Shown in pieces: positions 1 through 64,000 of a stretch of DNA of 64,000 bases. Every line of letters begins with the position of its first letter. Position 1 is the stretch's first letter. The notes under the pieces are model-generated. The model had not been told where the DNA came from, made no database searches, and saw only the letters and a list, made by a program, of their open reading frames with translations. A program made the position numbers and the translations under genes. The DNA is from Billgrantia campisalis (GTDB taxonomy: Bacteria; Pseudomonadota; Gammaproteobacteria; Pseudomonadales; Halomonadaceae). The stretch lies in NCBI RefSeq assembly GCF_022341425.1, contig NZ_JABFUC010000006.1, forward strand, positions 1 through 64,000. Direction: 5' to 3'.

Positions 1-122
1 TGCCAGGATTGTTCACCGGTTCACCTGACAGCGAAACTGATGATTGAGGAGCCGAGTGCGTCAATCGCGCACGCTCGGATCTGTGGGGGGCCGGGTCGAG
101 CAATCGCCCGGTCTACCCGACC

Positions 123-437
123 ATGTCCGGCGGCCAGCAGCAGCGCCTGGTGATCGCCCGGGCCATTGCCATCGAGCCCGAGGTGATCCTGCTCGATGAG
201 CCGGCCTCGGCGCTGGACCCCATCTCGACGCTCAAGATCGAGGAGCTGATCCATGAGCTCAAGAAGCAGTACACCATCCTGATCGTTACCCACAACATGC
301 AGCAGGCGGCGCGGGTGTCCGACTACACCGCCTTCATGTACCTGGGCGATTTGGTGGAGTTCGACGACACCACCAAGATCTTCACCGAGCCCGACAAGAA
401 ACAGACCGAGGACTATATCACCGGGCGCTATGGTTGA
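123..437 (+). pseudogene. pstB: 5'-truncated phosphate ABC transporter ATPase (PstB remnant)
   Basis: The 104 readable residues match the C-terminal part of PstB, the ATPase of the high-affinity phosphate importer PstSCAB: ABC signature SGGQQQRL at the very start, Walker [13 protein letters not shown], the H-loop region [14 protein letters not shown], and the PstB ending [10 protein letters not shown]. The Walker A half is absent. Upstream in the same frame the sequence does not read as PstB and there is a stop codon near position 45, so homology begins abruptly at the signature motif. Without Walker A it cannot be a working ATPase. It could be a true deletion remnant or an assembly junction at the window edge. 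No phoU or pst permease gene follows. Bases 1-122 hold nothing else that I recognise apart from short GC-rich inverted motifs. Confidence 0.8.
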
Positions 438-537
438 GCCGCGTCGACGCGAGACGAGCCGATACGGCCGCCAACTGTGCGCCTGTCCCCGATTGGCGTA
501 GAATGATGACTTTCCACTGCTTGTTTTGGGGGCTCGC

Positions 538-888
538 TTGAGGTTGGAACCCGCTCGTTTCTTCAAGTGTCTGGGCGATGAGACCCGCCTGACGCTGATC
601 CTGCTGATTCAGCGTGAGGAGGAGCTGTGCGTCTGTGAAATGACCCACACCCTGGAGGAGTCCCAGCCCAAGGTGTCGCGCCATCTGGCCCAGCTGCGCA
701 CCTGCGGGCTGCTCAGCGACCGCCGCGACGGCCAGTGGGTCTACTACCGCTTGTCCGACGAGCTGCCGGAGTGGGTGCTGGAAGTGCTCGTGGCAGCCGA
801 CAAGGGGCAGGACGAGCGGCTGAGCGAGCTGCAGCAGCGGCTGTCGTGCATGGGCAATCGCCCCGAGCGGCGCCTGGCCATGTGCTGA
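538..888 (+). CDS. arsR: ArsR/SmtB-family arsenic-responsive repressor
   Basis: A small winged-helix repressor of about 116 residues, the usual ArsR length. The helix-turn-helix is SQPKVSRHLAQLR and the wing RRDGQWVYYRL. The metalloid site ELCVCE (Cys31, Cys33) sits at the start of the recognition region as in type I ArsR of the E. coli kind; the third E. coli cysteine position is replaced by His. I chose the TTG at 538 because it gives the family start (RLEPARFFKCLGDETRL) and has a G-rich Shine-Dalgarno six bases upstream; a TTG at 526 adds four residues. The gene converges on the arx operon and lies in the same window as acr3, so it is the obvious candidate regulator of both. No ATATATG-type operator is visible just upstream of arsR itself. 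Confidence 0.9.
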   Translation: MRLEPARFFKCLGDETRLTLILLIQREEELCVCEMTHTLEESQPKVSRHLAQLRTCGLLSDRRDGQWVYYRLSDELPEWVLEVLVAADKGQDERLSELQQRLSCMGNRPERRLAMC

Positions 889-933
889 TCCACTGCGGGA
901 TCCGGTCGGGCGAATCCGACGGGCGCTTCGGCG

Positions 934-1419
934 CTATTCCACTTCCACCCAGCGGATCGGCTGGTAGTCGAAATCGCTCTGTGGCATTGAGGGGGCCGGT
1001 CGAACGCTGAGGATCTGCAGCTGCCAGGTCACCGTCTTGCCGGCCAGCGGGTGATTGCCGTCCAGCATGGCGCCTCTGTCGGTCAGGGCCACCACCTTGA
1101 GCGAGAACTTTCCCCGCTGGCCGCCCGGCGTCAGCGTCATGCCCACCTCGATCTCCCGATCCGTCGGCAGGTTGTCCCGTACCGCCTCGAAGACCAGCTC
1201 CGGCCGGTGGGGCCCGTAGGCCTGCTCCGGGGTCAGGGTCACTGACAGCGTATCGCCGGCCTGTCGACCCAGCAGCTGTGTCTCCAGCGTCGGGAGCATC
1301 TGGCCGGTACCGTGCACGTAGCGCAGCGGCGTCTCCGGCGTCGATGCGGCGATCAGCCCACCCGCCTCGTCGGTCAGGCGGTAGTCGGCGCTGACCTCGC
1401 ACAGATCGTGAATCTTCAT
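934..1419 (-). CDS. FKBP-type peptidyl-prolyl isomerase, SlyD-like, last gene of the arx operon
   Basis: The 161 residues fit the SlyD branch of FKBP prolyl isomerases: an N-terminal half-FKBP domain (VSADYRLTDEAGGLI, GTGQMLPTLETQLLG), an inserted chaperone flap with the conserved YGPHRPELV block near residues 68-76, and the closing DGNHPLAGKTVTWQLQI strand. The His/Cys-rich nickel-binding tail of E. coli SlyD is missing. Its ATG overlaps the stop codon of the chaperone gene before it (ATGA at 1416-1419), so the two are probably translationally coupled. This suggests a role in folding or maturation of the Arx enzyme; that is inference. The assignment to the SlyD/FKBP family is firm, the pathway link rests on gene position. 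Confidence 0.88.
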   Translation of the reverse strand: MKIHDLCEVSADYRLTDEAGGLIAASTPETPLRYVHGTGQMLPTLETQLLGRQAGDTLSVTLTPEQAYGPHRPELVFEAVRDNLPTDREIEVGMTLTPGGQRGKFSLKVVALTDRGAMLDGNHPLAGKTVTWQLQILSVRPAPSMPQSDFDYQPIRWVEVE

Positions 1420-2405
1420 CCCTCATTCCTCCGTGCCGGCTGCGCTGTCGCCGGTGGTGCGTGCGTCGCACCCGGCATGGCGGGGCGCGAGGTATCCACC
1501 TCGCTGCATCGCGGGCAGACCGCCAAATGGGCGGCGCTCAGCCCGGCGGCCTTCAGGCGTTGGTGCATTTCGGCCAGGGTGGCATCCGGCGTGAAGTGGC
1601 CCCCGCAGACCCGGCAGGCCAGCGGCGAAGCCGCGATGCTTTGCCTGCCGTAGGCGCCGTCGTCCGCTGAGACGCTCGCCGCCTGCTCTGGGGCTTGTTC
1701 GCTGGATACCTCGTGAAACGGCTGCTCCGACGGGGTGCCCAGCTGCCGGACCAGCGGCGCCCAGTCGGCGAGATCGCGCTGCAGCTGTCGGCGGGTCAGC
1801 CCCACCAGCAGGTGCCAGAGCCGCTGTTCGGGCGGGGCGTCATCGGCCATGGCGGCGAGCTTCTGCTGCATCCGGGTGACGGCGGGCAGGGTGATCTCGC
1901 CGGCCATGTGCCGCAGGTCGGCCAGGCAGGTGGCTGCTGTCGCATCATCGCCGGAAGGCGCCGTGCGCTCCTGCTCCAAGCGGCTCAGCACCCAGGCGAA
2001 CCACTCCAGGTTCAAGGCCAGGTGGTCGGGCAGGTCGTGGAAGCCGGCGTCCCGGTCCAGTCGATGGCGATGATAGAGGGCCTCGATCAGCCGGCTGCTC
2101 TGGCCCATGAGTCCGCCGTCCAGGTAGCCGCCGAGGTTCAGCGGTGCCGGCGCCGGCGGGGTCAGAAACAGCCGGCTGTAGCCAACCAGCAGCCGCTCGG
2201 AAGTGGGAATGGCCTCGAGCGTTTCGCGGAACGTGGCCAGCCACTCGGCGTCGATCGCCGGCAGCCCCTCGGCGAGTTCCTGGAGGTCGGGCAGCAGGCC
2301 CTCGCGAAGCGACGGCAGGGTGACCCGGCTGAGCGGGGTCAAGAAGGCCCGCGACAGGCAGAGATAGAGCTCGGCCGAGGCCAATGGGTCGATGTCTCGG
2401 TTCAT
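1416..2405 (-). CDS. arxD: TorD-family molybdoenzyme chaperone (ArxD-like) with C-terminal zinc-ribbon-like extension
   Basis: A 329-residue, mostly helical protein of the TorD/DmsD group, which binds Tat-exported molybdoenzymes before cofactor insertion. The core (about residues 1-215) has the family pattern LYLCLSRAFLTP, GYSRLFLTPPAPAPLNLGGYLDGG and DHLALNLEWFAWVLSRL. After a low-complexity linker the last ~65 residues carry CRVCGGHF and CPRCSE, a CxxC...CxxC pair suggesting a bound zinc, which is not part of a standard TorD. The ATG at 2405 has a TTGGAGTG ribosome site. The gene lies 67 bases after arxC and overlaps the prolyl isomerase gene. Position and family match arxD of known arxB'ABCD clusters; substrate specificity for ArxA is inferred. 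Confidence 0.85.
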   Translation of the reverse strand: MNRDIDPLASAELYLCLSRAFLTPLSRVTLPSLREGLLPDLQELAEGLPAIDAEWLATFRETLEAIPTSERLLVGYSRLFLTPPAPAPLNLGGYLDGGLMGQSSRLIEALYHRHRLDRDAGFHDLPDHLALNLEWFAWVLSRLEQERTAPSGDDATAATCLADLRHMAGEITLPAVTRMQQKLAAMADDAPPEQRLWHLLVGLTRRQLQRDLADWAPLVRQLGTPSEQPFHEVSSEQAPEQAASVSADDGAYGRQSIAASPLACRVCGGHFTPDATLAEMHQRLKAAGLSAAHLAVCPRCSEVDTSRPAMPGATHAPPATAQPARRNEG

Positions 2406-2472
2406 GGTCACTCCAAGGCGGTGGCCCGCCCCTGGGGGCGGGCCGGTGAGGCGTCGGGAGGTGCCGATGGCA

Positions 2473-3678
2473 TCAGGTCCCGGCCGGCTGCGCTGCGGCC
2501 TGTGGCGAATCGGCCAGCTGCTTGGGCATGTCGCCCAGGTCGAGGAACTTCTCGCCAAGCAGATAGAGCACGAAGAACAGCGACCAGCCGGCGATGGTCA
2601 GTGCCCACTCGGTGGCGGAGGGCGTATAGCTGATCAGGTTGGGGACCCAGGTGCCCTGGAACAGCGGCACCACCTGGCCGCCCACCACGAAGTAGAAGCG
2701 CTCGGCAAACAGCCCCAGGAACACCAGGCAGGCGACCAGCACCTGGATATCCATGCGGCTGCGCCATTGCGCGCCCAGCATCAGCGCGAAGGGCACCAGC
2801 AGGCCGACGATCAGCGAGAGGTTATAGAGCGGCGAGGCGAACAGGTAGTCGGTCCACACCAGGCTGATTTCCGGATTGTTGCTGTACAGCCCGGTGATGG
2901 CGCGGGCGGCGATGAACAGCAGGGTGCCGCCGATCAGCGCGGCGAACAGCTTGGGCAGCGCCCCGGTGAGCAGCGACTGCAGCGCTCGGGGCATCCGCTC
3001 GCGCTGGAAGCCGTAGGCCAGGTAGACGAAGAACACCAGGGCGGCCACGCCGCTGGTGACGCCGGTGAAGTAGAAGTAGATTGGCAGCAGGGCATCGAAC
3101 CAGAAGGGACGCATGCTCATCATGCCGAAGATCAGCGCCAGGTTGCCGCTGGCCAGCAGCACACCGATGAACGAGGCGATGCCCACCTGCTTGCTGGTCT
3201 TGCTGTCCCACTCGCCGTTCTGCAGCTTACTGAATTTCCACAGCAGGAACAGCAGGTCGAGGGCATAGAAGACCCCCATCCAGAACATCGCCGACTGTAT
3301 CTGCAGGTTCAGCGGGATGGCCCACAGCATGCGGAAGACATTGCCGAGTTCCAGCGCGAGGACCGCCATCCCCGAGATCAGCACGATGAAGGCCAGGAAG
3401 ATGCAGCGCTTGGCGATGGGGTAGTACTGCTTGAAGCCGAACACCAGCGGCAGCGAGGCGATCAGGCCGAGCCCCGAGGAGGCCAGGGCGAAGTAGAGAT
3501 AGGTAGCGATGGGCTGGCCCCAGGGCAGGGTGGAGCTGGTATTGAAGGAGGTGTGGCCCTGGGTCGCCAGTTGCACCACGCCATAGCCGAGGCTTGCCAG
3601 GAACACCAGCGAGGCGACCAGCAGCAGCAGCGAGCCCAGCTTGCCCTGCAGCGCATTGGGTTGGGTGTTGGCACTCAT
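2473..3678 (-). CDS. arxC: NrfD/PsrC-like membrane quinone subunit (ArxC-like)
   Basis: A 401-residue polytopic membrane protein with about ten hydrophobic segments, the NrfD/PsrC architecture. Recognisable parts include LLLLVASLVFLASLGYG (first helix), WGQPIATYLYFALASSGLG, and ERFYFVVGGQVVPLFQGTW near the C-terminus, the region that in the family faces the quinone site. In the arx system this subunit anchors the periplasmic A/B subunits and passes electrons from arsenite oxidation to the quinone pool. The start overlaps the arxB stop (ATGA), implying tight stoichiometric coupling. NrfD-like subunits also occur in polysulfide, tetrathionate and arsenate reductases; the Arx call depends on the catalytic subunit beside it. 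Confidence 0.88.
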   Translation of the reverse strand: MSANTQPNALQGKLGSLLLLVASLVFLASLGYGVVQLATQGHTSFNTSSTLPWGQPIATYLYFALASSGLGLIASLPLVFGFKQYYPIAKRCIFLAFIVLISGMAVLALELGNVFRMLWAIPLNLQIQSAMFWMGVFYALDLLFLLWKFSKLQNGEWDSKTSKQVGIASFIGVLLASGNLALIFGMMSMRPFWFDALLPIYFYFTGVTSGVAALVFFVYLAYGFQRERMPRALQSLLTGALPKLFAALIGGTLLFIAARAITGLYSNNPEISLVWTDYLFASPLYNLSLIVGLLVPFALMLGAQWRSRMDIQVLVACLVFLGLFAERFYFVVGGQVVPLFQGTWVPNLISYTPSATEWALTIAGWSLFFVLYLLGEKFLDLGDMPKQLADSPQAAAQPAGT

Positions 3679-4436
3679 GCGTCATTCTCCCTGTCAGCGG
3701 GGGTGAAGGCCGGTACCGCGGCGCCGGCGCCAAGATAGTAGACCTGGGGGCGGTTGCCGGTATGGTCCTTGAGACGTACCCCGTGCTTGTCGCCGATCAG
3801 CTGGTTGACCTGGCTCTCGGGGTTGTCCAGGTCGCCGAAGTAGCGCGCCTTGGGGGCGCAGGTACGCACGCAGGCCGGCACATACTCCTTGACCGCGGGG
3901 TTGTCCTCGTCGAGGTCGGCCACTCCCTCAGGGGCGTGCTTGACCTTGTGGTAACAGAAGGTGCACTTGGAGACCACGCCCGGCGGCTGGATGCCGATGC
4001 CGCGTCGCCAGTCCTCCTCGGGGTTCTGGTAGGGCGGGCTCCACAGCTGGCCATTCTCGCCCGGGAAGGCCTCGCGGACGTCCGGCTCGATCAGCGGTTT
4101 CTCGTCGGCATAGAAGCGCACGCCGTAGGGACAGGCGATCATGCAGTACTTGCAGCCGATGCACTTGTTCCAGTCGACGAAGACGATGCCGCCGGCATCC
4201 GGGTCCTTGTAGGTGGCCCGGGTCGGGCAGACATGCACGCAGGAGGGGTTCTCGCACTGCATGCAGGGCCGCGGCAGCCACTTCATCTGGGCGCTGGGAT
4301 ATTCGCCCTCGTGGTAGAAGAGCACGTCCTGCCAGCTCTCGCCCGGCAGGGTGTTGTTTTCCATGGAGCAAGCCGTGGTACAGGCCTGGCAGCCCGTGCA
4401 CTTGTCCAGGTCGATGACCATTCCCCATTTTGCCAT
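3675..4436 (-). CDS. arxB: Four-cluster Fe-S electron-transfer subunit (ArxB-like)
   Basis: A 253-residue ferredoxin-type subunit of the DMSO reductase family. Cysteine groups for four [4Fe-4S] clusters are visible: CTGCQACTTAC (residues ~13-23), CMQCENPSCVHVC, CIGCKYCMIAC, and a split set CTFC with CVRTC. There is no signal peptide, as expected for a subunit carried across the membrane with its Tat-tagged partner. It would wire the molybdenum subunit to the NrfD-like membrane subunit. The gene follows arxA after a 34-base gap and overlaps arxC by four bases. Cluster content is clear from the sequence; the direction of electron flow (arsenite to quinone) is inferred from the ArxA motif of its neighbour. 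Confidence 0.9.
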   Translation of the reverse strand: MAKWGMVIDLDKCTGCQACTTACSMENNTLPGESWQDVLFYHEGEYPSAQMKWLPRPCMQCENPSCVHVCPTRATYKDPDAGGIVFVDWNKCIGCKYCMIACPYGVRFYADEKPLIEPDVREAFPGENGQLWSPPYQNPEEDWRRGIGIQPPGVVSKCTFCYHKVKHAPEGVADLDEDNPAVKEYVPACVRTCAPKARYFGDLDNPESQVNQLIGDKHGVRLKDHTGNRPQVYYLGAGAAVPAFTPADRENDA

Positions 4437-4470
4437 GGTGATGACTCCTCAAGAATTCTGTGTCCGTGGA

Positions 4471-6957
4471 TCAGGCGCGCTCGAGCCTGACCTTGCCGGT
4501 GTAGTAGCTGGCGAGTCCCGAGATCGGGTCGGACACATTGGCCGTCACCTCGCCGGAGTGGCCCGGGCCGCGGCCGGCGGCCCAGCGCCCCTGGGCCCAA
4601 TGGCCGAACTCGAAGGGCAGGACCAAAGTGTCCGGGCGGTGGGCGGCCACGAAACGGCATTCGGCCTCGATGCTGCCCAGGTCCGAGGTGATCCTGACCC
4701 GGTCGCCGTTGCGGATGCCGCGCTCCCGGGCCGTGCGCGGATGCACCTCCAGGTAGACGGTGTCGCGGCCGCCGACGATGGGCTGGTGGATGGCGATGTT
4801 GTGGGGAATGTTGGCGCCGCGCCCTTCGGCGTGCAGCGGGGTCTTGGGAGTCACGAAATAGAGATCGCCGTCGCCGCCGCTGTGCACCGGCTCGACCCAC
4901 TGGATCAGCCCCACGCGTTCGCGGGGAATGCCCATCTCCGTCTCGATATAGTCGGCATGGGCCTCCAGGAAGCCGGACTTGAACTCGAACTTGCCAGAGG
5001 GGGTCCTGAGCAGCTTGGCCTTTACCTCCTCGGGGGGCATCTGAAGGTTGTAGTCGAGGCCGTCCCACTCATAGAAGCGCCCGCGCTCCAAGCGCCAGTG
5101 GTAGGGTTTCTTGTACCAGACGCCTTTCTCCTTCCAGCTCTCGAAGTCGTTCACGCCGTTGTCACCGGGATTATCGGCGAAGCCGGCGGCCCGGTGGCGC
5201 AGCACGTTCTCGACGCTGTCGAGCTCCCGGTAGTATTCGCCCGCCGGGCCGTTCAGCCGCTTGCCGATACCGATCAGGATGTCGCCGAAGTGGCGGGTGT
5301 CGTAGATCGGTTCCACCGCCGGCACGCGCAGGGCGGTCATCGGCCAGCCCTCGAAGGGGTAGGTGGGGGAGTCCTGCAGCCGCTCCAGGTAGGTCGAATC
5401 CGGCAGGATCAGGTCGGCATACATGGCGGTCTCGCCGGGGAACGGCGAGGTGTCGATGATGAAGACATCCTTGAAGGCCTCTTCCCACACCTTGGGATCC
5501 GGTGCGGTCCAGATCGGGTTGGTGTAGAAGAACATGGCGGTGTCGAGCTTGTAGGGGTCGCCCGCCAGGTGGTTGGGGCCCGTCTCCTGCATCATGTGGC
5601 TGGTCATGGGCCAGCGTTCGGTGCGCGCCATGTCGATGCGCGGCTGCTCCTTCCAGGCGCCGTTGCGGGCATAGTCGTCCAGATAGTCGTCGGCGCTCAC
5701 CGGCAGGTCGCCGTAGGGCACGCCCATCTGGTAGCCGAGCCCGCCCTTGGCGAACAGTGAGCCCACCAGGGCATTGAGGGCGTGAATGGCCATGCCGTTG
5801 TAGGTGCCGTTGGTGTGGCCGGTGGGACCGCGCTCGAACAGCGCCACGGCGGGGCGGGTCGAACCGAACTCGATGGCGGTTTGGCGAATGTGGCGGGCGG
5901 GAATGGTGGTAATCGTCTCGGCCCATTCCGGCGTGCGATCTTTGAGCTCCTGGTTCCACCACTCGGTCAGGCCGTGGACCCAGTTCTCCTCGAAGGAATC
6001 CTCGGGAATGTCCTCGCCGCTGACGAAGCGGCGCGAGGCCTGGTAAAAATCGCCGACGAACTCCTTGTCCCACAGCCCCTCGGTGAGGATCACATGGGCC
6101 ACCGCCAGGGCGAAGGCGCCGTCGGTGCCGGGCTTGATATAGAGCGCCCGGTCGGCGGCCGCCATGGTGGGGTTCATGCGCACGTCGACACAGGTGACCC
6201 GGGTCTTGGGGCTCTTGCTGCGCATATGGCCCCACATCTGCATCACGTTGTTATAGGGACGGAAGGCCTCGAGGAAGCTTGCCCCCATGATCAACAGGTA
6301 GTTGGTGTTGCGGTAATCGTAGGAGTTGTAGGAGTCGTTGCCGTCGGTGGCGCGCTTGGCCCGCTTGGAGCCCTCGGCACACATGGAGGCGTGGCCGATG
6401 GCGGAGTTGGGCGTGCCGTAGAGTTTGCCGAAGTCGCCGTAGAGGCCCGCATCGGACGCCCCCCAGCCGCGCCCGTAGAAATGCGCGAAGCGATGGGATT
6501 CCCCCCGGTCGCGCAGCCCGTTGAGTCGCTCGGCGACCATGTCCAGCGCCTCGTCCCAGGAGATCGGCACGAAGCCGGGGTCCTCGTCGCGCCCCTTGTT
6601 GGGGTTGGTGCGCTTCATGGGCCCCTTGAAGCGGTCCGGGTCGTAGAGGAAGTAGCTGCCCAGGTGCCCCTTGGGGCAGAGCTTGCCGTTGGCGATGGGG
6701 TTGCCGCTGTCGCCGTAGATGGCGTGTACGCGCCCGTCGGTGGTGTAGACGTCGATGCCGCAGCGCGCCGGGCACTGGGCGCAGATGTTCTTGGTCACTA
6801 CGGTGTCGCCCCGCACCGTCTGGGCGCGGGCCTCCTTGACGGGGGTGAGCCCGGTCAGCCCGGTGATGCCCGCCGTCACGGCGCCGGCCGAAGCGCCCAC
6901 CGCAGCGGTCGATTGCAAAAATCGGCGCCGATTGATCAATGACTGGAACAGTTTCAT
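4471..6957 (-). CDS. arxA: Respiratory arsenite oxidase catalytic subunit (ArxA-clade molybdopterin oxidoreductase)
   Basis: An 828-residue enzyme of the DMSO reductase family. The N-terminus carries a twin-arginine signal (RRRFLQS, residues 10-16, then a hydrophobic stretch and AQT), so it is exported folded to the periplasm. A [4Fe-4S] site follows (Cys59, Cys62, Cys66, Cys94), then the molybdopterin domains, with Cys193 in HASMCAEG as the likely Mo ligand. Residues 160-166 read FYGRGWG: GRGWG is the signature described for ArxA, whereas ArrA arsenate reductases have (R/K)GRY at this place. ArxA oxidises arsenite to arsenate anaerobically, passing electrons through ArxB and ArxC to quinone; ArxA-type enzymes can run backwards in vitro. 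The chosen ATG (6957) places the RR motif correctly. Remaining doubt concerns only in vivo direction. Confidence 0.9.
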   Translation of the reverse strand: MKLFQSLINRRRFLQSTAAVGASAGAVTAGITGLTGLTPVKEARAQTVRGDTVVTKNICAQCPARCGIDVYTTDGRVHAIYGDSGNPIANGKLCPKGHLGSYFLYDPDRFKGPMKRTNPNKGRDEDPGFVPISWDEALDMVAERLNGLRDRGESHRFAHFYGRGWGASDAGLYGDFGKLYGTPNSAIGHASMCAEGSKRAKRATDGNDSYNSYDYRNTNYLLIMGASFLEAFRPYNNVMQMWGHMRSKSPKTRVTCVDVRMNPTMAAADRALYIKPGTDGAFALAVAHVILTEGLWDKEFVGDFYQASRRFVSGEDIPEDSFEENWVHGLTEWWNQELKDRTPEWAETITTIPARHIRQTAIEFGSTRPAVALFERGPTGHTNGTYNGMAIHALNALVGSLFAKGGLGYQMGVPYGDLPVSADDYLDDYARNGAWKEQPRIDMARTERWPMTSHMMQETGPNHLAGDPYKLDTAMFFYTNPIWTAPDPKVWEEAFKDVFIIDTSPFPGETAMYADLILPDSTYLERLQDSPTYPFEGWPMTALRVPAVEPIYDTRHFGDILIGIGKRLNGPAGEYYRELDSVENVLRHRAAGFADNPGDNGVNDFESWKEKGVWYKKPYHWRLERGRFYEWDGLDYNLQMPPEEVKAKLLRTPSGKFEFKSGFLEAHADYIETEMGIPRERVGLIQWVEPVHSGGDGDLYFVTPKTPLHAEGRGANIPHNIAIHQPIVGGRDTVYLEVHPRTARERGIRNGDRVRITSDLGSIEAECRFVAAHRPDTLVLPFEFGHWAQGRWAAGRGPGHSGEVTANVSDPISGLASYYTGKVRLERA
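6460..6474 (-). other. GRGWG codons, ArxA clade-defining motif
   Basis: These five codons of the molybdoenzyme gene encode Gly-Arg-Gly-Trp-Gly at residues 162-166. The published distinction between ArxA (GRGWG) and ArrA ((R/K)GRY) falls at this site near the catalytic pocket, and it decides the annotation of the whole operon. Confidence 0.85.
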
Positions 6958-7046
6958 GGAGTCTCCCTCGGGATGCACATCGCGTCGGTCGTGGATCGGT
7001 TCGATCCGTTGTTGTTGGCTTTTCTCGCTGTCATGGCGTTGCTGGG

Positions 7047-8105
7047 TTATTCGAACAGGTCGTGAAAACTCTCCTTCATCAGGGCGTTCTCGCGCCGGCA
7101 AGCGGGGCACTCGCTGCTTTGGTCGGCGCTGCGGCGCGTGAAGGGGCGGCGGCAGCGGAAGCACCGGGCCGTCTCGTCATGGCGCAGCGTTCGGGTGTCG
7201 CCGGAGGTGTTGCCGGTCATGCTCAACGCCTGTTCGGGACAGGCGGTCAGGCAGTGGCCGCAGTCGAGGCAGGCCAGCGGGTCGAAGCGCAGTTCGCCCT
7301 CGGGTGTCTCCTGCAGGGCCTCGGTAGGGCAGACCCGGGCACAGACGCCGTGGGCGCGGCAGGCATCGGTTTGTAGCGAGAGGCCGGGCAGAGGAGGGGC
7401 GAAGCGCCCGTCGAGCGCCTCGGCGGCGGCCGCCTGGCGTGCCAGGCGGCGTGCCCGGGGCGCGGTGTCGTCGTCGGCGATGGTCGCCAGCCGCGGGCTG
7501 CCCTGGCCCAGCAGGAAACCGCGCCGGCTCACGGCGGCCCCGGCGGCGGTATAGTCGCGCTTAGCCTCGCTCTCCCGGAGGGTGCAGATCGCCCGGGCCT
7601 GCTCGAGCCAGGCGTCATGCTCTCGCTTCGGCGCCGCCAGGCAGCCCCGGCAGGCATCGGGAAGGCGTAGCTCCAGCTCCCCGGGCGTTGCCCGGGCGCT
7701 AAGCCAGGCGAGCAGGTCGGGCCCCAGGGCACGCAGGCAGTGCAGCCGTGTCTGGTCCGGGGCATCCACCGTCCGGTGACAGCCCAGCCGCAGCGGCGCC
7801 CCGGCGGGGCCTGCGTCGAGCAGCGACTGAATCTCCGCGCTGACCAGCGCCTCGGTCGGACAGGCGGCCACGCACTGTGCGCAACCGTGGCAGGCGTCAC
7901 TGGCCAGGAGGGAAAAGCCGCCGTCGACGTCCTCATGGAAGGCGAGAGCCTCGGCCGGGCAGGCGTTGCGGCAGTGCGTACAGGCCAGAGGGTGGGGCGG
8001 GGCTTCGAGGCAGCGCGGTGCCAACCAGCCGATTCCCAGCCGCGATTTACGCAGCGGCTGCGGGGTAGTGGCTTGGGTCAACATTGCACTGTCACGGTTT
8101 GGCAT
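7047..8105 (-). CDS. Polyferredoxin, first gene of the arx operon (ArxB'-like)
   Basis: A 352-residue iron-sulfur protein. Ferredoxin-type cysteine groups are visible at residues 42-49 (CTHCRNAC), 72-82 (CHGCAQCVAAC), 249-259 (CRAHGVCARVC) and 279-289 (CLDCGHCLTAC). A CxxC pair set near the end (CFRC ... CPAC) resembles a rubredoxin-like or zinc ribbon. In the middle, residues 193-198 read SRRGFL, the kind of sequence that starts NapF-type ferredoxins, so the protein looks like two ferredoxin modules fused. No N-terminal signal peptide is seen, so it is probably cytoplasmic. Known arx clusters have a separate Fe-S gene (arxB') upstream of arxA; this gene fits that position, but I cannot prove orthology. 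The start at 8105 lacks a strong ribosome site; ATG 8084 is an alternative. Confidence 0.8.
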   Translation of the reverse strand: MPNRDSAMLTQATTPQPLRKSRLGIGWLAPRCLEAPPHPLACTHCRNACPAEALAFHEDVDGGFSLLASDACHGCAQCVAACPTEALVSAEIQSLLDAGPAGAPLRLGCHRTVDAPDQTRLHCLRALGPDLLAWLSARATPGELELRLPDACRGCLAAPKREHDAWLEQARAICTLRESEAKRDYTAAGAAVSRRGFLLGQGSPRLATIADDDTAPRARRLARQAAAAEALDGRFAPPLPGLSLQTDACRAHGVCARVCPTEALQETPEGELRFDPLACLDCGHCLTACPEQALSMTGNTSGDTRTLRHDETARCFRCRRPFTRRSADQSSECPACRRENALMKESFHDLFE

Positions 8106-8133
8106 GAAGGGTGCTCAGGTTTAGTTCTTATAG

Positions 8134-8158
8134 TTATATATGCATCTATGTATATTTT
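8134..8158. promoter_or_regulatory. AT-rich imperfect dyad, candidate ArsR operator at the arx promoter
   Basis: An AT-rich island in a GC-rich intergenic region. It contains TTATATATGCAT followed by CTATGTATATTTT, an imperfect dyad of the kind bound by ArsR-family repressors. It sits about 30 bases upstream of the polyferredoxin start and includes TATA-like hexamers on the minus strand, so a bound repressor would block the arx promoter. A closely similar element lies before acr3 (12021-12040). Inferred from sequence only. Confidence 0.5.
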
Positions 8159-8240
8159 GCAGCGTTGCAGATAAGCTGGCCGCGTGCCAGCGCCCTCCCG
8201 GCCGAACTAGCCGAAAGTGCAACGACGAGGGTGCGGCAAT

Positions 8241-8254
8241 TTGCCCTAGATCAA
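8241..8254. promoter_or_regulatory. Possible FNR/Anr half-site
   Basis: TTGCCCTAGATCAA has the FNR spacing (5-4-5) with one perfect half (ATCAA) and one degenerate half (TTGCC against TTGAT). It lies 17 bases before the ATG at 8272 and about 135 bases upstream of the arx operon. Oxygen control would suit an anaerobic arsenite oxidase, but one half-site is weak evidence. Confidence 0.22.
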
Positions 8255-8271
8255 TTTTCCAGGAGGTTAGG

Positions 8272-8721
8272 ATGCCGGTTCTGGTCGAAGCCACGGCGGT
8301 GATCATCAAGGCCGAGGCCATCGAAAAGCGCCTTGAGGGGGGCTGGACCACGTTTCGCGATAGCGTGCCCACGGCGTCCTTCTGCTCGGACGATGAGCTG
8401 GTCAGTGTCTGTCTGGTGGACCCCGATGCGGTCACCCGTTTTGCCAACCGGCTGGCCGAGCTGGGCCTACGCTTTCGCTGGGAAGGTCCCTTCGAGGACA
8501 TCGCCTTTGCCGATCAGAAGCGGGGATTGATCACTCCCTGTGACTGGGTGAGCTTCGAGACCGTCAATATCGGGATCGGCGGCACACCGCCGGCCGTGGC
8601 GATCTGCCGGCGGACGGGCAGCCACTCCCATGAGCTGCGCGCGCCAGAAGGCTGGCGCTATCAGGGCTCGCTCAGCGAGGCCTTTGGGGCGGAGGGCAGC
8701 GGACCGGCCGCGTCGTTCTGA
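8272..8721 (+). CDS. Unrecognised 149-aa protein divergent from the arx operon
   Basis: I do not recognise this family. The ATG has an excellent ribosome site (AGGAGGTTAGG). The protein is about 149 residues, soluble, without signal peptide or membrane segment, and moderately acidic. It contains the stretches IEKRLEGGWTTFRDSVP, CSDDELVSVCLVDPDAV and WVSFETVNIGIGG. Cysteines are scattered (CSDDELVSVC, TPCDW, ICRR) and do not form a standard metal motif. It shares the 166-bp intergenic region with the arx operon and is transcribed away from it, an arrangement often seen for a co-regulated accessory gene. It converges on the thiolase gene downstream. Coding status is well supported by start, composition and length; function is unknown. 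Confidence 0.75.
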   Translation: MPVLVEATAVIIKAEAIEKRLEGGWTTFRDSVPTASFCSDDELVSVCLVDPDAVTRFANRLAELGLRFRWEGPFEDIAFADQKRGLITPCDWVSFETVNIGIGGTPPAVAICRRTGSHSHELRAPEGWRYQGSLSEAFGAEGSGPAASF

Positions 8722-8757
8722 GGGAGGTCGGGCAGGGGCGACGCGGCCAGCGTGGGA

Positions 8758-9942
8758 CTAGAGCATTTCCAGCGCCAGGGCGATGCCTTGGCCGCCGCCG
8801 ATGCACAGGGTGACGATGCCGCGACGCTCACCGTTGCGCTGCATGGCATGCAGCAGGCGGGTGGTCAGCACCGCGCCGGTGGCACCGATGGGATGGCCGT
8901 GGGCGATGGCGCCGCCCTCCACGTTGACGATCGCTTCCGGCAGGCCCAGCTCGCGCTGGCAGGCCAGGGCGATGGCGGCGAAGGCCTCGTTGATCTCGAC
9001 CCGGTCCAGATCGCCCACCGACCAGCCGGCCCGCTCGAGCGCCTGCTTGACCGCCGGCACCGGGCCGATGCCGAAGTAGTCGGGCTCCACGGCGCCGACG
9101 CCGAAGGCCACCAGCCGGGCCATGGGGGCGAGGCCCTGCTTGTCGGCCCAGTCGCGCTCGGCGACGATCATCGCCGCCGCGCCGCTGTTGAGCCCCGGCG
9201 CATTACCCGCCGTGATGGTGCCCTCCTTGCGGAAGGCGGGCTTGAGCCTGGCCAGGGACTCGGCGGTGGTATCGCCGCGGTTGTGCTCGTCGCGGGCGAA
9301 GGTCGTGGTGCCCTTGCGACTGGTCAGCTCCACCCCGGCGACCTCGGCGTCAAAATGGCCGGCCTCCTGGGCCTTGGAGAAGTTCAGCTGGGAGCGCAGC
9401 GCCCAGGCGTCCTGATCATCCCGGGAGACGCCGTAGCGGGTGACCAGATCCTCGGTGTGCCAGCCGGCGTGCTTGCCGCTGAAGGCATCGTTGAGGCCGT
9501 CGAAGAGCATGGTGTCGTGCATGGTCACATCGCCCATGCGGGCTCCCCAGCGGCCCTGGGGCAGCACATAGGGGGCGCGGTCCATGTTCTCCATGCCGCC
9601 GGCGATGGCGCAGTCGGCCATACCGCTCCAGATCTCCATGGCGGCATTGGCCACGGCCTGGGCGCCGGAGCCACAGACGCGGTTGATGGTGAGCGCCGGT
9701 ACTTCCACCGGCAGCCCGCCGGCGATGCCGGCCTGTCGGGCGGAGTTCATGCGGCAGCCGGCCTGGATGACGTGGCCCATGATCAGCGACTGTATCTTGT
9801 CGGCGGCCAGGCCGGATCGAGATAGGGTTTCCTGGATGACTCGCGCGCCCAGATCCGTGGCGGGGGTGTCTTTGAGGCTGCCACCGTAGGTGCCGATGGC
9901 GGTACGAACGGGGTGGCAGATGACGACGTCGCGAGATGACAT
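8758..9942 (-). CDS. Thiolase, acetyl-CoA acetyltransferase
   Basis: A 394-residue thiolase joining or cleaving beta-ketoacyl-CoA. All catalytic parts are present: acyl-accepting Cys90 in NRVCGSG, the EINEAFAAIAL loop, the GGAIAHGHPIGATG histidine motif, and the second cysteine in CIGGGQG at the end. Two in-frame ATGs exist; I prefer 9942 because the ribosome site CCGGAGAA is correctly spaced only from it (the ATG at 9948 is one base from the site). Candidate roles are acetoacetyl-CoA formation for polyhydroxybutyrate or beta-oxidation; nothing next to it decides. The gene stands alone, convergent with the unknown gene at 8272. Confidence 0.93.
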   Translation of the reverse strand: MSSRDVVICHPVRTAIGTYGGSLKDTPATDLGARVIQETLSRSGLAADKIQSLIMGHVIQAGCRMNSARQAGIAGGLPVEVPALTINRVCGSGAQAVANAAMEIWSGMADCAIAGGMENMDRAPYVLPQGRWGARMGDVTMHDTMLFDGLNDAFSGKHAGWHTEDLVTRYGVSRDDQDAWALRSQLNFSKAQEAGHFDAEVAGVELTSRKGTTTFARDEHNRGDTTAESLARLKPAFRKEGTITAGNAPGLNSGAAAMIVAERDWADKQGLAPMARLVAFGVGAVEPDYFGIGPVPAVKQALERAGWSVGDLDRVEINEAFAAIALACQRELGLPEAIVNVEGGAIAHGHPIGATGAVLTTRLLHAMQRNGERRGIVTLCIGGGQGIALALEML

Positions 9943-10031
9943 GGGCATTCTCCGGGTGTCGGGCTTTCAGGCGACCGGGATGGCCACCCATTGGCACCCC
10001 TCATCTATAGCACGTGGTTGGCGATCAGGCC

Positions 10032-10049
10032 CTGTTTGATATCAAACAG
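10032..10049. repeat. Perfect 18-bp palindrome upstream of thiolase
   Basis: CTGTTTGAT joined to ATCAAACAG is a perfect inverted repeat without spacer, 90 bases upstream of the thiolase start and just past the stop of the universal stress gene. No T-run follows on either strand, so it is more likely an operator than a terminator. The regulator is not identifiable. Confidence 0.4.
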
Positions 10050-10061
10050 TGGGCTCCGGTG

Positions 10062-10868
10062 TCAGGAAGCTTCGCCGGGCACCACCAGCACGGGGCAGTG
10101 GGCGTCGCGGGCGATGGCCTCGGCAGTGCTGCCCAGCAGGAATTCCTGGATGCGGTTGCGTCCGCGCTTGCCCATCACGATCAGGTCGGCCTGCTCGCCC
10201 CTGGCCTCCTCGACGATGGCATGGCGTGGATCGCCATCCAGCACCCGAGTCTCGAGACCCTCGGTGCGCTCGGCGATGGCGTCCAGATGGTGTTGGGCGT
10301 CGGCGATCTCGCGGTCGCAGCCGTCGGAGGCGCAGGTGACGGTGAGCGCCAGGCGGCGCCGGAAGTGCGGGGCGAGCCGCACCGCCAGTGCCTCCGCGCC
10401 GGCCACTGCCTCTGAGCCATCCGTGGCCAGCATCACAAGGCGTGAGTCGGCGCCGACCAGCGCCTCGGCCACCGGTTCCAGCCATAGCGGCTGCTGGGTC
10501 AGGCGGGCGGCATCCAGGGCCGTGCTGCCCAGGAAGAACTCGTGCAGGCGGCTGTGGCCACGACAGCCCATCAGCAGCAGGTCGGCGTCGAGCTCACTAG
10601 CGGCTTCGGTCAGCACCGCGCCGGGCTCGCCGCTGCGCACCTCATGGTCGATGGTCAGTCCCGGGGCGGCCAGATCGCCTGCAAGTTCGGCCAGCTTGGC
10701 CTCATAGTGGGGACGGTGGGTCTCTTCGGGAGTGGCGGGGTAGCGCGTGCTGAGCACATGGATCAGCGTTACCCGCTCCGCCCCCCAGGCGGTCAGCGTC
10801 TTCAGCCGGGCCTGCAGCAGCGGCCAGGCGGACGAGAAGTCCACGGCGACCACAATATGCTTGAACAT
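10062..10868 (-). CDS. Tandem-domain universal stress protein
   Basis: A 268-residue protein made of two UspA domains. The first starts FKHIVVAVDFSS and ends in the motif MGCRGHSRLHEFFLGST; the second (from about residue 140) contains MLATDGSEAVAG and ends with MGKRGRNRIQEFLLGST and HCPVLVVPG. Both carry the Gx2Gx9G(S/T) pattern of the ATP-binding Usp subfamily. It begins 22 bases after the stop of acr3 on the same strand and is probably co-transcribed with it. Usp genes are often found next to transporters, but the exact role here is unknown. Confidence 0.92.
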   Translation of the reverse strand: MFKHIVVAVDFSSAWPLLQARLKTLTAWGAERVTLIHVLSTRYPATPEETHRPHYEAKLAELAGDLAAPGLTIDHEVRSGEPGAVLTEAASELDADLLLMGCRGHSRLHEFFLGSTALDAARLTQQPLWLEPVAEALVGADSRLVMLATDGSEAVAGAEALAVRLAPHFRRRLALTVTCASDGCDREIADAQHHLDAIAERTEGLETRVLDGDPRHAIVEEARGEQADLIVMGKRGRNRIQEFLLGSTAEAIARDAHCPVLVVPGEAS

Positions 10869-10890
10869 GGTGTTACTCCTTGGCCATGAC

Positions 10891-11991
10891 TTAGCCTTTT
10901 GCCCCGGCGGCCGCCGGGGCCTCGGCCTCGGGGAAGTGGTGCCGGGTCTTGTTGGCGATGCGCACCAGCGCCAGCATCAGCGGCACCTCTACCAGCACCC
11001 CCACCACCGTGGCCAGCGCCGCGCCGGACTGCAGGCCGAACAGGGCGATGGCGGCGGCAACGGCCAGCTCGAAGAAGTTGCTGGCGCCGATCATCGCCCC
11101 GGGGGCGGCGACGTTGTGGGGCACCTTCCACGCCTTGGCCCAGCCATAGGCGATAAAGAAGATCAGGAAGGTCTGGATGATCAGCGGGATGGCGATCAGC
11201 ACGATGTGCAGCGGGTTGGCGATGATCACCTCGCCCTGGAAGGCGAACAGCAGCACCAGGGTGATGATCAGCCCGATCGGGGTGACCGGTGCCAGGCGTT
11301 TCATGAAGACGTTGTCGTACCACTCGATGCCGCGGCGGGCGATCAGGGTGCGCCGTGTCAGGTAGCCGGCGGCCAGCGGAATCACGATATACAGCAAGAC
11401 CGACAGGGCGACCGTGTCCCAGGGGACCTGGATATTGGAGACGCCGAGCAGGAAGACCACGATGGGCGCGAAGGCGAACAGCATGATCAGGTCATTGAGG
11501 GCGACCTGCACCAGGGTGTAGGCGGCGTCGCCTCGGGTCAGGTAGCTCCAGACGAAGACCATGGCAGTACAGGGCGCCGCTCCCAGCAGGATGGCCCCGG
11601 CCAGGTATTCACTGGCACGATCCTCGGGAATCAGCGGAGCGAACACCACCATCAGGAAGAACCAGGCGATGGCGAACATGGTGAAGGGCTTGATCAGCCA
11701 GTTCACCGAGGTGGTAATGACCAGCCCCTTGGGCTGGCGGCGCACGCCGAGCACGGCGGTAAAGTCGATCTGCGCCATCATGGGAAAGATCATCGCCCAG
11801 ATCAGGATCGCCACCGGGATCGACACCTGGGCATATTCGAAGCGCGATAGCGTTTCGGGCACCGCCGGGGCGAACTGACCGAGCAGCACCCCGACGACGA
11901 TGGCCAGCGCCACCCAGACCGAGAGGAAGCGCTCAAACAGTCCCATTCCTTCGGAGGTGCTGGGGGCCTGGGTATCCTGGTGTGCGGTCAT
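10891..11991 (-). CDS. acr3: Acr3-family arsenite efflux permease
   Basis: A 366-residue inner-membrane protein with about ten helices, the Acr3 (BART superfamily) fold. The invariant cysteine is Cys141 in GAAPCTAMVFVWSYLTRGD; the second critical residue is Glu335 in GVLVEVPLML; IGASNFFELAVA is also an Acr3 hallmark. It expels arsenite using the proton gradient. The ATG has a good ribosome site (AGGAGTCGTGC). An AT-rich palindrome lies 30-50 bases upstream, and the stress protein gene follows closely. Together with arsR it forms the detoxification arm next to the arsenite-oxidising arx operon. Identification is firm. Confidence 0.96.
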   Translation of the reverse strand: MTAHQDTQAPSTSEGMGLFERFLSVWVALAIVVGVLLGQFAPAVPETLSRFEYAQVSIPVAILIWAMIFPMMAQIDFTAVLGVRRQPKGLVITTSVNWLIKPFTMFAIAWFFLMVVFAPLIPEDRASEYLAGAILLGAAPCTAMVFVWSYLTRGDAAYTLVQVALNDLIMLFAFAPIVVFLLGVSNIQVPWDTVALSVLLYIVIPLAAGYLTRRTLIARRGIEWYDNVFMKRLAPVTPIGLIITLVLLFAFQGEVIIANPLHIVLIAIPLIIQTFLIFFIAYGWAKAWKVPHNVAAPGAMIGASNFFELAVAAAIALFGLQSGAALATVVGVLVEVPLMLALVRIANKTRHHFPEAEAPAAAGAKG

Positions 11992-12020
11992 GCACGACTC
12001 CTGAATTCGGGAAATCGATT

Positions 12021-12040
12021 ATATATGGATTGGCATATAT
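12021..12040. promoter_or_regulatory. Inverted repeat ATATATG-N6-CATATAT, candidate ArsR operator of acr3
   Basis: ATATATG (12021-12027) and CATATAT (12034-12040) are perfect 7-base inverted repeats separated by GATTGG, in the leader of acr3. The left arm and flank (TTATATATG) are identical to the element before the arx operon. Operator function is inferred. Confidence 0.55.
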
Positions 12041-12118
12041 GATACGCGGGATGGGGCAGGGTGACTACCATCGCACTCAAAGGGCGCGACCCCGGGCGAG
12101 GTTTGTGCCGCGCGGGCG

Positions 12119-12778
12119 TCAGTCGCCAGCCGGTGCGTTGCGCTGCGAGGGAGCCCGCTGAAATGCCGGTGAGACCCGGTTCGGGTCCTGCACATCGCGC
12201 TGGCGGGCGGCGGCCTCGCTCCACCAGGCGAGCTGGGCCAGGGTACGGCCGAAGTAGCCGGCCCAGCGGTCGGGTTCCTCGAAAAAACGGCCATCCTCGT
12301 CGAGCGCTTCCTGAGCCTTCGGCACGTGGATCATCGCCGATACCGGCAGGCAACCGAGTTCCGCAAGGAAGGTGCGCATCGCCACGGCCGCCCGGGCGCC
12401 GCCCCACTGGCCGGCGGAGTAGGTGACGATGGCGCTGGGCTTGAAGGCAAACAGCGAGCTGCCGAAGTGGTTGAGCAGGTGGGCGAGCGCAGGGCTCATG
12501 GAGTGGTTGTACTCGGGGCTGACCATCACATAGCCGTCGGCGGCCTCGATCTTTGCGGCCAGGGCATCCAGCGCTTCCGGCGCTCGGGTCTTGGCGTAGG
12601 CGAAGTGGGGCTTGAAGACGGACCCGAGTTCGATCTCAAGCGGGTCGATCAGCTCCACCGCGGCGCCGTCGGCCTCGAGCAGGCTGGTGCAGGCCCGGGC
12701 CACTCGCAGGCCGAGGCGGGCGGGAGAGGGGGGCGTGCTGTCCCGGGCGGAGCCCAGGAAGACCAGGAAGCGGGGCAT
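12119..12778 (-). CDS. NADPH-dependent FMN reductase (flavodoxin-like fold)
   Basis: A 219-residue flavoprotein of the NADPH-dependent FMN reductase family. The phosphate loop FLGSARDSTPP binds FMN, and the PEYNHSMSPALAHLLNHFGS segment (about residues 92-112) and YSAGQWGGARA are typical of this family. It could reduce quinones, chromate or free flavin. It is not a clear ArsH: the ArsH N-terminal signature is absent. The ATG at 12778 has AAGGAGAAACACC upstream. It lies upstream of acr3 on the same strand with the candidate operator between them, so it is probably a separate transcript. The last ~25 residues are polar and variable. Confidence 0.88.
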   Translation of the reverse strand: MPRFLVFLGSARDSTPPSPARLGLRVARACTSLLEADGAAVELIDPLEIELGSVFKPHFAYAKTRAPEALDALAAKIEAADGYVMVSPEYNHSMSPALAHLLNHFGSSLFAFKPSAIVTYSAGQWGGARAAVAMRTFLAELGCLPVSAMIHVPKAQEALDEDGRFFEEPDRWAGYFGRTLAQLAWWSEAAARQRDVQDPNRVSPAFQRAPSQRNAPAGD

Positions 12779-12883
12779 GGTGTTTCTCCTTATCAATGCC
12801 AGGGCGATAGTATCGTCGGGCGACCGGGGCATGACGGCTGCGCTATCGTACCCGGCGATGCTGCCCCTTGACGAGGAGACCCC

Positions 12884-13501
12884 GTGATCCGCACTGATTC
12901 CCTGCGACTCGAGGGCCTGGCCATCGGCGATGTGGCGCCGGTGCGCCAGACCGTTGCCCCGGGTGAGATACTGTGCCTCTCCGGCGCCAGCGGCTCCGGC
13001 AAGAGCCGGCTGCTGCGCGCCATTGCCGACCTGGAGCCCCACGAGGGCGAGGTCTGGTTGGGCGAGCAGGCCCAGTCGGCCACCCCCGGCCATGTCTGGC
13101 GGCGGGCCGTGATGCTGGTGCCGGCTGAAAGCCACTGGTGGGCCGAGCGGGTCGGCGAGCATCTGCTCGAGCCCGAGACGGCCGATCTCGCGGCGCTGGG
13201 GTTCGAGCGCGCCGTGCTCGACTGGTCGGTCGCGCATCTCTCCTCCGGCGAGAAGCAGCGGCTGGCGCTGCTACGGACGGTCAGTCGGGCCCCTTCCGCG
13301 CTGCTGCTCGACGAGCCCACGGCCAACCTGGACGATGCCACGGCACGCCGCGTCGAGGCCTGGCTCACGGAGCGGATTCGCCAGCGCGGCTGGCCGACCC
13401 TGTGGGTCGCCCACGACATGGCCCAGATCCGCCGCGTGGCGGACTGGCACTGCCGTTTGGTGGAAGGCCGGCTGACAGAGGAGCGCGCCCCATGGACGTG
13501 A
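12884..13501 (+). CDS. fetA: ABC exporter ATP-binding subunit, FetA (YbbL)-like
   Basis: A 205-residue ABC ATPase: Walker A GASGSGKS (residues 34-41), signature LSSGEKQRLALLR, Walker B ALLLDEPTANLDD, H-loop WVAHDMAQI. The small size and the partner permease fit FetAB, which in E. coli exports iron and lowers oxidative stress. The GTG start is set by the site ACGAGGAGACCCC. The gene overlaps fetB by ten bases and diverges from the FMN reductase gene. Confidence 0.88.
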   Translation: MIRTDSLRLEGLAIGDVAPVRQTVAPGEILCLSGASGSGKSRLLRAIADLEPHEGEVWLGEQAQSATPGHVWRRAVMLVPAESHWWAERVGEHLLEPETADLAALGFERAVLDWSVAHLSSGEKQRLALLRTVSRAPSALLLDEPTANLDDATARRVEAWLTERIRQRGWPTLWVAHDMAQIRRVADWHCRLVEGRLTEERAPWT

Positions 13502-14295
13502 TCGAACTCGGCTGGTGGCAGCTGGCCGCCGCCGCGCTGCTGGTGGTGGCGCTGGCCGGCTGTACGGCCTGGGCCCGGCTGGGCATGACGCAGAGCCTGC
13601 TGATTGCCGCGGCGCGTACCGTGATCCAGCTGGCGCTGGTCGGCCTGGTTCTCGAGGCGCTGTTCGCCGCCGAACGGCTGCTGTGGGTGGCGCTGATGGC
13701 GCTGGCGATGCTGTTGATCGCCGGGCGCGAGGTGATGGCCCGCCAGAAACGCCGGCTGCTGGGCGGCTGGGCCTTCGGCATCGGCACCCTGTCGATGTTT
13801 CTGTCGTCGTTCACGGTGGCGGTGCTCACCCTCACCGTGATCATCGGCCCCGAGCCCTGGTATCTGCCCCAGTACGCCATACCGCTGCTCGGCATGATGC
13901 TCGGCAACACCATGACCGGGGTTGCCCTGGCCATGGACCGTCTCACCGATACCGCCTGGCGGCAGCGGGGCGTGATCGAAAATCGCCTGATGCTGGGTCA
14001 GCCCTGGCAGCAGGCGATCGGCGATATCCGCCGCGAGGCGATGCGCAGCGGTCTGATGCCGACGATCAACGCCATGGCCGCCGCCGGCGTGGTGAGCCTG
14101 CCGGGCATGATGACCGGCCAGATACTCGCCGGCACCGCGCCGGGGCTGGCGGTGAAATATCAGATCCTGATCATGTTCACCATCACCCTGGGCACCGGCT
14201 TCGGCACCCTGGCGGCGGTGGCGGCGGGTAGCCGACGGCTGTTCGATTCCCGTGAGCGGCTGCGTCTGGACCGGCTGGCGCCGCCCCGGGGATGA
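13492..14295 (+). CDS. fetB: ABC exporter permease subunit, FetB (YbbM)-like
   Basis: A 267-residue membrane protein of the UPF0014/FetB family with about six to seven helices. Conserved stretches are ARTVIQLALVGLVLE, LLGMMLGNTMTGVALAMDR and SLPGMMTGQILAGTAP. It pairs with the ATPase encoded just before it. The substrate is presumed to be iron by family; that is not shown by the sequence. The gene converges on the alpha/beta hydrolase gene with a 42-base gap and no clear terminator hairpin. Confidence 0.92.
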   Translation: MDVIELGWWQLAAAALLVVALAGCTAWARLGMTQSLLIAAARTVIQLALVGLVLEALFAAERLLWVALMALAMLLIAGREVMARQKRRLLGGWAFGIGTLSMFLSSFTVAVLTLTVIIGPEPWYLPQYAIPLLGMMLGNTMTGVALAMDRLTDTAWRQRGVIENRLMLGQPWQQAIGDIRREAMRSGLMPTINAMAAAGVVSLPGMMTGQILAGTAPGLAVKYQILIMFTITLGTGFGTLAAVAAGSRRLFDSRERLRLDRLAPPRG

Positions 14296-14337
14296 GGGGT
14301 ATCACAAGGGGGCAAGCCAAATTGAGGCTGACAGTCC

Positions 14338-15126
14338 TTACCGTGGGTGGCGTAGCGCCTCGAGAAAGGCCGCCACGGCCGCGATCAGCCGCTCCGGGCA
14401 TTCGCGGTGCGGCACATGCCCGCAGCCGCTGAATATCCGTGTCTCGGCGGGGCCGGCCGTCAGCGCGGCGATGCGCGCCGCCTGCTCCGTCGAGCCGTAC
14501 TCGTCCTGCTCGCCGTGAATGGCCAGCGTGGGGCAGCGCACCCGGGCGAGGGCATCGTCCAGTCGCCAGTGGCGGAAGGCCTCGGAGTGCCAGTTGTCGA
14601 CCCAGCTGCGCAGCGCCCACTCGGCCTTGTCGCCGTGGTACCTGGCCAGGCGTGACAGGCCGCCCGGTTCGGCCAGGGCCTGCTCCGCCTCGCGAATGCC
14701 GGCCAGGGTGCGCGGCTCGGTGAAGGCCTGGGCCGCCACCGTGATCAGCGCCTCGCAGCCGTCACCGTGGTGCCCGGCCGCGTAGGCGGCCATGCCGCCG
14801 CCCACGCTATGGCCGAGCAGCACGAAGCGTGCGAGCCCCAGCCGCTCGCGAACGGCGGCGAAGGCGCCCGCGGCCTCGTCGGCAATAAAGCTGGTCGGCT
14901 GCGGCCCCGGGAAGGGCGCCGAGCGCCCGTAGCCGAGGCGGTCGTAGGCGATCACCTCACGCCCGGTTGCCTCGGCCAGCTGCGCCGGGAAGTCCCGCCA
15001 CAGCGCCACGCAGCCCAGCGAATCGTGCAGCAGCACGATGGGACTGCCTGCCCCGGGGGCCGGCGAGGGCCGCCAGCGGGCGACATGGAGGCCGCCCGCC
15101 GGGGTGTCGAGGAGCCAGGCCTCCAT
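14338..15126 (-). CDS. Alpha/beta-fold hydrolase
   Basis: A 262-residue esterase-like protein. The nucleophile elbow is GHSVGG; the oxyanion segment is LLHDSLGC; the acid lies in IHGEQDEYG; the catalytic histidine is in SGCGHVPHRECPE near the end. The ATG overlaps the stop codon of the thiolase gene by one base (TGATG), so it is translationally coupled to it and probably under the same TetR control. Substrate unknown; a thioesterase or ester hydrolase acting on an acyl intermediate would fit the operon. Confidence 0.88.
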   Translation of the reverse strand: MEAWLLDTPAGGLHVARWRPSPAPGAGSPIVLLHDSLGCVALWRDFPAQLAEATGREVIAYDRLGYGRSAPFPGPQPTSFIADEAAGAFAAVRERLGLARFVLLGHSVGGGMAAYAAGHHGDGCEALITVAAQAFTEPRTLAGIREAEQALAEPGGLSRLARYHGDKAEWALRSWVDNWHSEAFRHWRLDDALARVRCPTLAIHGEQDEYGSTEQAARIAALTAGPAETRIFSGCGHVPHRECPERLIAAVAAFLEALRHPR

Positions 15127-16313
15127 CAGTCGATCAGCTCGACCGCCACTGCGGTGGCTTCGCCGCCGCCGATGCACAGGCTGGCGATGCCGCGCTTGCC
15201 GCCCTTGGTGCGCAGGGCATGGATCAGGGTGGCGATGATCCGCGAGCCGGTGGAGCCGATGGGGTGGCCCTGGGCGCAGGCGCCGCCGTAGACGTTGACC
15301 TTGTCGTGGGGGATGTCGAGCCCGTCCATGGCCAGCAGGGTGACTACCGCGAAGGCTTCGTTGATCTCGAACAGGTCGACGTCGGAGACGCTCCAGTCGA
15401 GTTTCTTCAGCAGCTTGTCGATGGCGCCCACCGGGGCGATGGTGAACTCGCTGGGATGCTGGGAGTGGGTGCTGTGACCCAGCATGCGCGCCAGCGGCTT
15501 GGCCCCCAGGCGGTCCGCCGCCGCCTGGCTGGCCAGGATCAGCGCCGAGGCGCCGTCGGAGATGGAGCTCGAGTTGGCGGCGGTGATGGTGCCCTCCTTG
15601 GCGAAGGCCGGCCGCAGCGAGCGGATCTTGTCGAGATTGGCCTGGAAGGGCTGCTCGTCATGCTCGACCAGCGTTTCGCCCTTGCGGCTGGTCACGGTGA
15701 CCGCTGCCATCTCGGCGTTCAGATGGCCGTCGTTGGTGGCCGCCATGGCGCGCTCCAGGGAGGCGATGGCGAAGTCGTCCAGGCGCTCGCGGCTGTAGTC
15801 CCGGGCGCTGGCGACATCCTGGGCGAACACGCCCATCAGCTTGCCGGTCTCGGCGTCTTCCAGGCCGTCCAGGAACATGTGATCCTTGAGCTCGCCGTGG
15901 CCCAGGCGATAGCCGGTGCGCGCCTTGGTCAGCACGTGGGGCGCGTTGGACATGGACTCCATGCCGCCGGCCAGCATCACCTCGCCGCTGCCGGCGCGAA
16001 TCAGGTCGTGGGCCAGCATGGTGGCCTTCATGCCCGAGCCGCACAGCTTGTTGACGGTGGTGGCGCCGATGCCGTCGGGAATACCGGCCTGGCGCATGGC
16101 CTGGCGGGCCGGGCCCTGCTTGACGCCGCCGGGCAGCACGCAGCCCATGATGCCTTCATCGATGCTGGCGGCCTCGATGCCGGCGCGCTCGATGGCGGCG
16201 CGGATGGCCACGGCGGCGAGCTCCGGCGCCGTCATGCTGGAGAGGCTGCCCAGCATGCCGCCCATGGGGGTGCGGGTCGCGGACAGAAAGACGATATCGT
16301 TGGGGCTGCTCAT
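15126..16313 (-). CDS. Thiolase, acetyl-CoA acetyltransferase (second copy)
   Basis: A 395-residue thiolase with Cys91 in NKLCGSG, the FEINEAFAVVTL loop, YGGACAQGHPIGSTG with the catalytic His, and CIGGGEATA at the end. It differs clearly from the thiolase at 8758-9942 (for example ACAQGHPIGST against AIAHGHPIGAT), so the two are paralogues, not a duplication. The ATG at 16313 has GGGAGA upstream. It is the first gene of a two-gene operon with the hydrolase and is divergent from the TetR gene; an operator-like sequence sits between them. Likely role: the final cleavage step of an acyl-CoA degradation pathway. Confidence 0.94.
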   Translation of the reverse strand: MSSPNDIVFLSATRTPMGGMLGSLSSMTAPELAAVAIRAAIERAGIEAASIDEGIMGCVLPGGVKQGPARQAMRQAGIPDGIGATTVNKLCGSGMKATMLAHDLIRAGSGEVMLAGGMESMSNAPHVLTKARTGYRLGHGELKDHMFLDGLEDAETGKLMGVFAQDVASARDYSRERLDDFAIASLERAMAATNDGHLNAEMAAVTVTSRKGETLVEHDEQPFQANLDKIRSLRPAFAKEGTITAANSSSISDGASALILASQAAADRLGAKPLARMLGHSTHSQHPSEFTIAPVGAIDKLLKKLDWSVSDVDLFEINEAFAVVTLLAMDGLDIPHDKVNVYGGACAQGHPIGSTGSRIIATLIHALRTKGGKRGIASLCIGGGEATAVAVELID

Positions 16314-16470
16314 TGTGTGATCTCCCGGTATGGCGTGTAGTGGGTGGCGCATGGCCGCCCTGCTGTTGTGATTGTGGTCCGGTCTGGCCGGCTTCGTCCC
16401 GGTAGGGGACGGGGTGGCCTCGGCACACCTTGCGTTGACCTGTCGACGGGGCTGTGTTTCTCTCAAGATC

Positions 16471-16487
16471 AACCAAGCAAGCGCTAG
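16471..16487 (-). promoter_or_regulatory. Candidate TetR operator, copy 1 (thiolase/TetR divergent promoter)
   Basis: On the minus strand this reads CTAGCGCTTGCTTGGTT. It matches 15 of 17 bases with CTAGCGCTTGTTAGGTT at 17156-17172. It lies 11 bases before the TetR ATG and within the thiolase promoter region, as expected for an autoregulated TetR site. Confidence 0.6.
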
Positions 16488-16497
16488 TGTAAACCCG

Positions 16498-17100
16498 ATG
16501 AATGTCGTTAACGAGTCCCCCCGCCGTAAGGAATTGACCCGCCTGGCCGCCCAGTTGTTCGTGCAGGAGGGCTTCGATCGGACGACGGTGCGCATGCTCG
16601 CCCAGGAGATGGGCATCAAGTCCGGCAGCCTCTTCCACCATTTCCGCGACAAGCAGGAGATCCTCGCCGCGGTAATCGAGGAGGGTACCCAGAATGCCCT
16701 GAGCATCGCCCGCCAAGCGCTGGAGGGCTGCGAGGATTCCGCCGAGGCGCGGCTGCACGCCATGGCTCGGGCGCACCTGGAGACCCTGCTCACCGACCGC
16801 AACGCCCACGTGGTGGCGCTCTACGAGTGGCGGCGCCTGGATGCCGAGGCCCGCGACCACCTGAGCCACCTGCGCGACGCCTATGAGGCCCTGTGGGAGC
16901 GAGTCATCGACGAGGCCCTGGAGGCCGGCCTGATCCGCGGCGACCGCTTCCTGGTGTCGCGCTTCGTGATGGGCGCCTTGAACTGGACCGTGCGCTGGTA
17001 CGACCCGGAGGGCCCGCGCAAGCCCGAGGACCTGGCCCATGAATTGATCGCCATGATCGCGCCCGCCAGCTCCGACGCCCCGCTGTCTACCAAGGTATAG
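16498..17100 (+). CDS. TetR-family regulator of acyl-CoA genes
   Basis: A 200-residue TetR repressor. The DNA-binding helices are at residues ~10-55: LTRLAAQLFVQEGFDRTTVRMLAQEMGIKSG..LFHHFRDK, with the typical recognition helix SGSLFHHF. The C-terminal ligand domain is unremarkable. The ATG at 16498 follows the operator-like sequence. It sits between the divergent thiolase/hydrolase operon and the synthetase/dehydrogenase operon, both of which carry the shared 17-base motif; an acyl-CoA ligand is likely but not shown. Confidence 0.92.
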   Translation: MNVVNESPRRKELTRLAAQLFVQEGFDRTTVRMLAQEMGIKSGSLFHHFRDKQEILAAVIEEGTQNALSIARQALEGCEDSAEARLHAMARAHLETLLTDRNAHVVALYEWRRLDAEARDHLSHLRDAYEALWERVIDEALEAGLIRGDRFLVSRFVMGALNWTVRWYDPEGPRKPEDLAHELIAMIAPASSDAPLSTKV

Positions 17101-17106
17101 CCTGCG

Positions 17107-17140
17107 AAAGCCGGTCCGGGGGTTGCCCCGGGCCGGCTTT
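17107..17140 (+). terminator. Rho-independent terminator after the TetR gene
   Basis: AAAGCCGG-T-CCGGGG, loop GTTG, then CCCCGG-G-CCGGCTTT forms a stem of about 15 pairs with one G-T wobble, seven bases after the stop codon; the T-rich stretch is short (TTTGCTTCT). Confidence 0.8.
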
Positions 17141-17155
17141 GCTTCTAGCTTGTAC

Positions 17156-17172
17156 CTAGCGCTTGTTAGGTT
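17156..17172 (+). promoter_or_regulatory. Candidate TetR operator, copy 2 (acyl-CoA synthetase promoter)
   Basis: CTAGCGCTTGTTAGGTT, the near-identical partner of 16471-16487 in the opposite orientation, 124 bases before the synthetase ATG. It contains a CCTA...TAGG dyad. Suggests that one regulator controls both operons. Confidence 0.6.
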
Positions 17173-17187
17173 GACGCTTACGTCAAC
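17170..17187. promoter_or_regulatory. Palindrome GTTGACG-CTTA-CGTCAAC, LiuR-like box
   Basis: Perfect 7-base arms around a four-base spacer, just downstream of the TetR-like site. The TTGACG...CGTCAA shape resembles sites of MerR-type regulators such as LiuR that control branched-chain acyl-CoA genes. No such regulator is in the window, so the assignment is tentative. Confidence 0.35.
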
Positions 17188-17295
17188 TGCGACTAATCAG
17201 AAGGGGCGCGGCAGCGCCTCGTGGAATTCCGAACAGCGCCGGCCGTCCACGGCGAACCACTCACAACAAGCACAAACAGGCAGAGAGGGCAGTTC

Positions 17296-18969
17296 ATGAG
17301 CACGCAAGCGACGCTTCCCGACTACGCGACATATCTCGAAGGCTTTTCCGTCGACCAGGTGATCGCTCGCCTCGACGACCATCAGGACGGCAGCTTCAAT
17401 GCCTACGAGTCCTGCTGCGGCACCCACCTGCGCGCCGGGCGCGGCGATGTCCAGGCGTTGGTGCACGAGGATCTTCAGGGCAACGTCAATACGCTGACCT
17501 ACGCCGAACTGGACGCCGAGAGCGCCAGGCTCGCCGGCTGGTTCCAGTCCCGCGGCCTCGGGGTGGGGGACCGCATCGCCTGCATGCTGCCGCGCTCGCC
17601 CCAGCTGCTGGTGGCGGTGCTGGCCACCTGGCGCATCGGCGCGGTCTACCAGCCGCTGTTCACCGCCTTCGGGCCGGATGCCGTCGACTACCGCCTGGGG
17701 CGCGCCGACACCAAGCTGGTTATCACCGATCACGCCAACCGCTTCAAGTTCGATGGGCTCACTCAGTGCCCGCCGGTGCTGGCGGTGGGCGGCCCCGACG
17801 CCGAGCACGGCGACGACCTGGACTGGGCCGATGCCCTTGCTCACTCGTCGATGACCGGCAAGCCGCCGCGCCTGTCGCCGGAGGCCCCCTTCCTGCAGAT
17901 GTTCACCTCCGGCACCGTGGGTAAGCCCAAGGGCGTGGCGGTGCCGCTCTCCGGCATGCCGGCCTTCGCCATCTACATGGAGCTGGCCATCGACCTGCGC
18001 GAGAGTGACCGCTTCTGGAACATGGCCGACCCCGGCTGGGCCTATGGTCTCTACTACGCCATCGCCGGGCCACTGCTGCTGGGTGTCACCACTCACTTCT
18101 GCGAGGCCGGCTTCAGCGCCGAGGGCGCCATGGCGTTCATGAAGCGCCATCGCATCACCAACTTCGCGGCCGCTCCCACTGCCTACCGGTTGATGAAGGC
18201 CTCGGGGCTGTTCGACAGCGCCCACGAGACCCTCGAGCTGCGGGTGGCGAGCTCCGCCGGCGAGCCGCTCAATACCGAGGTGGTCGGCTGGGTGGAGCGC
18301 TCGCTGGGCTGCCCGGTGATGGACCACTACGGCCAGACCGAGACCGGCATGACCTGCTGCAACCACCACGCCCTGGAACATCCCAAGCATGTCGGCGCCA
18401 TGGGCGTGCCGATGCCCGGCTATCGGCTGGCGATCCTCGACGCCGAGTACAATGAGCTGCCCCCGGGCGAGCCCGGTGTGCTGGCGGTGGACATCGAGAA
18501 CTCCCCGGCACACTTCTTCGCCGGCTACACTTGGCAGGAGAAGCACCCCTTTGCCAATGGCTACTACCTGACCGGCGACGTGGTGATTCGCAACGAGGAC
18601 GGCACCTTCCAGTTCGCCGGTCGTGACGACGATATCATCACCACTGCCGGCTACCGTGTCGGTCCGACCGACGTGGAGAACAGCGTGCTGACCCATCCGG
18701 CCGTGGCCGAGTCCGCCGCCGTGGGCCAGCCCGACGAGATTCGCGGCGAGATCATCAAGTCCTATGTCGTGCTGCGCGAGGGCTTCGAGGCCAGCGACGC
18801 GCTCGCCGACGAGATCCGCCAGCAGGTGCGCGAGCGGCTCTCCACCCACGCCTTCCCGCGGGTGATCGAGTTCGTCGAGACACTGCCCAAGACACCCAGC
18901 GGCAAGATCCAGCGCTTCAAGCTGCGCGCCGATGCCAGCGAGAAGGCCGAGGCGCAAGCCGCCAAATGA
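17296..18969 (+). CDS. AMP-forming acyl-CoA synthetase
   Basis: A 557-residue member of the ANL superfamily, closest in layout to acetyl/propionyl and medium-chain acyl-CoA synthetases. Visible motifs are the P-loop TSGTVGKPKG (residues 204-213), YGQTETGM, the YYLTGD aspartate, the hinge GRDDDIITTAGYRVGP, and the C-terminal catalytic lysine in PKTPSGKIQR. It activates a carboxylic acid with ATP and CoA. The ATG at 17296 has GAGAGGGC upstream. It starts a two-gene unit with the dehydrogenase 20 bases downstream. The acid specificity cannot be read from the sequence. Confidence 0.92.
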   Translation: MSTQATLPDYATYLEGFSVDQVIARLDDHQDGSFNAYESCCGTHLRAGRGDVQALVHEDLQGNVNTLTYAELDAESARLAGWFQSRGLGVGDRIACMLPRSPQLLVAVLATWRIGAVYQPLFTAFGPDAVDYRLGRADTKLVITDHANRFKFDGLTQCPPVLAVGGPDAEHGDDLDWADALAHSSMTGKPPRLSPEAPFLQMFTSGTVGKPKGVAVPLSGMPAFAIYMELAIDLRESDRFWNMADPGWAYGLYYAIAGPLLLGVTTHFCEAGFSAEGAMAFMKRHRITNFAAAPTAYRLMKASGLFDSAHETLELRVASSAGEPLNTEVVGWVERSLGCPVMDHYGQTETGMTCCNHHALEHPKHVGAMGVPMPGYRLAILDAEYNELPPGEPGVLAVDIENSPAHFFAGYTWQEKHPFANGYYLTGDVVIRNEDGTFQFAGRDDDIITTAGYRVGPTDVENSVLTHPAVAESAAVGQPDEIRGEIIKSYVVLREGFEASDALADEIRQQVRERLSTHAFPRVIEFVETLPKTPSGKIQRFKLRADASEKAEAQAAK

Positions 18970-18989
18970 ACACTGTGGAGACAGGCTAG

Positions 18990-19757
18990 ATGCAACTGAA
19001 GGACAACACCTTTCTGATTACCGGTGCCGCCTCCGGGCTGGGGGCGGCCACCGCCGAACGCATCGTCGCCGGCGGTGGCCGCGTGGTGCTCTGCGATCTC
19101 AGCGACGCGGTGGACGCCCATGCCGAGCGCCTGGGCGAGGCCGCCCGGGCCTGCCGTGGCGATGTCACCTCAGGCGACGACATCCAGGCCGCCGTGGACG
19201 CCGCCGTCGCCTTAAGCGGCGACCGGGGCCTTGCTGGCGTGGTGCACTGCGCGGGTATCGTCAGCGTGGCCAAGCTGGTCGACCGGGAGGGTAACCCCGC
19301 CGACCTGGACGCCTACGCCCGTACCGTCCAGATCAACCTGGTGGGCACCTTCAACGTCATGCGCCTGGCCGCCGCCGCCATGGCCGGCAACGCCCCCGGC
19401 GAGGACGGCGAGCGCGGGGTGATCATCAACACCGCCTCGGTGGCCGCCTTCGACGGTCAGGTAGGGCAGTGCGCCTACAGCGCCTCCAAGGCCGGAGTGG
19501 TGGGCATGAGCCTGCCGGCGGCCCGGGAGCTGTCGCGCCACGGCATCCGCGTCATGGCCATTGCGCCCGGGGTCTTCGAGACGCCGATGATGAGCGAGAT
19601 CCCCGACGAGGCCGCCGCGGCGCTGGCCGCCTCGGTGCCCTTCCCCAAGCGGCTGGGCAAGCCCGACGAGTTCGCCCGGCTGGCCGAGCAGATCATCACC
19701 AACGCCATGCTCAACGGCGAGACGATCCGCCTCGACGGCGGTATCCGCATGCAGTAG
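18990..19757 (+). CDS. SDR-family 3-hydroxyacyl-CoA dehydrogenase (type 2, HSD10-like)
   Basis: A 255-residue short-chain dehydrogenase. NAD site TGAASGLG (residues 11-18), catalytic Ser150, Tyr163 and Lys167 (YSASK), and the family end RLDGGIRMQ. Length, the HCAGI segment and [10 protein letters not shown] resemble 3-hydroxyacyl-CoA dehydrogenase type 2, which oxidises 3-hydroxyacyl-CoA including the 2-methyl form from isoleucine. Co-transcribed with the acyl-CoA synthetase. It could supply the step before the thiolases encoded nearby. Identification of the SDR subfamily is good, substrate less certain. Confidence 0.9.
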
Positions 19758-19835
19758 GCCCTTCGGGCAGGGGCAAGGGGCGATGGGCGTTGCCCGCCCC
19801 TCGCGCTCTGCAACGCCTTCCCTGAGTGGCGGCGG

Positions 19836-21473
19836 TCAGGTCGCCACCCTGCGGCGACAGTAGCAGGAGGCCCGCACCGAGACCTCGGCGCGGGCCGCTG
19901 CGCGTTCCAACTGGGCCTTGATGTGCCGCGCCTCCAGGGTTTCACCGCGCCGGGTGAGGCACTCGTACAGTCCGTGCAGGCTCCAGACGTTCTGCGGGTG
20001 CTGGCAGGCGCGGCTCAGGGTGTCGTCGAGGCCGAGGTCGGCACGGTAGACCGCCTCCGCCTCGTCCACTCGCCCCTGATCCAGCAGCAATGCCCCCAGC
20101 GCGTGCCGGGTCGGCTGCATCCAGGCCCAGGGCTCGTCGTAGGGCAGGGTGTCGTCGAGCTCGACGGCCGTGTAGAGATGCGCGAAGGCGGCATCGTGGT
20201 GGCCGCTGTGGTAGGCCAGCTCGCCCAGCATCATCTGCTCGGCCACCTTCAGGATGTCCTCGGCCGTGTTGTTGAACAGCAGGCGGCTTTGGGGCACCGC
20301 CGCCTGGGCGGCAAAGAACCTGTCCCGTTCCACCTCGGCCTCCTCGATGTCGCCGGTATTGGCCAGGGCCACCGTTCGGGCGTAGCGCATCATCGCCAGC
20401 GTGGTGGCGTAGAGCGTCGCATCCTCGGGCAGCGGCTGGGCCAGAATGGCTTCCCACATCCCGAAGCGGATCAGTACATGCTGCTTCATGGGCACGAAGG
20501 CCTCGAACCAGTCGGCCATCTGGCGCAGCAGGGATTCGGGCAGCGTGGCGACCAGCTCGTCCGCCGCCTCCAGCGCCGGGGTCGGTTGGGCCAGGAACAT
20601 CGCGCCGTAGATCTTGAAGTGGTAGTTGTGGCAGCGATACACCGTGTAGAAGTTTTCCGCCCCCTCCCGCTCGAGGAAGCGTCGGTCCGCGGCGATCGCC
20701 AGGGCGTTGCGGCTGACCACGTTATGATAGTCCCCGCAGAGCACATCGATATGGGTCGCCATGTGGATCAGATGGCCCGCATCGGGCACCAGGGTGCTGA
20801 GGCGGTCACCGTGGCGTAGCGCCAGTTCGGGATGCGGCGACATCTCCATCAGATGGATGTACATGTGCAGCAGGCCCGGATGCTCCCAGGCGTCCTCGAC
20901 CTCGGCAAAGGCCCGCTCGAGGACCGCCTTCGCCTCGAGCGTGTCCGCACCTGCGGCGGGTTCACCGGTAGGCAGGTCCCAGAGTTGCCAGGGGGTGCGG
21001 TTCAGCAGGGCCTCGGCGAAGAGCGCCGCGACATCGAGGTCGTCAGGGTAGCTGCGATAGGCCTCGCGCATGGCGTCGGCATAGCCGTCGAGGCAGGGGC
21101 TGAAATCCTCGACCGTCTCTGCGGGCGCACGGTGCTGCACGGCCTGTATCAGTGCGCGCTCCACCGGCGAGACCCGCTCGACGAGTGACGCGGCCGCCTT
21201 CGCCGCCGGACGCGCCAGCGCCATGGCCTCGCGCTGCTCCTCCGGCTCGAGGGTTTCCCATTGCTGGTTATAGTTGGGGCCGGCCGCATGGGCAATGCCC
21301 CACTGCGCCATCGCGCAGTCCGGGTCCGCCGCGAGCGCCCGGCGAAAGCAGCCGATGGCCGCTTCGTGGTTGAAGCCGTAGAGCCAGATCAGCCCCTGAT
21401 CGAACCAGCGTTGTGCCTGATCCGAGGAGGTGGTGACTGGCCGAGAGTAGTTGCCCAGCTGGTAGTCGCTCAT
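19836..21473 (-). CDS. TPR-repeat protein of unknown function
   Basis: A 545-residue soluble protein built of helical repeats; the clearest TPR-like units are at residues 20-55 (WLYGFNHEAAIGCFRRALAADPDCAMAQWGIAHA) in halves of that pattern, and again near 430-520. Histidine-rich stretches (HMYIHLMEMSPH, HLIHMATHIDVLCGDYH, YRCHNYHFKIYGAMFL) are conserved in this family and could bind metal, but that is only a guess. No signal peptide. It starts at the ATG at 21473 and converges on the SDR gene. I know the family only as TPR-containing hypothetical proteins. Confidence 0.8.
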   Translation of the reverse strand: MSDYQLGNYSRPVTTSSDQAQRWFDQGLIWLYGFNHEAAIGCFRRALAADPDCAMAQWGIAHAAGPNYNQQWETLEPEEQREAMALARPAAKAAASLVERVSPVERALIQAVQHRAPAETVEDFSPCLDGYADAMREAYRSYPDDLDVAALFAEALLNRTPWQLWDLPTGEPAAGADTLEAKAVLERAFAEVEDAWEHPGLLHMYIHLMEMSPHPELALRHGDRLSTLVPDAGHLIHMATHIDVLCGDYHNVVSRNALAIAADRRFLEREGAENFYTVYRCHNYHFKIYGAMFLAQPTPALEAADELVATLPESLLRQMADWFEAFVPMKQHVLIRFGMWEAILAQPLPEDATLYATTLAMMRYARTVALANTGDIEEAEVERDRFFAAQAAVPQSRLLFNNTAEDILKVAEQMMLGELAYHSGHHDAAFAHLYTAVELDDTLPYDEPWAWMQPTRHALGALLLDQGRVDEAEAVYRADLGLDDTLSRACQHPQNVWSLHGLYECLTRRGETLEARHIKAQLERAAARAEVSVRASCYCRRRVAT

Positions 21474-21889
21474 CGAGACACTCCTCCTGACACTGGCGTT
21501 GCGACAGTGAGGCCGGCATGGCGACGTCGCGAAAGGCCGGGGTGTCCGAGGAGCCCACTTAGCGGTAGCTGCGGGGCTCACACGCCACCAGTAGGGGAGA
21601 GGCCAGCGTGCGGGTCACCATGAGCGGTGTCATGACTTGCCCGTTCTCATTTAGGCCTCAGTTTAGCAGAAGAGGCCGGAGTCAAGCGGACGAGGCCTGG
21701 CGGTCAGGTTCAGGCTCGGCCGCCAGCCAAGTCACATGCCGCGGTGCAGGTTGAGATCAAACGAACGCTTGACTTGTTGTCTCGTGGCGGCTAGTTTCAA
21801 ACACATGTTTGAAATCGGCCGGCGTCGATTTCACACGCCCGACTTCAGGTGCCCCTCTGCGGCGCGATTGTGGATTTGGAGAGTTCGAG
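21474..21889. other. 416-bp divergent intergenic region
   Basis: Between the TPR gene and the acyl-CoA dehydrogenase. I see no gene here. It holds the promoter regions of both and the PsrA-like palindrome at 21795-21814. Confidence 0.6.
21795..21814. promoter_or_regulatory. PsrA-like operator TTTCAAAC-ACAT-GTTTGAAA
   Basis: Perfect 8-base inverted arms with a four-base spacer, 76 bases before the acyl-CoA dehydrogenase ATG. The core CAAAC-N4-GTTTG matches the known consensus of PsrA, the fatty-acid-responsive TetR regulator of Pseudomonas and relatives that represses beta-oxidation genes. Confidence 0.6.
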
Positions 21890-23701
21890 ATGCCCGACTA
21901 TCAGGCCCCCCTGCGTGACCTTCGCTTCGTGATGGATGAGCTGCTGGACTACCCGGCCCACTACGCACGCCTACCCGGCGGCGAGGAGGCTTCTCCCGAC
22001 GTGGTGGCCGCCATCCTGGAGGAGGGCGCGCGTTTCGCCCGCGAGGTGCTGCTGCCGCTGAACCAGAGCGGCGACCAGGAGGGCTGCCTGCTGGAGGGCG
22101 GCGAGGTCAAGGCGCCCAAGGGCTTCAAGGCGGCCTACGCCCAGTACGTGGAGGGCGGCTGGCCGAGCCTCGCCGCCGACCCCGCCCACGGCGGACAGGG
22201 GCTGCCGCCGTCGCTCGCCATGGTGCTCAACGAGATGGTCTGCGCCACCAACCTGGCCTGGGGCATGTACCCGGGGCTCTCCCACGGCGCCGCCGACGCC
22301 CTGCGTCACCACGGCACCGATGAGCAGCAGGCCACCTACCTGACCAAACTGGTCGAGGGCACCTGGACTGGCACCATGTGTCTCACCGAGCCCCACTGCG
22401 GCACCGACCTCGGCCTGATCAAGACCCGCGCCGTACCCACCGACGATGGCGCCTTTGAGATCACCGGCACCAAGATCTTTATCTCCGCCGGCGAGCACGA
22501 CATGGCCGAGAACATCGTCCACCTGGTGCTGGCCAAGTTGCCGGACGCCCCGGAGGGCTCGAAAGGGATCTCGCTGTTCGTAGTACCCAAGTTCCTGCCC
22601 AACGAGGCGGGGGAGCCCGGCGAGCGCAACGGTGTGGTATGTGGCTCCCTGGAGCACAAGATGGGCATCCACGGCAACGCCACCTGCGTGATGAACTTCG
22701 ATGGCGCCAAGGGTTTCCTGGTGGGCGCGCCCAACAAGGGCCTGGCCTGCATGTTCACCATGATGAACGCCGCGCGCATCGGCGTGGGCATCCAGGGCCT
22801 GGGGCTCACCGAGGCGAGCTTCCAGAACGCCCTGGCCTATGCCCGTGACCGCCTGCAGATGCGCGCGCTTGCCGGCCCGAAGGCGCCCGAGAAGCCCGCC
22901 GACCCGATCATCGTTCATCCGGACGTGCGGCGCATGCTGCTGACCCAGAAGGCCTTCGCCGAGGGCGGCCGGATGCTGGTGCTCTACACCGCCCAGATGA
23001 TCGATGTCGTCGAGCACGGTCAGGACGCCGCCGAGCGTGAGCAGGCCGAGACCCTGCTGGGTCTGCTGACCCCCATCGTCAAGGCGTTCCTCACCGAGGT
23101 GGGCTTCGAGGCCACCAACGAAGGGGTCCAGGTTTTCGGCGGCCACGGCTTCATCCAGGAGTGGGGCATGGAGCAGCTGGTGCGCGATGCTCGCATCACC
23201 CGCCTCTACGAGGGCACCACCGGCATCCAGGCCCTCGACCTGCTGGGCCGCAAGGTGCTGATGAGCCAGGGCGAGAGTCTCAAGGTCTTTACCAAGCAGA
23301 TCCACAAGTTCTGCCAGGCGGAGGAGGGCAACACCGAACTGGCCGAATTCGTGCGTCCGCTGGCTAAGCTCAACGCCGAGTGGGGCGAGCTGACCATGGG
23401 CATCGGCATGAAGGCCATGAACGATCGCGAGGAAGTGGGGGCGGCCAGCGTCGACTACCTGATGTACTCGGGCTACGCGACCCTGGCCTACCTGTTCGCC
23501 CGCGCCGCCAAGCAGGCCCAGACGACCCTGGTCGAGGGCACTGACGATGCGGCCTTCTATCGCGCCAAGCTCAACACCGCGCGCTTCTTCTATCAGCGCC
23601 TGCTGCCGCGCACCCGCGCCCACAAGCAGGCCATCGAGGCCGGCGCCGAATCGCTGATGGCGCTCTCCAGCGAGGACTTCGGCCGCGGCTTCGAGCTCTG
23701 A
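21890..23701 (+). CDS. Acyl-CoA dehydrogenase, long form with C-terminal extension domain
   Basis: A 603-residue flavoenzyme of the ~600-aa acyl-CoA dehydrogenase branch, which includes DmdC-type and some fatty acyl-CoA dehydrogenases. N-terminal, middle and C-terminal ACAD domains are recognisable (MCLTEPHCGTDLGLIKT; ITGTKIFISAGEHDM; GFEATNEGVQVFGGHGF), with catalytic Glu441 in RLYEGTTGIQ, followed by the extra ~130-residue domain of this branch. It introduces the double bond in an acyl-CoA. The ATG at 21890 has GGAGAGTTCGAG upstream. A PsrA-like operator precedes it and a strong terminator follows. Fatty acyl-CoA is the likeliest substrate; a methylthiopropionyl-CoA role cannot be excluded. 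Confidence 0.92.
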   Translation: MPDYQAPLRDLRFVMDELLDYPAHYARLPGGEEASPDVVAAILEEGARFAREVLLPLNQSGDQEGCLLEGGEVKAPKGFKAAYAQYVEGGWPSLAADPAHGGQGLPPSLAMVLNEMVCATNLAWGMYPGLSHGAADALRHHGTDEQQATYLTKLVEGTWTGTMCLTEPHCGTDLGLIKTRAVPTDDGAFEITGTKIFISAGEHDMAENIVHLVLAKLPDAPEGSKGISLFVVPKFLPNEAGEPGERNGVVCGSLEHKMGIHGNATCVMNFDGAKGFLVGAPNKGLACMFTMMNAARIGVGIQGLGLTEASFQNALAYARDRLQMRALAGPKAPEKPADPIIVHPDVRRMLLTQKAFAEGGRMLVLYTAQMIDVVEHGQDAAEREQAETLLGLLTPIVKAFLTEVGFEATNEGVQVFGGHGFIQEWGMEQLVRDARITRLYEGTTGIQALDLLGRKVLMSQGESLKVFTKQIHKFCQAEEGNTELAEFVRPLAKLNAEWGELTMGIGMKAMNDREEVGAASVDYLMYSGYATLAYLFARAAKQAQTTLVEGTDDAAFYRAKLNTARFFYQRLLPRTRAHKQAIEAGAESLMALSSEDFGRGFEL

Positions 23702-23745
23702 ACGCCTCGAGCATCTCTCTCGGTCAGCGCTGTTCTGATCGTTTC

Positions 23746-23772
23746 GCGGCGGGCCTTGCCCGCCGCTTTTTT
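23746..23772 (+). terminator. Rho-independent terminator after acyl-CoA dehydrogenase
   Basis: GCGGCGGGC, loop CTT, GCCCGCCGC, then six T: a perfect nine-pair GC stem with a U-tract. Confidence 0.92.
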
Positions 23773-23887
23773 AATGGGCTATCGCTGGCACCGGGGGTGG
23801 CCGGGAGGCATCATGGTCGCCCCGAACGCTTCACCGCCTGGCTCGGCCGCGCGGTGAAGCCCGAGACAGCATGGACCTCACGCCTGA

Positions 23888-25906
23888 ATGACTGCCTTTT
23901 TCCGCCCTGAAAACGCCCTGGCCTCCCTTGCCGAAGGGGCAGGCCTGCAGGCCTGCCTGGGGAGCCTGTTCCACTACTTGCGTGCCGGCAGCCCCGAGCG
24001 GGCCAGCGAGCGGATGGATACGCTGGTGCGGCATCTGCGCGATCGACCGGAGCAGGCCCGCCGGCTGGCGGAAGGCATCTTCGGCCGCTTCTCCCGGTTG
24101 GAGATCTACCCGGCGCTGGTGCGGCTGGGGATCCTCTCCCGGGAGGGCCTGTTGCGGGAGATCACCACCCGGCTCTACGATCGACTCAACCCGCCGCCGG
24201 TGGATCGTGAGGACTCCAGCGACCTGCTGGCCAGCCTGATCACCCGCCACGACAAGCCCTGGCTCGAAGCCCTGCCCGCCGTCGCCTGGCTGCGGCTGGC
24301 CCGGGTCCTGTTGGCGGCCCTGGGTCCCGACACCCGTCACCAGGCTCGCGTGCACCTGGAAGACGAGTGCCTCTACGCCCTGGAGATGCTGGCCATCTGG
24401 GTGGCTGCGGAGGAGCTCGACCCGGAACTGATGCGCATCGATGCGCGCCTGACCCGCATCGACTCCCCCCTGATCGCCCTGCAGCGGGAGGTCCACGCCT
24501 TCGTGGAGCGGCGCTCCGCACCGCAAGATGGAATCGGCAGCGATGAAACCGAGGCCCTCGACCACCTCTGGGTGATGCTGGATCAATGCCGCGAGCAGGT
24601 CGCCCGCTTCCGGCGGCGCGGGGCCGGCAGCCTGGGGTCGTCCGCCAATGCCTCCCACCTGATCGAGCGCCTGGAAGAGACGCTCAAGCGCATCGAGAAG
24701 CTGGTCGTGCTGATCGGCCCGCAGTACCGGGTGGCCGGCCCGAGAACTGCGCTGCAGCTCTGGCAGGAGCTGCTGCTGGCGACGGCGGAGAAGGACAGCA
24801 TCCGCGCCGTATGGAAGAAGAGCACGCGAATGGTGTCGCGCAGCGTCACCCAGAACAAGAGCGACCACGGCGAGCGCTACATCTCCCGCGATCTGCCCAG
24901 CTACCTGCGGCTGTTCGCCACCGCGGCCGGCGCCGGGGTGATCATCGCCGTGATGGCGCTGATCAAGATCACCATCGAGTCATGGGGGCTGGCGCCGCTG
25001 CCCCAGGCGGTGCTGGTCAGCCTGAACTATGGGCTGGGCTTCGTGCTGATCCACCTGCTGCACTTCACCATCGCCACCAAGCAGCCCGCCATGACCGCGG
25101 CCAGCTTTGCCGCCGAGGTGGAGCGCAATCGACACGGCAAGGCCCTGGGTCGCAAGCTGGCGAGGCTGCTGCGGGACGTGAACCGCTCCCAGTGGGGCGC
25201 CGTCTGGGGGAATGTCGCCGCGGCACTGGCGACCGCCTTCGCCATCACGGCGGCCACGCTGGCGGTCAGCGGCCAGGCGCTGTTCTCAAGCGAGCAGATC
25301 GCCTATCAGCTCAGGGCGATTTCGCCGCTGCACAGCCTGGCGCTGTTCTACGCGGCCATTGCCGGTGTCTGGCTGTTCTGCGCCGGCATCATGGCCGGTT
25401 TCTTCGACAACCGCGCCGACCATATCCGCCTGGAGCGGCGGCTGGTCGGGCATCCCGCCTTGCAGCGGCTGTCGCCGACGCGACGGGAGCGGTTGGCGCA
25501 CTATCTGCACCACAACTACGGCGCCCTGGCCGGCAACTTCCTGTTTGGCGTGCTGCTCGGCATGACGGGGTATCTGGGGTATCTGCTGGGCCTGCCGCTG
25601 GACATCCGCCATGTGGCCTTTGCCTCGGCCAACCTGGGCTTTGCCAGCTTCAGCGATTTCCAGGGCTGGGGGAGCTTCCTGGTCGGGCTGCTGTTCGTGA
25701 TGATGATCGGCTTCGTCAACCTCTGGGTGAGCTTCGCGCTGGCGCTGATGGTGGCGTTGCGCTCGCGGGGCTGTCGGATCGAGTCGAGCACCCTGCTGAG
25801 CGGCGTCAAGGAGGAGTTTCGCCGCGAGCCCCTGCGGTTCTTCCTGCCGACAGTTCGTTCCAGCAGGAAGGGCGGCGCCGGGGCAGGGCATCAGGAACGG
25901 CAGTGA
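23888..25906 (+). CDS. Gcr/'site-specific recombinase' family membrane protein
   Basis: A 672-residue protein of the family annotated as site-specific recombinase Gcr. The N-terminal third is soluble and helical; from about residue 340 there are six or so hydrophobic segments (for example YLRLFATAAGAGVIIAVMAL and FLFGVLLGMTGYLGYLLGLP). No tyrosine or serine recombinase catalytic pattern is visible, so the family name is probably misleading and this should not be taken as a mobile element. The true role is unknown; membrane location is likely. It stands alone between the terminator and the metallopeptidase gene. Confidence 0.82.
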   Translation: MTAFFRPENALASLAEGAGLQACLGSLFHYLRAGSPERASERMDTLVRHLRDRPEQARRLAEGIFGRFSRLEIYPALVRLGILSREGLLREITTRLYDRLNPPPVDREDSSDLLASLITRHDKPWLEALPAVAWLRLARVLLAALGPDTRHQARVHLEDECLYALEMLAIWVAAEELDPELMRIDARLTRIDSPLIALQREVHAFVERRSAPQDGIGSDETEALDHLWVMLDQCREQVARFRRRGAGSLGSSANASHLIERLEETLKRIEKLVVLIGPQYRVAGPRTALQLWQELLLATAEKDSIRAVWKKSTRMVSRSVTQNKSDHGERYISRDLPSYLRLFATAAGAGVIIAVMALIKITIESWGLAPLPQAVLVSLNYGLGFVLIHLLHFTIATKQPAMTAASFAAEVERNRHGKALGRKLARLLRDVNRSQWGAVWGNVAAALATAFAITAATLAVSGQALFSSEQIAYQLRAISPLHSLALFYAAIAGVWLFCAGIMAGFFDNRADHIRLERRLVGHPALQRLSPTRRERLAHYLHHNYGALAGNFLFGVLLGMTGYLGYLLGLPLDIRHVAFASANLGFASFSDFQGWGSFLVGLLFVMMIGFVNLWVSFALALMVALRSRGCRIESSTLLSGVKEEFRREPLRFFLPTVRSSRKGGAGAGHQERQ

Positions 25907-26082
25907 ACCTGCCGGTGAGGTGGTGCAGGGAGCATGAGCCCAGGGGCCTGTCGCTGTTCCGTTGGGCAGCGATGGCTGGCGGGGTGTCGACTGGATCAAT
26001 GATAAGCTGCCAGAGGTAGCAGCATACAGCTCTATCGCTCCCCGGGGCCTGCCGCTCCGATCATCGTTCAGGAGCCACTGCC

Positions 26083-27048
26083 ATGCGCGTCTTTGCCAAC
26101 CCGGTCGGTTCTGGGTCTCTGTGGTTCGACAACCTTGCCACTGCCACCGGTACGCCGGTTGCCTATGATCCTCAGGCCAGGGCCTTCATTACCATGCCGC
26201 CTTTCTGCGCCAATCGCGATGTAATCGGCTGCAACTGGATCGCCCCCAAGCAGGGCGCCTTCTGTCGGGCCTGCGCCATGACTGAGCTGGCCCCGGATAC
26301 CTCCATTCCCAATGCCGTTCCTCACTGGGCCAAGACCGAAGCCGCCAAGCGTTGGGTGCTCGACAACCTGGGGCGCTGGAACTGGTTTCGACCAGAGGAT
26401 CCCGGTGCTCGCCCCGTATTTCACATGCTGGCTGAGGGCCACACCCCGGTGCCCATGGGGCATGTCGGGGGCGTGGTGACGATCAGTGTGGCGGAGGCAG
26501 ACCCGATCTTGAGTACTACCCGCCGCGAGGCCCTGGAAGAGCCCTATCGCACCATGATCGGCCATATGCGTCACGAGATTGCGCATATGCTCTGGTGGCG
26601 ACTCAGCCTACGGGACGATTTTCTCGACGCCTTCCGAACCACGTTCGGCGACGAGCGGCAGGACTATCCCGCGGCGCTCACGCGACACTATCACGAAGGG
26701 CCACCGCTTGATTGGCGCTCAAACTTCGTCAGCACCTATGCCTCCGCTCACCCCCACGAGGACTGGGCTGAAACCGCTTCCCACCTGCTACATCTCACCG
26801 ATATCGCCGATAGTTTCGTTGCCGCAGGTCTCTCCTCTGCCGATCTGCCGCACCCCGGATGGGACCCCTACATGGAGGCGGATGCCGAGCATTTGATCCA
26901 CGTGGCGACGCATCAGGTCATGGCGGTCAATCACATCAATCGTGCGATGGGGCTTTCGGATCTCTACCCCTTTGTGCTTTCCCAAGCGGTGCGCCGCAAA
27001 CTCGTCTTCATGCACAGCTGGCTGCGCAGGGGTGCCCAGGGCCTTTGA
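26083..27048 (+). CDS. Putative zinc metallopeptidase with N-terminal zinc ribbon
   Basis: A 321-residue protein. An N-terminal zinc-ribbon-like set (Cys42, Cys50, Cys61, Cys64) is followed by the metallopeptidase motif HEIAH (164-168) in GHMRHEIAHMLWW. Further conserved acid residues (HPHEDWAET) may supply the third metal ligand. It matches a family annotated as putative zinc-binding metallopeptidase, whose substrate is not known to me. No signal peptide. The ATG has CAGGAG eight bases upstream. It is followed by, and converges on, an ATP-grasp ligase gene. Base composition looks somewhat less GC-rich than in the backbone genes. Confidence 0.82.
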   Translation: MRVFANPVGSGSLWFDNLATATGTPVAYDPQARAFITMPPFCANRDVIGCNWIAPKQGAFCRACAMTELAPDTSIPNAVPHWAKTEAAKRWVLDNLGRWNWFRPEDPGARPVFHMLAEGHTPVPMGHVGGVVTISVAEADPILSTTRREALEEPYRTMIGHMRHEIAHMLWWRLSLRDDFLDAFRTTFGDERQDYPAALTRHYHEGPPLDWRSNFVSTYASAHPHEDWAETASHLLHLTDIADSFVAAGLSSADLPHPGWDPYMEADAEHLIHVATHQVMAVNHINRAMGLSDLYPFVLSQAVRRKLVFMHSWLRRGAQGL

Positions 27049-27140
27049 ACGCACAGGCGATGTCGGCAACGCTTCGCTCCTCGTTGGAGTCTGGCACGCA
27101 GCTAACCGAAGTCCACTGGGCTCGGAGGGTTGTTGCAGCG

Positions 27141-28448
27141 CTAGACGTAGAAGTCCAGCTCCTCTTGAGCCTTGAGCAGGTCCCGCATCGTGATCGGGTC
27201 GTCACCGAAGAAGAACAACAGGCCCCAGTGTGTGCCAAAAGCCGAGCGGTCCGGCACCGTTTCTTCGGTCGGCGCCACTAGCTCGTGGGACTCGAAGTAC
27301 GGGTGCTCGATGGTTTCCTTCGGCATCTCCAGCTTGCTGACAACGCGGCGCCTGGGGTAGACGCCAAAGCAACCCGCGTAGCCTTTCGCGTCGACCACTT
27401 CCCGAGGGAAGAACGCATCGACCTCCTCCTGGGTGCTCTTGGGGTCGAAAACCAGCATCGATGCCTGATAGGCGCTGAACCCGTAGGCGCGCTCGATGAG
27501 CTCGAAGGCCTTGAAGCCGGGTGGGCGATAGGCGACCTCACCGAAGTACATTTCGCCGTCCGCCGCCACGAAGTACTCGGGGTGGATCAGGCCAAACTGG
27601 ATGTCGAACGTCTTGATCAGCTTCTCGATCTGCTTGGTGATGGCGGGACGCCAGCTCTCGAGCTCCCGTGTGGCGGGAACGAATACCGAATACCCCAGGG
27701 TCACGTACTCGGAGATATTGAGGAACTTGATCTTGCCATCATGGATCCAGGCCTCGACGGCAAATTCCCAGCCATCGAGGTGGCTTTCCATCAGCAAGGG
27801 GTACTCTTCGGGCGGAATGCTGTCGATCTCATCAATCTTGCGGATCATGCGGTGTCCAAGGCAGCCGGCCTTGTCGAAGGCCTTGACATGAATCGGGTCA
27901 TCGGGGTCGCCGTCGAGCTTGAGCAGCGTCTGGTTGACCCGCTTCATGAAGCGGATGATGTCATCTTTCTCGTGGGCTTCCTCGAAGATACCCACGCGAA
28001 TGCCGCCCAGCTGGGCGCGTCGCTTCATCAGTGCCTTGTCCCGGAACAGGATGGACTGTCCGAACATGCGGGGGTTGTCCATCAGGACGGAGTTGATCGC
28101 GCCGGACCATTCGACGGTTTCCTCGAACAGCGGTATGGCCACGTCAACGCCTTCTTCCTTGAGCCGCTGCGCAATCTCCACGGAGCGATCATTCAGGCGC
28201 AGGAAGTCCCACTGCATGTACGGGATCTTGTTGGCTTCACAGAAATCGGCGGCCCAGTCGGGCGCCACCACCAGGTAGCGGCGGTCAAACTTCTGTGCGG
28301 CCTTGATGGCATTAACGCTCCAACCCAGCAGCGCGATATACCCCTTGCTGGGGTCCTTGGGCGTTTCGGTTCCTTTGACCGAATCCATTGTCGGGTCGAG
28401 CCAGCCTGAAACGTCTTTGGAGGTCGGGGTTTCTGATGCGGTCGACAT
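27141..28448 (-). CDS. ATP-grasp ligase-like protein (carnosine synthase/biotin carboxylase-like fold)
   Basis: A 435-residue protein with ATP-grasp features: a pre-ATP-grasp domain (YIALLGWSVNAIKAAQKF), a central ATP-binding domain (residues ~130-330) and a metal-binding C-terminal motif GEVAYRPPG that parallels the E-x-x-R-x-x-G of amide-bond-forming ATP-grasp enzymes. Such enzymes join a carboxylate to an amine with ATP. Substrates are unknown. The ATG at 28448 has the site AGAAGGAGAACAAC. The gene is monocistronic as far as can be seen, convergent with the metallopeptidase. Third-position GC looks lower than in the housekeeping genes, consistent with acquisition. Confidence 0.78.
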   Translation of the reverse strand: MSTASETPTSKDVSGWLDPTMDSVKGTETPKDPSKGYIALLGWSVNAIKAAQKFDRRYLVVAPDWAADFCEANKIPYMQWDFLRLNDRSVEIAQRLKEEGVDVAIPLFEETVEWSGAINSVLMDNPRMFGQSILFRDKALMKRRAQLGGIRVGIFEEAHEKDDIIRFMKRVNQTLLKLDGDPDDPIHVKAFDKAGCLGHRMIRKIDEIDSIPPEEYPLLMESHLDGWEFAVEAWIHDGKIKFLNISEYVTLGYSVFVPATRELESWRPAITKQIEKLIKTFDIQFGLIHPEYFVAADGEMYFGEVAYRPPGFKAFELIERAYGFSAYQASMLVFDPKSTQEEVDAFFPREVVDAKGYAGCFGVYPRRRVVSKLEMPKETIEHPYFESHELVAPTEETVPDRSAFGTHWGLLFFFGDDPITMRDLLKAQEELDFYV

Positions 28449-28961
28449 ATGTTGTTCTCCTTCTGCCCTGGGCAGAATTGGCGCTCGATGGCAAGCGGTC
28501 TCATCGAGCTCAAGTGCCAGGTATCTGAGGCTAGCGCCCCGACGCCCGGTTCTCTCGGGCCAGACGCATGGCACGACCTATTTCAACGGCGGGAATATCG
28601 GCCGGCTCGCCCGTTTTATGAGCGGATCATAGTGAAAGACATGGAGTCGGGGTGCGAACTGGGTCGCCGGTTGCGGATTGATCACCGGAATTTGCCGTAG
28701 TAAGAGGGTATCCAGTCCTCTGGCATCGAACATCAGGGGGGAGGCGTCTGCAACGGCATTCGCGACGGCAAGCCGCCCGATGGCGGCGTCGAGCGGCTTG
28801 GCAAGCTCGTCTGGGGAGCCATTGTCATGGTGGGCGGAACCGCGAAAATCTGCGCTCATACATTCACACTCTGCCCAATCTCGCCGGATGTCAATCTGAT
28901 TTGCCGGGGCCATGCTTAGGGCATTTTGCCCTTCGCCGGGTCGATTGCCGTGGCGCCCATG
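28449..28961. other. 513-bp intergenic region, no supported gene
   Basis: Between the ATP-grasp gene and the end of the lipase gene. Open frames up to about 110 codons exist but lack a ribosome site and family resemblance. The promoter of the ATP-grasp gene must lie at its left end. Confidence 0.5.
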
Positions 28962-30032
28962 TCAGTGGCAAAGCGCCTCGTGGGCCTGGTCGCGGCGCGT
29001 CTCGTGGCCGGAGGGCAGGTCGGCGGCGGTGTCCAGCAGCCAGGCAGCGATGTCCGCCTCGACCTGTTCCCGGCCGCTGTAGCGGGTCAGCATATGGTAG
29101 CCATCGGGGTAGAGCGCCAGGCGCCAGGGCGGCTCGCCCTGCGTCTCCTGTGGTGAAGGGAGGCGTTCGAGCAGGGCGCAGAAGGCCTCGGGCGGGATCA
29201 CCTGATCCTCGTCGCCGTACAGGATAAGGGCGGGGCCGGGCAGGTCCGGGGCGGCGTCCAGCGCCCGGTCCATGGTGTCGGTCACCCCGTGCAGGGTGTC
29301 CATCCGGGCCCGGCGCAGGATCAGCGGGTCCTCGGCCAGCATCCGGCGTATCTCGGGGTCGTCGGTGGGCTCGATGCCCAGCTGCCGCGCGGTCTGTACC
29401 GAGAACGAGACCGAGGGGAACAGCCGGACCCCCAGCCAGAGGCCAAGCCGCTGGTACCAGGGCATGGCGGTCTGGCCCCAGGTCGCCGGGGCGATCAGTA
29501 CGCTGCCGGCCACCGGCGGCGGGGCGTCATCGGTCATCGCCAGCATGACCACCGCCGCCCCCATGCTCTTGCCGATCAGGTAGAGCGGGGTCTCCGGATA
29601 GCGCTCCTGCAGCAGCCCTACGAGCAGTTCCACGTCCTTAACCAGCCGCCCATGGCCGGGCCAGATCCGGCGCTGCGCGGTGGTGCCGAAGCCGCGCTGG
29701 TCATGGGCATAGACGCGGATCCCGTGGGGCGCCAGCGCCCTGGCGAGCACCTCGAAGCTGCCGCCATGGTCGTTGAAGCCGTGCACCGCCAGGGCCACGG
29801 CACGCGGGTCCCCCTCGGCGGGCCAGTGCCGCAGCGGCAGGCGGTAGCCGTCATCGGCGATGACATGAAAGGGGGTGAGATGGGGCTGCTCGGTGCCGGG
29901 GCCGGGGGCCTGCAGGCTGGCGCGGCTGACGCAGCCGGCGATGCTGAGTGCCAGGCTGGCGCCCAGCGCCAACAGCGCAACGCTGCGCCTGAGCGCTGGT
30001 GGTCGTACGCGAGGATAAGGCCTGGGATTCAT
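28962..30032 (-). CDS. Alpha/beta hydrolase lipoprotein, monoglyceride lipase-like
   Basis: A 356-residue hydrolase with a lipoprotein signal: a hydrophobic stretch and lipobox SIAGC near residues 29-33. The catalytic domain follows the lysophospholipase/monoacylglycerol lipase pattern: VHGFNDHGGSFEVLARAL, AHDQRGFG, nucleophile GKSMGA, ILYGDEDQVIPPEA with the acid, and the histidine in YPDGYHML. Probably anchored in the outer or inner membrane facing the periplasm. Its ATG overlaps the stop of the small winged-helix gene (ATGA), so the two are translationally coupled. Substrate: acylglycerol or lysophospholipid by family. Confidence 0.88.
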   Translation of the reverse strand: MNPRPYPRVRPPALRRSVALLALGASLALSIAGCVSRASLQAPGPGTEQPHLTPFHVIADDGYRLPLRHWPAEGDPRAVALAVHGFNDHGGSFEVLARALAPHGIRVYAHDQRGFGTTAQRRIWPGHGRLVKDVELLVGLLQERYPETPLYLIGKSMGAAVVMLAMTDDAPPPVAGSVLIAPATWGQTAMPWYQRLGLWLGVRLFPSVSFSVQTARQLGIEPTDDPEIRRMLAEDPLILRRARMDTLHGVTDTMDRALDAAPDLPGPALILYGDEDQVIPPEAFCALLERLPSPQETQGEPPWRLALYPDGYHMLTRYSGREQVEADIAAWLLDTAADLPSGHETRRDQAHEALCH

Positions 30033-30331
30033 GGCACTCGGGGATAGCCAAGGGCCAGGCGGATTCGGTCCGCATGGGCTGATACCCAGTCGGGATCGAT
30101 AGGCCCCCAGTCGCGGATCACATAGTGGCCACTGTTGTGTGGTTCGCCCGCCTGATGCACGAACGCGCAGTGGATATCGAGTTCGCCCAGTGCCTTGAGG
30201 GTGTCCTGGGCCGTGCGACGCGGCATGCCGGTGGCGGCCGTGATGGCGGGGACGCTGGCGATGCCGATCCGGATCAGGTGTGTCACATAGAGGCGACGAT
30301 AGAAACTGGACTGGGTCTTGCTGAGCGGCAT
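30029..30331 (-). CDS. Small winged-helix DNA-binding protein
   Basis: A 100-residue protein. Residues ~10-60 form a likely helix-turn-helix with ASVPAITAATGMPRRTAQDTLKALGEL, followed by HYVIRDWGPIDPDWV. It resembles small winged-helix proteins found before lipase genes in related bacteria; I do not know a named member. It is the first gene of the pair with the lipase (4-base overlap) and could regulate it. The start at 30331 is the ATG that gives MPLSKTQSSFYRR. Confidence 0.72.
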   Translation of the reverse strand: MPLSKTQSSFYRRLYVTHLIRIGIASVPAITAATGMPRRTAQDTLKALGELDIHCAFVHQAGEPHNSGHYVIRDWGPIDPDWVSAHADRIRLALGYPRVP

Positions 30332-30545
30332 GAGGGCTTCCTGAGGGGCGCGCTGGGGCTTTTCCCGCCAGGGTAGGCGAGTCGGTGGGGGCGGGCAACA
30401 GGAGCGATCGCCAGTCAAAGCACGCCGCACCCTTGTTCGAGATCAAGTCGTTCCTGTGGAAATCTACCATGCTGAAAGAAGTGCTGGGTTCCCGTCGTCA
30501 GTCGGGTTGCCCCAGCTGTCGGGCATAAGCGTGGAGGCAGGAGCG

Positions 30546-31850
30546 ATGTCCTGGAACGTGTTCGTAATCGGGCTCGATGCGCTCAGCCAGCGGCTGCTGC
30601 CGCAGCTGCGACACGCCGACGATTATGCCTTCTATGGCCTGCTGTCGCTGGATGAGGTGGTGCGAGCCAGGCAGTACCCCTTCAATCGTCTCGTGCAGGA
30701 TGCGCTGGTGCAGCTGGAGCGCTTTCCCGGCTCGGTGGACGCCATCGTCGGCTACTGGGACTTCCCAACCAGTGCACTGCTCCCGGTGCTGCGTCGCCAC
30801 CTCGGGCTGCCCGGCCCCTCCCTGGAGGCGGTGCTCAAGTGCGAGCATAAGGTCTGGAGCCGGCTCGAGCAGCTGCGCTCGGTGCCGGAGTGCATTCCGG
30901 CCTTCCAGGCCGTCGATCCCTTCGATGAGCGCGCAGTGGACAGCATTCGTATCGACTATCCTTTCTGGATCAAGCCGGTGAAGGCGCACTCATCTCATCT
31001 GGGCTTCCATGTCGCCGATGCGGTGCAGCTGCGCGAGGTGCTGCCGCAGATCCGCGCGGGTATCGGCCGTTTCGGCCGGCCTTTCGACGAGGTGATGGCG
31101 CAGGCCGAGCTGCCCGAGGAAGTAGCAGCGGTGACCGGGCACCACTGTATCGCCGAGTCGATCATCTCACACGGTCGGCAGTGCACACTGGAAGGCTACG
31201 TACAGCATGGCATGGTGCACCTGACGGGCGTTGTGGATAGCGTTCGGGATCATCGGTATCGCTCGGTGCTGATGCGCTACGAATATCCCTCGATGCTGCC
31301 CGCGGCGGTTCAGCAGCGCATGTTCGATGCTACCCGGCGCTTCATCGAGTGGATTGGCTATGACGATGCGCCGTTCAACATAGAGTTCTACCACGATCCA
31401 GAGCAGGACCGCATCTGGCTGCTGGAAATCAATGCGCGGGTCTCCCGCTCCCATGCGGCGATCTTCCAACTGGTCGACGGCGCACCGCATTTTCAGGTGA
31501 TGGTGGACGTGGCGCTGGGCGTCGCACCGCGCATGCCGCACCGGGAGGGGCTATATGCCGTTGCCGCCAAGCAGATGCTGCGGGTCTTCGAGGACGGCAT
31601 CGTGCGTCGGGTGCCGACGGTCGAAGAGGTTCGGCTGGTCGAGCAGACCTTTCCCGGTACCCAGGTCGAGATCAATGTCGATGAGGGGATGCGGCTATCC
31701 GATATGCGCCACCAGGATGCCTTCTCCTGGGAGTTAGCCACCCTGTTCGTGGGTGCCGAAAGCCACGACGAGCTGCTGGCCCGTATCGCGCTGTGCCGCG
31801 AGATGCTGCCGTTCGATATCGAGCCGCTGGTCGTCAACTCAAGCGCTTGA
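30546..31850 (+). CDS. ATP-grasp domain protein, partner of the CocE-like hydrolase
   Basis: A 434-residue protein. An N-terminal pre-ATP-grasp domain (NVFVIGLDALSQRLLPQL) is followed by an ATP-binding core and the metal-ligand motif LLEINARVSRSHA near residue 317, the E-x-N-x-R pattern seen in biotin carboxylase and carbamoyl-phosphate synthetase relatives. A ribosome site GGAGGCAGGAGCG precedes the ATG at 30546. The next gene, a CocE/NonD hydrolase, begins 28 bases later, so both probably form one operon. It is not close in sequence to the ATP-grasp protein at 27141-28448. Substrate unknown; the pairing of a ligase with a hydrolase of acyl or peptide bonds is the main clue. Confidence 0.8.
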   Translation: MSWNVFVIGLDALSQRLLPQLRHADDYAFYGLLSLDEVVRARQYPFNRLVQDALVQLERFPGSVDAIVGYWDFPTSALLPVLRRHLGLPGPSLEAVLKCEHKVWSRLEQLRSVPECIPAFQAVDPFDERAVDSIRIDYPFWIKPVKAHSSHLGFHVADAVQLREVLPQIRAGIGRFGRPFDEVMAQAELPEEVAAVTGHHCIAESIISHGRQCTLEGYVQHGMVHLTGVVDSVRDHRYRSVLMRYEYPSMLPAAVQQRMFDATRRFIEWIGYDDAPFNIEFYHDPEQDRIWLLEINARVSRSHAAIFQLVDGAPHFQVMVDVALGVAPRMPHREGLYAVAAKQMLRVFEDGIVRRVPTVEEVRLVEQTFPGTQVEINVDEGMRLSDMRHQDAFSWELATLFVGAESHDELLARIALCREMLPFDIEPLVVNSSA

Positions 31851-31878
31851 GCCGGGCCGGATAGGGGGGGGTAACGGC

Positions 31879-33903
31879 ATGAAAGTGGTGAACGTTTTTC
31901 CCTATGGTGTCGAGTGCCACGACCCGGTCTGGATTCCCATGCCAGACGGCGTGCGCCTGTGCGCGCGTCTCTGGCTCCCCGAAGGTGCCGCTCAGCGCCC
32001 GGTGCCGGCGATCCTCGAGTACATTCCCTATCGCCTGCGGGATGGCTCCGCCCGACGCGATGCCATTCACCACCGCTACTTCGCCGGTCACGGCTACGCG
32101 GCGCTGCGCGTCGACCTGCGCGGCAGCGGTGATTCCGGGGGCGTCCTGAAGGACGAATACCTGGAGCAGGAGCTGGTCGACGGCGAGGCGATACTGCGCT
32201 GGCTCGCCGCTCAGCCCTGGTGCGACGGCCGGGTGGGCATGATCGGCATCTCCTGGGGGGGCTTCAATGGCCTGCAGCTGGCCGCGCGCCGCCCGCCGGC
32301 GCTCAAGGCCGTAGTCAGCGTCTGCTCCACCGACGACCGCTACGCAGACGATGTGCACTACATGGGCGGCTGTCTGCTGGGGGATAACCTCTCCTGGGCC
32401 TCCACCATGTTCGCCTATAACTCTCTACCGCCGGACCCCGACGTGGTGGGCGACGAGTGGCGAGAACTGTGGCATCAGCGGCTCGAGGGCAGCGGTCTGT
32501 GGCTGGCCACTTGGCTTGAACACCCGCATCGCGATGCCTACTGGCGGCACGGCTCCATCTGCGAGGACTTCTCGCGGATCGAAGTGCCAGTGCTGGCTGC
32601 CAGCGGCTGGGCCGACGGCTACTCCAATGCGGTGAAGCGGCTGGTGGCGGCGCTTCCTCAGTGCTGCAAGGGGCTGATCGGTCCCTGGAGCCACAAGTAC
32701 CCCCACCTGGGCGAGCCGGGGCCGGCCATCGGTTTCCTGCAGGAGTGCCTGCGCTGGTGGGATCATTGGTTGAAGGGGCTGGAGCGGGGCGTGGAGGCGG
32801 ATCCAGTGATCCGGGTGTGGATGCAGGACAGCATGCCGCCGACCACCCGCCCCGGCTGTCGCCCCGGCCGCTGGGTGGCGGAACCGGCCTGGCCGTCACC
32901 CAACGTCCAGTACTGGCGGCTGCCGTTGGCGCCGGGGCGGCTGACCCTGGACGGCAAGCGGCGTCGCGAGGAGAGCGCCCTGAACGTGCAGTCGCCGCTG
33001 AGCTGCGGACTGTTCGCCGGCAAGTGGTGTTCCTACGCCGCCGGACCCGACCTGGCCCACGACCAGCGGGAGGAGGATGGCGGGGCCCTGATCTTCGACA
33101 CGCCGCCCCTCGACGAGGCCCTGGAGATGATGGGCGCGCCGGAGCTGGAGCTGGAGGTCGCCGCCGATCGTCCCGTGGCCATGCTGGCGGTGCGGCTCTC
33201 CGACGTGGCGCCGGACGACAAGGCCACCCGGGTCACCTATGGGCTGCTCAACCTGACCCACCGGGAGAGTCACGAGGCGCCCACGCCACTGGAGCCGGGG
33301 CGTCGCTATCGGGTCCGGGTGAAGCTGAACGATGCGGCCCAGGTCTTCCCCTGCGGCCATCGGCTGCGGCTGTCGCTTTCGACTTCCTATTGGCCGCTGG
33401 CCTGGCCGCCCCCCGAACCGGTGAGGCTGACGATCTTCGACAGTGGCAGCGCTCTGCACCTGCCCGTGCGTTCGTCGCGGGAGGAGGATGCCGCGCTGGT
33501 CACCTTCGGCGAGTCGGAGGGTGCATCGAGCATTGCGGCGACCCGGCTTGAGCCCGAGCACCACAACTGGTATGTGCATCGCGATCTCGCCGAGGATCTC
33601 TCGACCCTGGAGGTGATCAACGATAACGGCCGCATCCGCCTGGAGGACAGCGGGATCGAGGTGCAGACTCGGGCAGTGGAACGCTATGTTTCTCGAGCCG
33701 ACGACTTCGCCTCGATCAAGGGCGAGACGCGCTGGGAGCGTTCGCTGAAGCGGGGGGACTGGGAGGTGAGCACGGTAACGCGCACCGTACTGACCTCCAG
33801 CGCCGAGGTGTTCCTGCTGCATGCGACCCTGGATGCCTACGAGGGCGAACGACGGGTCTTCTGTCGCTGCTGGGACCTCACCATTCCGCGTCGGTTGGTA
33901 TAG
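31879..33903 (+). CDS. CocE/NonD family (X-Pro dipeptidyl-peptidase-like) hydrolase
   Basis: A 674-residue hydrolase of the CocE/X-Pro dipeptidyl-peptidase S15 group. Nucleophile Ser125 in GISWGG, oxyanion residue Tyr51 (EYIPYR), Asp246 in SGWADGYSN and His272 in GPWSH form the expected catalytic set. The C-terminal jelly-roll domain begins near residue 330. Members hydrolyse acylated esters, amides or peptides. There is no signal peptide, so it acts in the cytoplasm. It follows the ATP-grasp gene directly. A cluster-specific substrate is likely, but it cannot be named from the sequence. Confidence 0.87.
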   Translation: MKVVNVFPYGVECHDPVWIPMPDGVRLCARLWLPEGAAQRPVPAILEYIPYRLRDGSARRDAIHHRYFAGHGYAALRVDLRGSGDSGGVLKDEYLEQELVDGEAILRWLAAQPWCDGRVGMIGISWGGFNGLQLAARRPPALKAVVSVCSTDDRYADDVHYMGGCLLGDNLSWASTMFAYNSLPPDPDVVGDEWRELWHQRLEGSGLWLATWLEHPHRDAYWRHGSICEDFSRIEVPVLAASGWADGYSNAVKRLVAALPQCCKGLIGPWSHKYPHLGEPGPAIGFLQECLRWWDHWLKGLERGVEADPVIRVWMQDSMPPTTRPGCRPGRWVAEPAWPSPNVQYWRLPLAPGRLTLDGKRRREESALNVQSPLSCGLFAGKWCSYAAGPDLAHDQREEDGGALIFDTPPLDEALEMMGAPELELEVAADRPVAMLAVRLSDVAPDDKATRVTYGLLNLTHRESHEAPTPLEPGRRYRVRVKLNDAAQVFPCGHRLRLSLSTSYWPLAWPPPEPVRLTIFDSGSALHLPVRSSREEDAALVTFGESEGASSIAATRLEPEHHNWYVHRDLAEDLSTLEVINDNGRIRLEDSGIEVQTRAVERYVSRADDFASIKGETRWERSLKRGDWEVSTVTRTVLTSSAEVFLLHATLDAYEGERRVFCRCWDLTIPRRLV

Positions 33904-33927
33904 CCGAACCGTTCGAAGGCTGCCTGC

Positions 33928-34389
33928 CTATTCCGCCGGGCGAGCATGGGCGGCCAGGCGCTCCAGGGCGCGCTTGAGGCGCGGGTCCTCGGTATCGGCG
34001 GCGCACTCTTCCAGCTCCCGGCCGGCCGGGGCCGAGAGCCGTCGCACCGTGCGCGGCGGTGCCTTGATCGGGCGCACTGGGCGGACCTTGAGGGTGAAGC
34101 CGCTGACCGCTGCCAGCTCCGGCAGTTGATGCAGCAGCTCGAGCAGGCGCGGCTGTTCATAGCGCAGCCAGGTCAGCCAGACGGCGCGGTCGGTGATCAG
34201 GGTCAGCTTGCCCTGGCGAAAGCCGCCCACGAAGACGTGCTCGCGCACCTCTTCCGGAAGGTGGGCGCGCAGGTGCTGCTGGGCGCGATCGATCACCCTG
34301 GCCGTGCGCATCAGCGGGGCCAGCTCGCCGCGTCCGCCGAGCAGTCTCGACATGGGCTGTGCGCGTGAGCGCTTAACCTTTATACTCAT
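33928..34389 (-). CDS. dciA: DciA-family (DUF721) replicative helicase loader
   Basis: A 153-residue protein of the DciA/DUF721 family, with a core VFVGGFRQGKLTLITDRAVWLTWLRY typical of the family and a charged C-terminus. DciA loads the replicative helicase in bacteria that lack DnaC. The position next to secA, transcribed away from it, is the usual one in gammaproteobacteria and supports the call. Confidence 0.85.
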   Translation of the reverse strand: MSIKVKRSRAQPMSRLLGGRGELAPLMRTARVIDRAQQHLRAHLPEEVREHVFVGGFRQGKLTLITDRAVWLTWLRYEQPRLLELLHQLPELAAVSGFTLKVRPVRPIKAPPRTVRRLSAPAGRELEECAADTEDPRLKRALERLAAHARPAE

Positions 34390-34571
34390 GAGCTTAATTC
34401 TCGGGGGCGGCGGGCCGGCATCCGCACGGTCGTCCGGCGCGACCGCCCCGCGTTTGGATGCCGGCGGGGCCTGGCGCCGGGGCCGATATAGCCGATACCC
34501 GCGGATTCTGTCCGTGTTTCAGCACACGTGTTTCATCAAGAGCCTAGCACGCTCGGGAGATCCTCTACAGC

Positions 34572-34940
34572 ATGCCTGCCGCCGCCGCCCAAGCGCCCTC
34601 CGCCACGCCTTCGTCTACCGCAGGCGTGGCGCGTCGTGGGCTGGGCTCGCGCTGGTGGCTGGCGGGGCTGCTGGTCAGCTGTCTGCTGCCGGCGGGGCTG
34701 AGTCAGGTCGAGACGCAAAGGCTCTCCGAGCGGATTGTCCAGGTCTGCATCCTGGCGCCGGCGCTGATGCGGGCTCGCTGTCGCTGCGTGGCCCGTCGGC
34801 GGGCGCTGCGCCGCTGGCCGCCGCGCCCCCTGGCGATGCCGGGCCTGCTTCGCCGGCCTCCCTGGCGTGTCATTCCCCGGCCGCGCTGGACTGCCGCCCA
34901 TGATGTCCTGACGCGTCGTGGCCCGCCTGGCAGGCGGTAG
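34572..34940 (+). CDS. Possible small leader-like protein upstream of secA
   Basis: A 122-codon frame with a hydrophobic signal-like segment ([16 protein letters not shown], residues 27-42) and an Arg/Pro-rich tail ending RRGPPGRR. The SecM arrest motif is not present. A GGGAGA lies eleven bases before the ATG. Its place before secA is that of secM in enterobacteria, where export-sensitive stalling controls secA. Whether it is translated is uncertain; the tail looks like random high-GC coding. Confidence 0.35.
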
Positions 34941-35035
34941 CGCCAAGGAACATTTCGACAGCCGCCGGCGGGGCCTTCTACCCCTCTCTGCGCCTTGCCG
35001 CCGGCCGATTGCCACACGCAGATACTGGACGTTTC

Positions 35036-37777
<2,742 letters not shown>

Positions 37778-37829
37778 AGAGGGCCGAGTACCTCGATCCT
37801 CGAAGCGGATTTTAGACAGGAGACCTGAG

Positions 37830-39059
37830 ATGGCAGTGGGTGACGAGACCTTTCCGGTGATGCCGGCGATAGACGGGCTGCGCCTGGGTACCGCCATGGC
37901 GGGTATCAAGAAACCCGGGCGCCGCGACCTGGTGGTGATCGAGATCCCGCCGGGCGCCCGGGTAGCGGGAAGCTTCACCCGCAATGCCTTCTGTGCGGCG
38001 CCGGTGACGGTGGCCAAGGCGCATCTGGCGGCCTGCGTGGGCCGTCAGGAAGCGCCGCGCTTCCTGGTGATCAACACCGGCAATGCCAACGCCGGTACCG
38101 GCGAGGTGGGGCTGCGCGACGCCTATGCCGCCTGTGCCGAGCTGGCGCGGCTGACCGGCGTGCCCCAGGACAGCGTACTGCCGTTCTCCACTGGGGTGAT
38201 CGGCGAGCCGCTGCCCATGGAGCGGCTGCTGGGCGGCCTGCCGCCGGCGCTCAATGCGCTGGACGGTGGCGCCGAGGCATGGCATCAGGCGGGCGAAGGG
38301 ATCCTGACCACCGACACCCGTCCCAAGGGGGCAAGCGTGACCCTGGAAATGGGCGAGCGCACGGTGACCATCAACGGCATCAGCAAGGGGTCGGGCATGA
38401 TCAAGCCCAATATGGCCACCATGCTGGCCTTCGTGGTCACCGATGCGGCCATCGAGCAGCCGCTGCTCGAGACCCTGCTGCGCGAGACGGTGGATCGCTC
38501 CTTCAACTGCATCACCGTGGACGGCGACACCTCCACCAATGACGCCTGCATGCTGGTCAGCACCGGCCGCGGCGCCGAGGTGGTCAGCGACGAGCAGGTG
38601 GCGGTGTTCCGCAACGGCCTGCAGCGGGTGATGACCGAGCTGGCCCAGGCGGTCATCCGCGACGCCGAGGGCGCCACCAAGTTCGTGACCCTGCAGGTGA
38701 GCGAGGCAGCCAGTCGCGAGGAGGCCCTGGAGGTGGCCTTCACGGTGGCCCACTCCCCGCTGGTCAAGACGGCGCTGTACGCCTCGGACGCCAACTGGGG
38801 GCGCATCCTGGCCGCGGTGGGGCGAGCCCCGCTGGCGGATTTCGACGTGGAACGGGTGGTCATCGACCTGGACGATGTGCGCCTGGTGGAGCACGGTGGC
38901 CGCGCTCCGGGCTATACCGAGGCGGCCGGCAGCGCGGTGATGGCGCGGGAGGAGATCACCATCCGCATCGCGCTGGGCCGCGGCGGCGAGGGGGCCACGG
39001 TGTGGACGTCCGACCTCTCCCACGACTATGTCAGCATCAACGCCGATTACCGCAGCTGA
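37830..39059 (+). CDS. argJ: Bifunctional ornithine acetyltransferase / N-acetylglutamate synthase
   Basis: A 409-residue ArgJ, which moves the acetyl group from N-acetylornithine to glutamate in the cyclic arginine pathway. The self-cleavage site KPNMATML (Ala196-Thr197) produces alpha and beta chains with Thr197 as nucleophile. TGNANAGTG and the C-terminal NADYRS end are conserved. RBS AGGAG precedes the ATG. Following secA and preceding the Nudix gene is the usual order in this group. Confidence 0.96.
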   Translation: MAVGDETFPVMPAIDGLRLGTAMAGIKKPGRRDLVVIEIPPGARVAGSFTRNAFCAAPVTVAKAHLAACVGRQEAPRFLVINTGNANAGTGEVGLRDAYAACAELARLTGVPQDSVLPFSTGVIGEPLPMERLLGGLPPALNALDGGAEAWHQAGEGILTTDTRPKGASVTLEMGERTVTINGISKGSGMIKPNMATMLAFVVTDAAIEQPLLETLLRETVDRSFNCITVDGDTSTNDACMLVSTGRGAEVVSDEQVAVFRNGLQRVMTELAQAVIRDAEGATKFVTLQVSEAASREEALEVAFTVAHSPLVKTALYASDANWGRILAAVGRAPLADFDVERVVIDLDDVRLVEHGGRAPGYTEAAGSAVMAREEITIRIALGRGGEGATVWTSDLSHDYVSINADYRS

Positions 39060-39126
39060 GGGCGGTAGCGGCAGACCAACATGCCTGCGCCGAGCGAGCG
39101 GCGCGGGCCAAGCGGGTAAAGGGTGA

Positions 39127-40083
39127 ATGAACGCAATGGTGAAAAGAAGGGTGCACGTGGCGGCCGCCGCCATCATCAGCAACGACGGGCGCGAGGTGCT
39201 GCTCGCCCGGCGGCCGTCCAACGTCGACCATGGCGGCCTGTGGGAATTCCCCGGCGGCAAGCTGGCACCCTATGAAACCGGGCTCGAGGGCCTCAAGCGC
39301 GAGCTCCACGAGGAGTTGGGGGTGGAGATACAGCGCGCCCAGCCGCTGATCCGCATCCACCATGAGTACCCCGACAAGCATATCCTGCTGGATGTGTGGC
39401 AGGTGCACGAGTTCACCGGTGAGCCCTTCGGGCGCGAGGGCCAGGCGGTGCGCTGGGTGCCGATGAAGGAGCTGGTCAACTATCCCTTCCCGGCGGCCAA
39501 CCTGCCGATCCTGCGGGCGGTGATGCTGCCCACCGAGTATCTGATCACCGGGGAGGAGCAGGACGAGGCACGCTTCGATGCCTGCCTGGCGCGGGCCCTG
39601 ACCGAGGACAGTGTGCGCCTGGTGCAGCTGCGTGCCAAGGGCCTGGATGAGGCGGCCTACCTGGCCCGCGCCGAGCGGGCGCTGGCGCTGTGCCGCGAGC
39701 ACGGGGCGCGGCTGCTGCTCAATGCCGACCCCGAGCTGCTTGACCGGGTCGATGCCGATGGCATCCACCTGACCAGCGAACGGCTCGGTGCGCTGGAGCG
39801 GCGACCCATCACCGAAGACAAGTGGCTGTCGGCGTCGACCCATGATTGCCAGCAGCTGACCCAGGCCGCCCGCATCGGCTGCGACTTCGTCACCCTGTCG
39901 CCGCTGCGCACCACGCCGTCGCATCCGGAAGTGGCGCCGATGGGCTGGCACGACTTCCAGCAAATGGTCGAGCGGGCCGCCATGCCGGTCTTCGCACTGG
40001 GCGGCATGACCCGCTTCGACGCCAATCACGCCCGAGCGGTGGGCGCCCAGGGAATCGCCTCGATTCGCGACTTCTGGAAGTGA
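39127..40083 (+). CDS. Nudix (MutT-like) hydrolase fused to a thiamine-phosphate synthase-like domain
   Basis: A 318-residue two-domain protein. Residues 1-130 are a MutT-type Nudix domain; the Nudix box is GGKLAPYETG then REL-HEELGV (about residues 39-61). Residues ~150-318 are a ThiE/TenI-like barrel with VRLVQLRAKGLDEAAY, GIHLTSERLG, TLSPLRTTPSHP and FALGGMT. The Nudix half probably clears 8-oxo-dGTP; the barrel half has an uncertain role, because the complete ThiE active site is not evident. The same fusion is known in Pseudomonas. Confidence 0.92.
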   Translation: MNAMVKRRVHVAAAAIISNDGREVLLARRPSNVDHGGLWEFPGGKLAPYETGLEGLKRELHEELGVEIQRAQPLIRIHHEYPDKHILLDVWQVHEFTGEPFGREGQAVRWVPMKELVNYPFPAANLPILRAVMLPTEYLITGEEQDEARFDACLARALTEDSVRLVQLRAKGLDEAAYLARAERALALCREHGARLLLNADPELLDRVDADGIHLTSERLGALERRPITEDKWLSASTHDCQQLTQAARIGCDFVTLSPLRTTPSHPEVAPMGWHDFQQMVERAAMPVFALGGMTRFDANHARAVGAQGIASIRDFWK

Positions 40084-40095
40084 TACGCCGACGCT

Positions 40096-40138
40096 CAGTC
40101 CCTGGCGGCAGTGCCGTCGTGAGCGGCGCCGGGGACTG
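40096..40138. repeat. Long inverted repeat after the Nudix gene
   Basis: CAGTCCCTGGCG (40096-40107) pairs with CGCCGGGGACTG (40127-40138) as 12 pairs with one G-T wobble, around a 19-base loop. No T-run follows, so it is an RNA-processing or attenuator-like hairpin rather than a classical terminator. Confidence 0.4.
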
Positions 40139-40159
40139 GCCGTAGCGGAGGTCAGCCTT

Positions 40160-40208
40160 CAGGGATGAAGGATGTAGCGCCCAGGGAAGGGTCTACAGCG
40201 CCTCCGCG
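40160..40208 (-). repeat. Dispersed intergenic repeat, copy A
   Basis: Read on the minus strand, this contains GGAGGCGCTGTAGACC then CTTCCCTGGGCGCTAC. The same framework occurs in copy B at 41248-41313 in the opposite orientation, so the two flank aguB as inverted copies. Halomonas genomes carry many similar intergenic repeats. Confidence 0.5.
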
Positions 40209-40251
40209 CAGGCCAGTCGACGGATCAGCCGCGTTTACAGCCGCTAAGCCT

Positions 40252-41154
40252 TCAGTCTCGGTAGCGCCGGGTCAGGTCGCCGTAGGCGTCGATGCGGCGG
40301 TCCCTGAGGTAGGGCCAGATTCGCCGCACCTCTTCGCCGCGTGCCATGTCCAGGGTCACCAGCAGCCGCTCGGCCTGCACCCCGGCGTGGGCCAGCAGCT
40401 CCCCCTGGGGGCCGCAGATGAAGCTGCCGCCCCAGAAGTCGATGCCCCGGCCCACCCCCGAGTGGTCGGGCTCGTGGCCGACCCGGTTGGCGACGATCAC
40501 CGGCAGGCCGTTGGCCACGCCGTGGCTGCGCTGGATCAGCGTCCAGGCGTCCTTCTGGCGGGCCTGCTCGGCTTCGTCATCCGCCGGGTCCCAGCCGATG
40601 GCGGTGGGATAGAGCAAGAGCTCCGCCCCGGCCAGGGCCATCAGCCGCGCGGCCTCCGGGTACCACTGGTCCCAGCACACCAGCAGGCCGAGCCGACCCA
40701 CCGAGGTGTCGATGGGCTCGAAGCCCTGGCGGCGTCCGGGGTCGATATCGCCCGGCGTGAAGTAGAACTTCTCATAGAAGCCCGGATCGTCGGGGATGTG
40801 CATCTTGCGGTAGTGGCCCACGGCGCCAAGCTGGCGGTCGTAGACCACGGCGGTGTTGTGATAGAGCCCCGGGGCGCGGCGCTCGAACAGCGAGCCCACC
40901 AGGACGATATCCAGCTCGGCGGCCAGTGCCGCCAAGCGCGTGCCGGTGGGGCCGTCCAGGGGCTCGGCCAGGTCGAACAGCGCGGTGTCCTCGTACTGGC
41001 AGAAGTAGTGGGTGGCGTGCAGTTCCTGCAGCATCACCAGCTCGGCGCCGGCGGCGGCCAGCTCGCGGATGCCGGCCTCGCTCTCGGCGAGGCTTCTGGC
41101 CTTGTCGGGCCAGGCGGGCTGCTGGACCAGGCCGACCTTCAGATGACGGGCCAT
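40252..41154 (-). CDS. aguB: N-carbamoylputrescine amidase
   Basis: A 300-residue carbon-nitrogen hydrolase of the nitrilase superfamily. The catalytic triad is visible: Glu44 (MLQELHATHYF), Lys117 (HYRKMHIPDDPG) and Cys160 (LLVCWDQWYPE). The ATHYFCQ stretch and the length match AguB. It converts N-carbamoylputrescine to putrescine, CO2 and ammonia. aguA lies next on the same strand and supplies the substrate, confirming the call. Confidence 0.95.
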   Translation of the reverse strand: MARHLKVGLVQQPAWPDKARSLAESEAGIRELAAAGAELVMLQELHATHYFCQYEDTALFDLAEPLDGPTGTRLAALAAELDIVLVGSLFERRAPGLYHNTAVVYDRQLGAVGHYRKMHIPDDPGFYEKFYFTPGDIDPGRRQGFEPIDTSVGRLGLLVCWDQWYPEAARLMALAGAELLLYPTAIGWDPADDEAEQARQKDAWTLIQRSHGVANGLPVIVANRVGHEPDHSGVGRGIDFWGGSFICGPQGELLAHAGVQAERLLVTLDMARGEEVRRIWPYLRDRRIDAYGDLTRRYRD

Positions 41155-41247
41155 GATGAAAACTCTCCTCGTGTGTCAACGCGCCAGGCTTAACTCCAAG
41201 GCTATCGCAGATCGCACCAACCGCTCGGGTTGGCCTTGCGTCAAGTC

Positions 41248-41313
41248 TGCGAGGAGGCGCTGTGAATACTTCCCTGTACGCTACCGACGCCTTCCCTGGC
41301 GTAGGACCTCCTC
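41248..41313 (+). repeat. Dispersed intergenic repeat, copy B
   Basis: Starts TGCGAGGAGGCGCTGTGAA, continues TACTTCCCTGTACGCTACCG and ends GGCGTAGGACCTCCTCG. The first half matches copy A. Its ends (CGAGGAGG and CCTCCTCG) are inverted repeats, so the element can fold back on itself. It fills much of the 229-bp gap between aguA and aguB. Confidence 0.55.
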
Positions 41314-41383
41314 GACGACTTGACTCCGGCACCCCTCGCTTCGTGCCTATGCAACAACCCAAGGCCTGATCGTCGCCTTTGAT

Positions 41384-42427
41384 TTAGGTGTGTGTCGCCA
41401 GGCTGCCCTTAGGCAGCTGCATGGTCAGGCAGTGCAGGCTGCCGTGCTGGCGGATCACGCTCAGGCAGTCGATGGGGATGATATCGCGCCCCGGGAAGGC
41501 GCCGGCCAGGGCGGTCAGCGCTCGACTGTCGGCGGCGTCGCCGTAGGTGGGCACCAGCACCGCGCCGTTGATGATCAGGAAGTTGGCATAGGTGGCCGGC
41601 AGGCGGTGGCCGTCCTCCGGGTCGAAGCAGGGGCGCGGCCAGGGCAGCGGCAACAGGCGGTAGGGTTCGCCGTCGGCTCGCCGCAGGGCCTTGAGCTCCG
41701 CCTCCATGGCGGCGAGCGCCGGGTAGTGGGGGTCGGCCTCGTCGTCGCAGCGCACGTAGGCGATGGTGCCCGGGTCGCAGAAGCGCGCCAGGGTGTCCAC
41801 GTGGCTGTCGGTGTCGTCGCCTTCCAAGTGGCCGTTGGCCAGCCACAGCACCCGCGTGACACCGAGCTCCGCCTGCAGCGTGCGCTCCATGGCGTCCCGG
41901 TTCTGCGTCGGGTTGCGGTTGGGGTTGAGCAGGCAGGCCTCGGTGGTGAGCAGGGTGCCTTCACCGTCGCTGTCGATGGCGCCCCCTTCCAGCACCAGTT
42001 CCCGAGAGCTGACAGAGCAGGCGTAGACGCCGGCATCGGTCAGGCGTCGGGTCAGGGTGTTGTCGCGGCCCGCCTCGAACTTGCCGCCCCAGCCGGTGAA
42101 GACATAGTCGAGCAGGGTGAGCTTGCCATCGTGCTCCACGGCGATGGGGCCGTGATCCCGGGTCCAGGTGTCGTCGCTGTCGGCGACGACCAGGATCAGT
42201 CGGTCGGCGGCGACGCCGAGGCAGGCCAGACGGTGGGCGAGATGGCGCCGGGTGGCGGCATCGGGCACGCTGATCAGCACCCGCTGATAGCGGGCAATAG
42301 CGACCACCATGGCTTCCAGGGTGGCCTCGATGCGTTCGAGCAGGGGCGCCCAGTCGCCGGTCGGAGCCGGCCAGGTGAGCTGTACGGCGTCCTGGGGATG
42401 CCATTCGGGGAGTAGGCGGTGGGCCAT
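41384..42427 (-). CDS. aguA: Agmatine deiminase
   Basis: A 347-residue member of the agmatine/peptidylarginine deiminase family. Visible features are the N-terminal PEWHPQDAVQLTWP, DDTWTRDHGPI, GWGGKFEAGRDN, GHLEGDDTDSHVD, and the catalytic cysteine Cys333 in QHGSLHCLTMQLP. It hydrolyses agmatine to N-carbamoylputrescine. With aguB it forms a two-step arginine-derived putrescine route. The ATG at 42427 gives the family N-terminus MAHRLLPEWHPQ. Confidence 0.95.
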   Translation of the reverse strand: MAHRLLPEWHPQDAVQLTWPAPTGDWAPLLERIEATLEAMVVAIARYQRVLISVPDAATRRHLAHRLACLGVAADRLILVVADSDDTWTRDHGPIAVEHDGKLTLLDYVFTGWGGKFEAGRDNTLTRRLTDAGVYACSVSSRELVLEGGAIDSDGEGTLLTTEACLLNPNRNPTQNRDAMERTLQAELGVTRVLWLANGHLEGDDTDSHVDTLARFCDPGTIAYVRCDDEADPHYPALAAMEAELKALRRADGEPYRLLPLPWPRPCFDPEDGHRLPATYANFLIINGAVLVPTYGDAADSRALTALAGAFPGRDIIPIDCLSVIRQHGSLHCLTMQLPKGSLATHT

Positions 42428-42571
42428 GAGGCGAAGCCCTCGTCGAGAGTCTGGTGAGTTGCGCGCTTGGCGCTGGCGAAATGTAGGCGGCGTATGCGCG
42501 GTATGCAAGCGCAGATGGCTGAATCGCTCGAGCCTCTTCCGGTGACAGGTCTACGAGGGGCGCTCTGGCAT

Positions 42572-43192
42572 TCAGGAGCGCTTGGCGCTGGGCAGCAGGC
42601 GGCGGTACTGGTCGAGCCGGCCGTCGAGCCATTCGCCGCTGGCCTGGACCCCGTCATCCGCGCAGGGCACGCTGACCTCGAGCAGCAGCAGGCCGTCGCG
42701 TTTGGCCGCCTCTGCGTCATCGCCAAGCGTCTCCAGCAGCGCACGGGCCTGCTCGATGGACAGGCTGGCGACGCGTCGCCAGGTCAGGGTCAGGGCCCGC
42801 TGGCGGAGCAGGTAGTCGAAGCGGGCGGCGTCGGGCAGCACGCCGACGGCGCCGTGGGCCAGTCCCTGGGAGAGGCTTTCCAGGGTGCGGTAGGTCGGCG
42901 CGCCGGCGGCCCGGCAGGCGTGAGCCCCGTCGACCCGGCAGCCCTCCCGCTCGGCCGCTGCGCTGGGCCAGTTGCCGCCGCGCATGCGCTCCGCCGTGGC
43001 CACAAACGGCAGGGTAATCGTCACCGCGGGCGTGCCGTCGTGCAGGCGGCGCGACCTGGCGGTCAGCACCCCGCCGGGAAAGGCCCGGCGCAGCCAGCGG
43101 TAGTCGCAGGCGCGCTGGATGGTCTCCCGGGTATCCTGCAGTGAATCGTGGGCGCTCTGCAGCGAGCGCAGCATGGCAAGCGTACGAAACAT
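42572..43192 (-). CDS. Unrecognised 206-aa protein divergent from the Lol permease gene
   Basis: I do not recognise the family. The protein is rich in Arg, Ala and Leu, soluble, without signal peptide. An N-terminal amphipathic helix (MLRSLQSAHDSLQDTRETIQ in part) precedes a central segment TPAVTITLPFVATAERM and a C-terminal half with several Leu-rich helices. Three cysteines (CRVDGAHACRA) do not form a usual metal motif. The start at 43192 has only a weak GAGAG site. It shares a 172-bp promoter region with the lipoprotein transport operon. Coding is likely from length and codon use. Confidence 0.6.
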   Translation of the reverse strand: MFRTLAMLRSLQSAHDSLQDTRETIQRACDYRWLRRAFPGGVLTARSRRLHDGTPAVTITLPFVATAERMRGGNWPSAAAEREGCRVDGAHACRAAGAPTYRTLESLSQGLAHGAVGVLPDAARFDYLLRQRALTLTWRRVASLSIEQARALLETLGDDAEAAKRDGLLLLEVSVPCADDGVQASGEWLDGRLDQYRRLLPSAKRS

Positions 43193-43364
43193 CTCGGCTC
43201 TCGAGTGGTCTGGGAAGGCGGTGAGACCTCGGTAGGCGTCCAGTCTATCAAGGCTCGCGCCGGGCGTGCCCGTCAAAGTTGCAAGGATCGCGGAAACGCG
43301 CGGCCCGCCCGGTGCAGCCAAGGCCAAAAAACCGTACCATGATCCCCCGCTGACAAGGAACGCC

Positions 43365-44609
43365 ATGATGCTAGACCGCCTGCCACTGCTGATCGGGCTG
43401 CGCTATGTGCGCGCCAAACGCCGTAACCACTTTATCTCCTTCATCTCGTTGACCTCCATGCTGGGGCTGATGCTCGGCGTGGCGGTGCTGATCCTGGTGC
43501 TGTCGGTGATGAACGGCTTCGATCACGAGCTGCGCACCCGAATTCTCGGGATGGTGCCGCACGCCAAGATCGAGTCGCGAACCGGCCTGGTGGAGTGGGA
43601 GGCCCTGGCCGAGCAGCTCACCCAGCGCGAGCGGGTGATCGGCGCGGCGCCCTACATCCAGCAGCAGGGCATGTTCTCGGTGGCGGGACGCAACGAGGGG
43701 GCCATGGTCAACGGCATCCATCCCGAGTGGGAGGATCGCGTCTCGATCATCGGCCAGCATATGCGCCAGGGTAGCCTGGACGATCTGGTGCCGGGCGAAT
43801 GGAATGTGGTGCTGGGTTCCATGTTGGCGCGCCATCTGGGCGTTGGTGTCGGCGACCGGGTCACGCTGCTGGTGCCCGAGGCCTCGATTACCCCGGCGGG
43901 GGTCTTCCCGCGGCTCAAGCGCTTCACGGTCAGCGGGATCTTCAGCGTTGGCGCCGACCTCGATGCCAATCTGGCCTATGCCAACCTCGAGGACATGCAG
44001 ACCCTGGCGCGCCTGGGCGACGCCGTGGGAGGGCTGCGCCTCGAGCTCGACGACCTCTTCGCCGCGGCCAGCGAGACCCGGGCCATCGTCAACGAGCTGG
44101 GGCCGGGCTATCGCGGCGTGGACTGGACCTTCTCGCATGGCAACCTCTTCCAGGCGATCCAGATGGAGAAGCGCATGATCGGTCTGCTGCTCACGGTGAT
44201 CATCGCGGTGGCGGCCTTCAACATCGTCTCGACCCTGGTGATGGTGGTCACCGACAAGCACGCCGATATCGCCATCCTGCGCACCATCGGGGCCACGCCG
44301 CGCTCGATCATGGGCATCTTCATGGTGCAGGGCATGGCGATCGGGGTGATCGGTATCGCCGTGGGGGTGGGGCTTGGCATACTGCTGGCGTTGACCATCT
44401 CGGATCTGATCGGCTGGGTGGAGTCAGCGCTGGGGATCCAGTTCCTGGATGCCGGCGTGTATTTCATCAGCGACCTGCCGTCCCGGCTGCACTGGGAGGA
44501 CGTGCGCAATATCGTCGCCGCCGCCTTCGGCCTGACCTTCCTCTCGACCCTCTATCCCGCCTGGCGAGCGGCGCGGGTCCAGCCTGCCGAGGTGCTGCGC
44601 TATGAATGA
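43365..44609 (+). CDS. lolC: Lipoprotein-releasing ABC permease (LolC/LolE/LolF family)
   Basis: A 414-residue permease with an N-terminal helix (NHFISFISLTSMLGLMLGVAVLILVLS in two halves), a large periplasmic domain (about residues 50-270) and three C-terminal helices with the FtsX-type pattern. With LolD it lifts lipoproteins from the inner membrane to LolA. Only one permease gene is beside lolD, so this may be a LolF-type permease working as a homodimer rather than a LolC/LolE pair. The ATG at 43365 has AAGGAACGCC upstream; 43368 is also possible. Confidence 0.92.
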   Translation: MMLDRLPLLIGLRYVRAKRRNHFISFISLTSMLGLMLGVAVLILVLSVMNGFDHELRTRILGMVPHAKIESRTGLVEWEALAEQLTQRERVIGAAPYIQQQGMFSVAGRNEGAMVNGIHPEWEDRVSIIGQHMRQGSLDDLVPGEWNVVLGSMLARHLGVGVGDRVTLLVPEASITPAGVFPRLKRFTVSGIFSVGADLDANLAYANLEDMQTLARLGDAVGGLRLELDDLFAAASETRAIVNELGPGYRGVDWTFSHGNLFQAIQMEKRMIGLLLTVIIAVAAFNIVSTLVMVVTDKHADIAILRTIGATPRSIMGIFMVQGMAIGVIGIAVGVGLGILLALTISDLIGWVESALGIQFLDAGVYFISDLPSRLHWEDVRNIVAAAFGLTFLSTLYPAWRAARVQPAEVLRYE

Positions 44610-44637
44610 TTCGGCTACCGTCAACCAGGAGAGCGCC

Positions 44638-45351
44638 ATGAGCCAAGCGACAGGCCCCAGCGGCAAGGTGATGTTGGCGTGCCACGATCTGACGCGGATC
44701 TACCGCGAGGGGCCCCAGGACGTCACCGTGCTCGACGGCCTCTCCCTGGAGGTGCGCGCCGGCGAGCGGGTCGCCATCGTCGGCAGCTCCGGCTCCGGCA
44801 AGACCACCCTGCTCAATCTGCTGGGGGGGCTGGACCGGCCCAGCCGCGGGGAGGTGCTCATCGCCGGAGAGTCATTGCTGGCGCTCGGCGAAGCCGCCCT
44901 GGGGCGCTTTCGCAACCGACACATCGGCTTCGTCTACCAGTTCCATCATCTGCTGGCCGAGTTCACCGCCCTGGAGAACGCCGCGCTGCCGTTGATCGTG
45001 CGCGGTCAGCGCAAGAAGGCGGCGGAGAGTCGGGCCCGGGAGCTGCTGGCCAAGGTGGGCATCGCCGAGCGCGCCGCCCACAAGCCCGGTGAGCTCTCCG
45101 GCGGCGAGCGTCAGCGGGTGGCGATCGCACGGGCACTGGTCACCGACCCGAGCCTGGTGCTGATGGACGAGCCCACCGGCAACCTGGATCAGGCCACCGC
45201 CGCGAGCATTCTCGCGCTGATGGACGACCTGGCCCGCACCACCGCCTGCGCCTTCGTGGTGGTCACCCACGACCCCGCCGTGGCCGCCCACCAGGACCGC
45301 GTGATGCGCCTGGACGGCGGACGCCTGAACGAGCAGATCGAGCCCGCCTGA
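44638..45351 (+). CDS. lolD: Lipoprotein-releasing system ATPase LolD
   Basis: A 237-residue ABC ATPase: Walker A GSSGSGKTT, the LolD-typical FVYQFHHLLAEFTALENAALPL, signature LSGGERQRVAIARAL and Walker B LVLMDEPTGNLD. I chose ATG 44638, with AGGAG six bases upstream, because it gives a length close to E. coli LolD; ATG 44602, overlapping the permease gene by eight bases, would add 12 residues. Operon with the permease gene before it. Confidence 0.95.
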   Translation: MSQATGPSGKVMLACHDLTRIYREGPQDVTVLDGLSLEVRAGERVAIVGSSGSGKTTLLNLLGGLDRPSRGEVLIAGESLLALGEAALGRFRNRHIGFVYQFHHLLAEFTALENAALPLIVRGQRKKAAESRARELLAKVGIAERAAHKPGELSGGERQRVAIARALVTDPSLVLMDEPTGNLDQATAASILALMDDLARTTACAFVVVTHDPAVAAHQDRVMRLDGGRLNEQIEPA

Positions 45352-45373
45352 GCGCCCCGGCCGCGGGCCGGGG

Positions 45374-45913
45374 TCACTTCTCGAGCTGTCCTCGCCGGAT
45401 ACGGCGCTGCAGGTTGCGCCGTTTCCAGCTGCGCGATACCTGCCAGCGCCAGATCAGGCGAATCACCACGTTGCCAAGGATGCCCGCGATGATCGCCGAG
45501 GCGACCGAGCCGACCGCCAGGACCGGCAGGAGGTCGGCCATCTGCTCGGCGATCCAGCGCGTCGAGACCCGCTCCGGCGCCTCGCGGGCCGGGGTCTGCA
45601 TCAGCCAGGCGCCGAGCCGGTAGTTGCCGTAGAAGATCAGTGGCATGGTCAGCGGGTTGGTGATCCACACCAGTCCCACCGACAGCGGCAGGTTGCAGCG
45701 CAGCAGCCAGGCGCCGAAGGCGGCCACCACCATCTGGAAGGGGATCGGCAGCATGGCGCTGAACAGCCCCACCGAGAAGGCGTTGGCGACGCTGCGCCGC
45801 GAGAGTATCCACAGGCCGGGGTCGGCGATCAGGCGGCTCATGAAGCGCAGGGAGCGCTGGCGCCTGAGCGTCTCGGGCTTGGGCATGTAGCGCTGCAGGA
45901 ATCGGCGCGGCAT
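45374..45913 (-). CDS. DUF2062 membrane protein
   Basis: A 179-residue inner-membrane protein of the DUF2062 family with about three hydrophobic segments and positively charged ends. The conserved core is FSVGLFSAMLPIPFQMVVAA and NPLTMPLIFYGNYRLG. Function unknown in general. It converges on lolD and is divergent from comEC, an arrangement also seen in relatives. Confidence 0.88.
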   Translation of the reverse strand: MPRRFLQRYMPKPETLRRQRSLRFMSRLIADPGLWILSRRSVANAFSVGLFSAMLPIPFQMVVAAFGAWLLRCNLPLSVGLVWITNPLTMPLIFYGNYRLGAWLMQTPAREAPERVSTRWIAEQMADLLPVLAVGSVASAIIAGILGNVVIRLIWRWQVSRSWKRRNLQRRIRRGQLEK

Positions 45914-46075
45914 GTCGACTTGGCTCGCTGCTTGAAGACCGGGCTATTATCCATGGAAGGCGAGGGTGTCGCCATGCCGTTGGCATGAATACGACGGACG
46001 CCGCAGGCGATGCCAGGGAGAGCTTGCCGTCGTTCCAGTGCGCTCGGGCGGCGGCCGCTGGGCAAGGGAGTGCGT

Positions 46076-48361
46076 ATGGGGGTGGCGATACCGCTGGCGC
46101 TGGCGAGCCTTGGCGGCGTGGCGCTGGGCTGGCTGGCGCCGCCGGGGGTGGTGGAGGCCTGGGGGCTTGCGCTGCTGGGCTTCGCCGCGGCGGGGCGCTG
46201 GCGACAGCTGGGCCTGGTCGCGGTGGTGGCGCTGACGGCGGGACAGCTGCTGCTGGCCCGGGGGGCTGACCTGCCGGACGGCCTGCTGCGCGCCGATCTG
46301 GCGGTGGAGGGCCGGCTGGAGTCGGTGGCGACGCAGGGGGCGCTGACGCGACTGCTGTTGCGAGTCGACGACTGCCGCCCGCTGGCACCCGGCCGGCTGC
46401 CCTGTGACGACCTGCGCCGCATTCGTATCAGTCACTTCCAGGCCCCGCCCATGCAGCCCGGCGAGCGCTGGGCGCTGACCGTGCGGCTGCGGCCTCCGGC
46501 GGGCTTCGCCAACCCCGGCGCCTTCGACTACCGCGCCTGGCTATGGCGCGAAGGCATCCAGGCCACCGGCTACGTGCGTGACGAGCCGTCACCGAAAAGG
46601 CTGGCGGCCCCGGGGGCCTCGCCGCGGCGTCTGGCACTGACCCATCTCCACGAACGCGATCTGTCGCCGACGGCCTACCGCTGGCTGGCGGCGCTGACCC
46701 TGGGCGCCGGCGAGCGTCTCGAGCGCGAGGACTGGGATCTGCTCAATGCCAGTGGCACGACCCACCTGATGGTGATCTCGGGGCTGCACGTGGGCCTGGT
46801 GGCCGCCTTCACCCTGCTGGTGACGCGCGGCGTGGCCCGGCTAGTGACGCCCGGCCGCTGGCGCCTGGCGACCTGGCCCTGGTGGCTGGCCGGTGCCGCG
46901 GCCATCGGCTACGCCTGGCTGTCGGGGCTCCAGCCGCCGGCCATGCGCGCCATGCTCATGACCCTGGTGGGGCTGTGGGTGGCCAGCGGGCGCCACGCCC
47001 CTGGGCCCTGGCAGGCCTGGTGGCTGGCGCTGGGGCTGGTGGTGCTGGTCGATCCGCTGTCGGTGTGGCGACCGGGGCTATGGCTCTCCTTCGTGGCGGT
47101 GGCGCTACTGATCCTGATCTGGCAGGGGCGTGCGCGGCCGCGGGGTGTGGGCGGCTGGGTCTGGGCCCTGGTGCGCACTCAGCTGCTGCTGGCACCCTTG
47201 ATGGCGGCCGCCGTGCTGCTGGCCTTCGCCCGGCTGGCGCCGGCCGCACCGCTGGTCAACCTGGTGGCGGTGCCGCTGGTCAGCTCGCTGCTGGTGCCGC
47301 TGGGGTTGGCGGGATGGCTGCTGGCGCCGCTGCCACCCCTGTCGGCGCTGTGCTGGTGGCTCTTCGAGCGCCTCGCCCTGGCGTTGATCGCGCTGCTCGA
47401 GTTCGCCGTGAGCTGGCTGCCGCCCTGGTGGCCCGTACCGGAGACAGTGCTGCCGCTGGCGCTGATGCTGGGCCTCGTGGCGCTACTCTGGGCGCTGCCC
47501 GGGCTGGTGGCGGGGCTGCGCCTCGGCGGCAGTGCCTTGCTGGCGCTGGCCATGCTGACCCTGGCGCCCCCCGAGCCGGAGCCCGGTGCGCTGCGGGTTC
47601 GAGTGCAGGACGTGGGGCAGGGGCAACTGGTGGAGCTGCGCAGCGCCGGCTATCGGCTGCTCTACGATACCGGGCCGCGCTACCGCTCCGGCTTTGCGCC
47701 GCTGGCGTCGCTGTGGCCGGCGGGGCAGCGTTTCGATACGGTGCTGGTCAGCCATGACGACCTCGACCATGCCGGCGGCGTGCCGCTGTTGGCCGAACAG
47801 CACCGTGTCGGCGAGTTTCTGGCCCCGCCGGGCGAGTCGATCGGCGTACCCTTCGCGCCTTGCCTTCGCGGCCAGCGCTGGGAGCGCGACGGGGTCCGCT
47901 ACCGGGTGCTGTGGCCGCCCCGGGACACCGCCGAGCTTTCCAGTAACGACCGCTCCTGTGTGCTGGAAGTGACCGCCGGCGAGCATCGCCTGCTGATCAC
48001 CGGCGACGTGGGCCGCCGGATCGAGCGGGCCTTCCTGCTGGATGTCGAGAGGCCTCTCACCGCGCTGGTCGCCGGCCACCACGGCAGCCGTACCAGCTCG
48101 GGTCCGCAGCTGGTGCAGCGACTCTCGCCCGAGCACGTGATCTACAGCGCCGGCCGCCACAATGCCTTCGGCCACCCCCACGCCGAGGTGGTGCGACGCT
48201 TCCGACGCGCCGGGAGCTGTCAGTGGAGCACCGCCGAGGATGGCGCGGTGACCCTGTGGCTGGGCGGCGACGGCAAGATCACCCCGACCACCGCGCGTGC
48301 GGCCCCCTGGCGCCGCAGCGGTGTCGAAGGGGGGTGCCATGCGGTAGAATCGCCCCACTGA
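46076..48361 (+). CDS. comEC: DNA internalisation protein ComEC/Rec2
   Basis: A 761-residue polytopic membrane protein. N-terminal helices, an OB-like domain (residues ~70-170), the Competence membrane domain with VISGLHVGLVAAF, and a C-terminal metallo-beta-lactamase domain with SHDDLDHAGG, LLITGDVG and GHHGSRTSSG. ComEC forms the inner-membrane channel for incoming single-stranded DNA. The ATG at 46076 has AAGGGAG five bases upstream. The full set of motifs argues for a working uptake protein. Confidence 0.94.
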   Translation: MGVAIPLALASLGGVALGWLAPPGVVEAWGLALLGFAAAGRWRQLGLVAVVALTAGQLLLARGADLPDGLLRADLAVEGRLESVATQGALTRLLLRVDDCRPLAPGRLPCDDLRRIRISHFQAPPMQPGERWALTVRLRPPAGFANPGAFDYRAWLWREGIQATGYVRDEPSPKRLAAPGASPRRLALTHLHERDLSPTAYRWLAALTLGAGERLEREDWDLLNASGTTHLMVISGLHVGLVAAFTLLVTRGVARLVTPGRWRLATWPWWLAGAAAIGYAWLSGLQPPAMRAMLMTLVGLWVASGRHAPGPWQAWWLALGLVVLVDPLSVWRPGLWLSFVAVALLILIWQGRARPRGVGGWVWALVRTQLLLAPLMAAAVLLAFARLAPAAPLVNLVAVPLVSSLLVPLGLAGWLLAPLPPLSALCWWLFERLALALIALLEFAVSWLPPWWPVPETVLPLALMLGLVALLWALPGLVAGLRLGGSALLALAMLTLAPPEPEPGALRVRVQDVGQGQLVELRSAGYRLLYDTGPRYRSGFAPLASLWPAGQRFDTVLVSHDDLDHAGGVPLLAEQHRVGEFLAPPGESIGVPFAPCLRGQRWERDGVRYRVLWPPRDTAELSSNDRSCVLEVTAGEHRLLITGDVGRRIERAFLLDVERPLTALVAGHHGSRTSSGPQLVQRLSPEHVIYSAGRHNAFGHPHAEVVRRFRRAGSCQWSTAEDGAVTLWLGGDGKITPTTARAAPWRRSGVEGGCHAVESPH

Positions 48362-48405
48362 TGGCCAGCCTGGATGCCGTCCGGGCCGCGTAAGGAGAGG
48401 TGAGG

Positions 48406-49119
48406 ATGGACGTGATGGACGCGCTCGTCGCCGGGGGATGGCTGATGCTGCCGCTGCTCGGCTGCTCGCTGGTGGCCACGGTGATCGTCATCGAGCGCCT
48501 GTGGACCCTGCGTGCCAAGCGCATCGCCCCCTACGGCCTGGGCCAGGAGGTCTGCGGCCTGGTGGTGCGTGGCCAGGTCAATCTCTACTGGCTGGAGGCC
48601 CACTCGCCGCTGGGAGGGGTGCTGGCCGCCGGGCTGCGCAACGCGCGGCTGGGTCATGAGCAGGTGCGCGCCCGGCTACAGGAGGCCGCCACCGCGGTGA
48701 TCCACGACATGGAGCGCTTCCTCAGCCCGCTCGGCACCATCGCCGCCATCACTCCGCTGATCGGCCTGCTGGGCACGGTGGTGGGCATGATCGAGGTGTT
48801 CTCGGTGATCGTCGCCGGCGATGGGGCGAGCCGCACCGCCGACCTGGCCGGCGGGATTTCGCGGGCCCTGGTGACCACTGCCGCCGGCCTCACCGTGGCC
48901 ATCCCGGCGCTGATGTTTCACCGCTACTTCCAGCGCCGGGTCGAGGACATCACCGTGCGCATGGAGGAGCAGGCCGGCCAGGTGGTGGAGTTTCTCGCCC
49001 ACTATCAGGGCGAGCTGGGCTTTGCCGAAGGGCAGGAGGGCGAGCGCCGCGGCGCCAGGACCGATGACGACCGGCGCGAGGCCGACGGGCGCATCGCGCC
49101 GGAGGTGAAGCGCTCGTGA
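48406..49119 (+). CDS. exbB: ExbB/TolQ/MotA-family proton channel subunit
   Basis: A 237-residue protein with three hydrophobic segments: MLPLLGCSLVATVIVIERLW, TIAAITPLIGLLGTVVGMIE, and ALVTTAAGLTVAIPALMFH. These contain the conserved ExbB pattern. It forms with the next gene's product a motor that uses the proton gradient. No tonB or receptor is nearby, so the energised partner is unknown. RBS AAGGAGAGGTGAGG. It starts an operon that continues through murB. Confidence 0.92.
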   Translation: MDVMDALVAGGWLMLPLLGCSLVATVIVIERLWTLRAKRIAPYGLGQEVCGLVVRGQVNLYWLEAHSPLGGVLAAGLRNARLGHEQVRARLQEAATAVIHDMERFLSPLGTIAAITPLIGLLGTVVGMIEVFSVIVAGDGASRTADLAGGISRALVTTAAGLTVAIPALMFHRYFQRRVEDITVRMEEQAGQVVEFLAHYQGELGFAEGQEGERRGARTDDDRREADGRIAPEVKRS

Positions 49120-49544
49120 GGTTCGTGCGTCGGCGCCGCGACCCGGTGGAGGTCAACCTCACGCCGCTGATCGACGTCGTCTTCCTGCTGCTGATCTTTT
49201 TCATGGTCTCCACCACCTTCGAGACCCGCCAGGCGCTGGAGCTCACCCTGCCGGAGAGCGTTACCGGCACCGACCTGGAGCGCTCGCCGGTGACCCTGGT
49301 GGTCACCGAGCAGGGGGGCTATCGGCTCGGGGAGCGTGAACTTGCCGCCGCGGGTCTGGGCGAGGCGCTGGCGGCCGAGGCCGACCTGGCCCGCCAGCAC
49401 GGGCTGGTGGTGGAAGCCGATGCCCGCGCCGCCCATGCCGACGTGGTCAGGGCGCTCGACCAAGCGGGCGCGCTGGGCATTCAGCGGGTACGCATCGCCA
49501 CCCGGGAGGCTTCGCCGCCACCGCAGCCAACGGAGACACCGTGA
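49116..49544 (+). CDS. exbD: ExbD/TolR-family biopolymer transport subunit
   Basis: A 142-residue protein with the single N-terminal helix VNLTPLIDVVFLLLIFFMV, whose Asp is the proton carrier, and a periplasmic domain. The GTG start overlaps the exbB stop (GTGA), and its own stop overlaps the msbA start. It is the usual partner of ExbB. Confidence 0.92.
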   Translation: MRFVRRRRDPVEVNLTPLIDVVFLLLIFFMVSTTFETRQALELTLPESVTGTDLERSPVTLVVTEQGGYRLGERELAAAGLGEALAAEADLARQHGLVVEADARAAHADVVRALDQAGALGIQRVRIATREASPPPQPTETP

Positions 49545-51289
49545 CTCAAGACGGCAACCAACACTCGGGCTGGACGCTCTACCGGCGCCTGCTGGGCTAT
49601 GTGAAACCCCACTGGGTTTCCTTCCTGCTGGCGATTCTCGGCTATACCATTTATGCCGCCTCCAGTACCGCCCTGGCAGAGATGATGAAGCGCCTGATCG
49701 ACGGCATACAGGACCCCACCGCCAGCTTTCGGCTCTTTCTGCCGATGTTCGTGGTGGGCATGTTCGCCGCCCGGGGGCTGGGCACCTTTCTCGGCACCTA
49801 CTTCATGAGCAACGTGGCGCGCAACGTGGTCCATGCGCTGCGCTGCAACGTCTTCGATCATATGCTGCACCTGCCGGGACGCTTCTTCGATGCCCACTCC
49901 AGCGGCCATCTCATCTCCCGGGTCACCTATCACGTGGAGCAGGTCACCGGCGCGGCCACCAAGGCGGTGACCATCGTGCTGCGCGAGGGGCTCTTCGTGC
50001 TGGGCCTGCTGGCCTACCTGCTGTGGACCAACTGGATGCTGACGCTGCTGTTCGTAGCGGTGACCCCGCTGATCGGCGGCGTGGTCAGCTATGCCAGCAA
50101 GCGCTTCCGGCGCATCTCGCGGCGCATTCAGCACTCCATGGGTGACGTCACCCACGTGGCCTCCGAGGCGCTGACCGGCTACCGAGTGGTGCGCACACAC
50201 GGCGCCGAGGCCTTCGAAAAGGCCCGCTTCGCCGCGGCCAGCGACTACAACCGCCAGCAGAGCATGAAGGAGGCGCTGACCAAGGCGATCAGTACCCCGG
50301 TGATCCAGCTGCTGGTGGCGCTGTCGCTGGCGGTGCTGGTGTGGCTGGCGATGTCGCCGGCGCTGATGGCGGACATGACCCCGGGGGAGTTCGTGGCCTT
50401 CATCACGGCGGCCTCGCTGATGGCCAAGCCGGTGCGCCAGCTCACCGAGGTCAACAGCGAGATCCAGAAGGGGATCGCCGCCTCCGCCGAGCTGTTCGGC
50501 CTGCTCGAAGTGCCCGCCGAGCCCGATGAGGGCAGCGTGGAGCCGGGACGCCTGAAAGGCCGGGTGGTCTTCGAGGGCGTGCACTTCCGCTACGGTGACA
50601 ATCAGCCCGAGGTGCTCAGAGGGATCAACCTGAACGTGCAGGCCGGGGAGATGATCGCCATCGTCGGCCGCTCGGGAAGCGGCAAGTCGACCCTGGTGGG
50701 CCTGCTGCCGCGTTTCTACCGCCCCACCCAGGGGCGGCTGCTGATCGATAACGTGCCGCTGGACGACTACCGCCTGGCCCCGCTACGTCGCCAGATCGCC
50801 CTGGTCTCCCAGCAGGTCACTCTGTTCAATGCCAGCATTGCCGACAACATCGCCTACGGCGAGCCCGACGCCGATCCGGCGGCGGTGGAAGCGGCCGCCC
50901 GGGCCGCCCACGCTCATGAGTTCATCGAGCCGCTGCCCGAGGGCTATGACACGGTGGTGGGGGATAACGGGGTGATGCTCTCCGGCGGCCAGCGCCAGCG
51001 CCTGGCCATCGCCCGGGCGATCTTCAAGGACGCGCCGCTGCTGATTCTCGACGAGGCCACCTCGGCTCTGGATACCGAGTCGGAGCGCTATATCCAGGCG
51101 GCCCTGGAAGAGGTATGCCGCGGTCGTACCACCTTCGTCATCGCTCATCGGCTCTCCACCATCGAGCGCGCCGACCGCATCCTGGTCATGGAGCAGGGGC
51201 GGATCGTCGAGCAGGGCTCCCATGCCGAACTGTTGGCCCGCGACGGCGCCTATGCCGCCCTGCATCGACTGCAGTTCCAGGAGGCATGA
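49541..51289 (+). CDS. msbA: Lipid A export ABC transporter MsbA
   Basis: A 582-residue half-transporter: six-helix membrane domain (residues ~25-310; the family segment FFDAHSSGHLISRVTYHVEQV is recognisable in pieces) and nucleotide-binding domain with Walker A GRSGSGKST, signature LSGGQRQRLAIARA and Walker B ILDEATSALD. It flips lipid A core across the inner membrane. GTG start overlapping exbD. Being followed immediately by lpxK confirms the role. Confidence 0.94.
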   Translation: MTQDGNQHSGWTLYRRLLGYVKPHWVSFLLAILGYTIYAASSTALAEMMKRLIDGIQDPTASFRLFLPMFVVGMFAARGLGTFLGTYFMSNVARNVVHALRCNVFDHMLHLPGRFFDAHSSGHLISRVTYHVEQVTGAATKAVTIVLREGLFVLGLLAYLLWTNWMLTLLFVAVTPLIGGVVSYASKRFRRISRRIQHSMGDVTHVASEALTGYRVVRTHGAEAFEKARFAAASDYNRQQSMKEALTKAISTPVIQLLVALSLAVLVWLAMSPALMADMTPGEFVAFITAASLMAKPVRQLTEVNSEIQKGIAASAELFGLLEVPAEPDEGSVEPGRLKGRVVFEGVHFRYGDNQPEVLRGINLNVQAGEMIAIVGRSGSGKSTLVGLLPRFYRPTQGRLLIDNVPLDDYRLAPLRRQIALVSQQVTLFNASIADNIAYGEPDADPAAVEAAARAAHAHEFIEPLPEGYDTVVGDNGVMLSGGQRQRLAIARAIFKDAPLLILDEATSALDTESERYIQAALEEVCRGRTTFVIAHRLSTIERADRILVMEQGRIVEQGSHAELLARDGAYAALHRLQFQEA

Positions 51290-52302
51290 TGGGCCTCGGC
51301 GAGCGCTGGTTGGATGCCGCCTACCGCGGCGCTCCCTGGCTTGTGGCGCTGCGTCCCCTGGCCGCGCTCTACCGCCTGGCAGTGGCGCGCCGCGCCGCGG
51401 CCTACCGCGACGGGCGGCGCGAGGTGTGGCGGGCCGAGGTGCCGGTGATCGTGGTCGGCAACCTGACCCTGGGCGGTACCGGCAAGTCGCCGCTGGTGGC
51501 CTGGTTGGCGCGCTGGCTCAGCGAACATGGCTGGCGGCCGGGCATCGTCTCCCGCGGCTATGGCGGCAAGGGCGCCGACTACCCGCTGCGGGTGGCCGAG
51601 GACACCCCGGTGGTCCAGTGCGGCGACGAGCCGCGCATGCTGGCCCGTCAGACTGGCCTGCCGGTGGTGGTGGACCCGGACCGACCGCGCGGAGCGCGGA
51701 TGCTGCGCGAACTGGGCTGCGATATCCTGATCAGTGACGACGGCCTGCAGCACCTGGCGCTGGGGCGCGACATCGAACTGGTGGTGGTCGACGGCGCCCG
51801 CGGTTTCGGCAACGGACACTGCCTGCCCGCCGGGCCGCTGCGTGAGCCGCTGACGCGCCTGGCGCGGGTCGATGCACTGCTGATCAACGGCGAACCGGCC
51901 TTCCCCCCGCCCGAGGGCGCCTGGGGGTTTCGCCTGGCGCCGCGGTGCTGGCGCTCGCTGGCCGACGGCTCGGCGCATGGGCTTTCGCCGCCGCCGTTTG
52001 CGGGGTCGGTACACGCGGTGGCCGGCATCGGCAATCCGCGCCGCTTCTTCGCCACCCTGGAGGGGTTGGGCCTGGAGGTGATAGAGCATCCCTTCGCCGA
52101 TCATCACCCCTTCAGCGGCGGCGATCTCGATTTCGGCGATCAGCGGCCGGTGGTGATGACCGCCAAGGATGCCGAGAAGTGCCGAGACGTCGCGCCGGCC
52201 AATGGCTGGGTGCTGGAGGTGGAAGCCGAACCCGCCCCCGGCTTCGCGGCCTGGCTTAGCGGTCGCGTGGAGGCGTTGCGGCGGGCAGAAATGATTTCTT
52301 AG
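51289..52302 (+). CDS. lpxK: Tetraacyldisaccharide 4'-kinase LpxK
   Basis: A 337-residue lipid A kinase. P-loop [34 protein letters not shown], and [12 protein letters not shown] are all LpxK hallmarks. It phosphorylates the disaccharide precursor of lipid A. Two adjacent ATGs (51286, 51289) overlap the msbA stop; AGGAG is better spaced from 51289. Confidence 0.95.
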
Positions 52303-52358
52303 TGACCCCGCAGGCCCAAGCCGGCGGCGAACGATTCCCAGTGTGTGGAGGTGCAACG

Positions 52359-52568
52359 ATGGACAAGGAACTGCTGGCGATGCTGGTCTGCCCGCTGTGC
52401 AAGGGCAAGCTGAAGTACAACCGGGAGCGCCAGGAGCTGTGCTGCCATTATGACGGCCTGGCCTACCCGATTCGCGACGGCATTCCGGTGATGCTGCCCG
52501 AGGAGGCGCGCCAGATGGACGTCGACGAGAAGCTGCCGGCTTCGCCGGGGCGCACGGGCGAGCCATGA
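52359..52568 (+). CDS. ycaR: Trm112/YcaR-family small protein
   Basis: A 69-residue protein of the YcaR/Trm112 family, with [12 protein letters not shown] and the [15 protein letters not shown] end. The second CxxC of Trm112 is only partly kept (CC). It lies between lpxK and kdsB as in E. coli and Pseudomonas, and overlaps kdsB by four bases. Its role is uncertain. Confidence 0.92.
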
Positions 52569-53380
52569 GCCGGGCGGCGGCAACAACCGACACGAACGCC
52601 TTTATCGCGGTGATTCCGGCGCGCTATGGCGCGTCGCGGCTGCCGGGCAAGCCGCTGCTCGACATTGGCGGTGCGCCGATGGTCGCCCATGTCTGGCGGC
52701 GGGCCTGCGAGAGCTCGGCCTCGCGGGTGGTGGTGGCCACCGATGACGCGCGCATCCGCGAGGCGCTGGCGCCATGGGGCGCCGAGGTGGTGATGACCCG
52801 CGCCGACCACCCCTCGGGCACCGATCGCCTGGCCGAAGTGGCCGAGCGGCTGGGCCTGGCCGACGAGGCGGTGCTGGTCAACGTCCAGGGCGACGAGCCG
52901 CTGATTCCCCCCGGCCTGATCGACCAGGTGGCGGCCCGGCTGTTCGACGACCCGGTGGCCTCCATCGCCACCCTGGCCGAACCGATCGCCGACGTCGAGT
53001 CGCTGTTCAATCCCAATGTGGTCAAGGTGGTCCGGGCGCACTCCGGCCGGGCGCTCTATTTCTCCCGCGCCCCCGTGCCCTGGGATAGAGAGGCCTGGGA
53101 CAGGGAGGCCTTGGCCACCCGGCCCGCGCGCCTCGAGGGCGATGCCTGGCTGCGCCATATCGGACTCTACGCCTATCGGGCCGGCTTTCTTTCCGACTAC
53201 CGCCGCTGGCCGCCATCGCCCCTGGAGCAGCGGGAGCAGCTGGAGCAGCTGCGCGCGCTGCACCACGGCCATGCCATCCAGGTGGCGCTGGCCAGCGAAC
53301 CCAATCCCGCCGGCGTCGATACGCTCGAGGACCTGGAGCGCGTGCGGGCGCTGTTGGGCACTATCAAGCGAGGAGGCTGA
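52565..53380 (+). CDS. kdsB: CMP-KDO synthetase KdsB
   Basis: A 271-residue cytidylyltransferase activating KDO for lipopolysaccharide. [16 protein letters not shown] is the nucleotide-binding start; [11 protein letters not shown] and HIGLYAYR are family motifs. The ATG overlaps the ycaR stop. Confidence 0.96.
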
Positions 53381-53382
53381 CC

Positions 53383-53862
53383 ATGCGTGTGCTCTTTGTC
53401 TGTCTTGGAAACATCTGCCGCTCGCCCACCGCCGAGGGGGTGTTTCGCCGGCAGCTGGCGGCCGCCGGCCTGGCCGAGCGGGTGGCGGTCGACTCCTGCG
53501 GTATCGGCTCTTGGCACGTGGACAAGGCGCCCGATTCCCGGGCCCAGCAGGCCGCGGCCCAGCGTGGCATCGAGCTGGGCGAGCTGCGTGCCCGCCAGCT
53601 GTGTGACGCGGATTTTCAGCGTTTCGACTATCTGCTGGCCATGGATCACGACAACCTGGCGGCGCTGCAAGCGCGCCGGCCGGCGGATTGCACGGCCCAC
53701 CTCGGGCTGTTCCTGGCCTTCGCCGGCGAGCCGGACCGGGCGGTGCCCGATCCCTACTACGGCGGCGAGCAGGGCTTCGAGGAGGTGCTCGACCTGATCG
53801 AGGCGGCCTCCCGGGGGCTGGTGGCGGAACTGCACCGGCGCCTCGAAGCGGGGCGCCATTGA
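53383..53862 (+). CDS. Low-molecular-weight protein tyrosine phosphatase
   Basis: A 159-residue LMW-PTP. The P-loop is Cys7 to Arg13 (CLGNICRS) and the acid is in VPDPYYGG. It starts three bases after the kdsB stop and ends overlapping the murB start. The same kdsB-PTP-murB order occurs in Pseudomonas. The substrate is not evident; a kinase partner is not seen here. Confidence 0.94.
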   Translation: MRVLFVCLGNICRSPTAEGVFRRQLAAAGLAERVAVDSCGIGSWHVDKAPDSRAQQAAAQRGIELGELRARQLCDADFQRFDYLLAMDHDNLAALQARRPADCTAHLGLFLAFAGEPDRAVPDPYYGGEQGFEEVLDLIEAASRGLVAELHRRLEAGRH

Positions 53863-54872
53863 GTGCGACGATCCTGACCGAACACGACCTGTCGCGCGCC
53901 AACACCCTGGGATTGCCCTGTGTGGCCGAGCGCCTCGCGGCAGCGGTCAGCGATGCCCAGCTCTGCGCGACGCTGCGGCTGGCGGCCGAGCGGGGCTGGC
54001 CGCTGACGCTGCTGGGCGGGGGGAGCAATCTGATCCTGCCCGAGCGGCTGCCCGGGCTGGTGGTACAGCCGGCCATGGCCGACTGGTGGCTGGAGGAGGG
54101 CGATGCTGACAGCGTGCGCGTGCACGTCGAGGCCGGCGTCAACTGGCACGAACTGGTGATGGCGCTGGCCGGCCGCGGGCTGTGGGGCGTCGAGAACCTG
54201 GCGCTGATTCCCGGCCGCTGCGGTGCCGCGCCGATCCAGAATATCGGCGCCTACGGCGTGGAGCTCTGCGAGGTGCTGGAGGCGGTGCATCTGCGCTACC
54301 TGGCGGATGGGCGCGAGGCGGTATTCACGCCCGCCGACTGCGCCTTCGGCTATCGCGACAGCGTCTTCAAGGGTGAGCTGGAGGGGCGCGTGGTGATCAC
54401 CCGCCTGGTGCTTAGGCTATCGCAAGCCCCGCGGCCACGGCTCGATTACGGTGATCTGGCGAGCCGGGTGAGGGGAGGGCCCACACCGCTGGCGGTGGCC
54501 GAGGCGGTATGCGCGATTCGCCGCGAGAAGCTGCCCGACCCGCGGCACCTCGGCAATGCCGGCAGCTTCTTCAAGAATCCGCTGGTGCGGGGAGAACTGG
54601 CCGAGCGGCTGCTGGCCGACCATCCCGGGATGCCCCACTTCGTGCAGCCCGATGGGCGGGTCAAGCTGGCCGCCGGCTGGCTGATCGACCGCTGTGGCCT
54701 CAAGGGCTGGCGTGAGGGCCACTTCGGCGTGCATGAGCGCCAGGCCCTGGTACTGGTGCACTTCGGTGGTGGCAGTGCCGCCGAGCTGCTTGCCTTCGCC
54801 GCAGCGGTGGCTGGCCGGGTGACGGAACGCTTTGGTGTCGAGCTGGAGCGTGAGCCACGCCTGGCGGGTTGA
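53859..54872 (+). CDS. murB: UDP-N-acetylenolpyruvoylglucosamine reductase MurB
   Basis: A 337-residue type I MurB with LGGGSNLILPE (FAD site), GRCGAAPIQNIGAYGVEL, YRDSVFKG and LGNAGSFFKNP with the catalytic serine. It reduces the enolpyruvyl group to make UDP-MurNAc. The start is a TTG at 53859, within the previous stop (TTGA); no in-frame ATG or GTG fits, so the frame must be entered there or by coupling. Confidence 0.93.
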   Translation: MSATILTEHDLSRANTLGLPCVAERLAAAVSDAQLCATLRLAAERGWPLTLLGGGSNLILPERLPGLVVQPAMADWWLEEGDADSVRVHVEAGVNWHELVMALAGRGLWGVENLALIPGRCGAAPIQNIGAYGVELCEVLEAVHLRYLADGREAVFTPADCAFGYRDSVFKGELEGRVVITRLVLRLSQAPRPRLDYGDLASRVRGGPTPLAVAEAVCAIRREKLPDPRHLGNAGSFFKNPLVRGELAERLLADHPGMPHFVQPDGRVKLAAGWLIDRCGLKGWREGHFGVHERQALVLVHFGGGSAAELLAFAAAVAGRVTERFGVELEREPRLAG

Positions 54873-54910
54873 TTGCCAGAGCTCCGCCAGGGGCAGCCGA
54901 TCAATGGATC

Positions 54911-54961
54911 GCCTCCGAAAGTAGCCGGCCTCCGAAAGTAGCCGGCCATCGAAAGATAGCC
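54911..54961 (+). repeat. Three tandem copies of a 17-bp unit
   Basis: GCCTCCGAAAGTAGCCG occurs twice perfectly (54911-54927, 54928-54944) and a third time imperfectly (54945-54961, GCCATCGAAAGATAGCC), between the murB stop and the terminator. Confidence 0.8.
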
Positions 54962-54970
54962 AGCAAAATG

Positions 54971-55000
54971 AAAACGCCCGCGCAAATGCGCGGGCGTTTT
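54971..55000. terminator. Bidirectional terminator between murB and rne
   Basis: AAAACGCCCGCGC, loop AAAT, GCGCGGGCGTTTT: a perfect 13-pair stem with A/T ends on both sides, able to end transcripts from both convergent genes. Confidence 0.92.
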
Positions 55001-55014
55001 CGTCGGGCGGGGCT

Positions 55015-58000
55015 TCAGCCCTGCTTGCCGTCCTGGGCCTTGGCTTCCTGCTCACGCCGGCGGATCTCCCGCGGGTCGTTGTGGGCGCGACGCCGGCGGC
55101 GGCGGGACGCCGCCGACTCCTTGCCACCGTTGTCGCTATCGGAGGCAGCCGGCTTGGCGTCGGGCTTCGACTCGGCCTTGGGCGCTTCGGCGGCTTTCTC
55201 GGCCGGCTTGGCTTCAGGCTTGGCCTCGGCGGCTTTTTCTGCCGGCTTCGGCTCGGGCTTCACGTCGGCCTTGGGCGCTTCGGCGGCTTTCTCGGCCGGC
55301 TTGGCGTCGGGCTTGGTCTCGGGCTTCGACTCGGCCTTGGGCGCTTCGGCGGCCTTCTCGGCCGGCTTCGCTTCAGGCTTGGCCTCGGGCTTCGACTCGG
55401 CCTTGGGCGCCTCGGCGGCCTTCTCGGCCGGCTTGGCGTCGGGCTTGGCCTCGGGCTTCGACTCGGCCTTGGGCGCTTCGGCGGCCTTCTCGGCCGGCTT
55501 CGCTTCAGGCTTGGCCTCGGGCTTCGACTCGGCCTTGGGCGCTTCGGCGGCCTTCTCGGCCGGCTTCGCTTCAGGCTTGGCCTCGGGCTTCGGCTCGGCC
55601 TTGGGCGCCTCGGCGGCTTTCTCGGCCGGCTTCGCTTCAGGCTTGGTCTCGGCCTTGGGCGCTTCGGCGGCCTTCTCGGCCGGCTTGGCGTCGGGCTTGG
55701 CCTCGGGCTTCGGCTCGGCCTTGGGCGCCTCGGCGGCTTTCTCGGCCGGCTTCGCTTCAGGCTTGGTCTCGGGCTTGGTCTCGGGCTTCGCGTCGGCCTT
55801 GGGCGCCTCGGCGGCCTTCTCGGCCGGCTTCGCTTCAGGCTTGGTCTCGGCCTTGGGCGCCTCGGCGGCCTTCTCGGCCCCCTCTACCGGCTGCGCCGTG
55901 GCGGCTTGCGCCTGCAGCCGCTGCTGCTCGGCTTCGGCCTGGGGATTGATGGCATGTTGGCGCGAGCGGTTGCGCGGGTTGTTGCGGGTGCGCTTGGGCT
56001 TGCCGCTCTCCGCCTTGTCGCCGGCGACCTCGGCCGTCTTCTCGCTGGCCTTGTCGGCGACCTTGTCGGTGCTTTCCGGCCGCTGGCGGCTAGGCGCCGT
56101 GTCGCGACCGCTGTCCCGGGCGGACGGCTGGCTGGCCTGACGGCCGCCGCTATCCTGCTGGCTGCGGCCCTGCTGACTGCGGCCACCCTGACGGCCGCTG
56201 TCCTCCTGCTGCGGGCTTCTGTCCGGGCGCTGGCCACGGCCGCCGCGGGTCTGGCGACCGCCGCGGCTGTCGCTGTCCTGGCGGGCGTCGCCGCGCTCCT
56301 GCTGACGCCCCTGGCCTCGCTGGCCGCGGCCGTCGTCGCGTGTGTCGGTACGTTCGCTGCGGGGTCGGCGGCTGCGCCCTTTGCCGCCGCGCTCCTCGCC
56401 GTCCGTCGCGCTGCGGGAAGTCGGCTGCTGTGGGGCGCTCGGCTTACGCGGCTGATCGCGGCCGGTGTCTTGCTCTTCGCCGCTGCCAAGCCACTTGGCC
56501 ACGCCCTTGACCAGTCGGCCGAGCACGCCCGCGGCAACCGGCGCTGGCGCCGGTGCCGCAGGCGGCGGGGTGGCGGGGCTGGCAGGCTCCTGCTGCAGGG
56601 AGCTGGGTGCCGGCTCGTTGTGGATGACCGTCTTGACGGCCGCCTCGGCGCGCTGCACCGGCCGGGTGCCGCTGGTGTCCGGCTCCTTGCCCACCTCGGT
56701 ATCGACCGAGAGCTCGAAGCTGGATTTCTCCACGCCACCCTCTTCCTCGACATGGTCGTCACGCAGGCGCTGCACGTCGTAGTGAGGGGTGTCCATGTCG
56801 GGGTTGGGCAGCATGATCACCTGTACCCCCTGGCGGCGCTCGATCTCGGCCAGCACCGCCCGCTTCTCGTTGAGCAGGTAGGTGGCCACCGGCACCGGCA
56901 GGATGGCGCGGATCTGGGCGCTGCGCTCCTTCATGGCCTCTTCTTCGATCAGGCGCATGATGGAGAGCGACAGGGAGCGCACATCGCGGATGGTGCCCTG
57001 GCCGTTGCAGCGCGGGCAGACCACGCCGCTGGTCTCGCCCAGCGACGGGCGCAGGCGCTGGCGGGACATCTCCATCAGGCCGAAGCGCGAGATACGGCCG
57101 ATCTGCACCCGGGCGCGATCCAGCTTGAGGGCGTCGCGCATGCGGTTCTCGACCTCCCGCTGGTTGCGCGCCGGGCTCATGTCGATGAAGTCGATGACCA
57201 CCAGGCCGCCGATATCCCGCAGGCGCAGCTGGCGGGCGATCTCGTCGGCGGCTTCCAGGTTGGTCTGCAGGGCGGTCTCCTCGATATCGCTGCCGCGGGT
57301 GGCCCGCGCCGAGTTGATATCGATGGAGACCAGCGCCTCGGTGTGGTCGATGACGATGGAGCCGCCGGAGGGGAGCTTCACCTCGCGCTCGTAGGCGGTC
57401 TCGATCTGCGACTCGATCTGGAAGCGCGAGAAGAGCGGGACTTCGTCGGCGTAGAGCTTGATCTTCTGCTGGTAGGAGGGCATCACCTGGCGGATGAAGG
57501 CCAGCGCCTCCTGATGAACTGTCTCGCTGTCGATCAGCACCTCGCCGATGTCCTGGCGCAGGTAGTCGCGCATGGCGCGAATGATGACGTTGGATTCGCG
57601 GTAGATCAGGAAGGGTGCCGGGCGCTTGCCGGCCTCCTCGGTGATCGATTCCCACACCTGCACCAGGTAGTCCAGGTCCCACTGCAGCTCTTCGGTGGAG
57701 CGGCCGATGCCGGCGGTACGCACGATCACGCCCATCTTGTCGGGCACAGTGAGCTGGCCCATGGCTTCCTTGAGCTGGCTGCGCTCTTCGCCCTCGATGC
57801 GCCGCGAGATGCCGCCGGCGCGGGGGTTGTTGGGCATCAGCACCAGGAAGCGGCCGGCCAGGCTGATAAAGGTGGTGAGGGCGGCGCCCTTGTTGCCGCG
57901 CTCCTCCTTATCGACCTGAACGATGACTTCCTGGCCCTCCTTGAGCACCTCCTTGATGCTGGGGCGACCGGAGGTCTCTTTCAGGAAGTATTCGCGGGAG

Positions 58001-58218
58001 ATCTCCTTGAGCGGCAGGAAGCCGTGGCGATCGGCGCCGAAGTCGACGAAGGCGGCTTCGAGGGAGGGCTCTACACGGGTGATCTTGCCGCGGTAGATAT
58101 TGGCCTTCTTCTGTTCCCGGGCACCGGATTCGATGTCCAGGTCGTAGAGGCGCTGTCCATCGACCAGAGCGACACGCAGCTCTTCGGGCTGGGTCGCGTT
58201 GATGAGCATCCGTTTCAT
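55015..58218 (-). CDS. rne: Ribonuclease E
   Basis: A 1067-residue RNase E. S1 RNA-binding domain at residues ~37-120, catalytic aspartates Asp300 and Asp343 (counterparts of E. coli D303 and D346), and zinc-link CPRCNGQG (Cys401, Cys404). The C-terminal ~550 residues are the disordered degradosome scaffold: an Arg/Gly/Gln-rich stretch (about 600-780) and then about 12 repeats of [11 protein letters not shown] with charged linkers (about 785-1025). It starts mRNA decay and processes rRNA and tRNA. ATG 58218 gives [10 protein letters not shown], the family start. Divergent from rluC as in E. coli. Confidence 0.97.
55150..55885 (-). repeat. Degenerate in-frame tandem repeat in the RNase E tail
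   Basis: About 12 units, mostly 45-72 bp, coding [11 protein letters not shown] followed by variable linkers such as [12 protein letters not shown]. Unit length is always a multiple of three. The nearly identical DNA of neighbouring copies points to recent expansion by recombination or slippage. Confidence 0.9.
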
Positions 58219-58853
58219 GTTGTCTCGCAAACTGGGCGCGCCGGCGGGCGCCCGAAGGCGACGACGAAGGCGAACCTCTGGGTGCTGCGTGCTTGTAGCT
58301 CAGCGCATGTCACGGATGCGCAATGGCGCCCGCTCGAGCCGGCCCAGTAGAGCTCCGGCTCGAGATGATCATGTTGAGTACGTGGCGGAGGCAGGACATG
58401 TCTCGGTGGGGCTTCGCCCATCCGGCCCTGCGGTCACCGCCAGACACCTGGCATTCATCGATTCGCCAACGCCGGCCACCGGCACGATGTTGAACGATTC
58501 CCGTGGCCACCGCCCGCCAGCAGAGCGTTGGCGGGCCGGGATCCGGGCGTGGCGTTACTGCTTGTTCGTATCGGGCCAGCGGATGTTGCACTGGCCCCAG
58601 CTGTCTTGCACCTGACTCTGAGTCTTGCAGATATCGCGTCACTCGTCGGCGGCAGGACCTCTTTATGGGGGTCGTTGCGGCCCGATTTCGTCGCTCCGGC
58701 CTGCGTGTCTGTCGGGCAGGCGCCATGGGACCGAAGGGATCCATCCGAGCGAGCTGGCAATATAGCAGTAATACCCCATACCGGCAATTGGCGCAGGGCG
58801 CCCCGGAGTGCGTTAGAATGCCGATTCACAACGATTTCTCGAGCGGGAGTCAC
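58219..58853. other. 635-bp rne/rluC divergent region
   Basis: No gene seen. In E. coli the rne mRNA has a ~360-nt leader that binds RNase E for autoregulation; this gap is long enough for the same, and several GC-rich inverted segments are present, but I cannot assign them. Confidence 0.5.
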
Positions 58854-59801
58854 ATGACCGAAGGACGCGACGTGCAGTGGGTGGAAGTGGGCGACGGCCA
58901 GGCGGGTCAGCGCATCGACAACTTCCTGATGGCGCGTCTGAAAGGCGTGCCGCGAACCCTCGTCTACCGCATCGTGCGAAAGGGTGAGGTGCGGGTCAAC
59001 AAGAAGCGCGTCAAGGCGGATACCCGACTGGCGGTGGGCGATCTGGTGCGTATTCCCCCCCTCAGGCTGGCACCCCGCGAGGCGGTCAGGGCGGTCAGCG
59101 ACAGCCTGCGCAACCTGCTGGCCGGCAGCGTGCTGGTGGAGGGGCGCGACTGGCTGGTGATCAACAAGCCGGCGGGTCTGGCCGTGCACGGTGGCAGCGG
59201 GGTCAAGATCGGCCTGATCGAGGCGCTGCGCCAGGTGCGCGAGGACCTCGACTTTCTGGAACTGGTGCATCGCCTGGATCGCGACACCTCCGGCTGCCTG
59301 CTGCTGGCCAAGTCGCGCCCGGCGCTGCTGGCCCTCAATGACGCCCTCAAGCAGCACCGGATGGACAAGCAGTATCTGGCACTGGTGGCCGGGCGCTGGC
59401 CGGCGCGGCGCGATTTCGTCAGCGCCCGGCTCGACCGCTACGACGCCGGTAACGGCGAGCGCCGGGTGCGCGTGGATGCCGCCGGCAAGGTGGCACGCAC
59501 CCGTTTCGCGGTGCGTGAGACCTTCGAGAAGGCCACCCTGGTGGCGGCCGAGCCGGTGACCGGGCGCACCCATCAGATTCGCGTGCATGCCGCCCATGCC
59601 GGTCATCCGCTGCTGGGCGACGATAAGTACGGTTCGCGGGAGGGGGAGAGTCTGGCCAGGCGGCTGGGGCTGTCGCGGCTGTTTCTGCATGCCGCAGCGC
59701 TGACCTTTCCCGAGCCCACCAGCGGTCGTCCGGTGCAGATTCGCGCCCCGCTGCCCGACGACCTGGAGGCCCTGCTGGCCCGAGCCCGCGCGGCCCGATG
59801 A
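58854..59801 (+). CDS. rluC: 23S rRNA pseudouridine synthase RluC
   Basis: A 315-residue pseudouridine synthase. N-terminal S4 domain (RIDNFLMARLKGVPRTLVYR, residues 20-39) and catalytic Asp144 in HRLDRDTSG. It modifies positions 955, 2504 and 2580 of 23S rRNA (E. coli numbering). The ATG at 58854 has GCGGGAG upstream; an in-frame ATG at 58818 would add 12 residues. Confidence 0.95.
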   Translation: MTEGRDVQWVEVGDGQAGQRIDNFLMARLKGVPRTLVYRIVRKGEVRVNKKRVKADTRLAVGDLVRIPPLRLAPREAVRAVSDSLRNLLAGSVLVEGRDWLVINKPAGLAVHGGSGVKIGLIEALRQVREDLDFLELVHRLDRDTSGCLLLAKSRPALLALNDALKQHRMDKQYLALVAGRWPARRDFVSARLDRYDAGNGERRVRVDAAGKVARTRFAVRETFEKATLVAAEPVTGRTHQIRVHAAHAGHPLLGDDKYGSREGESLARRLGLSRLFLHAAALTFPEPTSGRPVQIRAPLPDDLEALLARARAAR

Positions 59802-59826
59802 GCCCACTCGACCGACCGGAGCCCTG

Positions 59827-60477
59827 ATGCGCTATCGATTGATGATCTTCGACTGGGACGGCACCCTGATGGATTCCGCCGCCCGTATCGTCTCCAGCAT
59901 GCAGGCGGCGTCCCGTGAGGCCGGCTGGGGAGAGCTGGCCGACGAGGCGGTGCGCGATATCATCGGCCTGGGTCTGCCCGAGGCCATTGAGCGCCTGTGC
60001 CCTGGCATTGACCCGGAGCGGGCGGAGCTGCTGCGCAGCCGCTATGCCTTCCATTTCGTGCAGGGCGACACCACGCCCATGCGCTTCTTTCCCGGGGTAG
60101 AGGCCGGCGTGGCACGGCTGCGCGAGCGTCATGATCGGCGCCTGGCGGTGGCCACCGGCAAGAGTCGCCGCGGGCTGGATCGGGTGTTCCGTGAGAGCGA
60201 CAGCGGCGGCTGGTTCCATGCCAGCCGCACTGCCGACGAGACCCGCTCGAAACCGCATCCGCAGATGCTCGAAGAGCTGCTTGCCGAACTTGGCGTCGCC
60301 GTCGGCGAGTCGGTCATGGTTGGCGATACCGAATACGACCTGGAGATGGCGCGTGCCCTGGGGATGGATCGGGTCGCGGTGACCTGGGGAGTGCATGCGC
60401 CCCAGCGGCTTGCCGCGAGTCGCCCGGTGTTCACCGCCGGCGAGGTGGAGGAGCTGTTCGACTGGCTCGATCGCTGA
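59827..60477 (+). CDS. HAD-superfamily phosphatase, phosphoglycolate phosphatase-like
   Basis: A 216-residue HAD hydrolase with motif I FDWDGTLMDS (Asp9, Asp11), motif II ATGKSRRG, motif III lysine in RSKPHPQM and motif IV MVGDTEYDLEMARA. Close to phosphoglycolate phosphatase-type enzymes. Lies 25 bases after rluC and probably co-transcribed; the order rluC-HAD-sppA is shared with Pseudomonas. Substrate not certain. Confidence 0.92.
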   Translation: MRYRLMIFDWDGTLMDSAARIVSSMQAASREAGWGELADEAVRDIIGLGLPEAIERLCPGIDPERAELLRSRYAFHFVQGDTTPMRFFPGVEAGVARLRERHDRRLAVATGKSRRGLDRVFRESDSGGWFHASRTADETRSKPHPQMLEELLAELGVAVGESVMVGDTEYDLEMARALGMDRVAVTWGVHAPQRLAASRPVFTAGEVEELFDWLDR

Positions 60478-60547
60478 GCCAGCTCGCGAAAGCAGATCAG
60501 AAAAGCAGGTCAGATGAGTCGGTCGGCAATAGGAGTGCACCAAGCCC

Positions 60548-61630
60548 ATGAGCGATGATGACAAGCGCGATGACCGCTGGACCCAGGGGCCGGAGCTGGG
60601 CCCCGAAGAGGCCAGGGAAGCGAAGCAGGCCGCTAAGCAGGCGCCGCCGCCCGAGCCGGAGAGCGCCGAGACCCTGCGCGAGCGCCAGCGCCTGGCCCAG
60701 CAGCAGATGCTGGATCGCTGGATCGACGGTGTGCTGGTCGAGCAGCGCCGCACCCGCCGCTGGAAGCTGTTCTTCCGCTTCTTCTTCGCCCTGCTGATCC
60801 TGGCCTTGCTGGCCACCACGCTCTACGGCATCTTCGGCACCCAGGTTTCCCGTGAGCCCGAGCGCGAGCACCTGGGGGTGGTCAAGGTGCGCGGGGTGAT
60901 CGATGGGGAGTCGCCGGCCAGCGCCGAGCGCATCATCGAGGGGGTCAGGCGAGCCTGGGAGGCCGATCGCGCCGCGGCGGTGGTGCTGCATATCGATAGC
61001 CCCGGCGGCAGCCCGGTGCAGTCCCAGCGCATCTATGACGAGCTGATCAGGCTGCGCGAGCAGGGTGACAAGCCGATCATTGCGGTGATCGAGGACGTCG
61101 GCGCCAGTGGCGCCTACTACATTGCCGCCGCGGCCGACGAGATCGTCGCCGCGCCGGCCAGCCTGGTCGGCTCCATCGGGGTGGTCTTCGCCAGTTTCGG
61201 CTTCGAGGAAGCCATCGAGCGGCTGGGCGTGGAGCGCCGCGTCTACGCCGCCGGAGACAACAAGGCGTTCCTCGATCCCTTCTCCTCGGTGGCCCCGGAG
61301 CAGCGGCAATTCTGGCAGTCGGTCCTCGACACCACCCACCGCCAGTTCATCGAGGCAGTGCGCGATGGGCGAGGGGATCGTCTGGCCGAGGACGACCGAC
61401 TCTATTCCGGGCTGGTGTGGAGCGGCGAGCAGGCCCTTGAGCTGGGGCTGGTGGACGGCATCGACACGCTCCACGGCATCTCGCGTGAGCGCCTGGGCGA
61501 GGTGCGCCTGCACGATTACACGCCGCGCCTCGATCCCTTCGAGCGCCTCAGTCGCCGATTCGGTCGGGTTGCGGCGGAGTGGCTGGGGGTGCCCTCGAGC
61601 GGCTCGCCGGTGCGCTATCAGTTGAACTGA
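60548..61630 (+). CDS. sppA: Signal peptide peptidase SppA (S49 family)
   Basis: A 360-residue membrane peptidase. A cytoplasmic N-terminus, one membrane helix (about residues 73-97, FFRFFFALLILALLATTLYG), and the S49 domain with HIDSPGG, nucleophile Ser187 in GASGAYY and ASLVGSIGV. It digests cleaved signal peptides. It has one catalytic domain, half the size of E. coli SppA. Confidence 0.94.
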   Translation: MSDDDKRDDRWTQGPELGPEEAREAKQAAKQAPPPEPESAETLRERQRLAQQQMLDRWIDGVLVEQRRTRRWKLFFRFFFALLILALLATTLYGIFGTQVSREPEREHLGVVKVRGVIDGESPASAERIIEGVRRAWEADRAAAVVLHIDSPGGSPVQSQRIYDELIRLREQGDKPIIAVIEDVGASGAYYIAAAADEIVAAPASLVGSIGVVFASFGFEEAIERLGVERRVYAAGDNKAFLDPFSSVAPEQRQFWQSVLDTTHRQFIEAVRDGRGDRLAEDDRLYSGLVWSGEQALELGLVDGIDTLHGISRERLGEVRLHDYTPRLDPFERLSRRFGRVAAEWLGVPSSGSPVRYQLN

Positions 61631-61644
61631 CAGCGCCTTGCGCC

Positions 61645-62229
61645 TTACGGAGCCAGCGGGTCCAGCCCCGCTTCGCGCAGCAGGGCGCACAGGCGGATCA
61701 GCGGCAGGCCGATCAGCGTATTGGGGTCATCGCCCTCGAGCTTGTCGAACAGGGCGATGCCCAGTCCCTCCATGCGGAAGCTGCCGGCGCTGTCCAGCGG
61801 CTGCTCGCGCTCGACGTAGCGGGCAATCTCGCCCTCGCCGAGCCGCCGGAATACCACATCGTAGCGCTCGTGGCCGACCCAGTGGCGGTTGGCGCGGGTA
61901 TCCACCAGTGCCAGGCCGGTGAGGAAGCGAACCCGCTGTCCCGAGAAGCGCGCCAGGTTGGCACGGGCGGTGGCCGCATCGCCCGGCTTGCCGAGGATCT
62001 CGCCGTCGAACAGGGCCACCTGGTCGGAGCCGATGATCAGGTGCTCGGGGTGGTCGGCGGCGACGCGGTTGGCCTTGGCCAGCGCCAGGCGGTGTACCAG
62101 CGCCTCGGGCGATTCGCCCGGGCGTGGCGTCTCGTCGATGTCGGGGCTCGCCCAGGTATAGGGCAGGCCCAGGCGGTCGAGCAGCTGGCGTCGCCAGCGT
62201 GAGCCGGAAGCGAGGACGAGTCGGGGCAT
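61645..62229 (-). CDS. yceF: Maf-family nucleotide pyrophosphatase, YceF type
   Basis: A 194-residue Maf protein with the family N-terminus LVLASGSRWRRQLLDRLG, DIDETPRPGE, the DQVALFDGEILGKP catalytic region, and DDPNTLIGLPL. The YceF group hydrolyses 7-methyl-GTP. It converges on sppA and is divergent from yceD, as in E. coli. Confidence 0.95.
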   Translation of the reverse strand: MPRLVLASGSRWRRQLLDRLGLPYTWASPDIDETPRPGESPEALVHRLALAKANRVAADHPEHLIIGSDQVALFDGEILGKPGDAATARANLARFSGQRVRFLTGLALVDTRANRHWVGHERYDVVFRRLGEGEIARYVEREQPLDSAGSFRMEGLGIALFDKLEGDDPNTLIGLPLIRLCALLREAGLDPLAP

Positions 62230-62371
62230 GCGGTGCTCCTTGTGGTGGTCGCTGTGATTAGCCTGTGTTCAGCCTGTGGGTGGGGCCGTCGTGACCCTTG
62301 GTGCCGCCATTGTAACCCGCCGTGACGGCGGCTTTGACAGGGGCGGGGGGAGTGCCTATCATTGCGCGCCT

Positions 62372-62899
62372 ATGTTGACTTCACGACTTCCCCAACGGGT
62401 CGAGCCGTACAAGCTCGCCGCCCGCGCCGAGCGCCTCGAAGGCCTGATGGCGCTCGACCAGTTCGAGCGCCTGGCTGAGCATGTCGGCGCTCAGGTCGGC
62501 GATTGCCGGGTGTGGCTGACGTTCGCCATCGACGCCCAGGGGCGCCGCGAGATTCGCGGTCGCCTGGAGGCCGAGCTGCAGCTGCCCTGTCGGCGCTGCC
62601 TCGAGCCCTTGTTCCAGCGCGTCGAGAGCGACTTCCTGCTGGGAATGGTCACCAGCGATGCGCTGGCGGCCGAGCTGCCGAGCACCCACGAGCCGGTGCT
62701 GGTGGAAAACGAACAGCTGAACCTGCTGGTGGTGGTCGAGGATGAGCTCATTCTCAGCCTGCCCCAGGTGGTTTACCACGACGAGGCCCAGTGTCGGGTT
62801 TCGCGCGACCAGCTGAGCAGCGGTGAGGAGGCCGAGTCCTCGGAGCCGACTCCCGCAAGTCCCTTCGAGGTGCTGCGCCGCCTCAAGGGCAAAAACTGA
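62372..62899 (+). CDS. yceD: YceD (DUF177) family protein
   Basis: A 175-residue protein, with the conserved LPCRRCLEPL cysteine pair, and LVVVEDELILSLP. DUF177 proteins precede rpmF in most bacteria and are linked to 23S rRNA levels and ribosome assembly. The ATG at 62372 gives MLTSRLPQRV. Confidence 0.93.
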   Translation: MLTSRLPQRVEPYKLAARAERLEGLMALDQFERLAEHVGAQVGDCRVWLTFAIDAQGRREIRGRLEAELQLPCRRCLEPLFQRVESDFLLGMVTSDALAAELPSTHEPVLVENEQLNLLVVVEDELILSLPQVVYHDEAQCRVSRDQLSSGEEAESSEPTPASPFEVLRRLKGKN

Positions 62900-62931
62900 C
62901 CTATCCTCGATTCACTCTGGAGTGACACCTC

Positions 62932-63102
62932 ATGGCAGTTCAACAGAATCGCAAGACCCGTTCCAAGCGCGGCATGCGTCGTAGCCACGACGCCCTGAGC
63001 GCCCCGACCCTGTCCCAGGACAAGGAAACCGGTACCACTCACCTGCGCCACCACGTCTCTCCCGACGGCTTCTATCGTGGCCGCAAGGTCGTCGACGCCT
63101 AA
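62932..63102 (+). CDS. rpmF: Ribosomal protein bL32
   Basis: A 56-residue bL32: [20 protein letters not shown] start, and YRGRKVVDA end. RBS GGAGTGACACCTC. Between yceD and plsX as usual. The Cys zinc-ribbon form of L32 is not used here. Confidence 0.97.
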
Positions 63103-63138
63103 GCTCGGCACTTTGCCGAAGCGGCCCGGTGCCTGAGC

Positions 63139-64000
63139 GTGCGGATTGCCGTCGATGCCATGGGTGGCGACGCCGGTCCACGCGCGGCGGTTCAGGGTTC
63201 AGCCGTCGCGGTGCAGGCATGGCCGGGACTGGAAGTCGATCTGTTCGGCCCGCGTTCCCTGCTGGAAATCGAGCTTGAGAGTCTGCCGCGGCACCTTGCC
63301 GCGGCAGGTTCGCATCTGGCCGTCCATCACGCGGCCGATGTGATCCGTCAGGATCAGCGGCCCTCCGATGCGCTGCGTCGCGGCGAGCGGAGCAGCATGG
63401 CGCAGATGCTCGGGCACCTGGCCGGCAAGCATGCCGTGGCCGGGGTCAGCTCGGGCAATACCGGCGCCCTGATGGCGCTGGCCCGCCGCGAGCTGGGCAT
63501 GGTGGCGGATATTCCGCGTCCAGCGATCAGCACCGCCATTCCCGTGCGCGGCGAAGGGCTCTGCTATCTGCTGGACCTGGGGGCCAACGTCGATGTCGGC
63601 GCCGAACGGCTGGTCGACTTCGCCCGCATGGGCGATGTGATGGCGCGGCATGTGGACGGCCTGGAGGCTCCCCGGGTAGCGCTGCTCAACGTGGGCAGCG
63701 AGGGGACCAAGGGCAGTGCCAGCGTCCGCGAGGCCGATGCCTGGCTGCGCGAGCTGCCGGGGCTTCGCTACTGTGGGTTCGTCGAGGGCGATGGTATCTT
63801 CGCCGGTGCCGCGGACGTGGTGGTTTGCGATGGCTTCGTCGGCAACGCGGTGCTGAAGGCCAGCGAGGGGCTGGCACGGATGCTGATCGAGCGCGTACAG
63901 ACCACCTTCGAGGCGCACTGGAGCAGCCGCCTGGTGGGGCTGCTGGCCCGGCCGGCGCTGCGGCGCCTGAAGGGGGAGTTGGACCCGGTGCGCTACAATG
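63139..64000 (+). CDS. plsX: Phosphate acyltransferase PlsX (partial, cut by window end)
   Basis: The first 287 codons of PlsX, open to the end of the window. The N-terminus [50 protein letters not shown] and [11 protein letters not shown] are all family motifs. It makes acyl phosphate from acyl-ACP for phospholipid synthesis. The start is a GTG 36 bases after rpmF. The C-terminal part lies beyond the window. Confidence 0.95.

Follow-up and report, generated by a model that had tools for sequence, protein, structure and literature searches.

Arx clusters and their regulation

Halomonas sp. ANAO-440 oxidizes arsenite anaerobically with nitrate, and carries an arx cluster with the gene order arxB2ABCD (PMC8530029). 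PMC8530029 and PMC6549141 describe the arx clusters of Halomonas and its relatives as lacking arxXSR, and a distinct regulatory mechanism has been proposed for clusters of this kind (PMC8530029). In PMC5908839 arxXSR is termed conserved among anaerobic arsenite oxidizers, which counts against the ArsR-based reading given below. In Alkalilimnicola ehrlichii MLHE-1 and Ectothiorhodospira arxXSR adjoins the structural genes (PMC6549141).

We have analyzed a stretch of 64,000 nucleotides from Billgrantia campisalis (the window). The ANAO-440 cluster is like that of the window in its Halomonas host, gene order, lack of arxXSR, accompanying denitrification genes and lack of aio and arr (PMC8530029); the likeness is one of description and not of sequence, and that paper names no regulator or promoter element. 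With MLHE-1 and Ectothiorhodospira the window shares the arxB2ABCD order and the XGRGWG motif (PMC6549141); it differs from them in lacking the adjoining arxXSR, in the ArsR-type and FNR-like boxes before its operon, and in the gene that diverges from it. The Shewanella arr operon is reportedly likewise a respiratory arsenic operon under a resistance repressor, ArsR. By contrast, its product is an arsenate reductase while that of the window is an arsenite oxidase, the control of which we infer from sequence only.

Judged by motif and clade, the enzyme of the window is an Arx-type respiratory arsenite oxidase, a kind already known. The new part is the control region, with the box that it shares with an arsenic-resistance promoter. 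We consider it probable that the arx operon is placed under the ArsR of the resistance regulon, an FNR/Anr protein probably adding an anaerobic signal.

Organization of the arx operon

The operon spans 934-8105 on the minus strand in the order arxB2-arxA-arxB-arxC-arxD-FKBP isomerase. The arxB2 gene (also arxB′; 7047-8105), aligned across 48 loci, encodes a protein of 352 aa with two ferredoxin-like halves, arxA (4471-6957) the molybdopterin large subunit, and arxB (3675-4436) the 4Fe-4S electron-transfer subunit; Pfam 4Fe-4S dicluster domains are found in both ArxB2 and ArxB. They are followed by arxC (2473-3678), encoding an NrfD-like membrane subunit (PF03916, E = 2.8e-21), and arxD (1416-2405), encoding a TorD/NarJ-like chaperone (PF02613, Nitrate_red_del, E = 5.4e-12, with a weak match to TIGR03482). 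The sixth gene (934-1419) encodes an FKBP-type peptidyl-prolyl isomerase (PF00254, E = 1.4e-6), and such a gene comes after arxD in 13/13 Oceanospirillales loci that have a long flank. There are 4-base overlaps between arxB and arxC and between arxD and the FKBP gene. Chance is excluded for this operon because it is homologous to 60 related loci.

A sequence-only reading had described a complete arx operon at 4471-8105. Its Fe-S subunit, NrfD-like subunit and TorD-like chaperone in the order arxB′ABCD are borne out by the Pfam domains and the gene order. Completeness holds for the structural genes and fails for the classical cluster, in that arxXSR is missing; the interval covers arxB2 and arxA, the remaining genes lying outside it. 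That reading is silent on the absent regulators and on the promoter.

The large subunit belongs to the ArxA clade

ArxA is 828 aa in length, beginning with the ATG at 6957, and contains the Pfam domains Molybdop_Fe4S4, Molybdopterin and Molydop_binding. A twin-arginine run begins at residue 10, in keeping with the Tat signal proposed earlier and likewise read from the sequence itself, and four N-terminal cysteines are located at 59, 62, 66 and 94. The translated sequence has GRGWG at residues 162-166, exactly where the sequence-only reading had placed it. In PMC6549141 XGRGWG defines ArxA and (R/K)GRY defines ArrA; three ArrA-like proteins and the solved ArrA (PDB 6cz7) have RGRY at the same place in the alignments, so that the motif was rightly taken as a trait of ArxA and not ArrA. 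PDB 6cz7 is a homologous large subunit and the nearest solved structure (residues 61-829 of query P0001, E = 1.4e-108).

The proposed ArxA placement was upheld by a quick tree of 54 ArxA, 3 ArrA-like, 1 PhsA and 3 other molybdoenzyme sequences, with TtrA, PsrA and characterized ArrA left out. The 54 ArxA rows group together (SH-aLRT 100), with the window protein inside. It falls in an all-Oceanospirillales subclade of 15 rows (SH-aLRT 99), adjoining other Halomonas-related proteins. The three ArrA-like rows are separate (SH-aLRT 100), as is PhsA. GRGWG is present in 54/54 ArxA rows, a count that is partly circular in that selection of the rows itself required GRGWG. Seven loci were dropped from these rows; five are shorter frames with GRGWG, and two (L062 and L063) end short of the motif position. 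ArrA identity was rejected on the tree, on GRGWG in place of RGRY, and on a score of 427 bits against the curated ArrA cut-off of 1600, while PhsA and Nap/Nar identities were ruled out by tree, motif and curated cut-offs. We note that the ArrA-like proteins of L138 and L096 are also below the ArrA cut-off (1155 and 1115 bits).

The clade and motif, with the analogy to ANAO-440, suggest that the reaction in B. campisalis runs in the direction of arsenite oxidation. That the enzyme serves the cell mainly as an arsenate reductase seems to us most improbable. The nearest solved structure is indeed an ArrA, and the title of a cited study names respiratory arsenate reductase as bidirectional; that study reportedly concerned the MLHE-1 enzyme. 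Against this stand GRGWG, the position within the ArxA clade, and the oxidation of arsenite with nitrate by a Halomonas having the same cluster (PMC8530029). Moreover nitrate reductases are present in the B. campisalis genome, which encodes NapA, NarG and two Fnr proteins. Four of its five other molybdopterin-family matches were scanned, and none was AioA or ArrA at cut-off.

Absence of arxXSR

No arxXSR genes were found in the first 20 kb of the window. Among loci whose sequence extends 5 kb or more beyond arxA on its upstream side, arxXSR is absent in 13/13 from Oceanospirillales and present in 32/32 others; of the 61 loci in all, 16 had flanks too short to judge. At one short-flank locus (L024) the approximately 2 kb before arxB2 contains no ArxX match. 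Searching 12 arx-bearing genomes of the family with ArxX gave matches of no more than 25-31% in eight genomes and none in four. Control by a distant ArxX homologue was rejected, as the single match in the B. campisalis genome is at 25% and belongs to a phosphonate-binding family.

A palindromic box is common to the arx and acr3 promoters

A palindromic ArsR-operator-like box lies at 8134-8155 (minus strand), 28 bp before the arxB2 ATG. The same box is found at 12019-12040 (minus strand), 27 bp before the ATG of acr3 (10891-11991, minus strand), which encodes an arsenite efflux transporter (TIGR00832 above cut-off, 405.6 bits). A label of arsH for 12119-12778 was discarded; its Pfam match is FMN_red and NCBIfam gave no ArsH match. 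In relatives the box also precedes gapdh-arsJ, arsC-arsR, arsR-arsC-acr3 and aioB.

A matrix was made from six arx boxes of other genomes, leaving out the box of the window itself and two Vreelandella boxes that are gapped in the alignment. On scanning the 64-kb window minus the arx promoter, its top match was the acr3 promoter at 30.2 bits, the next place scoring 11.1. None of 1000 column-shuffled matrices reached 30.2 bits, and 149/1000 had their top match at the acr3 promoter with a lower score. The arx box of the window is degenerate, scoring 22.9 bits compared with 37-43 for the six boxes that built the matrix. It is absent among the pattern matches with up to three mismatches. The degenerate pattern gave 93 matches in 12 genomes compared with 76 for its reversed control.

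A de novo motif was derived from 11 acr3 upstream regions, with no arx input. With it, 11 of the 15 arx promoters from Oceanospirillales outscored every one of the 33 other promoters (p = 1.6e-7), although the 15 share ancestry and are not 15 independent events. None of 300 column-shuffled versions separated the promoters as well. The motif is clear in just 6/11 of the acr3 regions; with its matrix the arx promoter of the window scores 20.7 bits and one from Marinospirillum (L011) 3.6. Five hand-picked acr3 sites split the 15 Oceanospirillales from the 33 other promoters fully, a partly circular result in that the sites were chosen among arx-matrix matches.

On this sequence evidence the shared box is very probably an ArsR operator. 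The arsR gene of the window (526-888, plus strand) is convergent with the arx operon and sits behind a pstB-like fragment. Its product has an ELCVCE motif, and matches NF007528 above cut-off and PF01022. The enzyme could be Arx and the box nevertheless belong to another regulator of arsenic genes, such as a repressor linked to phosphate or a second one that responds to arsenic, with this ArsR not acting on arx. The arx-matrix scan detected no box before the window's own arsR, and this and the neighboring pstB-like fragment would fit such a regulator. Yet the box immediately precedes arsR in L036, and in L014 it precedes arsC with arsR farther along the same strand. In addition, among the six HTH_5 matches of the genome only ArsR 526-888 has C-x-C in the HTH region; of the other five, the neighbors were viewed for L102 alone. 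We regard a different regulator as unlikely, and favor ArsR 526-888.

FNR-like and sigma-54-like sequences

The FNR/Anr consensus is TTGAT-N4-ATCAA. An FNR/Anr-like box TTGATCTAGGGCAA at 8241-8254 (minus strand) has 8/10 consensus bases. At least 8/10 are found at 12/15 Oceanospirillales loci, compared with 3/33 others, scored on bases alone and not on promoter spacing. This candidate site is less secure than the ArsR-type box.

The sequence CTGGCACGCGGCCAGCT at 8174-8190 matches 11/13 sigma-54 consensus positions with GG-N10-GC, and 0/200 shuffles equalled it. Sigma-54 control of the arx operon, with a distant activator acting at this site, would account for such a match. However, the other 14 of the 15 Oceanospirillales loci score 10 or below, the alignment shows no conservation of the site, and the genome has no close ArxX, the one member of arxXSR used as a genome-wide query. 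Sigma-54 control was set aside since the match is not kept in relatives, and we give it very little credence.

A divergent gene accompanies the arx cluster

The gene at 8272-8721 (plus strand), divergent from the arx operon, accompanies the arx cluster and encodes a protein of 149 aa of no known family. It has no match in Pfam or NCBIfam, and one chance-level match in PHROGs. A structural model (pLDDT 70.5, pTM 0.70) gave a best Foldseek E of 0.64, with weak rows of which many are PII-like. The best structural comparison had Z = 6.1 over 71 residues, within the range of common arrangements.

A proposed mechanism and its significance

In the mechanism that we propose, ArxD would assist the folding of ArxA, and ArxAB would be exported via Tat. 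ArxA would convert periplasmic arsenite into arsenate, with electrons probably passing by way of ArxB, and perhaps also of ArxB2, to ArxC in the membrane and thence to the quinone pool; NarG or NapA would be the likely anaerobic electron sink. ArsR, the As(III) sensor that governs the resistance regulon, would repress the arx operon at the box common to acr3, taking the place of ArxXSR and sigma-54. Arsenite would free ArsR from the arx promoter box and an FNR/Anr protein would probably supply the anaerobic signal, so that arsenite-driven release, probably together with anoxia, may stand in for ArxXSR.

A broader proposal is tentative, and we put it at somewhat below an even chance. In Oceanospirillales arx would have been captured by the resistance regulon, with ArsR repressing, arsenite releasing and FNR/Anr signaling anoxia, and the orphan protein would have taken over from ArxXSR as a partner dedicated to Arx, perhaps in the role of a sensor or of an accessory factor. 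The analysis also singles out this small protein, which belongs to no known family, as traveling with the arx cluster.

The shared operator turns the regulatory gap of the clusters without arxXSR into a specific prediction, that arx and arsenite efflux would be placed on one intracellular arsenite sensor and not a periplasmic one. Arsenite respiration would therefore begin only after arsenite has entered the cell.

The arx operon and its enzyme

The minus strand between 934 and 8105 carries arxB2 (i.e. arxB'), arxA, arxB, arxC, arxD and a gene for an FKBP-type isomerase, in that order. Pfam domains bear out the arxB2-A-B-C-D order of the sequence-only reading and add the isomerase as a sixth gene; the extent given there, 4471-8105, takes in arxB2 and arxA and leaves the rest of the operon outside. 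The arxB/arxC and arxD/FKBP pairs each overlap by 4 bases, which suggests that the genes form a single transcript. In 13 of 13 Oceanospirillales loci with long flank, the gene after arxD is that of the isomerase (934-1419 in the window); a relative was also detected in 12 of the 32 loci with arxXSR, the regulator genes usually beside arx. The isomerase is absent from the text of PMC8530029, and 'FKBP' does not occur in PMC6549141.

The GRGWG motif lies at ArxA residues 162-166, as had been read, counting from the ATG at 6957. The nearest solved structure is that of ArrA (6cz7, E 1.4e-108), where the corresponding position is RGRY, and RGRY is also found in three ArrA-like proteins compared. 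A scan of genome contigs gave 60 related loci with 60-96% identity in the best segment. The assignment to the ArxA clade held when 61 rows were placed in a quick maximum-likelihood tree, with ArrA-like and PhsA rows included and TtrA and PsrA left out: the window protein falls within an ArxA group of 54 rows (SH-aLRT 100), separate from the ArrA-like rows and PhsA, although the deep root is unsure because the outgroup rows have long branches. Its partner is the protein of Halomonas sp. DQ26W (95% identity), within an all-Oceanospirillales group of 15 rows (SH-aLRT 99). Enzyme and operon are almost certainly of a known kind, and an arx operon of this type is already known.

We note that in all 48 aligned ArxB2 proteins the linker joining the two ferredoxin halves holds a twin-arginine motif, RR-x-[FL]. 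The window protein (7047-8105) has it as SRRGFL, starting at residue 193, a long way from the N-terminus. At the start of the contig, 1-437 resembles pstB, a phosphate-transport ATPase gene, in its C-terminal part, with the upstream part interrupted, reflecting either the contig edge or a rearrangement.

Absence of arxXSR

The 61 loci were searched with ArxX, ArxS and ArxR from three other loci; in 16 the flank was too short for the count. Of the loci that could be judged, the 13 from Oceanospirillales (long flanks, the window included) have none of the three genes, and the 32 others, each with 5 kb or more of sequence upstream of arxA, have all three. In a genome-wide search of 12 family members bearing arx, ArxX of locus L028 gave only matches of 25-31% in eight and none in four. 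The ArxR of L028 contains a sigma-54 interaction domain, and a sigma-54-like site matching at least 11 of 13 positions precedes arxB2 in 15 of the 33 loci from outside Oceanospirillales. Among the 15 Oceanospirillales loci the window alone has such a site.

Halomonas ANAO-440, which oxidises arsenite with nitrate, has arxB2ABCD and denitrification genes and lacks arxXSR, aio and arr (PMC8530029); it resembles the window in gene order and in the missing regulators. PMC6549141 describes arx without arxXSR for Halomonas, Marinospirillum and Nitrincola. For Azoarcus CIB, experiments had yet to show a role of ArxSR (PMC6683785).

A box shared by arx and acr3

An alignment of the 166 bp that separate arxB2 from the divergent gene covered nine Halomonadaceae loci. 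A palindromic box like ATATGNNAATNCNCATATAA stands directly before arxB2 in six of these; that of the window (8134-8155, minus strand) is more degenerate, and two Vreelandella rows are gapped there. Searching the window's own genome with this pattern, at most 3 mismatches being allowed, found three places, the window arx box not among them, against two for the reversed-pattern control. The best, with 1 mismatch, is at 12019-12040 on the minus strand, 27 bp before the start of acr3 (10891-11991, minus strand); the arx box is 28 bp before arxB2. The pattern is specific at few mismatches only, since 12 genomes gave 93 matches vs 76 for the control. Ten matches there have at most 2 mismatches, and coordinate comparison assigns six to arx promoters and two to sites before acr3, with gapdh-arsJ and aioB each preceded by one.

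A matrix built from the six arx boxes scored 30.2 bits at the acr3 promoter in the 64 kb, 22.9 at the arx promoter and 11.1 at the next independent place. None of 1000 column-shuffled matrices reached 30.2 bits (maximum 23.8), and 149 also had their top match at the acr3 promoter. Conversely, a matrix of five acr3 sites gave 10.4-27.2 bits at the 15 Oceanospirillales arx promoters and at most 8.8 at 33 others; none of 400 shuffled matrices equalled the gap or the median. The five sites had been chosen with the arx matrix, making this test partly circular, so a motif was sought de novo in the 110 bp before acr3 of 11 Oceanospirillales loci, arx not being used. This gave a palindrome, consensus ATATACGGATTAGCATATAT, clear in six, with no convincing site in the other five. 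It placed 11 of 15 Oceanospirillales arx promoters above the best of the 33 others (p 1.6e-7), with medians of 16.6 vs 2.9 bits; the window promoter scored 20.7 and the lowest, a Marinospirillum locus (L011), 3.6. None of 300 column-shuffled matrices reached that median or count. AT-richness alone does not account for the separation. The de novo test is stricter and less clean than the five-site test, but free of its circularity.

In relatives the box stands before gapdh-arsJ (L008, L010 and L059), arsC-arsR (L014), arsR-arsC-acr3 (L036) and, in Halomonas gemina (L018), at 15188 before aioB at 15293, the aerobic arsenite oxidase small subunit. NCBIfam named GAPDH and ArsJ of L008, GAPDH of L059 and, above cut-off, AioB of L018; Pfam named ArsC of L014 (low-molecular-weight phosphatase fold) and ArsR of L036, the remaining genes being named by eye. 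The natural reading is that the box would be an ArsR operator. The ArsR encoded at 526-888 (plus strand) has the motif ELCVCE, and is the only one of six HTH_5 matches in the genome with C-x-C in the HTH region. Comparative sequence analysis strongly suggests that ArsR controls arx, which we consider probable, and the box in front of aioB adds support. Arsenate respiration in Shewanella is reportedly under ArsR control. In Agrobacterium aioB is partly influenced by ArsR proteins (PMC7965956). No paper that describes ArsR or FNR elements in front of arx was found in the literature searched, which was covered mostly as bibliographic records.

Upstream of acr3, 12119-12778 encodes an NADPH-dependent FMN reductase-like protein that does not match an ArsH model.

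Other features of the arx promoter

TTGA-N7-CAA (8241-8254, minus strand, in the window) is aligned in all nine Halomonadaceae arx promoters. Of the Oceanospirillales upstream regions, 12 of 15 match at least 8 of the 10 FNR consensus bases, vs three of 33 others; the p-values of single Oceanospirillales loci span about 0 to 0.7, and the two from Nitrincola have their best match elsewhere. Two Fnr proteins in the genome exceed the curated cut-off. We give about even chances to anaerobic control of arx by FNR through this putative box. Between the two boxes, at 8162-8189, there is a conserved TGGC ... TCTGC(C/A)A element.

Divergent from arxB2, an orphan gene (8272-8721, plus strand) encodes a 149-amino-acid protein with no Pfam or NCBIfam match and one PHROGs match at chance level; its predicted structure, of middling confidence, is weakly PII-like. 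The gene accompanies arx in Halomonadaceae and Nitrincola. It is present in 11 of 13 Oceanospirillales loci with a long flank, being missing from the two of Marinospirillum, and is absent from all 32 loci with arxXSR. Thirteen of 275 family genomes have a match, 11 of them with ArxA. The others are G194, with the match on a 3.4-kb contig beside a frame resembling arxB2 by eye, and G199, with two short fragments and no ArxA. In five of 16 ArxA genomes no match was seen; two are Marinospirillum and the other three have short contigs. The association with arx is real; distant relatives (20-37% identity) occur elsewhere, so the family is found outside arx as well.

Distribution and electron acceptors

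ArxA at 79% identity or more is found in 16 of 275 family genomes. Three more have matches of 35-40%, and the one scanned (L096) is ArrA-like. This patchy spread suggests transfer or loss. Several Halomonas species have arsenite oxidase proteins (AioAB, ArxA), as stated in PMC8014003. In H. gemina aioB and, by eye, aioA lie directly downstream of the arx operon (L018, 15188-18323), so that two arsenite oxidases adjoin, with the ArsR-like box in front of aioB.

The window's own genome has six molybdopterin-family matches, arxA among them. There is one NapA and one NarG; one more match has its highest scores with the models for formate dehydrogenase and for assimilatory nitrate reductase. Of two partial frames (L004 and L005) the one scanned, L004, is formate-dehydrogenase-like. 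None of the four scanned proteins other than ArxA reached the AioA or ArrA cut-off. With this content, a route for electrons from arsenite through quinone to nitrate is plausible in this organism.
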